From the NCBI RefSeq assembly GCF_016650035.1, contig NZ_JAENWM010000028.1:1-42118 (forward strand): DNA of 42,118 bases, written 5' to 3'. A program made the translations under genes and the position numbers. Every line of letters starts with the position of its first letter. Position 1 is the stretch's first letter. Positions 1 to 42,118 of the stretch are shown in pieces. A model generated the notes under the pieces. The model was not told the origin of the DNA, did no database searches, and saw only the letters and a list, made by a program, of their open reading frames with translations. This stretch comes from Clostridium sp. Its GTDB lineage: Bacteria; Bacillota; Clostridia; Clostridiales; Clostridiaceae.

Positions 1-131
1 TAAAACATGTCTTTAGGAGGAGGACCGCAAAATTTTACAGACTTGTCAAGTGTTTTATGCGAAAAAAGTGGGGGAATCAACAAAAATTAATGATGCTAAA
101 AATGAGTAATCACAGGAGCTAAGGAGTTTCC

Positions 132-440
132 GTGAAAGCTCCATTAAAGGCAGGGGGAACAGGTCTTAACTTAACCTCGGCAAATCTAGTTATTCATTTT
201 GACCCTTGGTGGAATCCTGCAGTAGAGGAGCAAGCAACCGATAGAGCTCATAGGATTGGCCAGAGAAATGTAGTAGAAGTAATTAAGTTAGTAGCAAAGG
301 GAACCATAGAAGAAAAAATAATTCTTCTTCAAGAGGATAAAAAAGATTTAATAGACAGTGTAATTACAGGGGAACTTAAAAATAGTAATGTTTTAGGAAA
401 ACTTACAAAAGGGGAACTGCTCGATCTTTTCAGATTTTAA
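132..440 (+). pseudogene. C-terminal remnant of a SNF2/Swi2-family helicase
   Basis: These 102 residues are the end of the second RecA-like lobe of a SNF2-type DNA-dependent ATPase. They carry motif V ([12 protein letters not shown]), the [11 protein letters not shown] block and the motif VI arginine finger ([11 protein letters not shown]). Full-length bacterial SNF2 proteins are about 900-1100 aa, so roughly 90% is missing, including Walker A and the DEAH box. The bases upstream (1-131) do not continue the helicase reading in this frame. A GTG start with an AAGGAG site (121-126) could still allow expression of the fragment, but it cannot be an active ATPase. The first residues (MKAPLKAGG) already depart from the usual family sequence before the KAGG motif. 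A REP-like element begins 3 bp after the stop, so rearrangement linked to the neighbouring transposase is plausible but unproven. Confidence 0.8.
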
Positions 441-443
441 GTG

Positions 444-476
444 GTGCCACCCACGTGGCAAGTGGCAAGTGGCAAG
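444..476 (+). repeat. REP-like palindromic element, left copy beside the RAYT gene
   Basis: The core 444-467 is a 24-nt sequence containing the hairpin TGCCAC-CCAC-GTGGCA (445-460). It is followed by three tandem GGCAAGT-type heptamers running to about 476. The same 24 nt occurs perfectly inverted at 1436-1459 and again at 8166-8189. A perfect inverted pair enclosing a Y1 transposase gene is the arrangement known for REP elements and their RAYT transposases. Confidence 0.85.
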
Positions 477-560
477 TTGTAATTTATCACTTGCATCAGT
501 GTATATTTTTTTGTCTAGATGTTAATATTTTAGATAAAAAGTATATGGGAGTGAACTAAA

Positions 561-1430
561 ATGCCAAGGAAGAACATGGTTATATATGAAGGTGCAGTTT
601 ATCACATTTATCAGAGAGGAAATAACAAAGAGTTTATATTTGAAGATGATAATATAAAAACTTTCATTTTGAAATATCTAAAAGAGTATAATAAGAAATT
701 TGACTATGAGCTTCTTGCATATGTGATTATGGATAATCATTATCATTTTTTAATAAAGACTAATAAGACAGATATAAGTACTATTATGTTTTTCATTAAT
801 AATCTATTGGGTAAATATGTAAATGAAAAATTAGATAGAACAGGACATGCATTTGATAGTAGATATAAATGTAAATTAGTTGAGACAGACGCTTATTTAA
901 TCTGGCTTTTACGGTATATCCATAGAAATCCTGTGAAGGCACATATATGTAATGATATAAATGAATATAGATGGAGTAGTCATTATTTTTATAATAATTA
1001 CGTGAAATCTCATGTTAATATAGATTTTATATTAAGTATGCTAGGAAATTCAAGAAAATCGGCTGTTGAAAAATATTTAAAACTGGTTGGTTCAATAGGT
1101 TATGAAAATGATAATGACAAAGATTATGCAATAATAAAGCAAGAATTAAATATCAAAGAAACACCATTTTTAAATAGTAACAAAGAAAACTGTACTTTAG
1201 AGAAATTAAATCGTACTACTTTAGATGAAATAATTATGAATCTAAATGTTGATGAAAGTGAGCTTCTTGGTATTAGAAATGGAAATAGGAAACCCGTATT
1301 TACGCCCATCAAGATTGGAATTATAAAAGGTGCGTTAGAACAATGTTATTCTTTGAAAGAAATAGCAGATTTCCTTAATGCAGCACCTTCAACTATAAGT
1401 AAGTTGATAACTAGAAATAAAATAATATAA
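561..1430 (+). CDS. REP-associated tyrosine transposase (RAYT, Y1/HUH family)
   Basis: A 289-aa single-strand HUH transposase of the IS200-like Y1 family. The HUH motif is H60-Y61-H62 (MDNHYHFLI). The likely nucleophilic tyrosine is Y119 in the RYIHRNPVKA block, typical of RAYTs. The N-terminal lobe has the family hallmark YHIYQRGNNK. Beyond about residue 150 there is a C-terminal extension ending in a helix-turn-helix (residues about 265-289, SLKEIADFLNAAPSTISKLI). Such an extension is known in long Firmicute RAYTs and may add DNA recognition. The start is supported by a GGGAGTG ribosome site. Inverted REP copies lie on both sides (444-476, 1436-1459), and a third copy lies 6.7 kb away. RAYTs are thought to cut and move REP palindromes. 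No frameshift is visible, so it may be active. Confidence 0.93.
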   Translation: MPRKNMVIYEGAVYHIYQRGNNKEFIFEDDNIKTFILKYLKEYNKKFDYELLAYVIMDNHYHFLIKTNKTDISTIMFFINNLLGKYVNEKLDRTGHAFDSRYKCKLVETDAYLIWLLRYIHRNPVKAHICNDINEYRWSSHYFYNNYVKSHVNIDFILSMLGNSRKSAVEKYLKLVGSIGYENDNDKDYAIIKQELNIKETPFLNSNKENCTLEKLNRTTLDEIIMNLNVDESELLGIRNGNRKPVFTPIKIGIIKGALEQCYSLKEIADFLNAAPSTISKLITRNKII

Positions 1431-1435
1431 AAAGA

Positions 1436-1459
1436 TGCCACTTGCCACGTGGGTGGCAC
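1436..1459 (-). repeat. REP-like palindromic element, right copy beside the RAYT gene
   Basis: An exact inverted copy of the 24-nt core at 444-467, starting 5 bp after the RAYT stop codon. It contains the hairpin TGCCAC/GTGGCA. An ATG at 1435-1437 overlaps the repeat and opens a spurious 14-codon extension of the next gene. Confidence 0.88.
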
Positions 1460-1476
1460 TAAAAGGAGATATAAAT

Positions 1477-1890
1477 ATGTACGTAGAATTTAACAATGAA
1501 ATGATAGACAGCAATGAGTTAAAAAAAACAATTGAAGGGAACACCGAATTTAAAGTTCTTAAAGACATGAGTAAAGGTTCAAAGAGAGATGACACATTAG
1601 CTTTCAATTTAAGTGTAACAATAAATGCCTTAAATGACTTAATGGAAGAAGACTGTAACATAAATGAATTAACAGAAGATGAATTATTTGAAGAATATCT
1701 TTCACTGGCGGAAGAAATAGCAATGGACATTGAAGAATATGTTCCAGATGGTGCTATTATGGATATTAAATCTTACGAATGGGATAAATCGGATAATACA
1801 ATAAAATTAGTTATAATCATAGCCCCTGAAGATATTTTTGAAGTGAAATTAAGAGATGTTATGAGGAGACTTATAACGCAAGTGGAGTAA
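1477..1890 (+). CDS. small acidic protein of unknown function
   Basis: A 137-aa soluble, strongly acidic protein with no signal peptide, membrane segment or motif I recognise. The central part (residues about 50-85) is rich in Glu/Asp and predicted helical. The C-terminal third alternates hydrophobic residues (NTIKLVIIIAPEDIFEVKLRDV) as in a beta-rich fold. The start is placed at ATG 1477 because AAAGGAG (1462-1468) lies 8 bp upstream. An in-frame ATG at 1435 comes from the REP repeat and has no ribosome site. The gene is followed by a strong terminator hairpin (1924-1966). It may once have been co-transcribed with the helicase now truncated at 132-440, since only the RAYT insertion separates them. 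The function is unknown. Confidence 0.75.
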   Translation: MYVEFNNEMIDSNELKKTIEGNTEFKVLKDMSKGSKRDDTLAFNLSVTINALNDLMEEDCNINELTEDELFEEYLSLAEEIAMDIEEYVPDGAIMDIKSYEWDKSDNTIKLVIIIAPEDIFEVKLRDVMRRLITQVE

Positions 1891-1923
1891 TCTATAAATT
1901 AACGTTGAAATGCAAAATTAACT

Positions 1924-1966
1924 AACAATGACCAATACTGCGGCAACAGTATTGGTCATTGTTTTT
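1924..1966 (+). terminator. intrinsic terminator after the acidic protein
   Basis: Perfect 17-bp stem (1924-1940 with 1947-1963), 6-nt loop CGGCAA, then a T run (GTTTTTA). It is near-symmetric but only the plus-strand genes need it. Confidence 0.88.
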
Positions 1967-2324
1967 ACGCTTCTTCCGTTCTATACATGGGACCATACTC
2001 CATTATTACACCTCTACTTAAAATTTTACTCACTATTATATTATGTGAAAATCTAATTCTTGCTATAAAGTAAATTTCTACAAGGATTTCATATATTCAT
2101 TATCTTAATAAGAAATTAAAGCGTATGTAAGGTATTTCACATACTATTACTGGTGTTTATGAGATGATGACTATATAATGATATTGTAGTGTAATCTTAT
2201 GGTAAGTATATTTCTTAATAAAGAAACCTTATCATTTAAACCAAATATGAAAGCAGAATCATTAATTGAAGTGTCAAAAGTGTTTGGGTCAAGGTAAAAA
2301 CAATTCAGTGGAAGAAGGTATATT

Positions 2325-2402
2325 ATGATACTTGGAATTGGCGTAAGAAAAGATATGATAACTAGTAAAACTGTAAAAGCAATTATGGACACATGTCTAT
2401 AG
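2325..2402 (+). pseudogene. possible remnant resembling the CbiG C-terminal domain start
   Basis: A 25-residue reading (MILGIGVRKDMITSKTVKAI..., stop at 2402) resembles the start of the C-terminal domain of the cobalamin-biosynthesis protein CbiG, which typically opens with an xGIGCRxG motif followed by a helix. Here the Cys is Val. Nothing upstream or downstream continues it in frame and no other cobalamin gene is nearby. The match rests on a short motif recalled from memory. Confidence 0.22.
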
Positions 2403-2468
2403 AGTTGGCACTATATTAGGTGAATCATTAAAAAATAAATGGACAAAATTATAAGGAGAGTATAAATC

Positions 2469-3887
2469 ATGAAGTATGATTATCATATTATTGTTATTGG
2501 AGCGGGAAGTGCAGGACTCGTTGTGGCTTCTGGGGCAGCAACCCTTGGTGCAAAGGTTGCGCTTATTGAAAGAGAAAAGATGGGTGGGGATTGTCTTAAT
2601 GCTGGCTGCGTGCCAAGTAAGGCATTTTTAAAGTGCGCTCATTTAGCGAAGGATATAAGAGAATCAAAGAAGTTTGGCTTGGAATCTACTATAAAGGAAG
2701 TGGATTTAGCTGATATAATGGAAAGAGTAAAATCTGTGATAAAGGAAATAGAGCCACATGATTCAAGAGAAAGATATGAAAGTCTTGGAGTGGATGTAAT
2801 CACTGGGCAGGGAGAACTGATAGATAGACATACTATTAAAGTAGGAAAAAGAATAATTACTTCAAAATCTATTGTTATTGCTACTGGATCTGAACCAGTT
2901 GTTCCTAAAATTAAAGGATTAGAAGATGTCTCATATTTAACTAACAGAAATATATTTGAATTAAAAAAATTACCAAAACATCTAGTCATTCTAGGTGGTG
3001 GACCAATAGGTCTAGAGCTAGGTCAGGGTTTTAGACACCTAGGTTCAAAAGTAACAATTATTGATAGGAACACTAGTTTGTTTGGAAAAGATGATGCACA
3101 GGTTGGCCCTTTAATGGAAAAGGTATTCATTGAGGATGGAATTGATTTAAAGTTAGAATCAAAAATTATAGAGGTTAAAAAGAGTAGTGAAAATATAACT
3201 GTGGTAATTGAAAGGGGAGGTAAAATCCAGGAAATAACTGGGGATAATATACTTGTATCATTAGGAAGAAGACCTGTTACCTACGGACTGGGACTTGAAA
3301 AAGCTAAAGTAGAATTAACTGAAAGAGGTTTTGTTGTAGTTAACAAGAAACTTCAAACAAATATAAATAATATATATGCTTGTGGAGATGCAGCAGGTCC
3401 TTATCAATTTACACATATGGCAGGATATCAAGCAGGTATTGTAATTAGAAATATTATTTTTCACCTTGGTTCAAAGGTTGATTATTCCGCAGTACCCTGG
3501 ACAACATATACTAAGCCGGAAGTGGCACATGTGGGATATACAGAGCCTATGGCAAAAAAAATAGGACTATTTGGAGAAGCTATTGTAGTTCCTCTTGATG
3601 AAATAGATAGAGCTAAAACAGAAAATGATAGAATTGGGTTTTTAAAACTTATCTTGGGAAAGACAGGAAAAATAATTGGGGCTACATTGGTAGGAGAAAA
3701 AGCTGGGGAGACAATTCCTTTAGCTACCTTGGCAATTAAGAAAAAACTAAAGGCAACAACCTATCTGAACATGATATTTTCTTACCCAACAGAAGCAGAA
3801 ATTTTTAAGTTTGCATCTCTGAAGGTTTTAAAAAACTCATTTAAAGAGTGGCAGAATAAACTTATAAAATTAATTTTTTTAAGATAA
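2469..3887 (+). CDS. FAD-dependent pyridine nucleotide-disulfide oxidoreductase (mercuric reductase-like)
   Basis: A 472-aa class I flavoprotein disulfide reductase related to dihydrolipoamide dehydrogenase and MerA. It has an FAD-binding GAGSAG (residues 11-16), the redox-active pair C42/C47 (GGDCLNAGCVPSK), an NAD(P)-binding GGGPIG (176-181), the second FAD motif IYACGDAAG (about 312-320), and a C-terminal dimerisation domain. It lacks the N-terminal heavy-metal domain of MerA. The usual C-terminal HPT catalytic histidine is replaced by tyrosine (SYPTEAE), a change seen in some uncharacterised relatives. It probably passes electrons from NAD(P)H to a disulfide or other small substrate, but the substrate is unknown. 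It lies 67 bp upstream of a YnjF-like gene and the YnjBC-like importer, so it is probably their operon mate. Ribosome site AAGGAGAG supports the start. Confidence 0.88.
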   Translation: MKYDYHIIVIGAGSAGLVVASGAATLGAKVALIEREKMGGDCLNAGCVPSKAFLKCAHLAKDIRESKKFGLESTIKEVDLADIMERVKSVIKEIEPHDSRERYESLGVDVITGQGELIDRHTIKVGKRIITSKSIVIATGSEPVVPKIKGLEDVSYLTNRNIFELKKLPKHLVILGGGPIGLELGQGFRHLGSKVTIIDRNTSLFGKDDAQVGPLMEKVFIEDGIDLKLESKIIEVKKSSENITVVIERGGKIQEITGDNILVSLGRRPVTYGLGLEKAKVELTERGFVVVNKKLQTNINNIYACGDAAGPYQFTHMAGYQAGIVIRNIIFHLGSKVDYSAVPWTTYTKPEVAHVGYTEPMAKKIGLFGEAIVVPLDEIDRAKTENDRIGFLKLILGKTGKIIGATLVGEKAGETIPLATLAIKKKLKATTYLNMIFSYPTEAEIFKFASLKVLKNSFKEWQNKLIKLIFLR

Positions 3888-3954
3888 ATGGAACTCTTAC
3901 AAAGGATATTTATGGTTCCATTGTTATAAGAATTGTTTAAAAGGTGGCGTTAAA

Positions 3955-4566
3955 ATGATTGATACTAGATGGCGTGGAAGATTTGAGCCTATGTTTAATT
4001 TTCTGGCGAGAATTTTAGTTAGTTTAAAAATCAAACCCAATGCCATAACAATAGTAGCTTTTGCTATAGGTTTGTTTTCGGCTATATTTATAGGATTTAA
4101 TAAACCCATAGTAGCCCTAATTTTATTATGGATTTCCGGTCTTTTGGATGCTCTAGATGGAAGTGTTGCAAGGCTTACAGGCAAATCTTCCCCGCAAGGA
4201 GCTTACATGGATCTTATTTTTGACAGGATGGTAGAAGCTTTTATTATTCTTGGCTTCACCATCCTTGCTCCCGCAAATTACATTGCCTACATTTTGTTCT
4301 ATATTTCAGTAATTTTCAATTTTACAACATTCATTGTAGCTGGAGCATTATTTAAGAATGCTTCTGAAAAAAGCATGCATTATGATACTGGAATAGCAGA
4401 ACGGACTGAAACATTTATAGTGTTTTCACTAATGTTAATATTTACAAATCACATCACCATAATACTTATGCTATTCAACGGTATTATATTTTTCACAGGA
4501 ATTATAAGATTTCACAAAGTAATTAAATATAGTAAAACATCAGGGAGAGAAAACCATGAGAATTAG
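3955..4566 (+). CDS. CDP-alcohol phosphatidyltransferase family protein (YnjF-like)
   Basis: A 203-aa integral membrane enzyme with about five hydrophobic segments. It carries the CDP-alcohol phosphotransferase signature DG-x2-AR-x8-G-x3-D-x3-D (DGSVAR ... GAYMDLIFD, residues about 64-86), whose aspartates bind Mg2+ and CDP. The family transfers a phosphoalcohol from a CDP-linked donor to an alcohol acceptor in the membrane. The acceptor here cannot be read from sequence. In E. coli the homologue YnjF lies in the ynjABCDEF cluster with the same ABC importer, and here the gene overlaps the YnjB-like gene by 11 bp, so the linkage is conserved across phyla. A ribosome site (AAGGTGG) precedes the ATG. 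Confidence 0.85.
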   Translation: MIDTRWRGRFEPMFNFLARILVSLKIKPNAITIVAFAIGLFSAIFIGFNKPIVALILLWISGLLDALDGSVARLTGKSSPQGAYMDLIFDRMVEAFIILGFTILAPANYIAYILFYISVIFNFTTFIVAGALFKNASEKSMHYDTGIAERTETFIVFSLMLIFTNHITIILMLFNGIIFFTGIIRFHKVIKYSKTSGRENHEN

Positions 4567-5788
4567 AAAAATTTCAGTAATATTCCTTGTTCTTGTCATG
4601 CTTTCAGGGTGTTCTTCCAATAAATCCTTAAGTAGTACCCAGGAAAAATTCACTTCATGGGAAAATGTAGAGAATCAAGGTAAAAACAAAGAAGCCACGA
4701 TTTTAATGTGGGGGGGGAATGATAGCATCAACAAATACATGGACGGCTTTGTTACTCAAAATGTGAAGGACATGTACGGAATAACACTTAAAAGGGTGCC
4801 TATGAATGCACCTGAGTTTATCACAAAACTTCTAAATGAGAAAAAAGGTAGCGTAAATCAAGGGACAGCAGATCTGCTATGGATTAACGGAGAAAATTTT
4901 AGGACTGCTAAGCAAGGCGGGCTTATATGGGGACCCTTCACTGAACTTTTACCAAATCTAAAGAAGTATTATGATGATAATGCAGATGACCTAAAGTTTG
5001 ATACTGGTATTCCTATAGAAGGATCTGAAGCCATCTGGGGTAGGGCGCAACTTGTATTGACTTATGATTCTAAAGTAGTTCCTGACCCACCAAAAAGCTT
5101 CAAGGAATTAATGCAGTGGGTTAAAAAGAATCCAGGTAAATTTACTTATCCAAAGATTCCCGATGATTTTGTAGGAGTTTCCTTTGTAAGGACTGCCTAC
5201 TATGAGCTTACGGGAAAAAGCGGTGTTTTCCAAGAGGATATGTCTAAGGATGAGTTCCAACAGATTTCAAAGCCAGTAGTTGCTTACTTTAAGGAAATGA
5301 ACAAGTATTTGTGGAGAGAAGGAAAGGCATTACCAGCAACTCAGGCCCAGCAGGATGAACTTTTCAAAAATGGTGAAATTGACATGACTATGGGCTTTGA
5401 AATAGGTAAAACCGCAGGGCTTGTAAAAAAAGGCGAATATCCGGAAACAGTAAAAAGCTTTGTTTTTGATACAGGAACTATAGGAAATTCGCATTACCTT
5501 GCGGTGCCTTATAATTCGCCAAACAAGGCAGCTGCACTACTTGTAATTGATTTTCTGCAAAGTCCAAAAGCTCAAATAGAAAAATTGAAAACAAAAGTCT
5601 GGGGAGATATGCCAGCCGTAGATGTAAGCAAGCTAAGTGATGATCAAAATACGGAACTTAAAGCTGCAGAGGCGGGTCCGGGTAGACTTTCTATTAAAGA
5701 ACTATCGCAGCATAGACTTCCAGAAATGAAATCCCAATATATCGACTGGATCAAGGAAATATGGATAAGCGAAATTGGAGGGAAATAA
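4556..5788 (+). CDS. ynjB: ABC transporter substrate-binding lipoprotein, YnjB-like
   Basis: A 410-aa extracytoplasmic solute-binding protein. It has a lipoprotein signal with lipobox LSGC (lipidated C19). The mature part has the blocks that mark the YnjB group: ILMWGG near residue 50, ADLLWINGENF about 100, LIWGPF about 123, SEAIWGRAQLVLTYDS about 156-171, and KFTYPKIPDDFVG about 196. YnjB proteins are distant relatives of thiamine- and iron-binding proteins, but their ligand is not established. The gene overlaps the upstream YnjF-like gene by 11 bp and shares the TAATG junction with the following permease, so translation is probably coupled. A G7 run lies at about 4710-4716 inside the gene, but the reading frame is intact. 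Confidence 0.9.
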   Translation: MRIRKISVIFLVLVMLSGCSSNKSLSSTQEKFTSWENVENQGKNKEATILMWGGNDSINKYMDGFVTQNVKDMYGITLKRVPMNAPEFITKLLNEKKGSVNQGTADLLWINGENFRTAKQGGLIWGPFTELLPNLKKYYDDNADDLKFDTGIPIEGSEAIWGRAQLVLTYDSKVVPDPPKSFKELMQWVKKNPGKFTYPKIPDDFVGVSFVRTAYYELTGKSGVFQEDMSKDEFQQISKPVVAYFKEMNKYLWREGKALPATQAQQDELFKNGEIDMTMGFEIGKTAGLVKKGEYPETVKSFVFDTGTIGNSHYLAVPYNSPNKAAALLVIDFLQSPKAQIEKLKTKVWGDMPAVDVSKLSDDQNTELKAAEAGPGRLSIKELSQHRLPEMKSQYIDWIKEIWISEIGGK

Positions 5789-6663
5789 TGCATTTTAAGA
5801 GGATTACACCCTATGCACTTTTATCACCTATTTTGATACTGTATATTCTGCTTATTGGTGGTGGACTTATAGAAACTGTAAAGGAAAGTATGGGTTATAT
5901 TCCTGTTTTAGGATTTAATACTTTTAACCTGGATAGCTACAGTGAAATTTTTAGGCAAAATGGCTTCCTTAGAGATATGATGTACTCTATCTATATAGCT
6001 GGCACGGCGACAATTCTATCTACTTTTCTTGGAATCATCATTGCCTACTGTTTTGTTACCTCAAGAAATTCACATGTCAAGGTTATAGTTAAGAAAACCT
6101 TGCAAATGGGCATGATTATTCCCTATCTGTATGTGGTTTTTCTAGCAATGCTAACTTTAAGTCAAACAGGATTTGTTTCTAGGCTTATGTACAATATAGG
6201 AGTACTTAAGGAGTTGAAAAGCTTTCCAGAACTTATTTTTGACAGGAGGGGACTGGGTATAATATGGGTGTATGTTTTCAAAGGGACACCCTTTATAGCG
6301 TTATTTGTACTTAATGTCATGTCCAAAATCAGCAGCACATATGAAGATGTTGCAAAATCTTTGAGTGCTAGTGGACTCACTATTCTACGCAAAATTTATA
6401 TGCCTCTAAGCTGCGGAGCAATAATATGGTCATCCTGTATTGTATTTGCATATGCACTAGGCTCCTTTGAGGTCCCATATCTGTTAGGAAGCATTTCACC
6501 AGTATCTCTGTCATCAAGACTTTATAGCTTGTTCATTAATCCTGATCTCAGTGTGCTTCCAAAAGGCATGGCAATGAACGTAATTCTGCTTATACTTGGA
6601 ATCACAATTGTAGGTGTATATGCTATGATATTAAAAATTTTGATTAAGGGGAGGAGGTCATGA
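5788..6663 (+). CDS. ABC transporter permease (first YnjC-like subunit)
   Basis: A 291-aa binding-protein-dependent permease with six predicted membrane helices (first about residues 5-27). The EAA-like cytoplasmic loop reads EDVAKSLSASGLTILRKIYMP (roughly residues 186-206), the site that docks the ATPase. In E. coli the two permease domains are fused in YnjC; here they are separate genes. The start at 5788 is chosen because TTGGAGGG sits 8-10 bp upstream and the ATG overlaps the previous stop (TAATG). An in-frame ATG 27 bp earlier has no ribosome site. It ends with a 4-bp overlap with the next permease. Confidence 0.88.
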   Translation: MHFKRITPYALLSPILILYILLIGGGLIETVKESMGYIPVLGFNTFNLDSYSEIFRQNGFLRDMMYSIYIAGTATILSTFLGIIIAYCFVTSRNSHVKVIVKKTLQMGMIIPYLYVVFLAMLTLSQTGFVSRLMYNIGVLKELKSFPELIFDRRGLGIIWVYVFKGTPFIALFVLNVMSKISSTYEDVAKSLSASGLTILRKIYMPLSCGAIIWSSCIVFAYALGSFEVPYLLGSISPVSLSSRLYSLFINPDLSVLPKGMAMNVILLILGITIVGVYAMILKILIKGRRS

Positions 6664-7448
6664 AGAAATTAATTTTACTGCTAACAGCCATTATTATTTT
6701 ATTTCCTATGATGCTGGTATTGCTACTTTCTATTTTTTCATACTACCGATATCCACTTTTGTTTCCAGAAAAATTCACCCTGGGATTGTGGAAAAACACT
6801 ATACTGGGAAATTCTCAGTTATATTTAAGTGTATTAAATAGTATTGTCATTGGAACGCTAACTGCATTGATGGCTACACTAGTAGGAATAATGACAGCGA
6901 GGGCAATAGTTAAATATAAATTTTTTGGGGATAGATTTATAAAAATATTTTTTTCGACGCCACTATTTATACCCTCCATCGCGCTGTTTATGGGTGTTCA
7001 TTTGATGATGATAAAACTCCATTTGATTAATAGCTTTACTGGGGTAGTACTTACTCATATGCTTATCTGCGTGCCTTATTCTACAAATATTTTTATATCC
7101 TTTTTCAAGGGCATTAACCCCGATATGGAGAATGTAGCCAGAACCATGGGATGCAAGCAAACAAAGATATACTCAAAGATATTACTTCCGCTTTTAGCTC
7201 CTGGAATATATCTATCTTTTTCTATTGGATTTCTTATTTCCTTCTCAGAATATTTTTCAACCTTTCTAATAGGGGGAGGCAATGTGCAGACCTTATCTTC
7301 TATGCTGTATCCGTATATAAGTAGCGGTGATACGGGAAATGCAGCGGTTTTAGGAGTGATATTTATTTTAATTAATATATCTGTGTTTTTTATTGCAGAT
7401 TTTTTATCCCATAAAAAGAATAAGATTGAGAATTATTTATTTGAATAA
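6660..7448 (+). CDS. ABC transporter permease (second YnjC-like subunit)
   Basis: A 262-aa six-helix permease that pairs with the product of the preceding gene. The EAA loop (NVARTMGCKQTKIYSKILLPLLAPG, roughly residues 157-181) shows the conserved glycine and is meant to contact an ATP-binding subunit. It overlaps the first permease by 4 bp (ATGA) and is preceded by GGGGAGG. The expected next gene, the YnjD-type ATPase, is not found: 38 bp downstream a start with a ribosome site runs only 29 codons before stopping, and minus-strand genes follow. The importer must borrow an ATPase from elsewhere or be non-functional. Confidence 0.87.
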   Translation: MKKLILLLTAIIILFPMMLVLLLSIFSYYRYPLLFPEKFTLGLWKNTILGNSQLYLSVLNSIVIGTLTALMATLVGIMTARAIVKYKFFGDRFIKIFFSTPLFIPSIALFMGVHLMMIKLHLINSFTGVVLTHMLICVPYSTNIFISFFKGINPDMENVARTMGCKQTKIYSKILLPLLAPGIYLSFSIGFLISFSEYFSTFLIGGGNVQTLSSMLYPYISSGDTGNAAVLGVIFILINISVFFIADFLSHKKNKIENYLFE

Positions 7449-7485
7449 GATAGAATAATGCAAAATTGAAGGGGTGCAAAATAGA

Positions 7486-7575
7486 ATGATAAAAGAAATT
7501 AGAAAGAGGATTTATTGTTTAAATCTTTATTTTCAAATTTATTCCCAACTATATCTCCTAGTGTTACATCCATAA
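7486..7575 (+). pseudogene. possible truncated start of the missing ABC ATPase gene
   Basis: An ATG with an upstream GAAGGGGTG site (about 7468-7475) opens a 29-codon frame (MIKEIRKRIY...) that overlaps the tail of the minus-strand YopX-like gene. Position and signals fit the start of the ATPase gene expected after the two permeases, with its body replaced by the YopX/Spo0E segment. The residues past the first few show no ATPase similarity, so this is inference from context. Confidence 0.25.
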
Positions 7576-7873
7576 TACTACGAGTTGAAGTGCTTTTTAA
7601 CTCTTGAAGTTGAAAATTCACTATGATTTCATCCCAAACTACGTTGTAAATAATGGATGAAATTTCAATATAATCGCCTTCGTATACGTCAACTCCATTT
7701 TTATCGGATAAATATACCCATTGTAGCAATTCATATTCTTGAAGGGGTCTCCAAGGTAAACCAGGAAGCTTTAGGTCAGATGGAATGGAACTTTTTGCAT
7801 CAAAAGTCATGCCTTGTAGTTTATGCATCTGATGTTTGCTACTTTCCCAAGCTCTAAATTTTAATTGTCTCAT
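7499..7873 (-). CDS. YopX-like protein
   Basis: A 124-aa protein of the YopX family, common in Bacillus and Clostridium phages and mobile regions, with unknown biochemical role. Family features are the N-terminal RQLKFRAWES, the central LSDKNGVDVYEGDYIE (variant of the usual tGLKDKNGKEIYEGDI), and the C-terminal GDIVGNKFENKDL. The start is supported by AGAAAGG 10-15 bp upstream. It lies 17 bp after the Spo0E-like gene on the same strand, so the two are probably one transcript. It is a likely phage-derived passenger. No other phage genes are visible nearby. Confidence 0.85.
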   Translation of the reverse strand: MRQLKFRAWESSKHQMHKLQGMTFDAKSSIPSDLKLPGLPWRPLQEYELLQWVYLSDKNGVDVYEGDYIEISSIIYNVVWDEIIVNFQLQELKSTSTRSIMDVTLGDIVGNKFENKDLNNKSSF

Positions 7874-7890
7874 TTAATGTACCAGCCTTT

Positions 7891-8061
7891 CTATTTATTA
7901 GTATATATTTCGTTATATGGCTTTTCTGAATAATACATTAATATATATTTGTCTAATTTTCGACTTAATTTTAATACTTCAATATGAGTTATGCCTTTTA
8001 ACGTAATAAGGTTTTCTAATTTTTCTCTAAGTACTTCTGTTTCAAGTATAACATTATTCAC
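7891..8061 (-). CDS. Spo0E-like aspartyl-phosphate phosphatase, 56 aa
   Basis: A small gene of 56 aa starting at GTG 8061 with AAAGGAA 7-8 bp upstream. The protein is two helices with a short turn and has the Spo0E-family signature SRKLDKYI (residues 33-40; family pattern SQxLDxxI) with Tyr-Tyr-Ser-Glu close behind. Spo0E proteins are cytoplasmic phosphatases that remove phosphate from Spo0A~P and thereby delay sporulation. The preceding sequence LITLKGITHIEVLKL fits the typical first helix. It is followed 17 bp later by the YopX-like gene. The REP element at 8163-8190 lies about 100 bp upstream. Which response regulator it acts on is not shown by the sequence. Confidence 0.85.
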   Translation of the reverse strand: MNNVILETEVLREKLENLITLKGITHIEVLKLSRKLDKYILMYYSEKPYNEIYTNK

Positions 8062-8162
8062 TATATTATTCCTTTCTCAATTGTAATGATTCTTAGAATA
8101 TAACTATACCCTTTTATATACGTTAAAAAACAAGATTTTAAGGGGGGATTTAAAAAAAACAA

Positions 8163-8190
8163 ACTTGCCACTTGCCACGTGGGTGGCACC
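8163..8190 (-). repeat. REP-like palindromic element, third copy
   Basis: Positions 8166-8189 match the 24-nt core at 1436-1459 base for base and in the same orientation. One more CACTTGC heptamer precedes it. It sits between the convergently read end of the HAD gene and the promoter side of the Spo0E-like gene, 12 bp past the HAD stop. It could form a hairpin at the 3' end of the HAD transcript. Confidence 0.85.
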
Positions 8191-8202
8191 AAAGGGGGGA
8201 AT

Positions 8203-8799
8203 TTAAATAAATTTATGTATGTCTTCTTTCAATGTTTCGTAATTGTCAAAATGAATGGTATTAAAACCAAGTCTATCTGCTACCTCTATATTTAACAAGG
8301 TATCATCTATAAATAAACATTCTTTCGCCTTTAGACCATAGGTATCTAAAAGTTTAGTATATATTTCGGTTTCAGGCTTTAGAAGATTTTCTTTATAGGA
8401 TATTATGCTTCCATCAAAATATTTAAAAAAATCATACTTTGAACAAATATTTTCAAAGGCTAATGAATGAAAATTCGAAAGGAGATATAGTTTATAACCA
8501 TTTTTTTTTAGTCCATTCACAATTTGTACTGTACCTTCAATAGGTGTAAGTATGTCTATCCAATTATCCATGCATTTCTTAATATGTACTTTGTAATTAG
8601 GGTTTCTTTGTGATATTGCTTTTAGAGCCTCATCTTGAGTTAATGTTCCTCTATCCAGATGAATCCACTCCTTACTTTGAAAAACTTCTTTATAAACAAG
8701 GGTTTCAATTTTATCATCATTAAAAATTACTTTAAGGTAATCTACAGGTTTAAATTGTAATAATACATTTCCAATATCGAAAATTATGTTTTTAACCAT
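8203..8799 (-). CDS. HAD-superfamily phosphatase (YihX-like)
   Basis: A 198-aa cytoplasmic HAD hydrolase. Motif I is FDIGNVLL with the nucleophile D8; the Gly-Asn after it is the form seen in the YihX/sugar-phosphatase and haloacid-dehalogenase-like branch. Motif II is LLSNF (about 104-108), motif III the Lys in LLKPETEIY (about 141), motif IV FIDD (about 163-166). An alpha-helical cap lies between motifs I and II. E. coli YihX acts on alpha-glucose-1-phosphate; the divergent neighbour is an alpha-amylase, which makes a sugar-phosphate substrate attractive but unproven. The ribosome site is AAAGGAGG (minus strand, about 8805-8812). Confidence 0.87.
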   Translation of the reverse strand: MVKNIIFDIGNVLLQFKPVDYLKVIFNDDKIETLVYKEVFQSKEWIHLDRGTLTQDEALKAISQRNPNYKVHIKKCMDNWIDILTPIEGTVQIVNGLKKNGYKLYLLSNFHSLAFENICSKYDFFKYFDGSIISYKENLLKPETEIYTKLLDTYGLKAKECLFIDDTLLNIEVADRLGFNTIHFDNYETLKEDIHKFI

Positions 8800-8968
8800 T
8801 TAGGTCCTCCTTTTAATAATTTATTTGCTTTGACTTATTTGAATAAGCAGTACAAGCTATTAATTACATTCTAATATAAATTTAAGATTAAATCAATTTT
8901 TAAAAGAGAAGGAATATAATTGATTCTTAAATTGCATAAAAATATTTTCTGAATATTCAAAATATATC

Positions 8969-8997
8969 TTTACAACCTTGTTTTTCTATGGTATTAT
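8969..8997 (+). promoter_or_regulatory. sigma-A type promoter, start of a possible leader or small RNA
   Basis: TTTACA (8969-8974), 17-bp spacer, TATTAT (8992-8997). Transcription would start near 9004 and run into the hairpin at 9280-9328. Confidence 0.5.
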
Positions 8998-9098
8998 ATA
9001 CACAAGAAGAAGAAAATTCTTCCCGCAAATCCTAATTCACAAATCTAGGTTATAAAATGATTTTTGATTTAAGAAGTTGTAAGGGTTTGAAAAAGTTT

Positions 9099-9145
9099 AA
9101 GATTCAAGATTCAAGATTCAAGATTCAAGATTCAAGATTCAAGAA
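9099..9145 (+). repeat. tandem 7-bp repeat (AAGATTC)n
   Basis: Six perfect copies of AAGATTC at 9099-9140 followed by a partial AAGAA. The unit is a likely slipped-strand hypervariable site. It is non-coding. Confidence 0.95.
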
Positions 9146-9279
9146 ATAAGTACGGTATCCCAATTGTTTTAATTATAGTCAACTAAAATGATTTAAGATT
9201 AGTGTTAATGTAATTGGTAGAACTGCAATGGAAGGGAAAGATTAATATTAGTGAAATGAAAATTGAATTAGGGTTTGCT

Positions 9280-9328
9280 TAGTAGCCAATTTATATTTTA
9301 TGTATAAATTGGCTACTATAAATTTTTT
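9280..9328 (+). terminator. terminator-like hairpin upstream of the amylase
   Basis: Perfect 16-bp stem TAGTAGCCAATTTATA (9280-9295) with 9303-9318, 7-nt loop, then AT-rich sequence with T6. It could end a transcript from the 8969 promoter or attenuate amylase expression. Confidence 0.6.
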
Positions 9329-9412
9329 GTATAAAAAGTTGTATAATATAGAAGGGTAAATATTAAATTAGCACTTAAATTGTCAATTGACAAGTAAAAG
9401 GAGTTGACTTAA

Positions 9413-10840
9413 ATGAATAGAACTATAATGCAATTTTTCGAATGGTATCTACCCGCGGATGGTGGGCACTGGAACTTTTTAAAAGAACATAGTAAGGAAT
9501 TAAGTGAAGCGGGTATAAATACACTTTGGCTACCACCAGCATATAAAGGGTCAGGAGGAGTTAATGATACAGGCTATGGTGCATATGACTTATATGATCT
9601 TGGTGAATTTGATCAAAAGTCGACTGTTAGAACTAAATATGGAACAAAATATCAATACATAGAAGCAATAGAAGAGGCTCACAAAAATAACATTCAGGTA
9701 TTAGCAGACATAGTTGTTAACCAGAAGGGGGGAGCAGATGAGACTGAATGGGTAAAAGTAGTTAAAGTGGATCCGAAAAATCGAAATAATAAAATATCTG
9801 GAGAATATGATATAAAGGCTTGGACTGTATTTACATTCCCTGGAAGGAATAATAAGTACTCTGATTTTAAGTGGAGCTCTGAACATTTTGATGGGGTAGA
9901 TTGGGATGAGAATAAAAAAGAAAGTGCCATATATGAGTTTGTTTCGAATGGTAAGGGCTGGAATTCAGATGTGGATACACAAAACGGAAACTATGATTAT
10001 CTTATGTTTACAGATTTAGATTTTAATTCACCTGTAGTTTATGAAGAGCTCTTAAGGTGGGGATTATGGTACAGTGAAATAGCAAATCTTGATGGATTTA
10101 GGTTAGATGCAATAAAACATATAAAGTATGAGTTTTTTACAAAGTGGATAAATGATATAAGAAGAATTACAAAAAAAGAGATTTTTACAGTAGGTGAATA
10201 TTGGAGTGGTGATTTAAATGTTTTAAAAAAGTATGTTGAGAATACAGACCATATATTTAATATTTTTGATGTACCACTACATTATAACTTTTTTTCAGCA
10301 GCAAATGGAAAAGAAAGCTATGATTTAAGGGGGTTAATGTCAAATACCTTAATAAGTTGTTATCCTCAAAATTCAGTTACATTTGTGGATAATCATGATA
10401 CCCAACCTGGACAAGCTCTTGAGTCTTGGGTAGACAATTCATTTAAACTGCAAGCATATACTTTCATTTTAACAAGACAAGAAGGGATACCTTGTGTTTT
10501 CTTTGGAGATTATTATGGATTGCCAAGCAATAACATAGCTCCATTAAAAGATGAATTAGATAAATTATTAAAGGCTAGAAAAGATTTTGCTTATGGGTGG
10601 CAGCATGATTATTTTGATGATGCACATGTTGTTGGATGGACTAGAGAAAATGGACTAGCTTCTTTAATTTCTAATTCAAATAATGGTGGTTTTAAGAAGA
10701 TGTTTGTTGGAGAAAAATTTTCAGGTAAAACCTTTGTAGATATAACTTGCAATATTGCTGGAGAAATTAAGATTGCTGAGGATGGTAGAGGTAATTTCAA
10801 TGTTAATGGAAATTCATATTCAGTTTGGTGTATTATATAA
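9413..10840 (+). CDS. cytoplasmic alpha-amylase (GH13, subfamily 5-like)
   Basis: A 475-aa glycoside hydrolase family 13 enzyme without signal peptide, so it acts inside the cell on maltodextrin, glycogen or granulose. It starts with the subfamily hallmark MQFFEWYLPADGGHW. The catalytic residues are D232 in GFRLDAIKH (nucleophile), E262 in VGEYW (acid/base) and D329 in FVDNHD. Length matches the intracellular AmyA type. The oddity is conserved region I, read as ADIVVNQKGGAD: the normally invariant substrate-binding histidine after Asn is Gln104 (codon CAG, 9722-9724). Activity may be altered. It is monocistronic, ending in a strong bidirectional terminator at 10933-10979. Confidence 0.93.
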   Translation: MNRTIMQFFEWYLPADGGHWNFLKEHSKELSEAGINTLWLPPAYKGSGGVNDTGYGAYDLYDLGEFDQKSTVRTKYGTKYQYIEAIEEAHKNNIQVLADIVVNQKGGADETEWVKVVKVDPKNRNNKISGEYDIKAWTVFTFPGRNNKYSDFKWSSEHFDGVDWDENKKESAIYEFVSNGKGWNSDVDTQNGNYDYLMFTDLDFNSPVVYEELLRWGLWYSEIANLDGFRLDAIKHIKYEFFTKWINDIRRITKKEIFTVGEYWSGDLNVLKKYVENTDHIFNIFDVPLHYNFFSAANGKESYDLRGLMSNTLISCYPQNSVTFVDNHDTQPGQALESWVDNSFKLQAYTFILTRQEGIPCVFFGDYYGLPSNNIAPLKDELDKLLKARKDFAYGWQHDYFDDAHVVGWTRENGLASLISNSNNGGFKKMFVGEKFSGKTFVDITCNIAGEIKIAEDGRGNFNVNGNSYSVWCII

Positions 10841-10932
10841 AAGAAGTTTTTTGATTTATTCCATATCTATATATCTGAATAAAATTTATTGTTTTCATCT
10901 AAATAAAAGTAAATTCCATTATCTTAGTTTAA

Positions 10933-10980
10933 AAAAAATAATCTCTTTACCTTTATATAAGGTAAAGAGATTATTTTTTT
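10933..10980. terminator. bidirectional intrinsic terminator
   Basis: A 19-bp stem (10933-10951 with 10961-10979), 9-nt loop, A-run on the left and T-run on the right. It serves the amylase (plus) and the 49-aa gene (minus), whose stops lie 92 and 10 bp away. Confidence 0.92.
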
Positions 10981-10989
10981 CTATATTAT

Positions 10990-11139
10990 TTAAAGTTGCT
11001 TGTCGCAATCTAAAGGTCCACAAATATCAAACTCTGAATCTGATGGAGGTGGTATGAAATTTGCTATTTTTTTTGCTTGTTCAAGTTTTTCTTTTTCTAT
11101 CTTTGATATTTCCTCCGGAGTTAGTTTTTTATCTTTCAT
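10990..11139 (-). CDS. small hypothetical protein, 49 aa
   Basis: A 49-aa frame with a strong GGGAGAGG ribosome site 7-8 bp before the ATG and the shared terminator directly after it, which argues it is a real gene. The sequence starts with a charged helix (MKDKKLTPEEISKIEKEKLEQAKKI split over residues 1-25), then a proline turn (FIPPPSDSEFD) and ends with CGPLDC, two cysteines five apart. There is no signal peptide. I do not recognise the family. The cysteine pair could bind metal or form a disulfide, but two cysteines alone are weak evidence. Confidence 0.65.
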   Translation of the reverse strand: MKDKKLTPEEISKIEKEKLEQAKKIANFIPPPSDSEFDICGPLDCDKQL

Positions 11140-11363
11140 TATATATCCTCTCCCTTTTTAAAAATTGTTACTTCATTTACTATACTATAACCCTAATTCA
11201 TCCTAATAGCAATAGTTATTAACAAATAATTATTATTTAAACCGCTGTTATATTTAATATATCACACTTCGAACACAATTGTTGGTTATAATAAAGATAT
11301 AAAGTCAATTATGTTGGTGTAAATTATAGTATAATAGGAATTATAAGAAAGAGGTGGTTTTGT

Positions 11364-12071
11364 ATGGGAAATGAAAGAATACTTCTAGTTGATGATGAGG
11401 AACGAATACGAGATATGATAAAAGAATATACCAGTTTAGAGGGATATGATATAGATGAAGCAGCTGATGGTGTGCAAGCTTTGGAGCTGTTTTCACAGCA
11501 TAAATATTCATTGATTATATTAGATGTTATGATGCCCAAAATAGACGGCTGGAGTGTGTGCAGGAAGATTCGCACAACATCAAATGTTCCTGTAATTATG
11601 CTTACTGCAAGGGGAGAAGAATATGATAAGCTTTTCGGATTTGAACTTGGGGTAGATGATTACATAATTAAACCTTTTAGTCCTAAGGAACTTCTTGCAC
11701 GTATGAAAGCAATAATAAGAAGAAGCTCATATGCAGATGAAGCTAAAAAAGAAACTACAATTACTTTTGATGGACTTGTTATAGACCTTGATTCAAGAAA
11801 TACTTATGTAAATGATAAATTAGTTACACTTACGCCTAAAGAATATAGTTTGCTAACTTTTTTTGTAGGTAATCCCAATAGAGTATTTTCTAGAGAACAA
11901 TTGCTTAATGAGGTTTGGGGTTACGATTTTTTTGGTGATGACAGAACTGTAGATACACATATAAAGATGCTACGTGAAAGTATAAAAGAATATAGGAAAT
12001 TTATTGTTACAGTTTGGGGAACAGGATATAAATTTGAGGTGGGTGGAAAAAATGAAAAGCATAGGTCTTAA
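11364..12071 (+). CDS. OmpR/PhoB-family response regulator
   Basis: A 235-aa response regulator. The receiver domain (residues 1-120) has the acidic pocket D10/D11, phospho-acceptor D54 (IILDVMMP), the Thr of MLTA and the Lys of IIKPFSP. A winged-helix DNA-binding domain follows (about 133-232, with LTPKEYSLLTFFVGNPNRVFSREQLL split by short loops and a VDTHIKMLRE recognition region). The start has GAAAGAGGTGG upstream and TATAAT at 11330-11335 is a plausible -10. It overlaps the histidine kinase gene by 20 bp. Its most likely target is the secreted DUF2680-type gene at 13550, which has phased direct repeats in its promoter. Confidence 0.93.
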   Translation: MGNERILLVDDEERIRDMIKEYTSLEGYDIDEAADGVQALELFSQHKYSLIILDVMMPKIDGWSVCRKIRTTSNVPVIMLTARGEEYDKLFGFELGVDDYIIKPFSPKELLARMKAIIRRSSYADEAKKETTITFDGLVIDLDSRNTYVNDKLVTLTPKEYSLLTFFVGNPNRVFSREQLLNEVWGYDFFGDDRTVDTHIKMLRESIKEYRKFIVTVWGTGYKFEVGGKNEKHRS

Positions 12072-13446
12072 ATTATGGTCAGGTATGATAGCTCTTGTGC
12101 TTATAATGCTTGTTATGCTATGGCTTTTCCAAATTGTATTTTTAGAAAAGTTTTATACATCAATAAAAATTTCAGATATGAAAAGCAAAGGCTACGCTAT
12201 TCTTGAGGGGTTAGATGTGGACTCGGGGAAAGATATTGAAACCACTTTTGAGACCTTTGCTAATGAAACAAGTTCTAACGTCGAGTTTGTGGATTCAAAG
12301 GGAGATACACGTTATAGTGTAGCCCCAAATGGGGGCACTTCTAGTATGCCTATGATGATGATGAATAATTCAAGGATTGAGGCTATTAATGAGATTAAAC
12401 AAGGCAAGGAAATAACTTTATCTTTAATACATCCTAAATTCCAGAATACATTTATACTTATTGGATTACCCCTCAAAGTGCAAGGCGAAGTTAATGGGGG
12501 GCTTCTTATAAGCTTGCCTTTAGCACCGGTAAAGGATACAGCTGCAATACTTAAAGTACAGTTATTTTACATCACATTAATTCTTCTTTTCACAGCAATA
12601 ATATTCGCATATTTTTTATCTAGGAGTTTTACGAGACCTATACTTGAAATTACAAAAGTCTCAGAAGAAATGGCTTCAGGTAATTTTTCTGTGAAGATTA
12701 AATCAAACAGCAGGGATGAAATTGGTAGACTAGCGTTAACTATTAATTATATGGGGGAAGAACTTTCGAAAATTGAACAATTGAGAAAGGACTTGATTGC
12801 TAATGTATCCCACGAATTACGGACACCCATAAGCATTATTCTTGGCTATGCCGAGACAATTAGAGATGTTACAGGAAATGTTGCACAGAAGCGAGACAAA
12901 CAGCTGAATATTATTATAGAGGAATCAGAGAGGCTTTCTAAAATAGTTGATGACATTCTTAACTTATCTCAAATACAGGCGGGATATGTTAATTTGAATA
13001 AAACTCAATTTAATATTAATGAGCTTTTAGAAAGAGTTATAGTGAAATTTCAGATTTTAAGTGAGAAAACCTCGGTGGATATAGTACTTGAAAATCGTGT
13101 AGATGTAATAGTAGAAGCGGATGAAATTAGGTTAGAACAGGTTATGCACAACATTGTAAATAATGCATTTAATCATACGCAGAGGTCTGGACATATAATT
13201 ATAAAGGCAATAGAAAATGAAAAAAATCTAAAAATTGAAGTTGTGGACAATGGAATAGGAATATCTGAAGAAGACTTAAAGCATATTTGGGATAGATTTT
13301 ATAAAACAGATAAAGTGGAAGGAATAAAATACACAGGTACTGGTCTTGGACTTACTATTGTAAAAACTATTCTTGAATCACATGGTTTTCCATACGGAGT
13401 AGAGAGCACAAAAGGAAAAGGGACTATGTTTTGGTTTGAAATTTAA
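12052..13446 (+). CDS. membrane sensor histidine kinase
   Basis: A 464-aa kinase partner of the preceding regulator. TM1 is about residues 9-30, the extracytoplasmic sensor about 31-168, TM2 about 169-190, HAMP about 191-243, the H-box NVSHELRTPI with phospho-acceptor H254, then N, G1 (VVDNGIGIS) and G2 (GTGLGL) ATP-binding boxes. The start at 12052 follows GGTGGAAAAA; an in-frame ATG 48 bp earlier lies inside the regulator gene and would spoil the first membrane helix. The sensor contains the unusual run SMPMMMMNN (about 98-106), a cluster of methionines on the outside of the cell. The signal is unknown. Confidence 0.93.
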   Translation: MKSIGLKLWSGMIALVLIMLVMLWLFQIVFLEKFYTSIKISDMKSKGYAILEGLDVDSGKDIETTFETFANETSSNVEFVDSKGDTRYSVAPNGGTSSMPMMMMNNSRIEAINEIKQGKEITLSLIHPKFQNTFILIGLPLKVQGEVNGGLLISLPLAPVKDTAAILKVQLFYITLILLFTAIIFAYFLSRSFTRPILEITKVSEEMASGNFSVKIKSNSRDEIGRLALTINYMGEELSKIEQLRKDLIANVSHELRTPISIILGYAETIRDVTGNVAQKRDKQLNIIIEESERLSKIVDDILNLSQIQAGYVNLNKTQFNINELLERVIVKFQILSEKTSVDIVLENRVDVIVEADEIRLEQVMHNIVNNAFNHTQRSGHIIIKAIENEKNLKIEVVDNGIGISEEDLKHIWDRFYKTDKVEGIKYTGTGLGLTIVKTILESHGFPYGVESTKGKGTMFWFEI

Positions 13447-13451
13447 AAGTT

Positions 13452-13504
13452 TCACAATTAGGTCGTCATTTTATCATACTTCTATCACAACTTACCATTA
13501 TACT
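13452..13504 (+). promoter_or_regulatory. probable response-regulator-controlled promoter of the DUF2680-type gene
   Basis: TATACT (13499-13504) is a good -10, with no good -35. In that place are related direct repeats, TCATACTTCTA (13474) and TCACAACTTAC (13485), 11 bp apart, plus TCACAATTA at 13452, 22 bp further up. Eleven-bp phased direct repeats over the -35 are typical of OmpR/PhoB-type activators. Confidence 0.45.
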
Positions 13505-13549
13505 AAAGATAGAAGGTAAATAAAAAAAATTATGAGGAGAGTGTTTTAT

Positions 13550-13993
13550 ATGAAAAATATCAAAAAAATGGTTCTATCCCTTGCAGTGGTAACAGTACTT
13601 AGTACGGGTGTTGTTTTTGCTGCTGTTGCTGCAAAGACTCCAGCGGAAGTAGCAGCTGGATTAACAGGAAAAACAGTAGAGGAAGTTACAACAGAAAGAA
13701 CCGCCGGGAAAACTTATGGAACAATTGCTAGTGAAGCAGGAAAGCTAGAGGAGTTTAAAGCAGAGAGTCTTTTGCAGAAAAAACAAGTTCTTGACCAAAG
13801 AGTAAAGGATGGTAACTTAACTCAGGAAGCAGCAGATGAAATTTACAATTCTATTGTGACAAACCAAGAAACTTGCGATGGAACAGGTAGTGCTGGAATA
13901 GGTAAAATGAACGGTGCAGGATTTGGTCAGGGTAGAGGTCAAGGAATGGGAAAAGGATCTGGACAGGGTAATGGTGCTGGAATGGTACAATAA
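13550..13993 (+). CDS. secreted DUF2680-type protein with Gly-rich tail
   Basis: A 147-aa exported protein. It has an N-terminal signal peptide (KKMVLSLAVVTVLSTGVVFA, cleavage near residues 24-28), then a helical region (TPAEVAAGLTGKTVEEVTTE ... GTIASEAGKLEEF) typical of the clostridial DUF2680 family, and a glycine/glutamine/methionine-rich tail (GFGQGRGQGMGKGSGQGNGAG, residues about 121-145). The start at 13550 is chosen because GAGGAGAG lies about 9-12 bp upstream and the signal peptide then begins normally; an earlier in-frame ATG at 13532 overlaps that ribosome site. It directly follows a two-component system, is closed by a hairpin, and is probably that system's target. Function is unknown; a cell-envelope role is inferred. 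Confidence 0.82.
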   Translation: MKNIKKMVLSLAVVTVLSTGVVFAAVAAKTPAEVAAGLTGKTVEEVTTERTAGKTYGTIASEAGKLEEFKAESLLQKKQVLDQRVKDGNLTQEAADEIYNSIVTNQETCDGTGSAGIGKMNGAGFGQGRGQGMGKGSGQGNGAGMVQ

Positions 13994-14005
13994 AACAATA
14001 ATTTG

Positions 14006-14053
14006 ATAGTAATAAATCCCATAGAATTTATATTCTATGGGATTTATTACTAT
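14006..14053 (+). terminator. long perfect hairpin after the DUF2680-type gene
   Basis: Perfect 22-bp stem (14006-14027 with 14032-14053), 4-nt loop TTAT. There is no clear T run after it, so termination may rely on stem strength, or the hairpin may stabilise the 3' end. Confidence 0.7.
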
Positions 14054-14248
14054 CTATATGTTAATTAGGAAAACTAATAGGATTAATTTGAGAATTTGTT
14101 TTAGGTAATCATGTGGAAATATTTATCAAAAGTGGTATAATGGAATCGTATCCATACAAGGGATAGCTACATCAATTTATGTTAATGATACTAAAAAATA
14201 ACCTGTAATAAAAGCTTAAGTAATAAATTTTGAAATGAGGATGCATAT

Positions 14249-15307
14249 ATGAGTATTAAAAAGGACTTATACGGTAATACAAAAGATGGAAATCCTATTG
14301 ATATTTTTACTTTGAATAATTCAAAAGGTCTAGAAGTGCAAATAACTAACCTTGGTGGTATAGTTGTTTCAATTAAAGTTCCAGATCGGTTTGGAGATTT
14401 CGCGGATGTGGTTTTAGGTTATGATAAATTAGAGGATTATTTCCATAATATTAATAATTTTGGGGCAATTATAGGGCGGTACGCTAATAGAATTGAGAAC
14501 GCTAGCATTGAATTAGATGGAGTAGAATATAACTTAAGTAAAAATAATGGAAATCATTTAATACACGGAGGCTTTGTAGGCTTTGATAAAGTAGTATGGA
14601 AAGCTGATATTATAAAACAAAATAAAGAAGAATCTTTAGAACTTACATATATAAGTGCGGATGGCGAAGAGGGGTTTCCAGGAGAGGTTAAGGTGAAGGT
14701 TGTTTATACTTTGACAAAAGACAATGAACTGAAAATAGAATATTTTGCTGTTTCTGATAAGGATACAGTAGTTAATTTAACAAATCACTCGTATTTTAAT
14801 TTATTAGGACAGGGAGATTTAGATATTCTATCTCATGAGCTTATGATAGATGCTGACAATTTCACTATTATAAATGATGAGTGTATACCAACTGGAGAAA
14901 TTAGTTCAGTAATTAATACTCCATTTGATTTTACTACCATGAAGACAGTTGGAGCTGGGTTAATAGCAGAAAACCAACAAATTAAATATGGTGGTGGTTA
15001 TGATCATAATTTTATATTAAAGGTTAATGGAAAAACTCCACAAAAATTTGCTGAACTATATGAAGAAAAAACGGGTAGACTTATGGAAGTATACACTACA
15101 ATGCCAGGGGTTCAGCTGTATACTTCTAACAATCTAAATAGTATTAAATCAGGAAAAGCTGGGCAAATTTATAAAAAAAGAAATGCGGTATGTTTAGAAA
15201 CTCAATTTTTTCCTAATTCTTTAAAGCATAAGAATTTTCCATCTCCAATACTCAAAGCATGTGAAGAATATAAGCATACTACAATTTATAAATTTTCAAC
15301 TAGATAA
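14249..15307 (+). CDS. galM: aldose 1-epimerase (galactose mutarotase)
   Basis: A 352-aa cytoplasmic mutarotase interconverting alpha and beta anomers of galactose or glucose. Family landmarks are LGGIVVSIKVPD near residue 36, IIGRYANRIENA about 72-83, LIHGG about 103-107, the catalytic base region NLTNHSYFNL (about 174-183), GGGYDHNF (about 250-257), and the catalytic glutamate in CLETQFFPN (about 318-326). Length is normal for the family. A TATAAT at 14136-14141 is a likely -10. It stands alone: no galK, galT or galE is adjacent, so its sugar is uncertain. The GATGAGG-type ribosome site precedes the ATG. Confidence 0.93.
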   Translation: MSIKKDLYGNTKDGNPIDIFTLNNSKGLEVQITNLGGIVVSIKVPDRFGDFADVVLGYDKLEDYFHNINNFGAIIGRYANRIENASIELDGVEYNLSKNNGNHLIHGGFVGFDKVVWKADIIKQNKEESLELTYISADGEEGFPGEVKVKVVYTLTKDNELKIEYFAVSDKDTVVNLTNHSYFNLLGQGDLDILSHELMIDADNFTIINDECIPTGEISSVINTPFDFTTMKTVGAGLIAENQQIKYGGGYDHNFILKVNGKTPQKFAELYEEKTGRLMEVYTTMPGVQLYTSNNLNSIKSGKAGQIYKKRNAVCLETQFFPNSLKHKNFPSPILKACEEYKHTTIYKFSTR

Positions 15308-15395
15308 TAGAGATGATTTTCGCAACTGAATTTTAATTATTATGTTATAATATTATGTAAGTAATTTGAATTTAACTAGAAGTGGGGGCCACAAG

Positions 15396-16100
15396 ATGTT
15401 TAGTCCAATAAAGACTGTAAAAGTTTATGAACAGGTGATTTTACAAATAAAAGATATGATTGATAAAGGCATTCTTAAAAAAGGTGATAGGCTTCCATCA
15501 GAGAGGGCTTTAGTCGAACAATTACAGATAAGTAGAACTTCTATTCGTGAAGCACTTAGGGCCTTAGAAGTTATTGGACTTATAGATTGTAGACAAGGAG
15601 AAGGTAACTACATAAAAGCAAGCTTTCAAGATAATTTATTTGAACCACTTTCAATTATGTTTATGTTAGAGGAAAGTACTCAAGATGAAATATGGGAACT
15701 AAGAAAGATTGTGGAAGTTGAGGCATCAGGCCTTGCTGCTAAGAGGATAACGGATGATAAGCTGCAAGAATTAAAAGAAATTTATCAAAGATTCATAAGT
15801 TCTGTTGATGAAGATGTTACTGCTGAAATTGACAAAGAGTTTCATTATAAAATTGCAGAATGTTCAGGGAATATTTTAATATTTAATATTCTTAAAACAG
15901 TATCAAATCTTGTAGATCATTTTATTGTGGATGCAAGAAGATTAATATTAGTACAAGAAAAAAATAAGAGAATATTGCTTGATCAACACAATAATATATA
16001 CTTAGCTATAGAAAAACACAGTTCAGCAGCTGCAAGACAAGCAATGCGTGAACACTTGGATTTTGCAAAGGTGTATATAAAAGAAAATGATATGCATTAA
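15396..16100 (+). CDS. FadR-family (GntR) regulator of the lactate locus (LctA/LldR-like)
   Basis: A 234-aa transcription factor with an N-terminal GntR winged helix (residues about 4-72; PSERALVEQLQISRTSIREALRALE includes the recognition helix) and a C-terminal FCD effector domain (about 85-225; metal/ligand residues expected in DKEFHYKIAE and in LDQHNNI/MREHL). The start at 15396 is chosen because AGTGGGGG lies 7-8 bp upstream; the longer frame starting at 15366 has no ribosome site. It has its own terminator at 16150-16189 and precedes etfB-etfA-ldh-lctP, the order of the acetogen lct locus. It is expected to bind the TGGTCATACCA site at 16270 and be released by lactate. Confidence 0.88.
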   Translation: MFSPIKTVKVYEQVILQIKDMIDKGILKKGDRLPSERALVEQLQISRTSIREALRALEVIGLIDCRQGEGNYIKASFQDNLFEPLSIMFMLEESTQDEIWELRKIVEVEASGLAAKRITDDKLQELKEIYQRFISSVDEDVTAEIDKEFHYKIAECSGNILIFNILKTVSNLVDHFIVDARRLILVQEKNKRILLDQHNNIYLAIEKHSSAAARQAMREHLDFAKVYIKENDMH

Positions 16101-16149
16101 ACAATTAGATGTATAAATGTGGTTAAAACATTTAACTTTATGAAAAATG

Positions 16150-16189
16150 AAGGTAAGAATAATATTTATTATTCTTACCTTAGTTTTTT
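16150..16189 (+). terminator. terminator after the FadR-type regulator
   Basis: 14-bp perfect stem (16150-16163 with 16168-16181), short loop, followed by AGTTTTTTT. It separates the regulator from the structural lct genes. Confidence 0.88.
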
Positions 16190-16207
16190 TGAATAAAATA
16201 ATTCTTA

Positions 16208-16280
16208 TTGTTAACCTTTTAACTATTATATAAATATTTTAAATAGTGTGATATCATTATTTTACAAGGTGGTCATACCA
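16208..16280 (+). promoter_or_regulatory. lct operon promoter region with FadR-type operator TGGTCATACCA
   Basis: TGGTCATACCA (16270-16280) is a perfect palindrome fitting the FCD/GntR operator pattern TNGTNNNACNA, as used by LldR and FadR. Upstream, TTGTTA (16208) with TAAATA (16231, 17-bp spacer) is a possible promoter, which would put the operator about 25 bp downstream of the start, suited to repression. No similar palindrome was seen before the regulator gene or the permease. Confidence 0.6.
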
Positions 16281-16333
16281 TACTACCATACATAAATTAT
16301 TAGATTTTAAATATAAAGTTTGGAGGAATATAT

Positions 16334-17122
16334 ATGGATATTTTAGTTTGTATCAAACAAGTTCCAGGAACTTCAAAAGTTGAAGTGGATCCAGTTACAG
16401 GTGTTTTAAAAAGAGACGGTATAGATTCAAAAATGAACCCTTTTGATTTATTTGCATTAGAAACTGCACTCAAAATTAAGGAACAAGAAGGTGGAGTAAT
16501 TAAGGTTATAACAATGGGACCACCGCAGGCAAAAGATGTTATTCGAGAAGCATTTATGATGGGAGCAGATGAGGGAGCACTTGTGAGTGATAGAAAATTT
16601 GCAGGAGCAGATGTACTTGCTACCTCTTATACACTTTCACAAGGCGTAAGGAAAATGGGCGGATTTGATCTTATATTATGTGGTAAGCAGACAACAGATG
16701 GAGACACTGCTCAAGTAGGACCAGAAATGGCTGAATACTTAGGTATTCCCCACATTGCAAACGTTTTAAAAATAGAAGAAATAAAAGAAAAATCAGTTAT
16801 TGTTGAAATGGATATGGCAAATACGATTGAAATAGCAGAAATTAAGTTTCCATGTCTTTTAACTGTAGATAAAGATATATACCAACCAAGGCTTCCATCT
16901 TACAGGAAAAAATTAGCTACAAAAGATAGAGAAATAAAAATAATAACTTTAAATGATTTTGATGATAAGAATGAAAAGAAATATGGACTTAATGGTTCAC
17001 CAACTCAGGTTGAAAGAATATTTCCACCAGATGTTAATAATGATAGAGAAACATGGACAGGCAGTGGAGTGGAACTTAGTCTTAAAATGGCTACAAAACT
17101 TAAAGAATTAAAATTTGTATAA
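16334..17122 (+). CDS. etfB: electron transfer flavoprotein beta subunit (lctB-type)
   Basis: A 262-aa EtfB. Landmarks are the N-terminal [18 protein letters not shown], the AMP/FAD-binding [22 protein letters not shown] (split by no gap, residues about 116-137) and the C-terminal KLKEL. The [12 protein letters not shown] loop is the form found in bifurcating Etfs, where EtfB binds the FAD that splits electrons. With EtfA and the flavoprotein lactate dehydrogenase downstream it should form the Ldh-EtfAB complex known from Acetobacterium woodii. That complex oxidises lactate with NAD+ while oxidising reduced ferredoxin (electron confurcation). Ribosome site TGGAGGA supports the ATG. First gene of the lct operon after the operator at 16270. 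Confidence 0.92.
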
Positions 17123-17139
17123 AGAAGGGTGGTATATTC

Positions 17140-18354
17140 ATGAATAAGTTAATTTGTAATCAAGAAAAAGTAAATGATTCCAATATCCAAGAACTAATAA
17201 AGGCTTGCCCTTTTGGTTCAATTGAGTACATTAATGGAAAAATAGAAGTTAATGCAGGTTGTAAAATGTGTAAGATGTGCGTTAGAAAAGGCCCTGCTGG
17301 AGTAATGGAATTTGTTCAAACAGAAGAAGCAAAAATTGATAAGAGTTTGTGGAAGGGTATAGCAGTATATGTAGACCATGTGGACGGAGCTATACATCCT
17401 GTAACAATGGAACTTATCGGAAAAGCTAGGGAGCTTGCAAGCGTTGTAAATTTTCCAGTATATTGTGTGTTTATTGGTCACAATATAAAGCAAAAAGCTA
17501 AAGAATTACTTCTATATGGTGTTGATGAGGTTTTTGTATATGACGACTCAGAGCTTAAGGATTTTAGGATAGAACCTTATACTGCTGCTTTTGAAGATTT
17601 TGTAAATAAGATAAAACCATCATCCATACTTGTTGGAGCTACAAGTATAGGTAGATCTCTTGCGCCTAGAGTAGCTGCAAGGTTTAGAACAGGACTTACA
17701 GCTGACTGCACAATGCTTAAAATAAAAGAAAATACAGATCTTGTACAGATAAGACCTGCATTTGGTGGTAATATTATGGCTCAGATTTTATGTCCCAATA
17801 CTAGGCCCCAGATGTCAACAGTAAGATACAAGGTTATGAATGCTCCTGAAAAACTTTGCACTCCAAAAGGTAAAATTACTATTTGTAAAATAGATAAGGA
17901 AAAATTAGTTTCCGATATAAACGTATTAAAGGTTACAGAAAAAGAAGCAGAAGAAAACATTTCAGATGCAGAGGTAATTATTGCAATTGGTGGAGCCCTT
18001 AAGTCAGAAAAAGATATGGCTATGATTCAGGAACTTGCAGATCTACTTGGTGCTCAAATTGCTGGGACAAGACGTTTAATTGAAACAGGCTGGATTGATG
18101 CTAAAAAACAAATTGGTCTTTCAGGTAGAACAGTTAAACCAAAGCTTATAATAGCTCTTGGAATTTCTGGTGCAGTTCAATTTACAGCTGGAATGAATAG
18201 CTCAGAGCGTATATTTGCAGTAAATACAGATGCAAGTGCTTCTATATTTAATGTAGCTCATTATGGAATAGTAGGGGATATTTATGAAATAGTTCCAAAG
18301 TTAATTGAAAATATTAAAAACGAAGGATCAGAATCTTGTGTAAGTAACTTTTAG
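17140..18354 (+). CDS. etfA: electron transfer flavoprotein alpha subunit with N-terminal ferredoxin domain (lctC-type)
   Basis: A 404-aa EtfA. Residues 1-65 form a ferredoxin-like extension with one apparent [4Fe-4S] site (C-x2-C-x2-C in AGCKMCKMC plus the Cys of KACPFG); the second cluster of the ancestral domain has lost its ligands. The EtfA core follows, with the FAD-binding C-terminal domain AGTRRLIETGW (about 308-318), GLSGRTVKPKL, ALGISGAVQFTAGM and AVNTDASASIFNVAHYGI(V). The ferredoxin extension is the mark of the lactate dehydrogenase Etf in acetogens and clostridia. It lies 17 bp after etfB and is followed 38 bp later by the dehydrogenase. Confidence 0.92.
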   Translation: MNKLICNQEKVNDSNIQELIKACPFGSIEYINGKIEVNAGCKMCKMCVRKGPAGVMEFVQTEEAKIDKSLWKGIAVYVDHVDGAIHPVTMELIGKARELASVVNFPVYCVFIGHNIKQKAKELLLYGVDEVFVYDDSELKDFRIEPYTAAFEDFVNKIKPSSILVGATSIGRSLAPRVAARFRTGLTADCTMLKIKENTDLVQIRPAFGGNIMAQILCPNTRPQMSTVRYKVMNAPEKLCTPKGKITICKIDKEKLVSDINVLKVTEKEAEENISDAEVIIAIGGALKSEKDMAMIQELADLLGAQIAGTRRLIETGWIDAKKQIGLSGRTVKPKLIIALGISGAVQFTAGMNSSERIFAVNTDASASIFNVAHYGIVGDIYEIVPKLIENIKNEGSESCVSNF

Positions 18355-18392
18355 TATAATTACACTAAATTAATAATCAAGGAGGCAATATT

Positions 18393-19790
18393 ATGGAATA
18401 CAAAAAGCTTGATGCTGCGGATATAGAATTTTTAGTGTCTGTTTTAGGTAAAGATAGAGTGTTTACAGAAGACCAAATAAATGATGATTTCAGCCATGAT
18501 GAAATGGGTGGAATAAGCAAAATGCCAGATGTATTAGTTGAAGTTCTTGAAACTGCCGAAGTGGCAAAGATTATGAAATATGCAAATGAAAATATGATTC
18601 CTGTTGTAGCAAGAGGTTCAGGAACTGGACTTGTGGGAGCATCAGTTCCAATTCACGGTGGAATCATGATAAATATGTCCAAAATGAATAAAATAATTGA
18701 AATCGATGAAGAGAATTTAACGTTGACGCTTGAACCGGGTGTACTTTTAATGGAAATAAGCAAATATGTTGAAGAGTTTGACTTATTTTATCCACCAGAT
18801 CCAGGTGAAAAATCCGCTACAATTGGTGGTAACATTAGTACAAATGCAGGTGGAATGAGGGCTGTTAAGTATGGTGTTACTAGAGATTACATAAGGGGCC
18901 TTGAAATAGTGCTTCCAAGTGGGGAAATACTTAACGTTGGAGGAAAAGTAGTTAAGAATTCTACTGGCTACAGCATTAAAGACATGATCTGTGGGTCTGA
19001 AGGAACTCTGGGAATAGTTACAAAGATCATATTAAAACTAATACCACTACCTAAGAAAGCAGTATCACTTTTAATACCTTTTCCTAATCTTGATATGGCA
19101 ATAGGAACTGTTCCACTGATAGTTAAATCAAAATCGTCACCAACTGCTATAGAATTTATGCAAAGAGAAGTTATTATTGCTGCTGAAGAGTTCCTAGGTA
19201 AAAAATTCCCTGATAATTCATCAGATGCATATCTTTTATTAACATTTGATGGTAATAATATAGAAGAAATAGAAAAGGCTTATGAAAATGTAGCTAATAT
19301 TTGCCTTGAGGAAGGTGCCCTTGACGTATTTATAACTGACACAGATGAGAGAAAGGAAGCTGTTTGGTCTGCAAGAGGAGCTTTTCTTGAAGCAGTTAAA
19401 GCATCAACAACCGATATGGATGAATGTGACGTTGTGGTACCAAGAAATAAAGTAGCTGAATTTATTAAGTATACTAATGAACTTCAAAAAGAATTTGATG
19501 TAAGAATAAGAAGCTTTGGACATGCAGGTGATGGTAATTTACATGTATATGTATTAAAAGATGACCTAACAGATAGTGCATGGTCTGTGAAGATTGCAGA
19601 AGTATTTGAAGCAATGTATAGTAAATCAAGGGAACTAGAAGGCTTAGTTTCTGGAGAACATGGAATTGGATTTGCTAAGAAATCATATATGCTTGAACAA
19701 TTAGGGCCTGTATACATAGCCCTTATGAAAAATATAAAATTAGCATTTGACCCTAAGAATATATTAAATCCAGGAAAGGTTTGTCAATAA
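18393..19790 (+). CDS. FAD-linked lactate dehydrogenase (GlcD-type, lctD)
   Basis: A 465-aa VAO/PCMH flavoprotein. The FAD-binding domain shows [16 protein letters not shown] (about 69-84), [21 protein letters not shown] (about 132-152) and [11 protein letters not shown] (about 199-209). The C-terminal cap includes [12 protein letters not shown] (about 370-381, metal/substrate histidines) and [11 protein letters not shown] (about 416-426). The same fold serves D-lactate and glycolate oxidation. Here the direct linkage to EtfB/EtfA and a lactate permease points to lactate oxidation to pyruvate, with electrons going to the Etf. Stereospecificity cannot be read from sequence. No lactate racemase (larA) gene is in the locus. 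AAGGAGG precedes the ATG. Confidence 0.9.
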
Positions 19791-19801
19791 AGCAAATTAT
19801 T

Positions 19802-19829
19802 TTGCCAATATCATTAAAGATATTGGCAA
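19802..19829 (+). terminator. hairpin between lactate dehydrogenase and permease genes
   Basis: Perfect 11-bp stem TTGCCAATATC (19802-19812) with 19819-19829, 6-nt loop. There is no strong T run, so it may be a partial terminator or mRNA-processing site that lowers permease expression. Confidence 0.5.
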
Positions 19830-19900
19830 TTAAATAATAGTTTTATGTAGTCGGTTTCAATAATCCAAAATATATTACTAGCGGAAGGAGATAATAAAAG

Positions 19901-21424
19901 ATGAATGATTATTTATTATTTTTCATAGCACTTATACCAATTGTTTGGCTTATGGTTTCATTAGGTGCCTTAAAAATGCCAGGACATAAAACTTGTTCAA
20001 TTACACTTGTTATTACAATAGTACTTGCAATCTTAGTTTGGAAGATGCCAATTACCGATGCGCTTACAGCAACTCTTGAGGGGATGGCAATGGCGTTATG
20101 GCCAATAATAATTGTAATAATAGCAGCAGTATTTACATACAACCTTTCTATTTATACAAAAAGTATGGACGTAATAAAAGATATGATGACAGGTATCACT
20201 ACTGATAGGAGAATACTTGTTTTGATTGTAGCCTGGGGTTTTGGAGGGTTTCTTGAAGCAATTGCAGGATTTGGTACAGCAGTTGCAATACCAGCAAGTA
20301 TTTTAGCTGCACTTGGATTTAATCCTGTATTTGCAGCAATAATATGCCTTATTGCAAATACAACACCAACAGCTTTTGGAGCAATAGGACTACCTGTAAC
20401 GACCCTTGCAAAGGTTGCAGGAATTAATCCGGCTACTTTAAGCTATGCAGTTGGAATTCAATTATTTGCATTAATCGTAATTGTACCATTAGTTTTAGTT
20501 ATGCTAACAGGTAAAAGTGTAAAGGCAATAAAGGGAGTTGTGCTTATTTCTCTTGCTTCAGGGTTAGCGTTTGCAGTGCCAGAACTCCTAGTAGCAAAAT
20601 ATATGGGGGCTGAACTCCCAGCACTACTTGGTTCAATAATATGTATTATTGTAACAGTTACAATAGCTAAAATATTCTATAAAAAAACTGCAGCTAAAGA
20701 TAAAGTTAATATATCTGTAAAAGAAGGATTAATGGCCTGGGTGCCTTTTATATTGGTTCTGACTTTTATATTAATCACAAGTACTTTGATTCCAGCAATA
20801 AATAAACCATTATCATCTATAAAAACATCTTTTCAAATATATACTGGTCCAGGTGCAAAAATGAGTTCATTTACATGGATTGCTAATCCAGGAACACTTA
20901 TAATACTTGCAACCTTTATAGGTGGACTTATTCAGGGGGCTAGGTTTAAAGAAATATTAAAAGTATTTACCGATACCTGCAAACAAATGACTAAATCAGC
21001 AATCACAATACTTGCTATAGTGTCTCTTGCAAAGGTTATGAGTCATAGTGGAATGATTACATCTATTGCTGTAGTGTTAGTCGCAGCAACAGGAATTTAT
21101 TATCCGCTAATTGCTCCAATTATAGGAGCGCTTGGAACTTTTGTAACTGGTAGTGATACCTCTGCTAACGTACTATTCGGACCTCTGCAAGTTGAGGTTG
21201 CAAGAAATTTACACATGAGTCCTTATTGGCTGGCGGCTGCTAATACTGGTGGTGCTACAGCAGGCAAAATGATTTCACCTCAAAGTATTGCAGTTGCTAC
21301 AGCGGCCACTGGAATTGTGGGAGCTGAAGGTAAGATATTAAAGGCAACTCTAAAATTTTGTCTTGTGTATGTAGCGATTTTAGGACTAATTGTGTTCTTT
21401 GGAGCTAAATATTTTACAATGTAA
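19901..21424 (+). CDS. L-lactate permease family transporter (lctE/LldP-like)
   Basis: A 507-aa polytopic membrane protein with about 12-13 hydrophobic segments, of the lactate permease family (LldP/GlcA/LutP). Conserved blocks are FGGFLEAIAGFGTAVAIP (about 112-129), LIANTTPTAFGAIGLP (about 151-166), GTFVTGSDTSANVLFGPLQ (about 409-427) and ANTGGATAGKMISPQSIAVA (about 446-465). It imports lactate with protons. It lies 110 bp after the dehydrogenase gene, with a weak hairpin between, and is the last lct gene. It is followed by a terminator at 21496-21527. AAGGAG precedes the ATG. Confidence 0.92.
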   Translation: MNDYLLFFIALIPIVWLMVSLGALKMPGHKTCSITLVITIVLAILVWKMPITDALTATLEGMAMALWPIIIVIIAAVFTYNLSIYTKSMDVIKDMMTGITTDRRILVLIVAWGFGGFLEAIAGFGTAVAIPASILAALGFNPVFAAIICLIANTTPTAFGAIGLPVTTLAKVAGINPATLSYAVGIQLFALIVIVPLVLVMLTGKSVKAIKGVVLISLASGLAFAVPELLVAKYMGAELPALLGSIICIIVTVTIAKIFYKKTAAKDKVNISVKEGLMAWVPFILVLTFILITSTLIPAINKPLSSIKTSFQIYTGPGAKMSSFTWIANPGTLIILATFIGGLIQGARFKEILKVFTDTCKQMTKSAITILAIVSLAKVMSHSGMITSIAVVLVAATGIYYPLIAPIIGALGTFVTGSDTSANVLFGPLQVEVARNLHMSPYWLAAANTGGATAGKMISPQSIAVATAATGIVGAEGKILKATLKFCLVYVAILGLIVFFGAKYFTM

Positions 21425-21495
21425 GGATTAAATAGTAAATAAGGCACTGGATAGCCCTACTATAATTTATTTTAGTGCAATAAATAATGGTTTAA

Positions 21496-21527
21496 AAAAC
21501 TAGCTGAGAGATTTTTAGCTAGTTTTT
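21496..21527 (+). terminator. terminator after the lactate permease
   Basis: 10-bp stem AAAACTAGCT (21496-21505) with 21517-21526, 11-nt loop, T-rich right arm and tail. Confidence 0.8.
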
Positions 21528-21870
21528 ATACTTGATATTAAAATAACTTTTACAATTAATATGCATTGCGATAAAACATTAACACAATGTTCTGAATTTA
21601 ACAGCTTTAATAAAAAACTAACCTGAAATCTCTTTGATTATAGATAGCATGTCTTTGTTTAATATGAATTGTAAGAAACTGCTTATATTTATAAAAATAT
21701 TTAAGTATGATTTGAATTATAAGTTCTCGTTTAAAACAGTAAAAACTATCTAATAATAATTATCTTATCAGCATGTATAATTATACGATTTAAATGAATA
21801 ATTATACTATCATAATCCTTATATGTTAAAAGATAAACATCAAAATACGAATAAATATTCATGGATGCCC

Positions 21871-21899
21871 TTGTAATCTCATGGCATTTTAGATATAAT
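21871..21899 (+). promoter_or_regulatory. sigma-A promoter of the iron alcohol dehydrogenase
   Basis: TTGTAA (21871-21876), exact 17-bp spacer, TATAAT (21894-21899). The start is expected near 21906, giving a leader of about 108 nt. Confidence 0.7.
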
Positions 21900-22013
21900 T
21901 TAGCCATAGAATTAATAAAGGGCAAAACGTAATATCGTAATAAAGCGATGGTTAAAAATGAATAAGCATTAAATTCTAAAACGTATTTAATGTAAAAAAA
22001 GGATGTGCTGTAA

Positions 22014-23165
22014 ATGTCAATAAATACTTATTTTATTCCCACAATAAACTCAATTGGTCAAGGATCTGTTAATGAGGTTGGTAATCATATTAAATCATTA
22101 GGTGGTACCAAAGTATTGATTGTTACAGATGCAATGTTAGCTAAATTAGGTATGGCAGAAAAGGTAAAAGGTATATTAGTAGAAGCTGGTCTAGAAGCAA
22201 TAGTTTTCGATGGTGCTGTGCCAAACCCAACTGACCTAAATGTAGAGGCTGCTTTTGCAATGTGGAAGGAAAATTCCTGCGATTCAATAGTATCACTTGG
22301 TGGTGGATCTTCTCATGATTGTGCTAAAGGTCTTGGACTTATAGCTGCTAATGGTGGCAATATTAAGGACTATGAGGGAGTAGATAAATCAACAAAGCAA
22401 TTTCCACCTTTTGTTGCAGTTAATACTACTGCAGGTACTGGATCAGAGATGACTCGTTTTTGTATAATTACAAATACTTCTCGTAAAGTTAAGATGGCTA
22501 TAGTTGATTGGAGAGTAACACCAAATGTTTCGATTAATGACCCTGATTTAATGGTTGGTATGCCACCAGCACTTACTGCGGCTACTGGAATGGATGCTCT
22601 TACTCACTCTATAGAAGCCTATGTATCTAGTGCTGCTACTCCTCTTACAGATTCTGCTGCATTAATGGCTATAAAACTTATAGCTAAATATCTGCCTAAA
22701 GCAGTTGCAAACGGTACAAATATGGAAGCAAGAGAAAAAATGGCTTATGCTCAATTCTTAGGCGGTATGGCATTTAATAATGCGAGCCTTGGATATGTAC
22801 ATGCTATGGCACATCAACTAGGCGGATTCTACAATCTACCTCATGGAGTATGTAATGCTATTTTACTTCCAATAGTATCTCAGTTTAATATTTTAGCTAG
22901 TGCAGAGAGATTCCAAGATATCGCTATTGCCATGGGAGAAAATGTAACTGGACTTTCCGTACATGATGCTGCTCAGGTTGCAATTAAATCAATTGTAACA
23001 TTATCAAAATGCGTAGGTATTCCTTCAGGACTTGCAGAACTCGGTGTTAAAGAAGAAGATTTTGAAGTAATGGCAACAAACGCTAAAGCTGATGCTTGCC
23101 AATTTACAAATCCACGTCTTGCAACGCTACAACAAGTGATTGAACTTTTCAGACAAGCATTGTAA
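22014..23165 (+). CDS. iron-containing alcohol dehydrogenase
   Basis: A 383-aa group III (iron-activated) alcohol dehydrogenase. The NAD(P)-binding motif is [13 protein letters not shown] (about 94-106). The metal ligands are D194, H198, H263 and H277 ([28 protein letters not shown]). Length and motifs match the 1,3-propanediol/methanol/butanol dehydrogenase branch. It reversibly reduces aldehydes to alcohols in the cytosol. It has its own promoter and terminator and so is a single-gene unit. Its position next to two aldehyde ferredoxin oxidoreductase genes and a lactate locus suggests an acid-aldehyde-alcohol route, but the natural substrate is not shown by sequence. AAAGGATG lies 9 bp before the ATG. 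Confidence 0.93.
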
Positions 23166-23205
23166 TCTTATTTTCTGAATTTATGTTAATAGGTTAAATA
23201 TTATA

Positions 23206-23243
23206 TAGAAATACAAAGGGGCGTAAGCCCCTTTGTATTTCTA
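23206..23243 (+). terminator. terminator after the alcohol dehydrogenase
   Basis: Perfect 17-bp stem (23206-23222 with 23227-23243), 4-nt loop GTAA, GGGGC/GCCCC at the tip. Its right arm overlaps the -35 of the next promoter. Confidence 0.88.
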
Positions 23244-23260
23244 TTAGATTATGTTATACT
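23232..23260 (+). promoter_or_regulatory. probable promoter of the tungstate/pyranopterin operon
   Basis: TTTGTA (23232-23237), 17-bp spacer, TATACT (23255-23260). It would start transcription near 23267, upstream of the Moco/Tuco-type RNA. Confidence 0.5.
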
Positions 23261-23318
23261 TACATACAAAACATTCTAAATTTTACGGCTAATGAGTAAT
23301 AAAGAAATGAAAATGTTT

Positions 23319-23434
23319 TAATTAGATTCATTTATTCTCCGAGTCATATTTCCTAAGGGTTTCTATGGGATTATGACCGTTAGGGTTAGATTGGAAACGA
23401 TTTAGCCTTCCATTTGAAAAGGGGGATGCTTAAT
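23319..23434 (+). promoter_or_regulatory. Moco/Tuco-type riboswitch candidate upstream of tupA
   Basis: The leader shows the pattern of the Moco RNA motif in its short, P3-less (Tuco) form. P1 pairs TCTCC (23336-23340) with GGGGA (23422-23426) and can extend outward through ATTA/TAAT. P2 pairs GTCAT (23343-23347) with ATGAC (23373-23377), enclosing the CCTAAGGGT segment. A further stem pairs GGTTAGAT (23384-23391) with ATTTAGCC (23400-23407), capped by TGGAAACG, and is followed by CTTCCATTTG. The family is a proposed sensor of molybdenum or tungsten pyranopterin cofactor. The downstream genes are exactly those it would be expected to control. The tupA ribosome site GAGGGGG lies 30 nt later, so translational control is possible. 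The identification is by pattern from memory, not by a covariance search. Confidence 0.75.
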
Positions 23435-23477
23435 TGTCATTCTCTTTTATATATAAAATATATGAGGGGGTTTTTTT

Positions 23478-24329
23478 GTGTTAAAATTAAAAGGTAAAGG
23501 TAAAGGTAGGTTTAAGGAGATATTGGTAATATCACTTTGTATGGCTATGGTTTTTGCTATAACTGCATGTTCTAGTAAAGAGAGGACCATGATTCTTGCA
23601 ACAACAACAAGCACCCAAGATTCAGGACTTTTGGATTATTTACTACCAGTATTTGAAAAAGACACAGGAATTAAAGTTAAGGTGTTAGCTAAAGGAACAG
23701 GAGAAGCAATAGAGGTTGCCAAGCGTGGAGATGCGGATGGACTACTTGTGCATGCAAAATCGCAGGAAGTTAAATTTGTTGAAGAAGGGTTTGGAACTGA
23801 AAGACTTGAGGTTATGTATAATGATTTTATAATAGTAGGACCAAAAGATGATCCTGCAAAGCTTAAAGAAAAAGCTCCAAAAGATGGAGTAGAGGCTTTT
23901 AAGTTAATTAACAGCAGTGAGGCAAACTTTGTATCTAGAGGAGACAACTCAGGTACTAATACAAAAGAACTCACTATATGGAAGGATGCAGGAATAACAC
24001 CTTCTGGAGAATGGTATATATCAGCAGGAAAAGGAATGGGCGCAGTACTTACAATGGCATCTGAGAAAAAAGCTTATACTTTGACTGACAGAGCTACATA
24101 TTTAAATATGAGGGATACGTTAGATTTAGATATTGTTACTGAAAAGGGAAGTCAATTCTTAAATCAATACGCATTAATAAGACTCGACCCAACTAAGAAT
24201 GAAATTAAATCTGAAGAAGCGGATGAATTTATTGATTGGATGATGTCTACGCAGGGACAGAAGCTTATAGGTGAGTATGGCAATGAGAAATATGGCATGC
24301 CTTTATTTACACCCAATGCTAAAAAATAG
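23478..24329 (+). CDS. tupA: tungstate ABC transporter substrate-binding lipoprotein TupA
   Basis: A 283-aa solute-binding lipoprotein. Signal peptide with lipobox AITAC (C31). The oxyanion-binding TTTST loop (LATTTSTQDSGLLDYL, about 41-56) is the TupA hallmark that distinguishes it from ModA and WtpA. Other anchors are GTGEAIEVAKRGDADGLLVHA (about 73-93) and SRGDNSGTN (about 154-162). It binds tungstate outside the cell with very high affinity. Start is GTG at 23478, with GAGGGGG 7 nt upstream separated by a T7 run. First gene of the tup-mog-moe-moa operon. In tungsten users TupABC feeds AOR-type enzymes, two of which are encoded 11-17 kb downstream. Confidence 0.93.
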   Translation: MLKLKGKGKGRFKEILVISLCMAMVFAITACSSKERTMILATTTSTQDSGLLDYLLPVFEKDTGIKVKVLAKGTGEAIEVAKRGDADGLLVHAKSQEVKFVEEGFGTERLEVMYNDFIIVGPKDDPAKLKEKAPKDGVEAFKLINSSEANFVSRGDNSGTNTKELTIWKDAGITPSGEWYISAGKGMGAVLTMASEKKAYTLTDRATYLNMRDTLDLDIVTEKGSQFLNQYALIRLDPTKNEIKSEEADEFIDWMMSTQGQKLIGEYGNEKYGMPLFTPNAKK

Positions 24330-24337
24330 GTGATGTA

Positions 24338-24988
24338 ATGAGTTATTATGAAGAGGTTATACACATAGTTTTATTATCATTGTTTGTTTCGATTGCATCA
24401 ACATTAATAGCGTCACTTGCAGGTATGATACTCGCCATACCTATTGCTTTAAAAGATTTTAAAATAAAAAAATATATTATAAGATTATCGGAGACTTCTA
24501 TGAGTATTCCACCAGTGCTAATGGGACTGGTGGTTTATCTATTACTTTCAAGGAAGGGACCTTTAGGGGAGCTTAAACTGTTGTTCACCCCCGCTGCGAT
24601 GATTATAGCCCAGAGTCTTTTGGTATTTCCAATAGTATTTGGACTTACTGTTTCAGCAATAGGAAGTCGTGGAAGGGAAATTAAGAAAAATTGTATTGCT
24701 CTAGGTGCAGGAAGTCACGATACTTTAATTTTAATCATAAAGGAATGCAAAGTTCAACTCTTTTCTGTGGTTGCGGCTGGTTTTGGAAGGGCAATTTCTG
24801 AGGTTGGTGCAGTGATGATGGTAGGAGGAAATATAAAAGGTGACACAAGGGTAATGACCACGTATATAGCACTCGAAACAGGCCAAGGTAAATTTGATGA
24901 GGCCATTACAATAGGAGTTATATTACTTATTGTTGCTTTTATGGTTAACTTTATTTTACATGGGCTTAGTAAGATAGATGAAAAATAG
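24338..24988 (+). CDS. tupB: tungstate ABC transporter permease TupB
   Basis: A 216-aa permease with about five membrane segments and the EAA-type loop IKKNCIALGAGSHDTLILIIKEC (about 115-137), followed by AAGFGRAISEVGAVMMVGGNIKG (about 143-165), which is characteristic of TupB/ModB-type permeases. It lies 8 bp after tupA with GGTGATG as ribosome site and 10 bp before tupC. It forms the tungstate channel with TupC. Confidence 0.92.
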   Translation: MSYYEEVIHIVLLSLFVSIASTLIASLAGMILAIPIALKDFKIKKYIIRLSETSMSIPPVLMGLVVYLLLSRKGPLGELKLLFTPAAMIIAQSLLVFPIVFGLTVSAIGSRGREIKKNCIALGAGSHDTLILIIKECKVQLFSVVAAGFGRAISEVGAVMMVGGNIKGDTRVMTTYIALETGQGKFDEAITIGVILLIVAFMVNFILHGLSKIDEK

Positions 24989-24998
24989 GTGAGAGAAT

Positions 24999-25697
24999 AT
25001 GAATATTAGGGTGGTAGACGTAAATAAAGAGTACAATGGAAAAGAAGTATTATATATAGAAGAGTTAAATTTTGAAGAAGGGTACGTATATGCATTATTA
25101 GGCTTAAATGGTAGTGGAAAGACTACTCTTTTGCAATGTGTTTCGAGCCTTGATGAATTTACAAGGGGAACCGTATTATACGACAATTGTAAATTTGATG
25201 AGTTTATAAAAAGAGATATATCCGTTATGCTTCAAAGTCCTTATTTATTTAATTCTTCAGTGTTTGAAAATATAATAATGGGATTGAAATTCAGAAAATT
25301 GGATAAAATAGTAATTGAGAAGAGACTTTCTAGCTATCTTCATTACTTCAACATAGATGACTTGCTTAATAAGAATACTAGAGAGTTATCTGGTGGAGAA
25401 CAGGCGAAGGTGTCACTACTTAGAACGGCTATTTTGGAAACACAGATGACTTTTTTGGATGAACCTACTGCTAGTATGGATATTGAAAGTACGCTGAGAG
25501 CTGAAAAACTCATAAGAACTATGGCAAGTGGAAAAAGAAGTGTTGTCTTAGTCACTCATGATTTAATGCAAGCAGAGAGGGTAGCGGATTTTGTTATTTT
25601 TTTAGATAAGGGAAGGATTATTGAGCAAGGAGAAAAACATAAGGTTCTTAATTTTCCGGAGCATGAATTGTTAAAACAGATTCTAAAGAGGAGTTGA
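24999..25697 (+). CDS. tupC: tungstate ABC transporter ATPase TupC
   Basis: A 232-aa ABC ATPase: Walker A GLNGSGKTT (35-43), Q-loop in VMLQSP (75-80), signature LSGGE (129-133), Walker B MTFLDEP (149-155), and H-loop VTHD (about 185-188). It ends soon after the nucleotide-binding domain, lacking the C-terminal regulatory domain that ModC proteins use to sense oxyanion. Feedback is therefore more likely at the RNA upstream of tupA. Its TGA overlaps the region of the mogA start. Confidence 0.92.
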   Translation: MNIRVVDVNKEYNGKEVLYIEELNFEEGYVYALLGLNGSGKTTLLQCVSSLDEFTRGTVLYDNCKFDEFIKRDISVMLQSPYLFNSSVFENIIMGLKFRKLDKIVIEKRLSSYLHYFNIDDLLNKNTRELSGGEQAKVSLLRTAILETQMTFLDEPTASMDIESTLRAEKLIRTMASGKRSVVLVTHDLMQAERVADFVIFLDKGRIIEQGEKHKVLNFPEHELLKQILKRS

Positions 25698-25702
25698 TGA
25701 AT

Positions 25703-26212
25703 ATGATAAAAACTGCAATACTTACAATGAGTGATAAAGGCTCTAGAGGAGAAAGAATTGACGGGACAGGGCCAGCATTAAGGAGTGAATTAGAAGGAAA
25801 AGACTTTATTATAAGTTACTATAAAATGATTTCTGATGAACAAAAGGAAATAGAAAGAGAACTTATTTATTTGTGTGATGAACTTAAGGTGAATTTAATA
25901 TTAACTAATGGTGGAACTGGTTTTTCAGAAAGAGATGTTACTCCTGAGGCAACTAAAAATGTAATAGAGAAATATGTACCAGGTATGGGTGAAGCAATGA
26001 GAATGAAATCCCTTGCTATTACACCAAAGGCCGTGCTATCAAGAAGCATAGCAGGAATTCGAGGGAAAACCTTAATCATTAATCTTCCAGGAAGCCCTAA
26101 GGCGGCAGTAGAAAATCTTGGATTTATAATAGATGCAATTCCACATGGTATTGATATACTGCAAGGAAATGCTAGCGAGTGTGCTGAGGTGGATAAACAT
26201 GGAACTTTTTAA
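25703..26212 (+). CDS. mogA: molybdopterin adenylyltransferase MogA/MoaB type
   Basis: A 169-aa MPT adenylyltransferase. Landmarks are AILTMSDKGSRGERIDGTGP near the start, LTNGGTGFSERDVTPEAT (about 72-89, nucleotide/pterin binding) and NLPGSPKAAVENL (about 130-142). It activates molybdopterin as the AMP adduct before metal insertion by MoeA. The start is placed at ATG 25703, 9 nt after GAGGAG (25688-25693). ATG 25697 and TTG 25694 are in frame but too close to the ribosome site. It overlaps moeA by 14 bp. Confidence 0.9.
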   Translation: MIKTAILTMSDKGSRGERIDGTGPALRSELEGKDFIISYYKMISDEQKEIERELIYLCDELKVNLILTNGGTGFSERDVTPEATKNVIEKYVPGMGEAMRMKSLAITPKAVLSRSIAGIRGKTLIINLPGSPKAAVENLGFIIDAIPHGIDILQGNASECAEVDKHGTF

Positions 26213-27422
26213 TGTAGTATCCGTAGAAGAAGCTAAAGAAATTATAGAAAGTTCATTTAATTATGAACTTTCATATGAAAAGGTTAACATTTTTGAAAGT
26301 GTCGGTAGAATTTGTTTTGAAGATATAAAATCAGAGTCTAATATACCTGAATTCAAAAGATCGACAGTAGATGGCTTTGCAGTGTGTTCAAGAGATGTAC
26401 ATGGGGCTAGTGAAGGAATACCTTCTATGCTACAGCTAAAGGGTGAGATATTTATGGGAAAAGTTCCACCTTCTGATATATCACCAGGAGAATGTTTATA
26501 CATACCTACGGGAGGGATGCTTCCTAAAAGCGCAGATAGTGTAGTGATGATTGAGTATAGTCATAAGCTGGGCCGTGATACTGTGATGATTTATTCACCT
26601 GTGGCCTTTGGTGATAATGTAATACAGGTGGGAGAAGATATAAGTTCTGATGATATTGTTATAAAAAGAGGAGAAAAGCTCAGACCTTATGAGATAGGTG
26701 TTCTAGCAAGCATCGGAATTAGTGAGATAACAGTATATAAGTCGCCGAGAGTAGCTATTATTTCAACGGGTGATGAAGTAGTACCTTGTGAAGTTAAACC
26801 AGCTTTAGGCCAGGTGCGAGATATAAATACATATCTTCTTTGGTCATTACTGCTTGAGGATGGAATTCAGCCAGTAAGCTATGGAATTATAAAAGACGAT
26901 TATGATCTTTTAAAGTTTACAGTTGATAAGGCCTTTAAGGAGTGTGACTTAGTTCTTATATCTGGAGGTAGCTCAGTAGGTAAAAAGGACCAAACCTTAA
27001 AGGTTATAGAATCTTATGGGGATGGGGAAGTTTTAGTGCATGGCATAGCAGTAAAACCTGGAAAACCAACAATAATTGGAAAACATGAAGAAAAAATAAT
27101 ATTTGGACTTCCAGGACATCCTCTTGCATGTTCTATAATATACAAAATACTTGTTAAGAATTATATTTATAATTTAATGTCTTATAATGATGAAAATTAC
27201 GGAACTAGTGCAATAATAAGCATAAATTATCATAAAGCTAAAGGGAGAGAAGAGTATTTACCTGTAGAACTTGAAACTACTAATGATAAGATTATTGCAA
27301 AACCTGTATTTGGTAAATCAGGGATAATAACAGCATTTTCAAAGGCGTGGGGTTATGTTAAAATAGAAAAAAATGATGAAGGTTTAAAGGAAGGACAGAC
27401 AGTCCAGGTGTATAGATTATAG
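26199..27422 (+). CDS. moeA: molybdopterin molybdenum/tungsten transferase MoeA
   Basis: A 407-aa MoeA. The N-terminal part has the family landmark IPEFKRSTVDGFAV, then GEDI (VGEDISSDDIVIKRGEKL) and PYEIGVLASIGI. The MPT-binding domain shows ISTGDEV, LISGGSSVGKKD, GIAVKPGKPTI and FGLPGHPLA. It inserts the oxyanion metal into adenylated molybdopterin. The start is ATG 26199 with GAGGTG 8 nt upstream; the longer in-frame reading to 26133 lies wholly inside mogA and lacks a ribosome site. A second, longer MoeA homologue follows, so this one may be specialised for tungsten or molybdenum. Overlaps mogA by 14 bp. Confidence 0.92.
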   Translation: MELFNVVSVEEAKEIIESSFNYELSYEKVNIFESVGRICFEDIKSESNIPEFKRSTVDGFAVCSRDVHGASEGIPSMLQLKGEIFMGKVPPSDISPGECLYIPTGGMLPKSADSVVMIEYSHKLGRDTVMIYSPVAFGDNVIQVGEDISSDDIVIKRGEKLRPYEIGVLASIGISEITVYKSPRVAIISTGDEVVPCEVKPALGQVRDINTYLLWSLLLEDGIQPVSYGIIKDDYDLLKFTVDKAFKECDLVLISGGSSVGKKDQTLKVIESYGDGEVLVHGIAVKPGKPTIIGKHEEKIIFGLPGHPLACSIIYKILVKNYIYNLMSYNDENYGTSAIISINYHKAKGREEYLPVELETTNDKIIAKPVFGKSGIITAFSKAWGYVKIEKNDEGLKEGQTVQVYRL

Positions 27423-27458
27423 TGTAACATAAAGGCATACGCAAAGGAGATGAGAGTA

Positions 27459-29366
27459 TTGGCTCAAGAAGTTTTTCTATCGAATATGGATTTGAATGAT
27501 GCAGTTAAATTATATTTTAATAAACTATTAGGTATTAAAGGTGAGATGGAGTATGTGGTAACATGGGAGGCTGCAGGACGGGTTTCCTACTCAGCAATTT
27601 ACGCGAAAATATCATCACCTTTTTATAATAGTTCAGCTATGGATGGCATTGCTACTCTAAGCACAAAAACCTACGGAGCCTCGGATAGAAGTCATATTGA
27701 ACTTCAAGAAGGAATTGATTATATAGTAGTTGATACTGGTGACCCAATACCAAAAGAATATGACTGCGTAATTATGGTAGAGGATTTAATAAACGTAGCC
27801 ATGGGAAAAGTGGCAATTTATAAGAGTGCTGCTCCATTTCAAAATATTAGAACTATTGGGGAAGATATTGTTGAAACTCAGCTTATTATTCCATCAAAGC
27901 ACTTAATTAGGCCCGTTGATATAGGATCTATAATAGCAGGTGGGATAAATGAGATTCAGGTATATAAAAAACCAGTGGTTGGAATAATTCCAACTGGAAC
28001 AGAGATGGTTGAGCCCGGCGGAGAACTTAAAGTTGGAGATATTATTGAGTTCAACTCAAGAGTGTTCTCAGCACAGGTAAAGCTGTGGGGAGGATTGCCT
28101 CTAAGATTTGATATAGTAAAGGATGATTATAAGCTTATCAAAGAGGCGGTAAAAAATGCAGTAGAGAAGTGTGATATTGTACTTATAAATGCTGGATCTT
28201 CAGCAGGTAGAGAGGATTTTACTTGCAGGGTAATCGAGGAACTAGGTGAAGTTTGTGTACACGGGATAGCAATAAAACCAGGTAAGCCAGTTATTCTTGG
28301 AAGCATAAATGGGAAACCAGTGGTTGGTATACCTGGATTTCCTGTATCTGCTTATTTTGTAATGGAGAACATTTGTAAGAAAATAGTCCATACTTATCTT
28401 GGATTAAATAATGAAGTGGAAAAAATTGTTGAGGCTGTACTTACAAGACGTACTATGTCAACTTTAAAATATTTAGAATTTGTAAGAGTTAAGCTTGGAT
28501 TTGTTTCTGGAAAATATATTGCAACACCTATAAGTCGTGGAGCAGGAACAACAATGTCCTTAGTTCGGGCAGATGGAGTACTTGAAATTCCACAAAACAT
28601 AGAGGGCTATGAAGTGGGAACAAAGGTTGTGGTGAAGCTTTTAAGAAGCCAGGAAGAAATTAAAAATACACTTGTATGTATTGGAAGCCATGACCCAATA
28701 GTAGATATAGCATCAGACCTATTTCACATAAATAATGAGAAGTACTTTTTATCCTCTGCGCATGTGGGAAGTATGGGAGGGATAATGGCACTTCTTTCCT
28801 CAGAAACCCATATAGCACCTATTCATTTATTAGATATGGAAAATGGTAGTTATAATGTTTCTTATATTAAGAAGTATTTGGGTGATAGACCAATGGCATT
28901 AATCAAAGGAGTCAAAAGAATTCAAGGAATTATGGTCCCTAAAGGGAACCCATTAGATATTAAATCGCTAATAGATATAGTTACAAAGGGAAGAAGATTT
29001 GTTAATAGGCAAAGAGGCTCAGGTACAAGGTTATTTTTAGATTATAACTTAAAAAAACTGGAGCTCGATCCTAAAAATATATGTGGTTATGAAAGAGAAG
29101 AATTTACACATATTGCGGTAGCAGCTGTAATAGCCGCTGGAGATGCAGATTGTGGTCTAGGAGTTTATTCTGCAGCGAAGCTCATGGGATTAGATTTTAT
29201 AGCACTTGGGAATGAAGACTATGATTTTGCCGTGCCTGTGGAGTTTTTAGATATGGATATGATAAAAGAATTTATTAAAGTAATTAAAACTGATGAATTT
29301 AAAGCGGAACTTGATAAACTTTCTGGTTATGATTACACGGATATAGGGGAAATAATTGAATTATAG
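27459..29366 (+). CDS. MoeA fused to a periplasmic-binding-like (LysR-type ligand) domain
   Basis: A 635-aa fusion. Residues about 1-400 are a MoeA copy (SSPFYNSSAMDGIAT, DTGDPIP, IRPVDIGSIIAGGI-like region, IPTGTEMV, INAGSSAGREDF, GIAIKPGKPVILG, GIPGFPVSAYFV). Residues about 410-620 are a PBP-like domain (LVCIGSHDPIVDIA ... FVNRQRGSGTRLFLD ... AAVIAAGDADCGLGVY) related to the ligand domain of molybdate/tungstate-binding and LysR proteins. There is no signal peptide, so the PBP domain works in the cytoplasm, perhaps presenting oxyanion to the MoeA site or sensing it. The start is placed at TTG 27459, 9 nt after AGGAG; the ATG at 27450 overlaps that ribosome site. Such fusions sit beside AOR genes in other clostridia. 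Confidence 0.88.
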   Translation: MAQEVFLSNMDLNDAVKLYFNKLLGIKGEMEYVVTWEAAGRVSYSAIYAKISSPFYNSSAMDGIATLSTKTYGASDRSHIELQEGIDYIVVDTGDPIPKEYDCVIMVEDLINVAMGKVAIYKSAAPFQNIRTIGEDIVETQLIIPSKHLIRPVDIGSIIAGGINEIQVYKKPVVGIIPTGTEMVEPGGELKVGDIIEFNSRVFSAQVKLWGGLPLRFDIVKDDYKLIKEAVKNAVEKCDIVLINAGSSAGREDFTCRVIEELGEVCVHGIAIKPGKPVILGSINGKPVVGIPGFPVSAYFVMENICKKIVHTYLGLNNEVEKIVEAVLTRRTMSTLKYLEFVRVKLGFVSGKYIATPISRGAGTTMSLVRADGVLEIPQNIEGYEVGTKVVVKLLRSQEEIKNTLVCIGSHDPIVDIASDLFHINNEKYFLSSAHVGSMGGIMALLSSETHIAPIHLLDMENGSYNVSYIKKYLGDRPMALIKGVKRIQGIMVPKGNPLDIKSLIDIVTKGRRFVNRQRGSGTRLFLDYNLKKLELDPKNICGYEREEFTHIAVAAVIAAGDADCGLGVYSAAKLMGLDFIALGNEDYDFAVPVEFLDMDMIKEFIKVIKTDEFKAELDKLSGYDYTDIGEIIEL

Positions 29367-29377
29367 GAGGGGTTTTT

Positions 29378-30337
29378 ATGAGAGATAACTATGGAAGGAA
29401 CATCAATTATCTAAGGATATCGGTAACGGATAGATGCAATTTAAGATGTATATACTGCATGCCAGAGCAGGGAGTTGAAAGTTTAAGTCATGATGATATT
29501 TTACGTTTTGAAGATACTTTGAAAATCATAAAGGCAGGCGCTTCCCTTGGTATTAATAAAATTAGATTTACTGGTGGAGAGCCATTAGTAATGAAAGATA
29601 TAGACAAACTCATATATGATACTTCTAAAATATCAGGCATAAATGATATTTCCATAACTACAAATGGTATTTTACTTTCTGACATGGCAGCGGATCTAAA
29701 GAAGGCTGGACTTAATAGAGTTAACATTAGTCTTGATACACTGAATACTGATAAATTTAGAAACATTACCAGAATCGGTAATTTAGATAAAGTAATGGAA
29801 AGTATATACAAGTGTTTAAGCCTTGGATTAACCCCTGTAAAAATAAATACAGTACTTCTAAGAGGTATTAATGATATGGAGTTTGTAGATTTTTTAAACT
29901 TAATTCGTGAAATACCAGTAGAAATAAGATTTATAGAACTTATGCCTATAGGCGAAGGTGCAAAGATGTATGAGGAAAATAAATTGAGTTTTATGGAGTT
30001 ACTAGCAGTGCATCCTGAATTAACTCAAATACAAACTGAGAAAAGTAGCACTGCAGAGTTGTACAAGCTAGAAGGGGCAAAAGGGAAGATTGGATTTATT
30101 AGCCCTGTAAGCTGTAAATTCTGTTCGGATTGTAATAAAATAAGGCTTACGTCTACTGGTACAATTAAACCATGTCTTCATTCCAAGGAAGAAATAAACC
30201 TAAGGAAATACTTAAATGACGAAGTTGGGTTAAATGCCGCATTAAAATCAGCTATTTATAACAAACCGCTTGAGCATCATTTACTGGAGGAAAGTGTTAG
30301 CAGAAGTATTAAGGTAATGTCTCAAATAGGCGGTTAA
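29378..30337 (+). CDS. moaA: GTP 3',8-cyclase MoaA
   Basis: A 319-aa radical SAM enzyme making the first pyranopterin precursor from GTP, with MoaC. The SAM-binding [4Fe-4S] cluster is C20/C24/C27 (DRCNLRCIYC). The second cluster, which binds GTP, is C249/C252/C266 (FCSDCN ... IKPCL). The protein ends in the Gly-Gly tail (SQIGG) needed for catalysis. FTGGEPL (about 64-70) is the SAM-binding GGE motif. AGGAGGGG precedes the ATG, 11 bp after the MoeA-PBP gene. Confidence 0.95.
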   Translation: MRDNYGRNINYLRISVTDRCNLRCIYCMPEQGVESLSHDDILRFEDTLKIIKAGASLGINKIRFTGGEPLVMKDIDKLIYDTSKISGINDISITTNGILLSDMAADLKKAGLNRVNISLDTLNTDKFRNITRIGNLDKVMESIYKCLSLGLTPVKINTVLLRGINDMEFVDFLNLIREIPVEIRFIELMPIGEGAKMYEENKLSFMELLAVHPELTQIQTEKSSTAELYKLEGAKGKIGFISPVSCKFCSDCNKIRLTSTGTIKPCLHSKEEINLRKYLNDEVGLNAALKSAIYNKPLEHHLLEESVSRSIKVMSQIGG

Positions 30338-30401
30338 TAAATAGAAATCAGGAACTATAATTTTTTGTGCCTTGAGCACGTGGAAAGGAATGATTATTTC
30401 T

Positions 30402-30839
30402 ATGAGTAAAGGAAGTTTATATGCTATCTCAATTAGTCCAGAGAGAGGACAACTTAAAAAGGAAGTGCCTGAAGCTAATTTTATAGAGTGCTATGGGATA
30501 GAAAATGATGGGCATGCTGGCGATTGGGGTCGTCAGGTTACGTGTTTAAATTGGGCTAGTGTTCAAAAGGCTAATAAAGAGTATCATTTGAATGTTGGGC
30601 CCGGCGATTTTGCAGAGAATATTTTAATTGATGGATTAGATTTTTCTAGTTTATCTGTTGGTAGCAGAATAAGATTGGGTTCATGTGCTATTTTGGAGGT
30701 AACTCAGATTGGCAAAGAGGATCATCCAAGTATAGTTAGTAGAACATTTGGTGTAAGTCTTTTACCAAGCGAGGGTGTATTTTGTAAGGTAATTAAGGGT
30801 TGTAAATTAAAAAAGGGAGATTCCGTAGAAATAATATGA
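30402..30839 (+). CDS. MOSC-domain protein lacking the usual cysteine
   Basis: A 145-aa single-domain MOSC protein (SLYAISISPERGQLKK, AGDWGRQVTCLNWAS, GDFAENILIDGLDF, VTQIGKEDHPS, LLPSEGVFCKVI). MOSC domains are found in molybdenum-cofactor sulfurases and are thought to handle cofactor or sulfur. The second MOSC in this operon has IGKECHKGCEIM at the same place; here the Cys-His becomes Asp-His and the second Cys is absent, so sulfur carriage is unlikely. Start is set at ATG 30402, the position matching the second MOSC; AAAGGA lies 13-18 nt upstream, a little far, and an earlier in-frame ATG (30390) touches it. Confidence 0.82.
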   Translation: MSKGSLYAISISPERGQLKKEVPEANFIECYGIENDGHAGDWGRQVTCLNWASVQKANKEYHLNVGPGDFAENILIDGLDFSSLSVGSRIRLGSCAILEVTQIGKEDHPSIVSRTFGVSLLPSEGVFCKVIKGCKLKKGDSVEII

Positions 30840-30870
30840 AGGGCTAAATAAATAGAAAAGGAGATAAAAA

Positions 30871-31350
30871 ATGGAACTTACCCACATAAATGATGAAGGA
30901 AGAGCTAAAATGGTGGATGTATCTGAAAAGTCGGACACTGTGCGCGAAGCTATAGCAGTTGGATCAATATCAATGAAAAAGGAAACTCTGGAAAGAATAA
31001 AAGAAGGAACTATTTCAAAAGGAGATGTACTAGCTGTAGCACAAGTAGGCGGAATTATGGGGGCTAAAAGCACTTCTCAAATTATACCAATGTGTCATGC
31101 AATAATGATATCTGGTTGTGATATTAGCTTTAATATTGATATAGAAAACACTAAGATTGAAATAACTGCAACCACGAAGACGGTAGGTAAAACAGGCATT
31201 GAAATGGAAGCATTAACTGCGGTATCAGTTGCGGCTCTAACTATTTATGATATGTGTAAGGCAATAGATAGAGAAATGGTTATAAATAATATTATGCTCT
31301 TAAAAAAATCTGGCGGAAAATCAGGAATATTTGAAAGGAAGGGATTGTAA
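30871..31350 (+). CDS. moaC: cyclic pyranopterin monophosphate synthase MoaC
   Basis: A 159-aa MoaC, which turns the MoaA product into cyclic pyranopterin monophosphate. Conserved parts are [14 protein letters not shown] at the start, [17 protein letters not shown] (about 50-66), IPMCH (about 71-75), [26 protein letters not shown] (about 108-133, catalytic Lys in DMCKA) and SGGKSG near the end. AAAGGAG precedes the ATG. Its stop overlaps the next start by one base (TAATG). Confidence 0.95.
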
Positions 31351-31784
31351 TGGCAAAGGTTACTGCTGTAAATATAAGTGAGAAAAAAGGTGTTATAAAA
31401 CATCCAATAGAAAAAGGATTTTTTAAACTTAATCACGGACTCGAGGGTGATGCACACGCAGGTAAATGGCATAGACAGGTGAGTTTTCTTGGGGAAGAGA
31501 GCATTGATAAAATGAGAGCTACTGGAGTGGAAGGCTTATGTTCAGGAAAGTTTGCTGAGAATCTCACTACAGAGGGAATAATTTTGTATGAGCTTCCTGT
31601 GGGAACTAAACTTAAAGTTGGAGAGGTACTTTTCGAGGTAACACAGATAGGAAAAGAATGTCATAAAGGCTGTGAAATTATGAAGCTAGTTGGTGAGTGT
31701 ATAATGCCCAAAGAAGGTATATTTGCTAGGGTCCTTAGAGAGGGATATATTAAAGCTGGAGATGAAATTTTAGTGGAGGAATAA
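31350..31784 (+). CDS. MOSC-domain protein with conserved cysteines
   Basis: A 144-aa single-domain MOSC protein (KVTAVNISEKKGVIK, AGKWHRQVSFLGEES, GKFAENLTTEGI, VTQIGKECHKGCEIM, IMPKEGIFARVL). The Cys-His and second Cys of the KECHKGC segment are the residues proposed for sulfur or metal handling in this family. It is paired with the cysteine-poor MOSC on the other side of moaC and translationally coupled to moaC. The two may work as a heterodimer or in different steps, but sequence alone cannot say. Confidence 0.9.
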   Translation: MAKVTAVNISEKKGVIKHPIEKGFFKLNHGLEGDAHAGKWHRQVSFLGEESIDKMRATGVEGLCSGKFAENLTTEGIILYELPVGTKLKVGEVLFEVTQIGKECHKGCEIMKLVGECIMPKEGIFARVLREGYIKAGDEILVEE

Positions 31785-31787
31785 GTT

Positions 31788-33671
31788 ATGGATGAACACA
31801 TCGAAGCGTCACACGATAGGTGTAAGACTATGGAATTACTACCTGGTATTTTATTTAGCACCAAGGTAATAGAAGGCGAGGAACTACAGAAAAACTTAGA
31901 AAAAAACAGTGAATTTATATTAAATGCAGCTCCATTTATTAATCATTTATATGATTTCGTAAGAGGTTCTGAGTTTTTTGCATTACTGTGCGACGGCGAT
32001 GGATGTATCTTAAACGTAGTTGGAGATGAAAATATATTATTAGAATCTTCTAAACTTAAAATGATTACTGGTGCATACATGGATGAAGCTCATATTGGGA
32101 CTAATGCAATGAGCCTTGTAATATCTGAAGGACGCCCCTCTCAGGTGTCTGGCAAGGAACATTTTATTAATGCATATCATAAATGGACATGTTCTGCAGC
32201 ACCAATTAAGGATGGACATGGAAATATAATCGGTATGATAAACTTAACTGGGTATATAGAAAATGTAAATCCTCATACCTTGGGCATGGTAGTAGCAGCA
32301 GCTGATGCTATTGAAAGAATGATTGAGAACAACAAATATAATTCAATGATTAAAATGTGCAAGAAGCGTCTAGAAACTACCTTTGATTCCATTTCTTCGG
32401 GAATTTTGACTTGTGATTTATTTGGAAATATTACAACAATGAATAAGCAAGTTGCTAAGATGTTAGGTTATGATGCAAGAGAAATGAAAAGTATGAAAAT
32501 GCCTAATTTGATTTTAAGTTTTCATGAAATAATAGACAGGCTTAAGTTAACAGGTAACTTTACGGATGAGGATATATATGTAAATACGCCAGTGAATAAA
32601 TTGCAATTTACTCTTACAGCATACCCAATTTATGACATTGATATGAATATTGAAGAAATAACACTTGTATTTTATGAATTGAAAAAGAGTAGGAAGCTTG
32701 CGGGGAGAATCTTAAGCGGGCAAGCAATATATACTTTTGACAAAATAATAGGGAAAAACGAAAAATTCAAAAAGCTTATTGAGTACTCTAAAAAGATAGC
32801 CGATAGTAAGTCTACAATACTAATTACTGGTGAAAGTGGAACTGGCAAAGAAGTCTTTGCTCAATCAATTCACAATCACAGTAACCGTAGTGAAGAGGCA
32901 TTTATAGCGGTGAACTGTGGCGCTATTCCTAGAACACTTATAGAATCAGAACTTTTTGGTTATGAGGGTGGAGCTTTTACTGGTGCCAAAAAAGGTGGGA
33001 ATGTAGGGAAATTTGAACTTGCAGATGGAGGTACAATTTTTCTGGATGAAATAGGAGAAATGCCTTCTGATATGCAAAACAAATTATTAAGAGTAATAGA
33101 AGAAGGCGTAGTAAATAGAATAGGAAGTACAAAACAAATAAATATCGATGTAAGGATTATGGCGGCTTCAAATAAGGATTTGCAGCATGAGGTGGAAATA
33201 GGAAATTTCAGAAAAGATCTTTTTTATAGACTAAATGTTCTTCCATTACACTTACCATCACTTAGAGAACGTAGGGACGATATTGCAGAACTCGTGAATT
33301 ACTATATGAGAAAAACTTCTAAGAAACTTAATAAGCGCAGCGTGGATATTTCAGAAGAATATATGAACTACCTTAAAAATTACGATTGGCCGGGAAATAT
33401 AAGAGAACTTGAAAATGTAATTGAGCGTATAGTTAATTCCGAAGTAATTCAGATGAATTTATATAATGAAGTAGCTGAAAATAAGGAGAAATCCAATGAT
33501 TCATATATAGGAATAACTTTAGAACAAATGGAAAAACATCATATAACTGAAGTTATTAAAGAAGTTAATGGCAATATGACCTTAGCTGCAAAAATATTAG
33601 ATGTTGCAAGAAGTTCGCTGTACAGAAAAGTTGAAAAATATAATATAGATTATAAGGGAATAGAAAATTAA
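31788..33671 (+). CDS. sigma-54-dependent transcriptional activator (AcoR-like)
   Basis: A 627-aa bacterial enhancer-binding protein. Domains: GAF-type sensor (about 45-180, with AHIGTNAMSLVISEGRPSQVSG- and HKWTCSAAPIKDGHG-type blocks as in AcoR), PAS (about 192-300), AAA+ (about 318-545; Walker A GESGTGKE 348-355, GAFTGA loop 395-400 that contacts sigma-54, Walker B FLDEIGEMP, arginine fingers in FRKDLFYRLNVLPL), and a Fis-type helix-turn-helix (about 595-620, AAKILDVARSSLYRKV). It is the last gene of the tup-moa operon, 3 bp after a MOSC gene. A perfect sigma-54 promoter with inverted-repeat upstream sites precedes the second AOR (39719-39891), the obvious target. The ligand is unknown; an aldehyde, acid or cofactor is plausible. 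Confidence 0.93.
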   Translation: MDEHIEASHDRCKTMELLPGILFSTKVIEGEELQKNLEKNSEFILNAAPFINHLYDFVRGSEFFALLCDGDGCILNVVGDENILLESSKLKMITGAYMDEAHIGTNAMSLVISEGRPSQVSGKEHFINAYHKWTCSAAPIKDGHGNIIGMINLTGYIENVNPHTLGMVVAAADAIERMIENNKYNSMIKMCKKRLETTFDSISSGILTCDLFGNITTMNKQVAKMLGYDAREMKSMKMPNLILSFHEIIDRLKLTGNFTDEDIYVNTPVNKLQFTLTAYPIYDIDMNIEEITLVFYELKKSRKLAGRILSGQAIYTFDKIIGKNEKFKKLIEYSKKIADSKSTILITGESGTGKEVFAQSIHNHSNRSEEAFIAVNCGAIPRTLIESELFGYEGGAFTGAKKGGNVGKFELADGGTIFLDEIGEMPSDMQNKLLRVIEEGVVNRIGSTKQINIDVRIMAASNKDLQHEVEIGNFRKDLFYRLNVLPLHLPSLRERRDDIAELVNYYMRKTSKKLNKRSVDISEEYMNYLKNYDWPGNIRELENVIERIVNSEVIQMNLYNEVAENKEKSNDSYIGITLEQMEKHHITEVIKEVNGNMTLAAKILDVARSSLYRKVEKYNIDYKGIEN

Positions 33672-33775
33672 CAAAAAATATATTTTTAGAAATAAAGGAT
33701 TATTGGATTTAATGTGGAAATATATAGAGTATAAGGAATTTTATTTCTAAATAGTTTTGTTACAAATTATATTGT

Positions 33776-33864
33776 ACTCCAATCTTATTTAACCTTAAGG
33801 GTAAGGTATTTAAGACGTTAGGGCGTAGAGAGTGATTTCTACACCTGCCATTGTGTGAAGGAGT
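33776..33864 (+). promoter_or_regulatory. second, diverged Moco/Tuco-like RNA before the AOR operon
   Basis: This leader aligns with the RNA at 23319-23434 stem by stem but with changed bases. P1 pairs ACTCC (33776-33780) with GGAGT (33860-33864), where the first copy has TCTCC/GGGGA. P2 pairs TCTTA (33783-33787) with TAAGA (33811-33815), where the first has GTCAT/ATGAC. The shared unpaired parts include TTAAGGGT, GACGTTAGGG (first copy GACCGTTAGGG) and CCATT. The third stem pairs GTAGA (33825-33829) with TCTAC (33838-33842). Compensatory change in three stems with conserved joints supports a common RNA family and the same kind of ligand. A TATATT at 33768-33773 is a weak -10. The RNA ends 107 nt before the ferredoxin ATG. 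Confidence 0.6.
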
Positions 33865-33971
33865 TCATATTCAAGAAGACATTTATGTGTTTTTGGATAT
33901 GGACTCTTTTTATATTTTAAAAATAAGGAGGTGTGAGTTGGAATCTTGTGTGCAAGATATCCAGCAAAAAA

Positions 33972-34451
33972 ATGGAAAAACAATTAATAATTTCACCGGA
34001 AAAATGCACCGGTTGCAGAACTTGCGAAATGGCTTGTTCATTCGCAAAGACAAATGCATTTAATCCACAAAATGCAACAGTATCAGTTTTTCAGTATGAA
34101 GAAGCAATGATATCTGTACCAGTAATGTGTCTTCAGTGTGAAGATCCATACTGTATGAAGGTATGTGTAGTGGGTGCCATTACTAAAAATGAAAACGGTA
34201 CCGTGGTGGTAAATCAGGATAAATGTATAGGGTGTAAGCTTTGTATTAGTGCTTGTCCATTTGGGAATATGAGTTTTAATTCGGAAAATAAATCATTAGT
34301 TAAATGTGATTTATGTGGTGGCAATCCAAGCTGTGCAGAATTTTGCCCTTCAGGAGCAATAGAGTTTAGAGAGGCAAGTCCCTATGAACTTAATAAGAAA
34401 AAGTTAGTTGCAGATAAATTCAGAGATTTATTAGCGGAGGTGGATAAATAA
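33972..34451 (+). CDS. four-cluster ferredoxin-like subunit paired with AOR (WorS/HycB-type)
   Basis: A 159-aa iron-sulfur protein with 16 cysteines for four [4Fe-4S] clusters: [36 protein letters not shown], and [15 protein letters not shown]. This is the CooF/HycB/AorA type of electron-transfer subunit. It shares a TAATG junction with the AOR gene, so it should carry electrons from the tungsten enzyme to the NuoEF-like proteins. The start is set at ATG 33972, where homologues usually begin ([15 protein letters not shown]). The best ribosome site, AAGGAGG (33925-33931), is 40 nt upstream; it serves GTG 33933 in frame (spacing too short) or TTG 33938 out of frame. An A7 run (33966-33972) lies between. 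The true start is therefore uncertain. Confidence 0.85.
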
Positions 34452-36259
34452 TGTTTGGATGGATGGGAAAAATTTTGAGAGTAAATTTATCAAATGGTGA
34501 CATAAATATAGAAAATCTGAACATGGAAGATGCTAAACTCTATATTGGTGGAAGAGGACTTGGAACAAAGATATTTATGGATGAAGTGGAACCTACTGTG
34601 GAACCTTTTAGCCCAGAAAATAAATTGATATTTATTACAGGACCACTTACCGGAACTTTCGGAGCATCGGCAGGAAGATATGAGGTGGTAGCAAAGGCAC
34701 CACTTACTGGAACTATAGGAGCATCAAATTCAGGAGGGCATTTTGGACCTGAACTTAAATTTGCTGGGTATGATGGAATAATATTTGAGGGTAAGTCTGA
34801 AAAACCTGTTTATTTATATGTTAATAATGATAGTGTGGAACTTAGAAGTGCAGAGCATTTATGGGGAAAAACTGTTTTTGAAACTACAGACGATGTGCTT
34901 AAGGAAACGGATCCAAATGCAAGGGTAGCTTGCATTGGACCTTCAGGTGAAAAGCTTGTACTATTTGCTACAGTTATGAATGATAAACATAGAGCTGCAG
35001 GAAGATCAGGTCTTGGTGCTGTTATGGGTTCTAAAAATCTTAAGGCTGTGGTAGTTAGAGGTACAGGAACTGTAGAAGTGGCAAAACCATTAGAATTTAT
35101 GGCTGCTTGCACGGATGCAAGGGCTAAGATTAAAGCTAATCCAGTAACAGGTGTGGGATTACCCACTTATGGTAGTCAAATACTTGTTAACATATTAAAT
35201 CAATCAGGAGCACTTCCAACTAGAAACTGGAGAGATGGAGGAGTATATGAAAATGCGGAGGAGATAAGCGGTGAGGCACTTACTGAAAAATATTTAGTTA
35301 AAGGTAAAGGTTGCTTTGCTTGTTCAATAGGATGTGGACGTTTAACTAAAATTAAAGAGGGAAAATTCAAAAGTTCTGGTGAAGGTCCCGAATATGAAGC
35401 AGGTTGGTCGTTTGGAGCAGACTGTGGGGTTAAAGAGCTTGATGCAGTTTGCAAGGCTAATTTTATATGTAATGAGTATGGGCTGGATCCTATAACTCTT
35501 GGTTCAACAATAGCATGTGCAATGGAGCTTTATGATAAAGGCTTAATTACAAAAGATGAATTAGGTGGAGAACTTAAATTTGGAAATGCAGAGGCAGTAG
35601 TTGATTTTACATTGAAGACTGCAAAACGAGAGGGTTTTGGCGACAAACTTGCAGAGGGGTCTTATAGGCTTGCTGAGTCTTATGGTCATAGTGAACTTTC
35701 TATGTCTGTTAAAAAACAGGAGATGTCAGCTTATGATGCAAGAGCAATTCAAGGTATAGGGCTAGGATTTGCAACATCTAATAGAGGGGCATGCCATGTA
35801 AGAGGCTATATGATATCGCCTGAAATACTTGGTCTACCTCAAAAACTTGATCCACTTGTGACTACTGATAAAGCTCAGTGGCTAATTATTTTTCAAGACC
35901 TTACTGCTGTAGTGGATTCGGCAGGAATATGTTTATTTACTACGTTTGCTATTGGACTTCCTGAAATTTCTGCAATGATTAGAACAGCTATAGGTTACGA
36001 TTTCACAGATGAAGAGATTTTACAGGCGGGAGAGAGAATATGGAATTTAGAAAAACTTTTCAATCTAAAAGCGGGATTTACAAAAGCTGATGATACATTA
36101 CCTGAAAGATTACTTAATGAACCATTACCGGAGGGACCAGGAAAAGGAATGGTTGTAGAACTGGATACTATGTTAGGTGAGTACTATTCACTACGTGGTT
36201 GGGATAAAGAAAGTATTCCAACAGAGGCAAAGATTAAAGAATTGTCTATAGTTTATTAA
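34451..36259 (+). CDS. tungsten-dependent aldehyde ferredoxin oxidoreductase (complex type)
   Basis: A 602-aa AOR-family catalytic subunit. It binds one W-bis-pyranopterin and one [4Fe-4S] cluster; ligands are C288/C291/C295 (GCFACSIGC) and the Cys of AGICLFTTF near 498. Pterin-contact segments are [10 protein letters not shown] (33-42), [17 protein letters not shown] (64-80) and [19 protein letters not shown] (181-199). [12 protein letters not shown] (311-322) carries the active-site acid. It oxidises aldehydes to acids, or runs in reverse with low-potential ferredoxin. Genes for a four-cluster ferredoxin, MoaD and NuoE/F/G-like proteins surround it, so it is probably the large subunit of an NAD(H)- and ferredoxin-linked complex. 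The substrate is not known. Confidence 0.93.
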
Positions 36260-36265
36260 ATAAAG

Positions 36266-36303
36266 TTAGCATGCATTATTTAATATTATGCATGCTAATT
36301 TTG
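36266..36303 (+). terminator. hairpin between AOR and moaD
   Basis: 11-bp perfect stem TTAGCATGCAT (36266-36276) with 36288-36298, 11-nt AT-rich loop, followed by TTTTG. It probably lets only part of the transcripts continue into moaD and the Nuo-like genes, giving more AOR than partner subunits. Confidence 0.65.
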
Positions 36304-36328
36304 TACTATATAAATATGAGGTGTGGTA

Positions 36329-36598
36329 ATGAAGGTTAAATTTTTTGCATATTTAAGGGATTATACAAAAACGAAACAAGTAGATATAAGTGGATGTAAT
36401 ACAGTATTAGAGCTTTTAAATTTGTTAAGCGATAAATATGGTAAAGATTTAAGGAAAGCACTATTTAAGAACTCAGAGTTAAGCGACGAAATTATTATTC
36501 TAGTTAATGGAAGACATATTACACATTTAAATGGTGTTAAAACAGAAATTAGTGAGAACGACGAAATATCCATATTCCCTGTAGTGGCAGGAGGCTAA
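36329..36598 (+). CDS. moaD: MoaD-family sulfur carrier protein
   Basis: An 89-aa ubiquitin-fold protein ending in Gly-Gly (VVAGG), the tail that carries thiocarboxylate sulfur into molybdopterin. Conserved parts are VKFFAYLRDYTK at the start and IILVNGRHI in the middle. ATG 36329 is used because GAGGTG lies 6-9 nt upstream; GTG 36323 overlaps that site. AOR gene clusters often hold a dedicated MoaD-like protein. No MoaE (the large synthase subunit) or MoeB (activating enzyme) is in this window. Confidence 0.9.
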   Translation: MKVKFFAYLRDYTKTKQVDISGCNTVLELLNLLSDKYGKDLRKALFKNSELSDEIIILVNGRHITHLNGVKTEISENDEISIFPVVAGG

Positions 36599-37123
36599 AT
36601 GGGGAAAATATTAGTAGAAGGTGAAAATATTATGGTTACATCTGAGAAATATGTGGACTTAGCGCATGTAGATGAAATTTTAAATAAACATCCAAAAGAG
36701 CAGAGGTTTACCTTAGCAATTCTTCAAGATATACAAAAGGAATATAGATATATTCCAAGAGAAGCTCTTAATAAAGTTTCAGATTATCTGAGTATTCCTC
36801 TAAGCAAATTATACGGTATGGCTACATTTTATAAAGCTTTAAGTCTTGTTCCAAAAGGAGAAAACATAATAACAGTATGCGATGGTACGGCTTGTCATGT
36901 ACGAGGTTCAGTTGGCGTACTAGAACAAATACAAAATTATCTCCATATCATGCCAGGAGAAACAACTGAAAATGGTAAGTTTTCACTTCAGACCGTGAAC
37001 TGTTTAGGTTCTTGTGCCATTGCGCCTGTAATGGTTATAAATGATAAATATTATGGAAAAGTAACTCCAAATATGATTAAAGATATTATAAATCAATATG
37101 GAGGGGATGAAATTCATGAATAG
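36599..37123 (+). CDS. NuoE-like [2Fe-2S] subunit
   Basis: A 174-aa thioredoxin-fold subunit of the NuoE/HydC family with one [2Fe-2S] cluster: C94 and C99 (VCDGTACHVRG), C135 and C139 (CLGSCAIAPVM). It normally sits next to the flavin subunit in NADH dehydrogenases, bifurcating hydrogenases and NADH-linked AOR complexes. The ATG at 36599 follows the moaD stop directly, with AGGAGG 4 nt before it; a second in-frame ATG at 36632 with GAAGGTGA is also possible. It overlaps the NuoF-like gene by 8 bp. Confidence 0.92.
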   Translation: MGKILVEGENIMVTSEKYVDLAHVDEILNKHPKEQRFTLAILQDIQKEYRYIPREALNKVSDYLSIPLSKLYGMATFYKALSLVPKGENIITVCDGTACHVRGSVGVLEQIQNYLHIMPGETTENGKFSLQTVNCLGSCAIAPVMVINDKYYGKVTPNMIKDIINQYGGDEIHE

Positions 37124-38924
37124 TGTTAAAGAAGATAAAAGGATAATTTATGTATGCTGTGGTACTGGATGTCTTGCTAATGGAAGTAAAGAATTATATG
37201 AAACACTGAAGGAAAAAATTGAAAAGTTAGGGGCACCAATATCAGTGGAAACTTATATAAAGCCAACTGGTTGTAACGGACTTTGTGAAAAGGGACCTGT
37301 TGTAAAAATAATGCCAGATGATATTTCTTATTTTAATGTTAGAGAAAAGGATGTAGAGGAAATAGTAGAAAAAACAATAGTTAAAGGACAGGTTATTGAT
37401 AGACTCCTCTACTTTGATATATCTCTTAAGAAAAAAGTTAAATCTCATAAAGAAAGTGAATTTTATAAAAGGCAAATGAAAATTGCTTTAAGAAATATTG
37501 GTGAAATAGATCCAACAAGTATTGACGATTACATAGAAAGAGATGGTTTTAGGGCTTTAAAGAAGGCACTATTTGATATACCAAGGGAAAATATAATTAA
37601 AGAGGTGTCATTATCTGGACTTAAGGGAAGAGGAGGGGCTGGATTTCCTACAGGTACTAAGTGGAAGCAGTGTGATTCAATAGAAAGTTTTCCTAAGTAT
37701 GTGGTATGTAATGGAGATGAAGGTGATCCTGGCGCCTTTATGGATAGAAGCATTATGGAAGGGGATCCGGGTAATGTGATAGAAGGTATGACCATATGTG
37801 CATATGCGATTGGTGCACATACTGGATTTGCTTATATAAGAGATGAATATAATTTAGCAATAAAAAATATGACATTGATTATAGAAGAGGCTAGAAGATT
37901 AGGGTACCTTGGCACTAATATAATGGGCAGTGGGTTTGATTTTGATATAGATATAGTAAGGGGTGGAGGAGCATTTGTATGCGGTGAATCCACAGCACTT
38001 ATGGCATCTATTGAAGGTAAAGTAGGAGAACCTAGAGCAAAATATATACACTCTACGCAGAAAGGACTATGGGGACAACCTACCGTATTAAACAATGTAG
38101 AGACATGGGCAAATATACCAGAAATAATTTTAAAAGGTGGGGATTGGTATAGCTCTATTGGTACTGAAAACAGTAAAGGAACTAAAGTATTTTCATTGGT
38201 TGGTAAGGTTAAAAATACAGGGCTTGTAGAAGTCCCAATGGGTACAACTCTAAGGGAACTAATATATGACATAGGTGGAGGAGTAATAGGTAACAAAAAG
38301 TTTAAGGCCGTTCAAATAGGTGGACCATCAGGAGCTTGCATACCCGAGCAGTATCTTGATTTAAAAGTGGACTATGAATCTCTTGCTAAGGCAGATGCCA
38401 TTATGGGTTCTGGTGGTATGATTGTTATGGACGAAAGAAACTGTATGGTTGATGTAGCTAAGTATTATTTGAATTTTCTTTCTGAGGAATCCTGTGGAAA
38501 ATGCACACCTTGTAGAGAAGGGATAAGAAGGATGCTGGAGATACTTAATGATATATGTGAAGGTCGTGGAAGAGAAGGGGATATTGAAAGGATCATTAAA
38601 ATATCCGATACGGTTTTGGAAGCTTCGCTATGTGGACTTGGGAAAAGTGCGCCAAATCCTATTTTATCTGCAATAAAGTATTTTAGAAATGAATTTGATG
38701 AGCATATAAGGGATAAGAGATGTTCTGCAGGCGTATGTAAAGAACTAACCACTTTTTATATTGATACAGATAAATGTATTGGTTGTGGCGTTTGTAAGAA
38801 GAATTGTCCTTCAGATGCGATAACGGGAGATATTAAAAAGGCACATATAATTAATCTAGATAAATGTACTAAGTGTGGCAATTGTATAAATAACTGCAAA
38901 TTTAATGCAGTAATGGTAAAATAG
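37116..38924 (+). CDS. NuoF/HydB-like NADH-binding flavoprotein subunit
   Basis: A 602-aa subunit with an N-terminal thioredoxin-like [2Fe-2S] domain (C14/C15, C19, C53, C57 region). The NuoF core follows: NAD-binding GLKGRGGAGFPTGTKW (about 170-185), FMN-binding NGDEGDPGAFMDRSIM, GGGAFVCGESTALMASIEG, and [4Fe-4S] SCGKCTPCREG. A C-terminal 2[4Fe-4S] ferredoxin domain is present (CIGCGVCKKNCP and CTKCGNCINNC). This exact build is that of HydB in bifurcating hydrogenases and of the flavin subunit of bifurcating W-oxidoreductases, where the FMN/cluster set splits electrons between NAD+ and ferredoxin. The start at ATG 37116 is 11 nt after GGAGG; earlier in-frame ATGs (37098, 37107) sit on or before that site. 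Confidence 0.93.
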   Translation: MNSVKEDKRIIYVCCGTGCLANGSKELYETLKEKIEKLGAPISVETYIKPTGCNGLCEKGPVVKIMPDDISYFNVREKDVEEIVEKTIVKGQVIDRLLYFDISLKKKVKSHKESEFYKRQMKIALRNIGEIDPTSIDDYIERDGFRALKKALFDIPRENIIKEVSLSGLKGRGGAGFPTGTKWKQCDSIESFPKYVVCNGDEGDPGAFMDRSIMEGDPGNVIEGMTICAYAIGAHTGFAYIRDEYNLAIKNMTLIIEEARRLGYLGTNIMGSGFDFDIDIVRGGGAFVCGESTALMASIEGKVGEPRAKYIHSTQKGLWGQPTVLNNVETWANIPEIILKGGDWYSSIGTENSKGTKVFSLVGKVKNTGLVEVPMGTTLRELIYDIGGGVIGNKKFKAVQIGGPSGACIPEQYLDLKVDYESLAKADAIMGSGGMIVMDERNCMVDVAKYYLNFLSEESCGKCTPCREGIRRMLEILNDICEGRGREGDIERIIKISDTVLEASLCGLGKSAPNPILSAIKYFRNEFDEHIRDKRCSAGVCKELTTFYIDTDKCIGCGVCKKNCPSDAITGDIKKAHIINLDKCTKCGNCINNCKFNAVMVK

Positions 38925-38935
38925 GGGGTGACATC

Positions 38936-39706
38936 ATGAAAATAACGATAGATGGTAAACAATATGAAGCTGAGAAGGGAGAGTATATACTTAGTGTTTG
39001 TAAAAGAAATGGAATTGCTATACCCACTCTTTGTGATAGTGATGCACTTCCAGGTCAAGGTAGCTGCAGACTATGTATTGTAGAAGTTATTGACAGAGGT
39101 TGGGCAAAAGTTGTAACTTCATGCTTATATCCAATAACAAAACAAGTAGAGGTACTTACTAAATCTGAAAAAATAATGAGTATGAGAAAAACAATAATTA
39201 CGCTTCTTACTGCACGTGTTCCGCAAAATGAGTACATGATAAAGTTAAAAAATGAGTATGGTGTACTTGATGAGGAAATAGAAAGATTTAAGTTGGATGA
39301 CTTGGAGAATTGCATACTTTGTGGACTTTGTGTAAAAGCTTGTGAAGAAGTAGGTATCAATGCCATATCAACTGTAAACAGGGGTGTAACGAAAAAAATA
39401 TCTACTCCTTATGATGAACCTTCAGAAGGCTGCATAGGCTGTGGAGCATGTAGTTTTGTTTGTCCAACAGGGGCTATAATAATGAAGGACACTAAGGATA
39501 TAAGGACTATTTGGGGAAAGACATTTAAGCTTCTTAAATGTGAGAAATGCGGGAGTTATTTCACGACTAAACAGCATTTTGATTATGTTACAAAAAAATT
39601 AAATGAATTTAAAAGAGAAGAACTATGTGAAGATTGCAAAAAAAAGATTGTTTCAGAAAAATTTAGAGATGTATCTGAAAATATTAATCTAACAATTAAT
39701 AATTAA
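38936..39706 (+). CDS. NuoG/HydA N-terminal-like iron-sulfur subunit
   Basis: A 256-aa protein matching only the electron-input half of NuoG or HydA. It has a plant-type [2Fe-2S] domain (LCDSD..., C-x-C in GQGSCRLCIVEV, then the fourth Cys in SCLYP), a short NADH-dehydrogenase-type linker, then two [4Fe-4S] motifs (CILCGLCVKACEE, CIGCGACSFVCP). There is no H-cluster or molybdopterin domain. After about residue 195 a CEKCG ... CEDCK pair resembles a zinc ribbon or rubredoxin-like site, which I do not recall from standard NuoG. It probably bridges the NuoF-like flavin to the AOR and ferredoxin. Ribosome site GGGGGTG. Confidence 0.88.
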   Translation: MKITIDGKQYEAEKGEYILSVCKRNGIAIPTLCDSDALPGQGSCRLCIVEVIDRGWAKVVTSCLYPITKQVEVLTKSEKIMSMRKTIITLLTARVPQNEYMIKLKNEYGVLDEEIERFKLDDLENCILCGLCVKACEEVGINAISTVNRGVTKKISTPYDEPSEGCIGCGACSFVCPTGAIIMKDTKDIRTIWGKTFKLLKCEKCGSYFTTKQHFDYVTKKLNEFKREELCEDCKKKIVSEKFRDVSENINLTINN

Positions 39707-39718
39707 GCCATTATTGAC

Positions 39719-39787
39719 TGTCCTAGAATAAAACACTGTTCTAAAATAGAACATCAAACAAGCAGTAAAGTGTTTTAAATTGGGACG
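39719..39787 (+). promoter_or_regulatory. upstream activator sites for the sigma-54 promoter
   Basis: Three related 17-nt sites: TGTCCTAGAATAAAACA (39719-39735), the perfect inverted repeat TGTTCTA-AAA-TAGAACA (39737-39753), and the weaker TGTTTTAAATTGGGACG (39771-39787). They lie about 90-155 bp before the -24 box, the usual enhancer distance. The expected binder is the activator encoded at 31788-33671. Confidence 0.65.
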
Positions 39788-39814
39788 GTGAATAAATACT
39801 ACTTTCAATTATTT

Positions 39815-39885
39815 TTTAATGCCACCGAAACGCTGCAAAATGGCTATGTTTTGGTGAAATTATATTTTTTTATTTTGGCATTAAA
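39815..39885. repeat. nested inverted repeats over the sigma-54 promoter
   Basis: Outer arms TTTAATGCCA (39815-39824) and TGGCATTAAA (39876-39885) are a perfect 10-bp pair. Inner arms CACCGAAAC (39823-39831) and GTTTTGGTG (39848-39856) match 8 of 9. The right outer arm is part of the sigma-54 -24 box. Confidence 0.75.
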
Positions 39886-39891
39886 CTTGCT
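39875..39891 (+). promoter_or_regulatory. sigma-54 (-24/-12) promoter of the second AOR
   Basis: TTGGCATTAAACTTGCT fits the sigma-54 consensus TTGGCAC-N5-TTGC[A/T]. GG at 39877-39878 and GC at 39889-39890 are exactly 10 nt apart. Transcription would start about 12 nt after the GC, giving a leader of about 35 nt to the ATG. Confidence 0.85.
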
Positions 39892-39936
39892 CTATATATA
39901 AATATGTATAACAAAATAGAGTGAGGAGTGATTTTT

Positions 39937-41733
39937 ATGTATGGTTACAATGGTAAAATATTAAGAATTAATTTAAAGGATAGAACGGTTAAGGTTGAAG
40001 CTCTTGACTTAGAAATAGCTAAAAAATTTATTGGCGGTAGAGGACTTGGAACGAAAATATTCATGGACGAGGTAGATCCTATGGTTGATCCATTAAGCCC
40101 TGAAAATAAGCTTATAATTATTACAGGACCATTAACAGGCACACCTGTTCCAACTGGCGGAAGATATATGGTAGTTACAAAATCGCCACAATCAGGTACA
40201 ATTGCTTGTTCAAATTCAGGTGGTTATTGGGGAGCTGAATTTAAGGCTACAGGTTATGATATAATCATACTTGAAGGTAAAGCAGATTCACCAGTTTACT
40301 TAACCATAATAGATGATAAGGTAGAAATAAAGGATGCAAGTAGTCTTTGGGGAAAACTTGTTACAGAAACTACTGATATAATTAAGAGTGAAATGCCAGA
40401 TAAATCAAAAGTTATGACTATTGGACCAGCAGGTGAAAGATTATCTAAAATGGGTTCAATAATGAATGAGTATGACAGAGCAGCAGGCCGTTCTGGTGTT
40501 GGAGCTGTTATGGGTTCTAAAAACCTTAAAGCTATTGCTGTTAAAGGAAGCTCAAAGCCACAAGTAGCAGATACTGAAAAGCTAAAAGAGGTTTCAAAAA
40601 TTTGGATGAAGAACATAAAAGAGAATGGTGTTACAGGAGCAGGTCTTCCAACATACGGAACTGCAATCCTTGTAAATATACTAAATGAAAACGGTGTACA
40701 TCCAGCTAATAATTTCCAGCAGTCTTATTTTGAAAAAGCTGATGATATTAGTGGAGAGACAATGACTAAAGATATCTTAGTTAGAAAAAATCCTTGTTAT
40801 AGATGTCCAATCGCATGTGGTAGATATGTAAAAATACCAGATATGGGTATAGAAGTTGGGGGACCAGAATATGAAACACTATGGTCTTTTGGTTCGGATT
40901 GTGGAATAGCTGATATGAATGCAATATGCAAGGCAAACTATTGGTGTAATGAATATGGTATGGATACAATTTCTGTAGGAGCTACTATTGCCGCTGGAAT
41001 GGAACTTTATCAAAAGGGATATATTAAAGAAGAAGAACTAGAGGGAATTCCACTAGAATTTGGGAATGTACAAGGAATGATAGATTGGACTATAAAAATA
41101 GGAAAATCAGAAGGACTCGGAGCGAAAATGGCTCAGGGTTCATACAGACTTTGTGATTCATATGGCGCAGCTGAACTTTCAATGACAGTTAAAAAGCTTG
41201 AAATTCCTGCTTATGATCCAAGAGGTATACAGGGACAAGGGCTTTCATACGCTACATCCAACAGGGGTGGGTGCCATGTAAGAGGATATATGATATCACC
41301 AGAAATATTAGGGCTTCCACAAAAATTGGATAGATTTTCGCTTGAGGGAAAAGCTACTTGGACAAAGATTTTTCAAGATTTAACTGCAACTATAGATTCA
41401 CTTGGATTATGTTTATTTACATCATTTGCTATGGGAGCTCCTGATTATGCTGATTTATATAATGCAGTATGTGGTACAGATCACACCGCGGAATCTATAC
41501 TTGAAGCAGGAGATAGAATCTACAATATAGAAAGACAATTTAATTTAAGTGCTGGAATAGATGCGTCGCAAGATACACTTCCTAAAAGATTACTTGAAGA
41601 GCCAATTAAAGAAGGCCCTTCTAAGGGAAATGTACACAGATTATCTGAACTTCTTCCAGATTATTATCTCGAGAGAGGCTGGGATGAAAAAGGTATTCCA
41701 ACAGAAGAAAAATTAAAAGCATTGGGGTTATAA
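39937..41733 (+). CDS. aldehyde ferredoxin oxidoreductase (stand-alone type)
   Basis: A 598-aa AOR, related to the first AOR over its whole length. The [4Fe-4S] ligands are C287/C290/C294 (PCYRCPIAC) and the Cys of LGLCLFTSF near 493; pterin segments [27 protein letters not shown] and [19 protein letters not shown] are all present. It has no ferredoxin or Nuo-like gene attached, only a MoaD gene downstream, so it fits the single-subunit ferredoxin-linked AOR known from acetogenic clostridia, which interconverts carboxylic acids and aldehydes. It has its own sigma-54 promoter, unlike the first AOR. The start is ATG 39937, with GAGGAG 9 nt upstream; GTG 39928 is adjacent to that site. Confidence 0.94.
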   Translation: MYGYNGKILRINLKDRTVKVEALDLEIAKKFIGGRGLGTKIFMDEVDPMVDPLSPENKLIIITGPLTGTPVPTGGRYMVVTKSPQSGTIACSNSGGYWGAEFKATGYDIIILEGKADSPVYLTIIDDKVEIKDASSLWGKLVTETTDIIKSEMPDKSKVMTIGPAGERLSKMGSIMNEYDRAAGRSGVGAVMGSKNLKAIAVKGSSKPQVADTEKLKEVSKIWMKNIKENGVTGAGLPTYGTAILVNILNENGVHPANNFQQSYFEKADDISGETMTKDILVRKNPCYRCPIACGRYVKIPDMGIEVGGPEYETLWSFGSDCGIADMNAICKANYWCNEYGMDTISVGATIAAGMELYQKGYIKEEELEGIPLEFGNVQGMIDWTIKIGKSEGLGAKMAQGSYRLCDSYGAAELSMTVKKLEIPAYDPRGIQGQGLSYATSNRGGCHVRGYMISPEILGLPQKLDRFSLEGKATWTKIFQDLTATIDSLGLCLFTSFAMGAPDYADLYNAVCGTDHTAESILEAGDRIYNIERQFNLSAGIDASQDTLPKRLLEEPIKEGPSKGNVHRLSELLPDYYLERGWDEKGIPTEEKLKALGL

Positions 41734-41804
41734 TTTCATAAATCCTAGTGAAATACAACAGCTTCGAAGATAATGATTAAGTTATCTAATTGGGAGGTGA
41801 AAAT

Positions 41805-42029
41805 GTGAAAATTACAGTGAAATTATTTGCTACATTTAGAGATGGTAGGGACAAAATTCAAGTTTTTGAACTGGAAGATGGTAAAACTCCGGAAGATGTT
41901 ATTGCCGCTCTCGGAATAGAAAAGTCTGAGGTCGCAATTTTACTTGTGAATGGACGCGATGGACTATTTGACAAGCCACTTTTGGAGGGAGATCTAATAG
42001 CACTTTTCCCACCAGTTGGAGGAGGCTGA
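41805..42029 (+). CDS. moaD: MoaD-family sulfur carrier protein (second copy)
   Basis: A 74-aa ubiquitin-fold protein ending PPVGGG, with the C-terminal Gly-Gly for thiocarboxylate. The N-terminal KITVKLFATFRDGRD and central ILLVNGRDG are family-like. It starts at GTG 41805 after GGGAGGTG; a TTG at 41790 is before the ribosome site and an ATG at 41803 is out of frame. Each AOR gene in the window has its own MoaD after it, and the two copies differ clearly in sequence and length. This copy is shorter by 15 residues. Confidence 0.9.
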   Translation: MKITVKLFATFRDGRDKIQVFELEDGKTPEDVIAALGIEKSEVAILLVNGRDGLFDKPLLEGDLIALFPPVGGG

Positions 42030-42048
42030 TAGTTAATTTGCCTTTTAT

Positions 42049-42090
42049 AAACCCCATGATTATAGTTTTATAATCATGGGGTTTTGTTTT
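42049..42090 (+). terminator. terminator after the second AOR-moaD unit
   Basis: Perfect 16-bp stem (42049-42064 with 42069-42084), 4-nt loop GTTT, then TGTTTT. The remaining bases to 42118 hold nothing I can identify. Confidence 0.9.
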
Positions 42091-42118
42091 ACCAGAAGCA
42101 CAGGGTATTGCAAAAAAA

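Follow-up and report, generated by a model that had tools for sequence, protein, structure and literature searches.

The window, which comprises positions 1 to 42,118 of a Clostridium sp. contig (NZ_JAENWM010000028.1), carries an operon for a bifurcating aldehyde ferredoxin oxidoreductase (AOR; also WOR) that is preceded by a structured leader (Table 1). The operon continues with a gene for a MoaD-like protein and with NuoE-, NuoF- and NuoG-like genes, the Nuo labels being read by eye from the translations. About 10 kb away, a first RNA of the same type precedes tupABC and a series of genes for cofactor synthesis. The AOR leader is itself directly preceded by a gene for a sigma-54-dependent regulator (31788-33671; DhaR/PrdR-like matches below cut-off), and no -24/-12 site was seen by eye. 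A second AOR gene (39928-41733) follows the operon and has no riboswitch match, and a third is located on another contig. A molybdopterin oxidoreductase gene at G000:C141:10018-11292 (L270) has one in-frame TGA and perhaps encodes a selenocysteine formate dehydrogenase (FDH).

The Rfam model for the Moco riboswitch, RF01055, matches the AOR leader with 38.8 bits (E 7e-6; gathering score 36) and the tupA leader with 73.8 bits, and there are no other matches in the whole genome (3.97 Mb, 167 contigs). R1, a covariance model of the AOR subtype described below, likewise returns only these two leaders from a whole-genome search and no third copy. It gives 77.0 bits to the AOR copy, which is itself one of its 17 source leaders, and 55.2 bits to the tupA copy. 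R1 has no match near ModA, the other AOR genes or the molybdopterin enzymes, a set of five loci to which the AOR of the studied operon (L269) does not belong. The AOR-leader RNA is a genuine member of the known Moco/Tuco family, as a preliminary description of this DNA had proposed. The same description suggested that standard models may overlook this copy, which RF01055 finds above its cut-off.

The RF01055 family, its P3-less Tuco type and its terminator and ribosome-site platforms are described in the parts of Regulski et al. (2008; PMC2408646) considered here. Like the Moco motif, the AOR leader has P1, P2, P4, P5 and the junction, is located upstream of cofactor genes and scores above the curated cut-off; positions 33776-33864 are the exact P1-to-P1 span within the RF01055 match. 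A two-base joint occupies the place of P3, as in the P3-less Tuco type, and the neighbours are also those given for that type in the same parts of the paper, namely tupABC and tungsten-enzyme genes. In this genome they are TupA (NF041772 at E 3e-67, with 226.8 bits against a cut-off of 400) and AOR, and there is also one ModA. The GUGA loop of P4 has no partner receptor in P2. A receptor is not strictly required, because members lacking it are reported in the portions of PMC2408646 consulted.

The two copies in the window keep the same pairings with different bases. P1 is ACTCC/GGAGT in the AOR leader and TCTCC/GGGGA in the tupA leader, P2 is TCTTA/TAAGA in the former and GTCAT/ATGAC in the latter, and the third stem of the preliminary description is present in the AOR leader as P4. 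Two joints were also thought to be kept. One of them, CGTTAGGG, is indeed conserved, whereas TAAGGGT is probably a coincidence: on our reading of the alignments, it belongs to the tetraloop receptor (CCUAAG..UAUGG) in the tupA copy and falls in the P2 loop in the AOR copy. The feature as a whole runs on to 33910, because the expression platform shares bases with P1.

Table 1. Features of the two leaders and of the AOR operon, in window positions.
Feature	Position	Strand	Evidence
First copy, Moco/Tuco aptamer before tupABC	23325..23440	+	RF01055, 73.8 bits
tupA-leader antiterminator, P1 3' strand 23421-23428 with 23438-23444	23421..23444	+	fold, leader classing
tupA-leader hairpin holding the Shine-Dalgarno; U-run 23471-23477 (seven U), start GTG 23478	23442..23470	+	fold
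Moco/Tuco riboswitch aptamer, AOR subtype	33765..33879	+	RF01055, 38.8 bits; R1, 77.0 bits at 33771-33868
P1 5' strand ACTCC	33776..33780	+	covariance-model alignment, fold
P2, base TCTTA/TAAGA (33783-33787/33811-33815), no tetraloop receptor	33783..33815	+	model alignment, fold
Conserved joint; P3 absent (Tuco type)	33816..33823	+	RF01055 alignment, sequence
P4, GTAGAGA-[GTGA]-TTTCTAC, GUGA (GNRA) loop 33832-33835	33825..33842	+	model alignment, fold
P5, G-U/C-G	33847..33856	+	model alignment; subtype usually G-C/C-G, main family C-G/C-G
Intrinsic terminator hairpin, incompatible with P1; U-run 33907-33911	33857..33910	+	-28.1 kcal/mol, z -8.68
P1 3' strand GGAGT, common to P1 and terminator	33860..33864	+	covariation, fold
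Shine-Dalgarno AGGAGG of first operon gene	33926..33931	+	sequence
Bulged hairpin between Shine-Dalgarno and start codon	33937..33965	+	-13.6 kcal/mol, z -3.18
AorFd, ferredoxin-like iron-sulphur subunit; probable start ATG 33972, not GTG 33933	33972..34451	+	alignment A1
AOR, tungsten-type aldehyde ferredoxin oxidoreductase	34451..36259	+	AFOR_C over cut-off; NF007354 E 7e-76, below cut-off
MoaD-like (36323-36598), then NuoE-, NuoF- and NuoG-like	36323..39706	+	MoaD TIGR01687 over cut-off

Related leaders in Clostridia

RF01055 searches of 17 genomes of the genus, 194 of the family and 391 of the class yielded 185 distinct matches, three of them below cut-off; the family- and class-wide searches were filtered at the expense of weak matches. 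Downstream genes were labelled by BLAST against the window proteins and by Pfam and NCBIfam on representatives, with mechanical gene starts. They encode AorFd-AOR (15), other AOR (6), FDH with a ferredoxin (2), NuoE or hydrogenase (12), Tup (44), cofactor biosynthesis proteins (43), other ABC transporters (13) and other products (50). Moco/Tuco RNAs also precede genes for FecCD-type and Peripla_BP_2 ABC transporters (L107, L143, L147, L154 and others). This agrees with a passage of a 2026 paper (PMC13390469), which mentions, with reference to PNAS 2025, that iron transporters of E. limosum have tungsten-dependent riboswitches.

The AOR leader belongs to a subtype that recurs in front of bifurcating-AOR operons of Clostridia. 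The AorFd-AOR leaders are 110-115 nucleotides long, lack P3, resemble one another in different families and differ from the other copies in their own genomes. Among the 185 matches, the 3' strand of P5 reads GC in 16 of the 23 AOR/FDH leaders versus none of the 162 others; UGCAAAGG usually precedes P1 in the AorFd-AOR leaders, with the outer P5 pair changed from C-G to G-C. The receptor-like pattern is found in 0 of 15 AorFd-AOR, 0 of 2 FDH and 2 of 6 other-AOR leaders, versus 32 of 44 Tup and 34 of 43 biosynthesis leaders. An alignment of 17 leaders (A2: the 15 AorFd-AOR leaders minus L175 and L176, which have lower similarity, plus two other AOR and two FDH leaders) has the GNRA loops GUAA (7), GCAA (4), GUGA (1) and GAAA (5). 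Thus, 12 of 17 differ from the GAAA loop that, in the portion of PMC2408646 cited here, characterizes all but five of 176 members.

Given its departures from the main family in P5 and in the tetraloop/receptor contact, the subtype might sense another ligand, such as a different form or precursor of the tungsten cofactor, which would be compatible with ON regulation. The P5 and receptor counts speak for such a change. Against this, the junction joints are unchanged, the P5 difference may just tune stem stability, and two of the six other-AOR leaders do have the receptor pattern; we consider a different ligand unlikely.

Pairing is conserved in the 17-leader alignment. There, 86% of cells are paired, and two-sided changes are present in 16 of 28 pairs, in P1, P2 and P4. 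The 61 two-sided cells compare with 26.1 (sd 4.9) in shuffled alignments, of which none of 500 reaches 61, and all slid controls are lower than the real alignment. P2 is paired in 72% of cells, and the two P5 pairs hold in all 17 leaders without two-sided change inside the subtype. The compensatory change claimed from the two copies of one genome is therefore beyond chance, and the stems are kept in orthologous AOR leaders.

The subtype was also found outside this sample. A search with AorFd gave 226 related stretches, of which the best 80 were taken from named records; in 39 of these 80, R1 detects a copy on the sense strand just before AorFd. Ten of the 39 come from genomes already in R1 and 29 from outside, and one ends at a contig end. 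The genera include Lutispora, Caloramator, Maledivibacter, Sedimentibacter, Eubacterium, Dorea, Faecalicatena and Mordavella. Of the 39 leaders, RF01055 recovers 30 at its cut-off and misses nine. Three AorFd loci (L220, L231, L233) have an extra riboswitch copy upstream on the opposite strand, presumably for a divergent gene. In its own genus, the genome studied here is the only one with a close AorFd, the next best having 42% identity, and the closest AorFd among the best 80 of 226 stretches is that of Clostridium bovifaecis (73%). This patchy distribution of operon and leader makes horizontal transfer or repeated loss likely.

A Moco RNA in E. limosum at 3,421,126, with an experimental start site, was reported from dRNA-seq in front of a 'hydrogenase complex' (PMC5651825). 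Our RF01055 match in genome G561 ends at the same coordinate and precedes AorFd-AOR-MoaD, and the two are probably the same element before the orthologous operon. In the passages considered here, that study reads the RNA as a regulator of the hydrogenase complex and gives no ON or OFF mechanism. A passage of a 2022 review (PMC9481103) places tandem tungsten-cofactor riboswitches before hydrogenase genes.

The copy in the window is a poor member of the subtype, with GU rather than GC at the P5 signature place, a GUGA loop and 38.8 bits. Perhaps its aptamer has decayed, such that the leader now senses nothing and the terminator attenuates constitutively. The low Rfam score, the missing receptor, the P5 wobble and the GUGA loop would fit this view, as would at least one relative (L210, a Tepidanaerobacteraceae MAG) whose AOR leader, misaligned at its 3' end, seems to lack the AAAGGAG stretch that closes the aptamer and whose switch may therefore be broken. 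Decay is nevertheless improbable in our judgement, given that the core, P4 and P1 are kept with compensatory changes across families.

A terminator sharing a strand with P1

The expression platform of the AOR leader is a strong intrinsic terminator, and none of 200 shuffled sequences folds as well. Its lower stem of 21 bp runs into the U-run and includes GGAGU (33860-33864), the 3' strand of P1, and therefore P1 and the terminator are mutually exclusive. A simple scanner lists no terminator in 33660-33980, because its loop limit is 3-8 bases. A simple promoter scan of the same interval gives no match on the forward strand and one on the reverse strand, with 1.9 expected by chance.

The leader folds to -40.8 kcal/mol when P1 is forced and to -48.6 kcal/mol when free. 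With P1 forced, the leftover hairpin is shorter and ends four bases before the U-run. Since the free fold is better by 7.8 kcal/mol, switching must be kinetic or paid for by the ligand and tertiary contacts.

The overlap recurs among relatives. At least three P1 bases belong to the best terminator in 27 of the 39 named leaders under a single-hairpin rule, and to the terminator foot in 42 of 47 AOR/FDH leaders when both samples are combined and branched hairpins are allowed (L241, cut at a contig end, is left out of the 47). From clade to clade, the arms of the terminator vary widely, and changes in the shared bases are matched by changes in both of their competing partners. In the order P1 5' strand, shared base and terminator 3' arm, base 5 of P1 reads A-U-A (15), G-C-G (7), A-U-G (5), U-A-U (2) and G-U-A (2), and base 6 reads G-C-G (6), U-A-U (4), A-U-A (4), G-U-A (1) and G-U-G (1); some leaders are near-identical (e.g. 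L248 and L249), and thus these counts are not independent events. The first two P1 bases count for little, because they mostly form G-U pairs with the U-run.

A strand shared between a ligand-stabilised helix and a terminator is predicted to produce an ON riboswitch. In the absence of ligand, GGAGU would pair with the 3' arm of the terminator, and transcription would end at 33907-33911. Binding of the tungsten (or molybdenum) pyranopterin cofactor would make the junction hold P1, which would take GGAGU from the terminator foot and leave a hairpin (33865-33902) four bases short of the U-run. RNA polymerase would then read through the broken terminator into aorFd-aor-moaD and the Nuo-like genes. 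The B. subtilis pbuE adenine riboswitch works in this manner, as its terminator is blocked by a ligand-stabilised P1 that uses the same strand; the AOR leader is like it in P1/terminator logic, whereas aptamer and ligand are unrelated. With a probability that we put at about 75%, the stretch 33765-33910 acts as a Moco/Tuco-family riboswitch that turns on transcription of the bifurcating AOR operon behind it.

A second structure is located downstream of the terminator, where a hairpin separates the Shine-Dalgarno from the start codon. The start of aorFd is therefore probably ATG 33972, and the mechanically assigned GTG 33933 is probably wrong, since alignments with homologues begin at the residue encoded by ATG 33972. 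A hairpin placed in this way is present in 44 of 61 parsed AorFd genes versus 9 of 152 control genes (83 loci were tried, 22 have no recognisable start motif, and the script misplaced the Shine-Dalgarno in L201). These 44 hairpins have 35 different 5-bp stem bases, a mean z of -3.3 and arms that are very different between clades. The hairpin is also found where R1 finds no riboswitch (e.g. L187, L197, L207). We can offer guesses as to its role: it may bring a distant Shine-Dalgarno to normal spacing, or act as a translational operator.

Predicted direction of control in supply and enzyme leaders

The tupA copy seems to be wired in the opposite direction. An alternative partner for its P1 3' strand is 23438-23444, a segment that extends into the 5' arm of the hairpin at 23442-23470. 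In our folds, this hairpin forms when P1 is formed, and the rival pairing wins when the P1 5' strand is removed. With the P1 3' strand as antiterminator, the wiring would be OFF, opposite to that of the AOR copy. Formation of P1 would permit the terminator/Shine-Dalgarno hairpin and thus shut down both tungstate uptake and the downstream cofactor genes. In the folding model, the tupA copy looks like an OFF switch, and leaders L003, L004, L005 and L026 are classed in the same way.

A first sign test by base-pair probability failed to tell the two states apart, since it still scored shortened hairpins as terminators. Counts of strong terminators that overlap P1 were then compared between leader classes, using two rules whose differing strictness accounts for their differing numbers. 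Among leaders with a strong terminator, the loose rule finds the overlap in 14 of 15 AorFd-AOR, 2 of 3 other AOR and 2 of 2 FDH leaders (three of the six other AOR leaders have no strong terminator), versus 6 of 32 Tup and 6 of 35 biosynthesis leaders (12 of 67 together); the Fisher p value is 6e-9, with leaders that are not independent. Fractions for the rest are 3/12 for Nuo/hydrogenase, 4/12 for other ABC transporters and 11/37 for others. Shuffled AOR/FDH leaders have a strong terminator in 259 of 920 cases and the overlap in 91 of 920. Given a possible common origin of the AOR leaders and the near-identity of some of them, the counts overstate independence.

The strict rule, which seeks a P1 antiterminator just in leaders not called ON, classes 2 of 44 Tup leaders as ON and 20 as OFF, and 2 of 43 biosynthesis leaders as ON and 22 as OFF. 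The 15 AorFd-AOR leaders include 11 ON and no OFF, the other four having a terminator apart from P1 (2) or none (2); by the order of the rule, the antiterminator test reached just the two with a separate terminator. There are 13 genomes with both AorFd-AOR and supply copies, and the AOR copy is strictly ON in 10 of them, while the supply copies of the same genomes are strictly ON in one (a weak hairpin) and OFF in nine.

These counts also bear on whether the AOR leader could be an ordinary OFF switch like the E. coli moaA leader, in which case the ligand would repress the operon and the terminator overlap would be incidental. Repression is the family precedent in the parts of PMC2408646 cited here, and OFF is the commonest class among supply leaders. 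The absence of OFF calls among the AorFd-AOR leaders (a test that reached two of them) and the three-strand covariation, which ties P1 and the terminator to the same bases, make this reading very unlikely, and we favour the ON riboswitch.

Cofactor supply and use had been suggested to be controlled with possibly opposite sign. This is borne out in silico for the AOR and tupA copies, by platform anatomy and by the 13 two-copy genomes, but not for cofactor use generally. Leaders of other molybdenum enzymes, the Oxidored_molyb group (~1027 aa), include 6 OFF and 0 ON of 9, and those of FeFe-hydrogenases are mixed, with 2 ON and 3 OFF of 7; an ON design for cofactor-using enzymes as a general rule was rejected.

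Relation to the known family and meaning

The riboswitch family itself is already known, and what this analysis adds is the predicted ON logic in a recurrent subtype. Cofactor-using enzymes are among the riboswitch neighbours in the portions of PMC2408646 considered, where direct ligand binding is not shown; according to the same portions, the 2008 work could not settle the ligand by direct binding because the cofactor is unstable. Sections 5, 6, 11 and 12 of that paper contain no ON prediction or gene activation that we could see. Similarly, no report of a Moco/Tuco ON switch was found among the literature entries listed and the passages considered here. The AOR subtype differs from the Moco motif in the G-C form of P5, the absent receptor and the location of the P1 3' strand inside a terminator, and its leaders differ from the P3-less Tuco type in a platform logic that is predicted to be ON. 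The computations establish membership in the family, the kept pairings and the exclusion between P1 and terminator with three covarying strands. Ligand binding, the identity of the ligand as Tuco and the sign in the cell are matters that we infer.

A broader proposal, which we hold tentatively and consider possible rather than probable, is that AOR operons of Clostridia have their own Moco/Tuco subtype, with a G-C P5 and no receptor, that functions as an ON switch and may recognise the tungsten cofactor in another form. If this is true, there would be two aptamer dialects of one family in one genome, with opposite signs for uptake and use. The P5 signature offers a simple rule to find such leaders in other Clostridia, and the presence of an OFF and an ON copy in one cluster amounts to a built-in test of ligand and sign. 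If the AOR leader is indeed an ON switch, then the enzyme would be made just when its cofactor is present, and the cell would avoid producing a costly, multi-subunit iron-sulphur tungsten enzyme without it.
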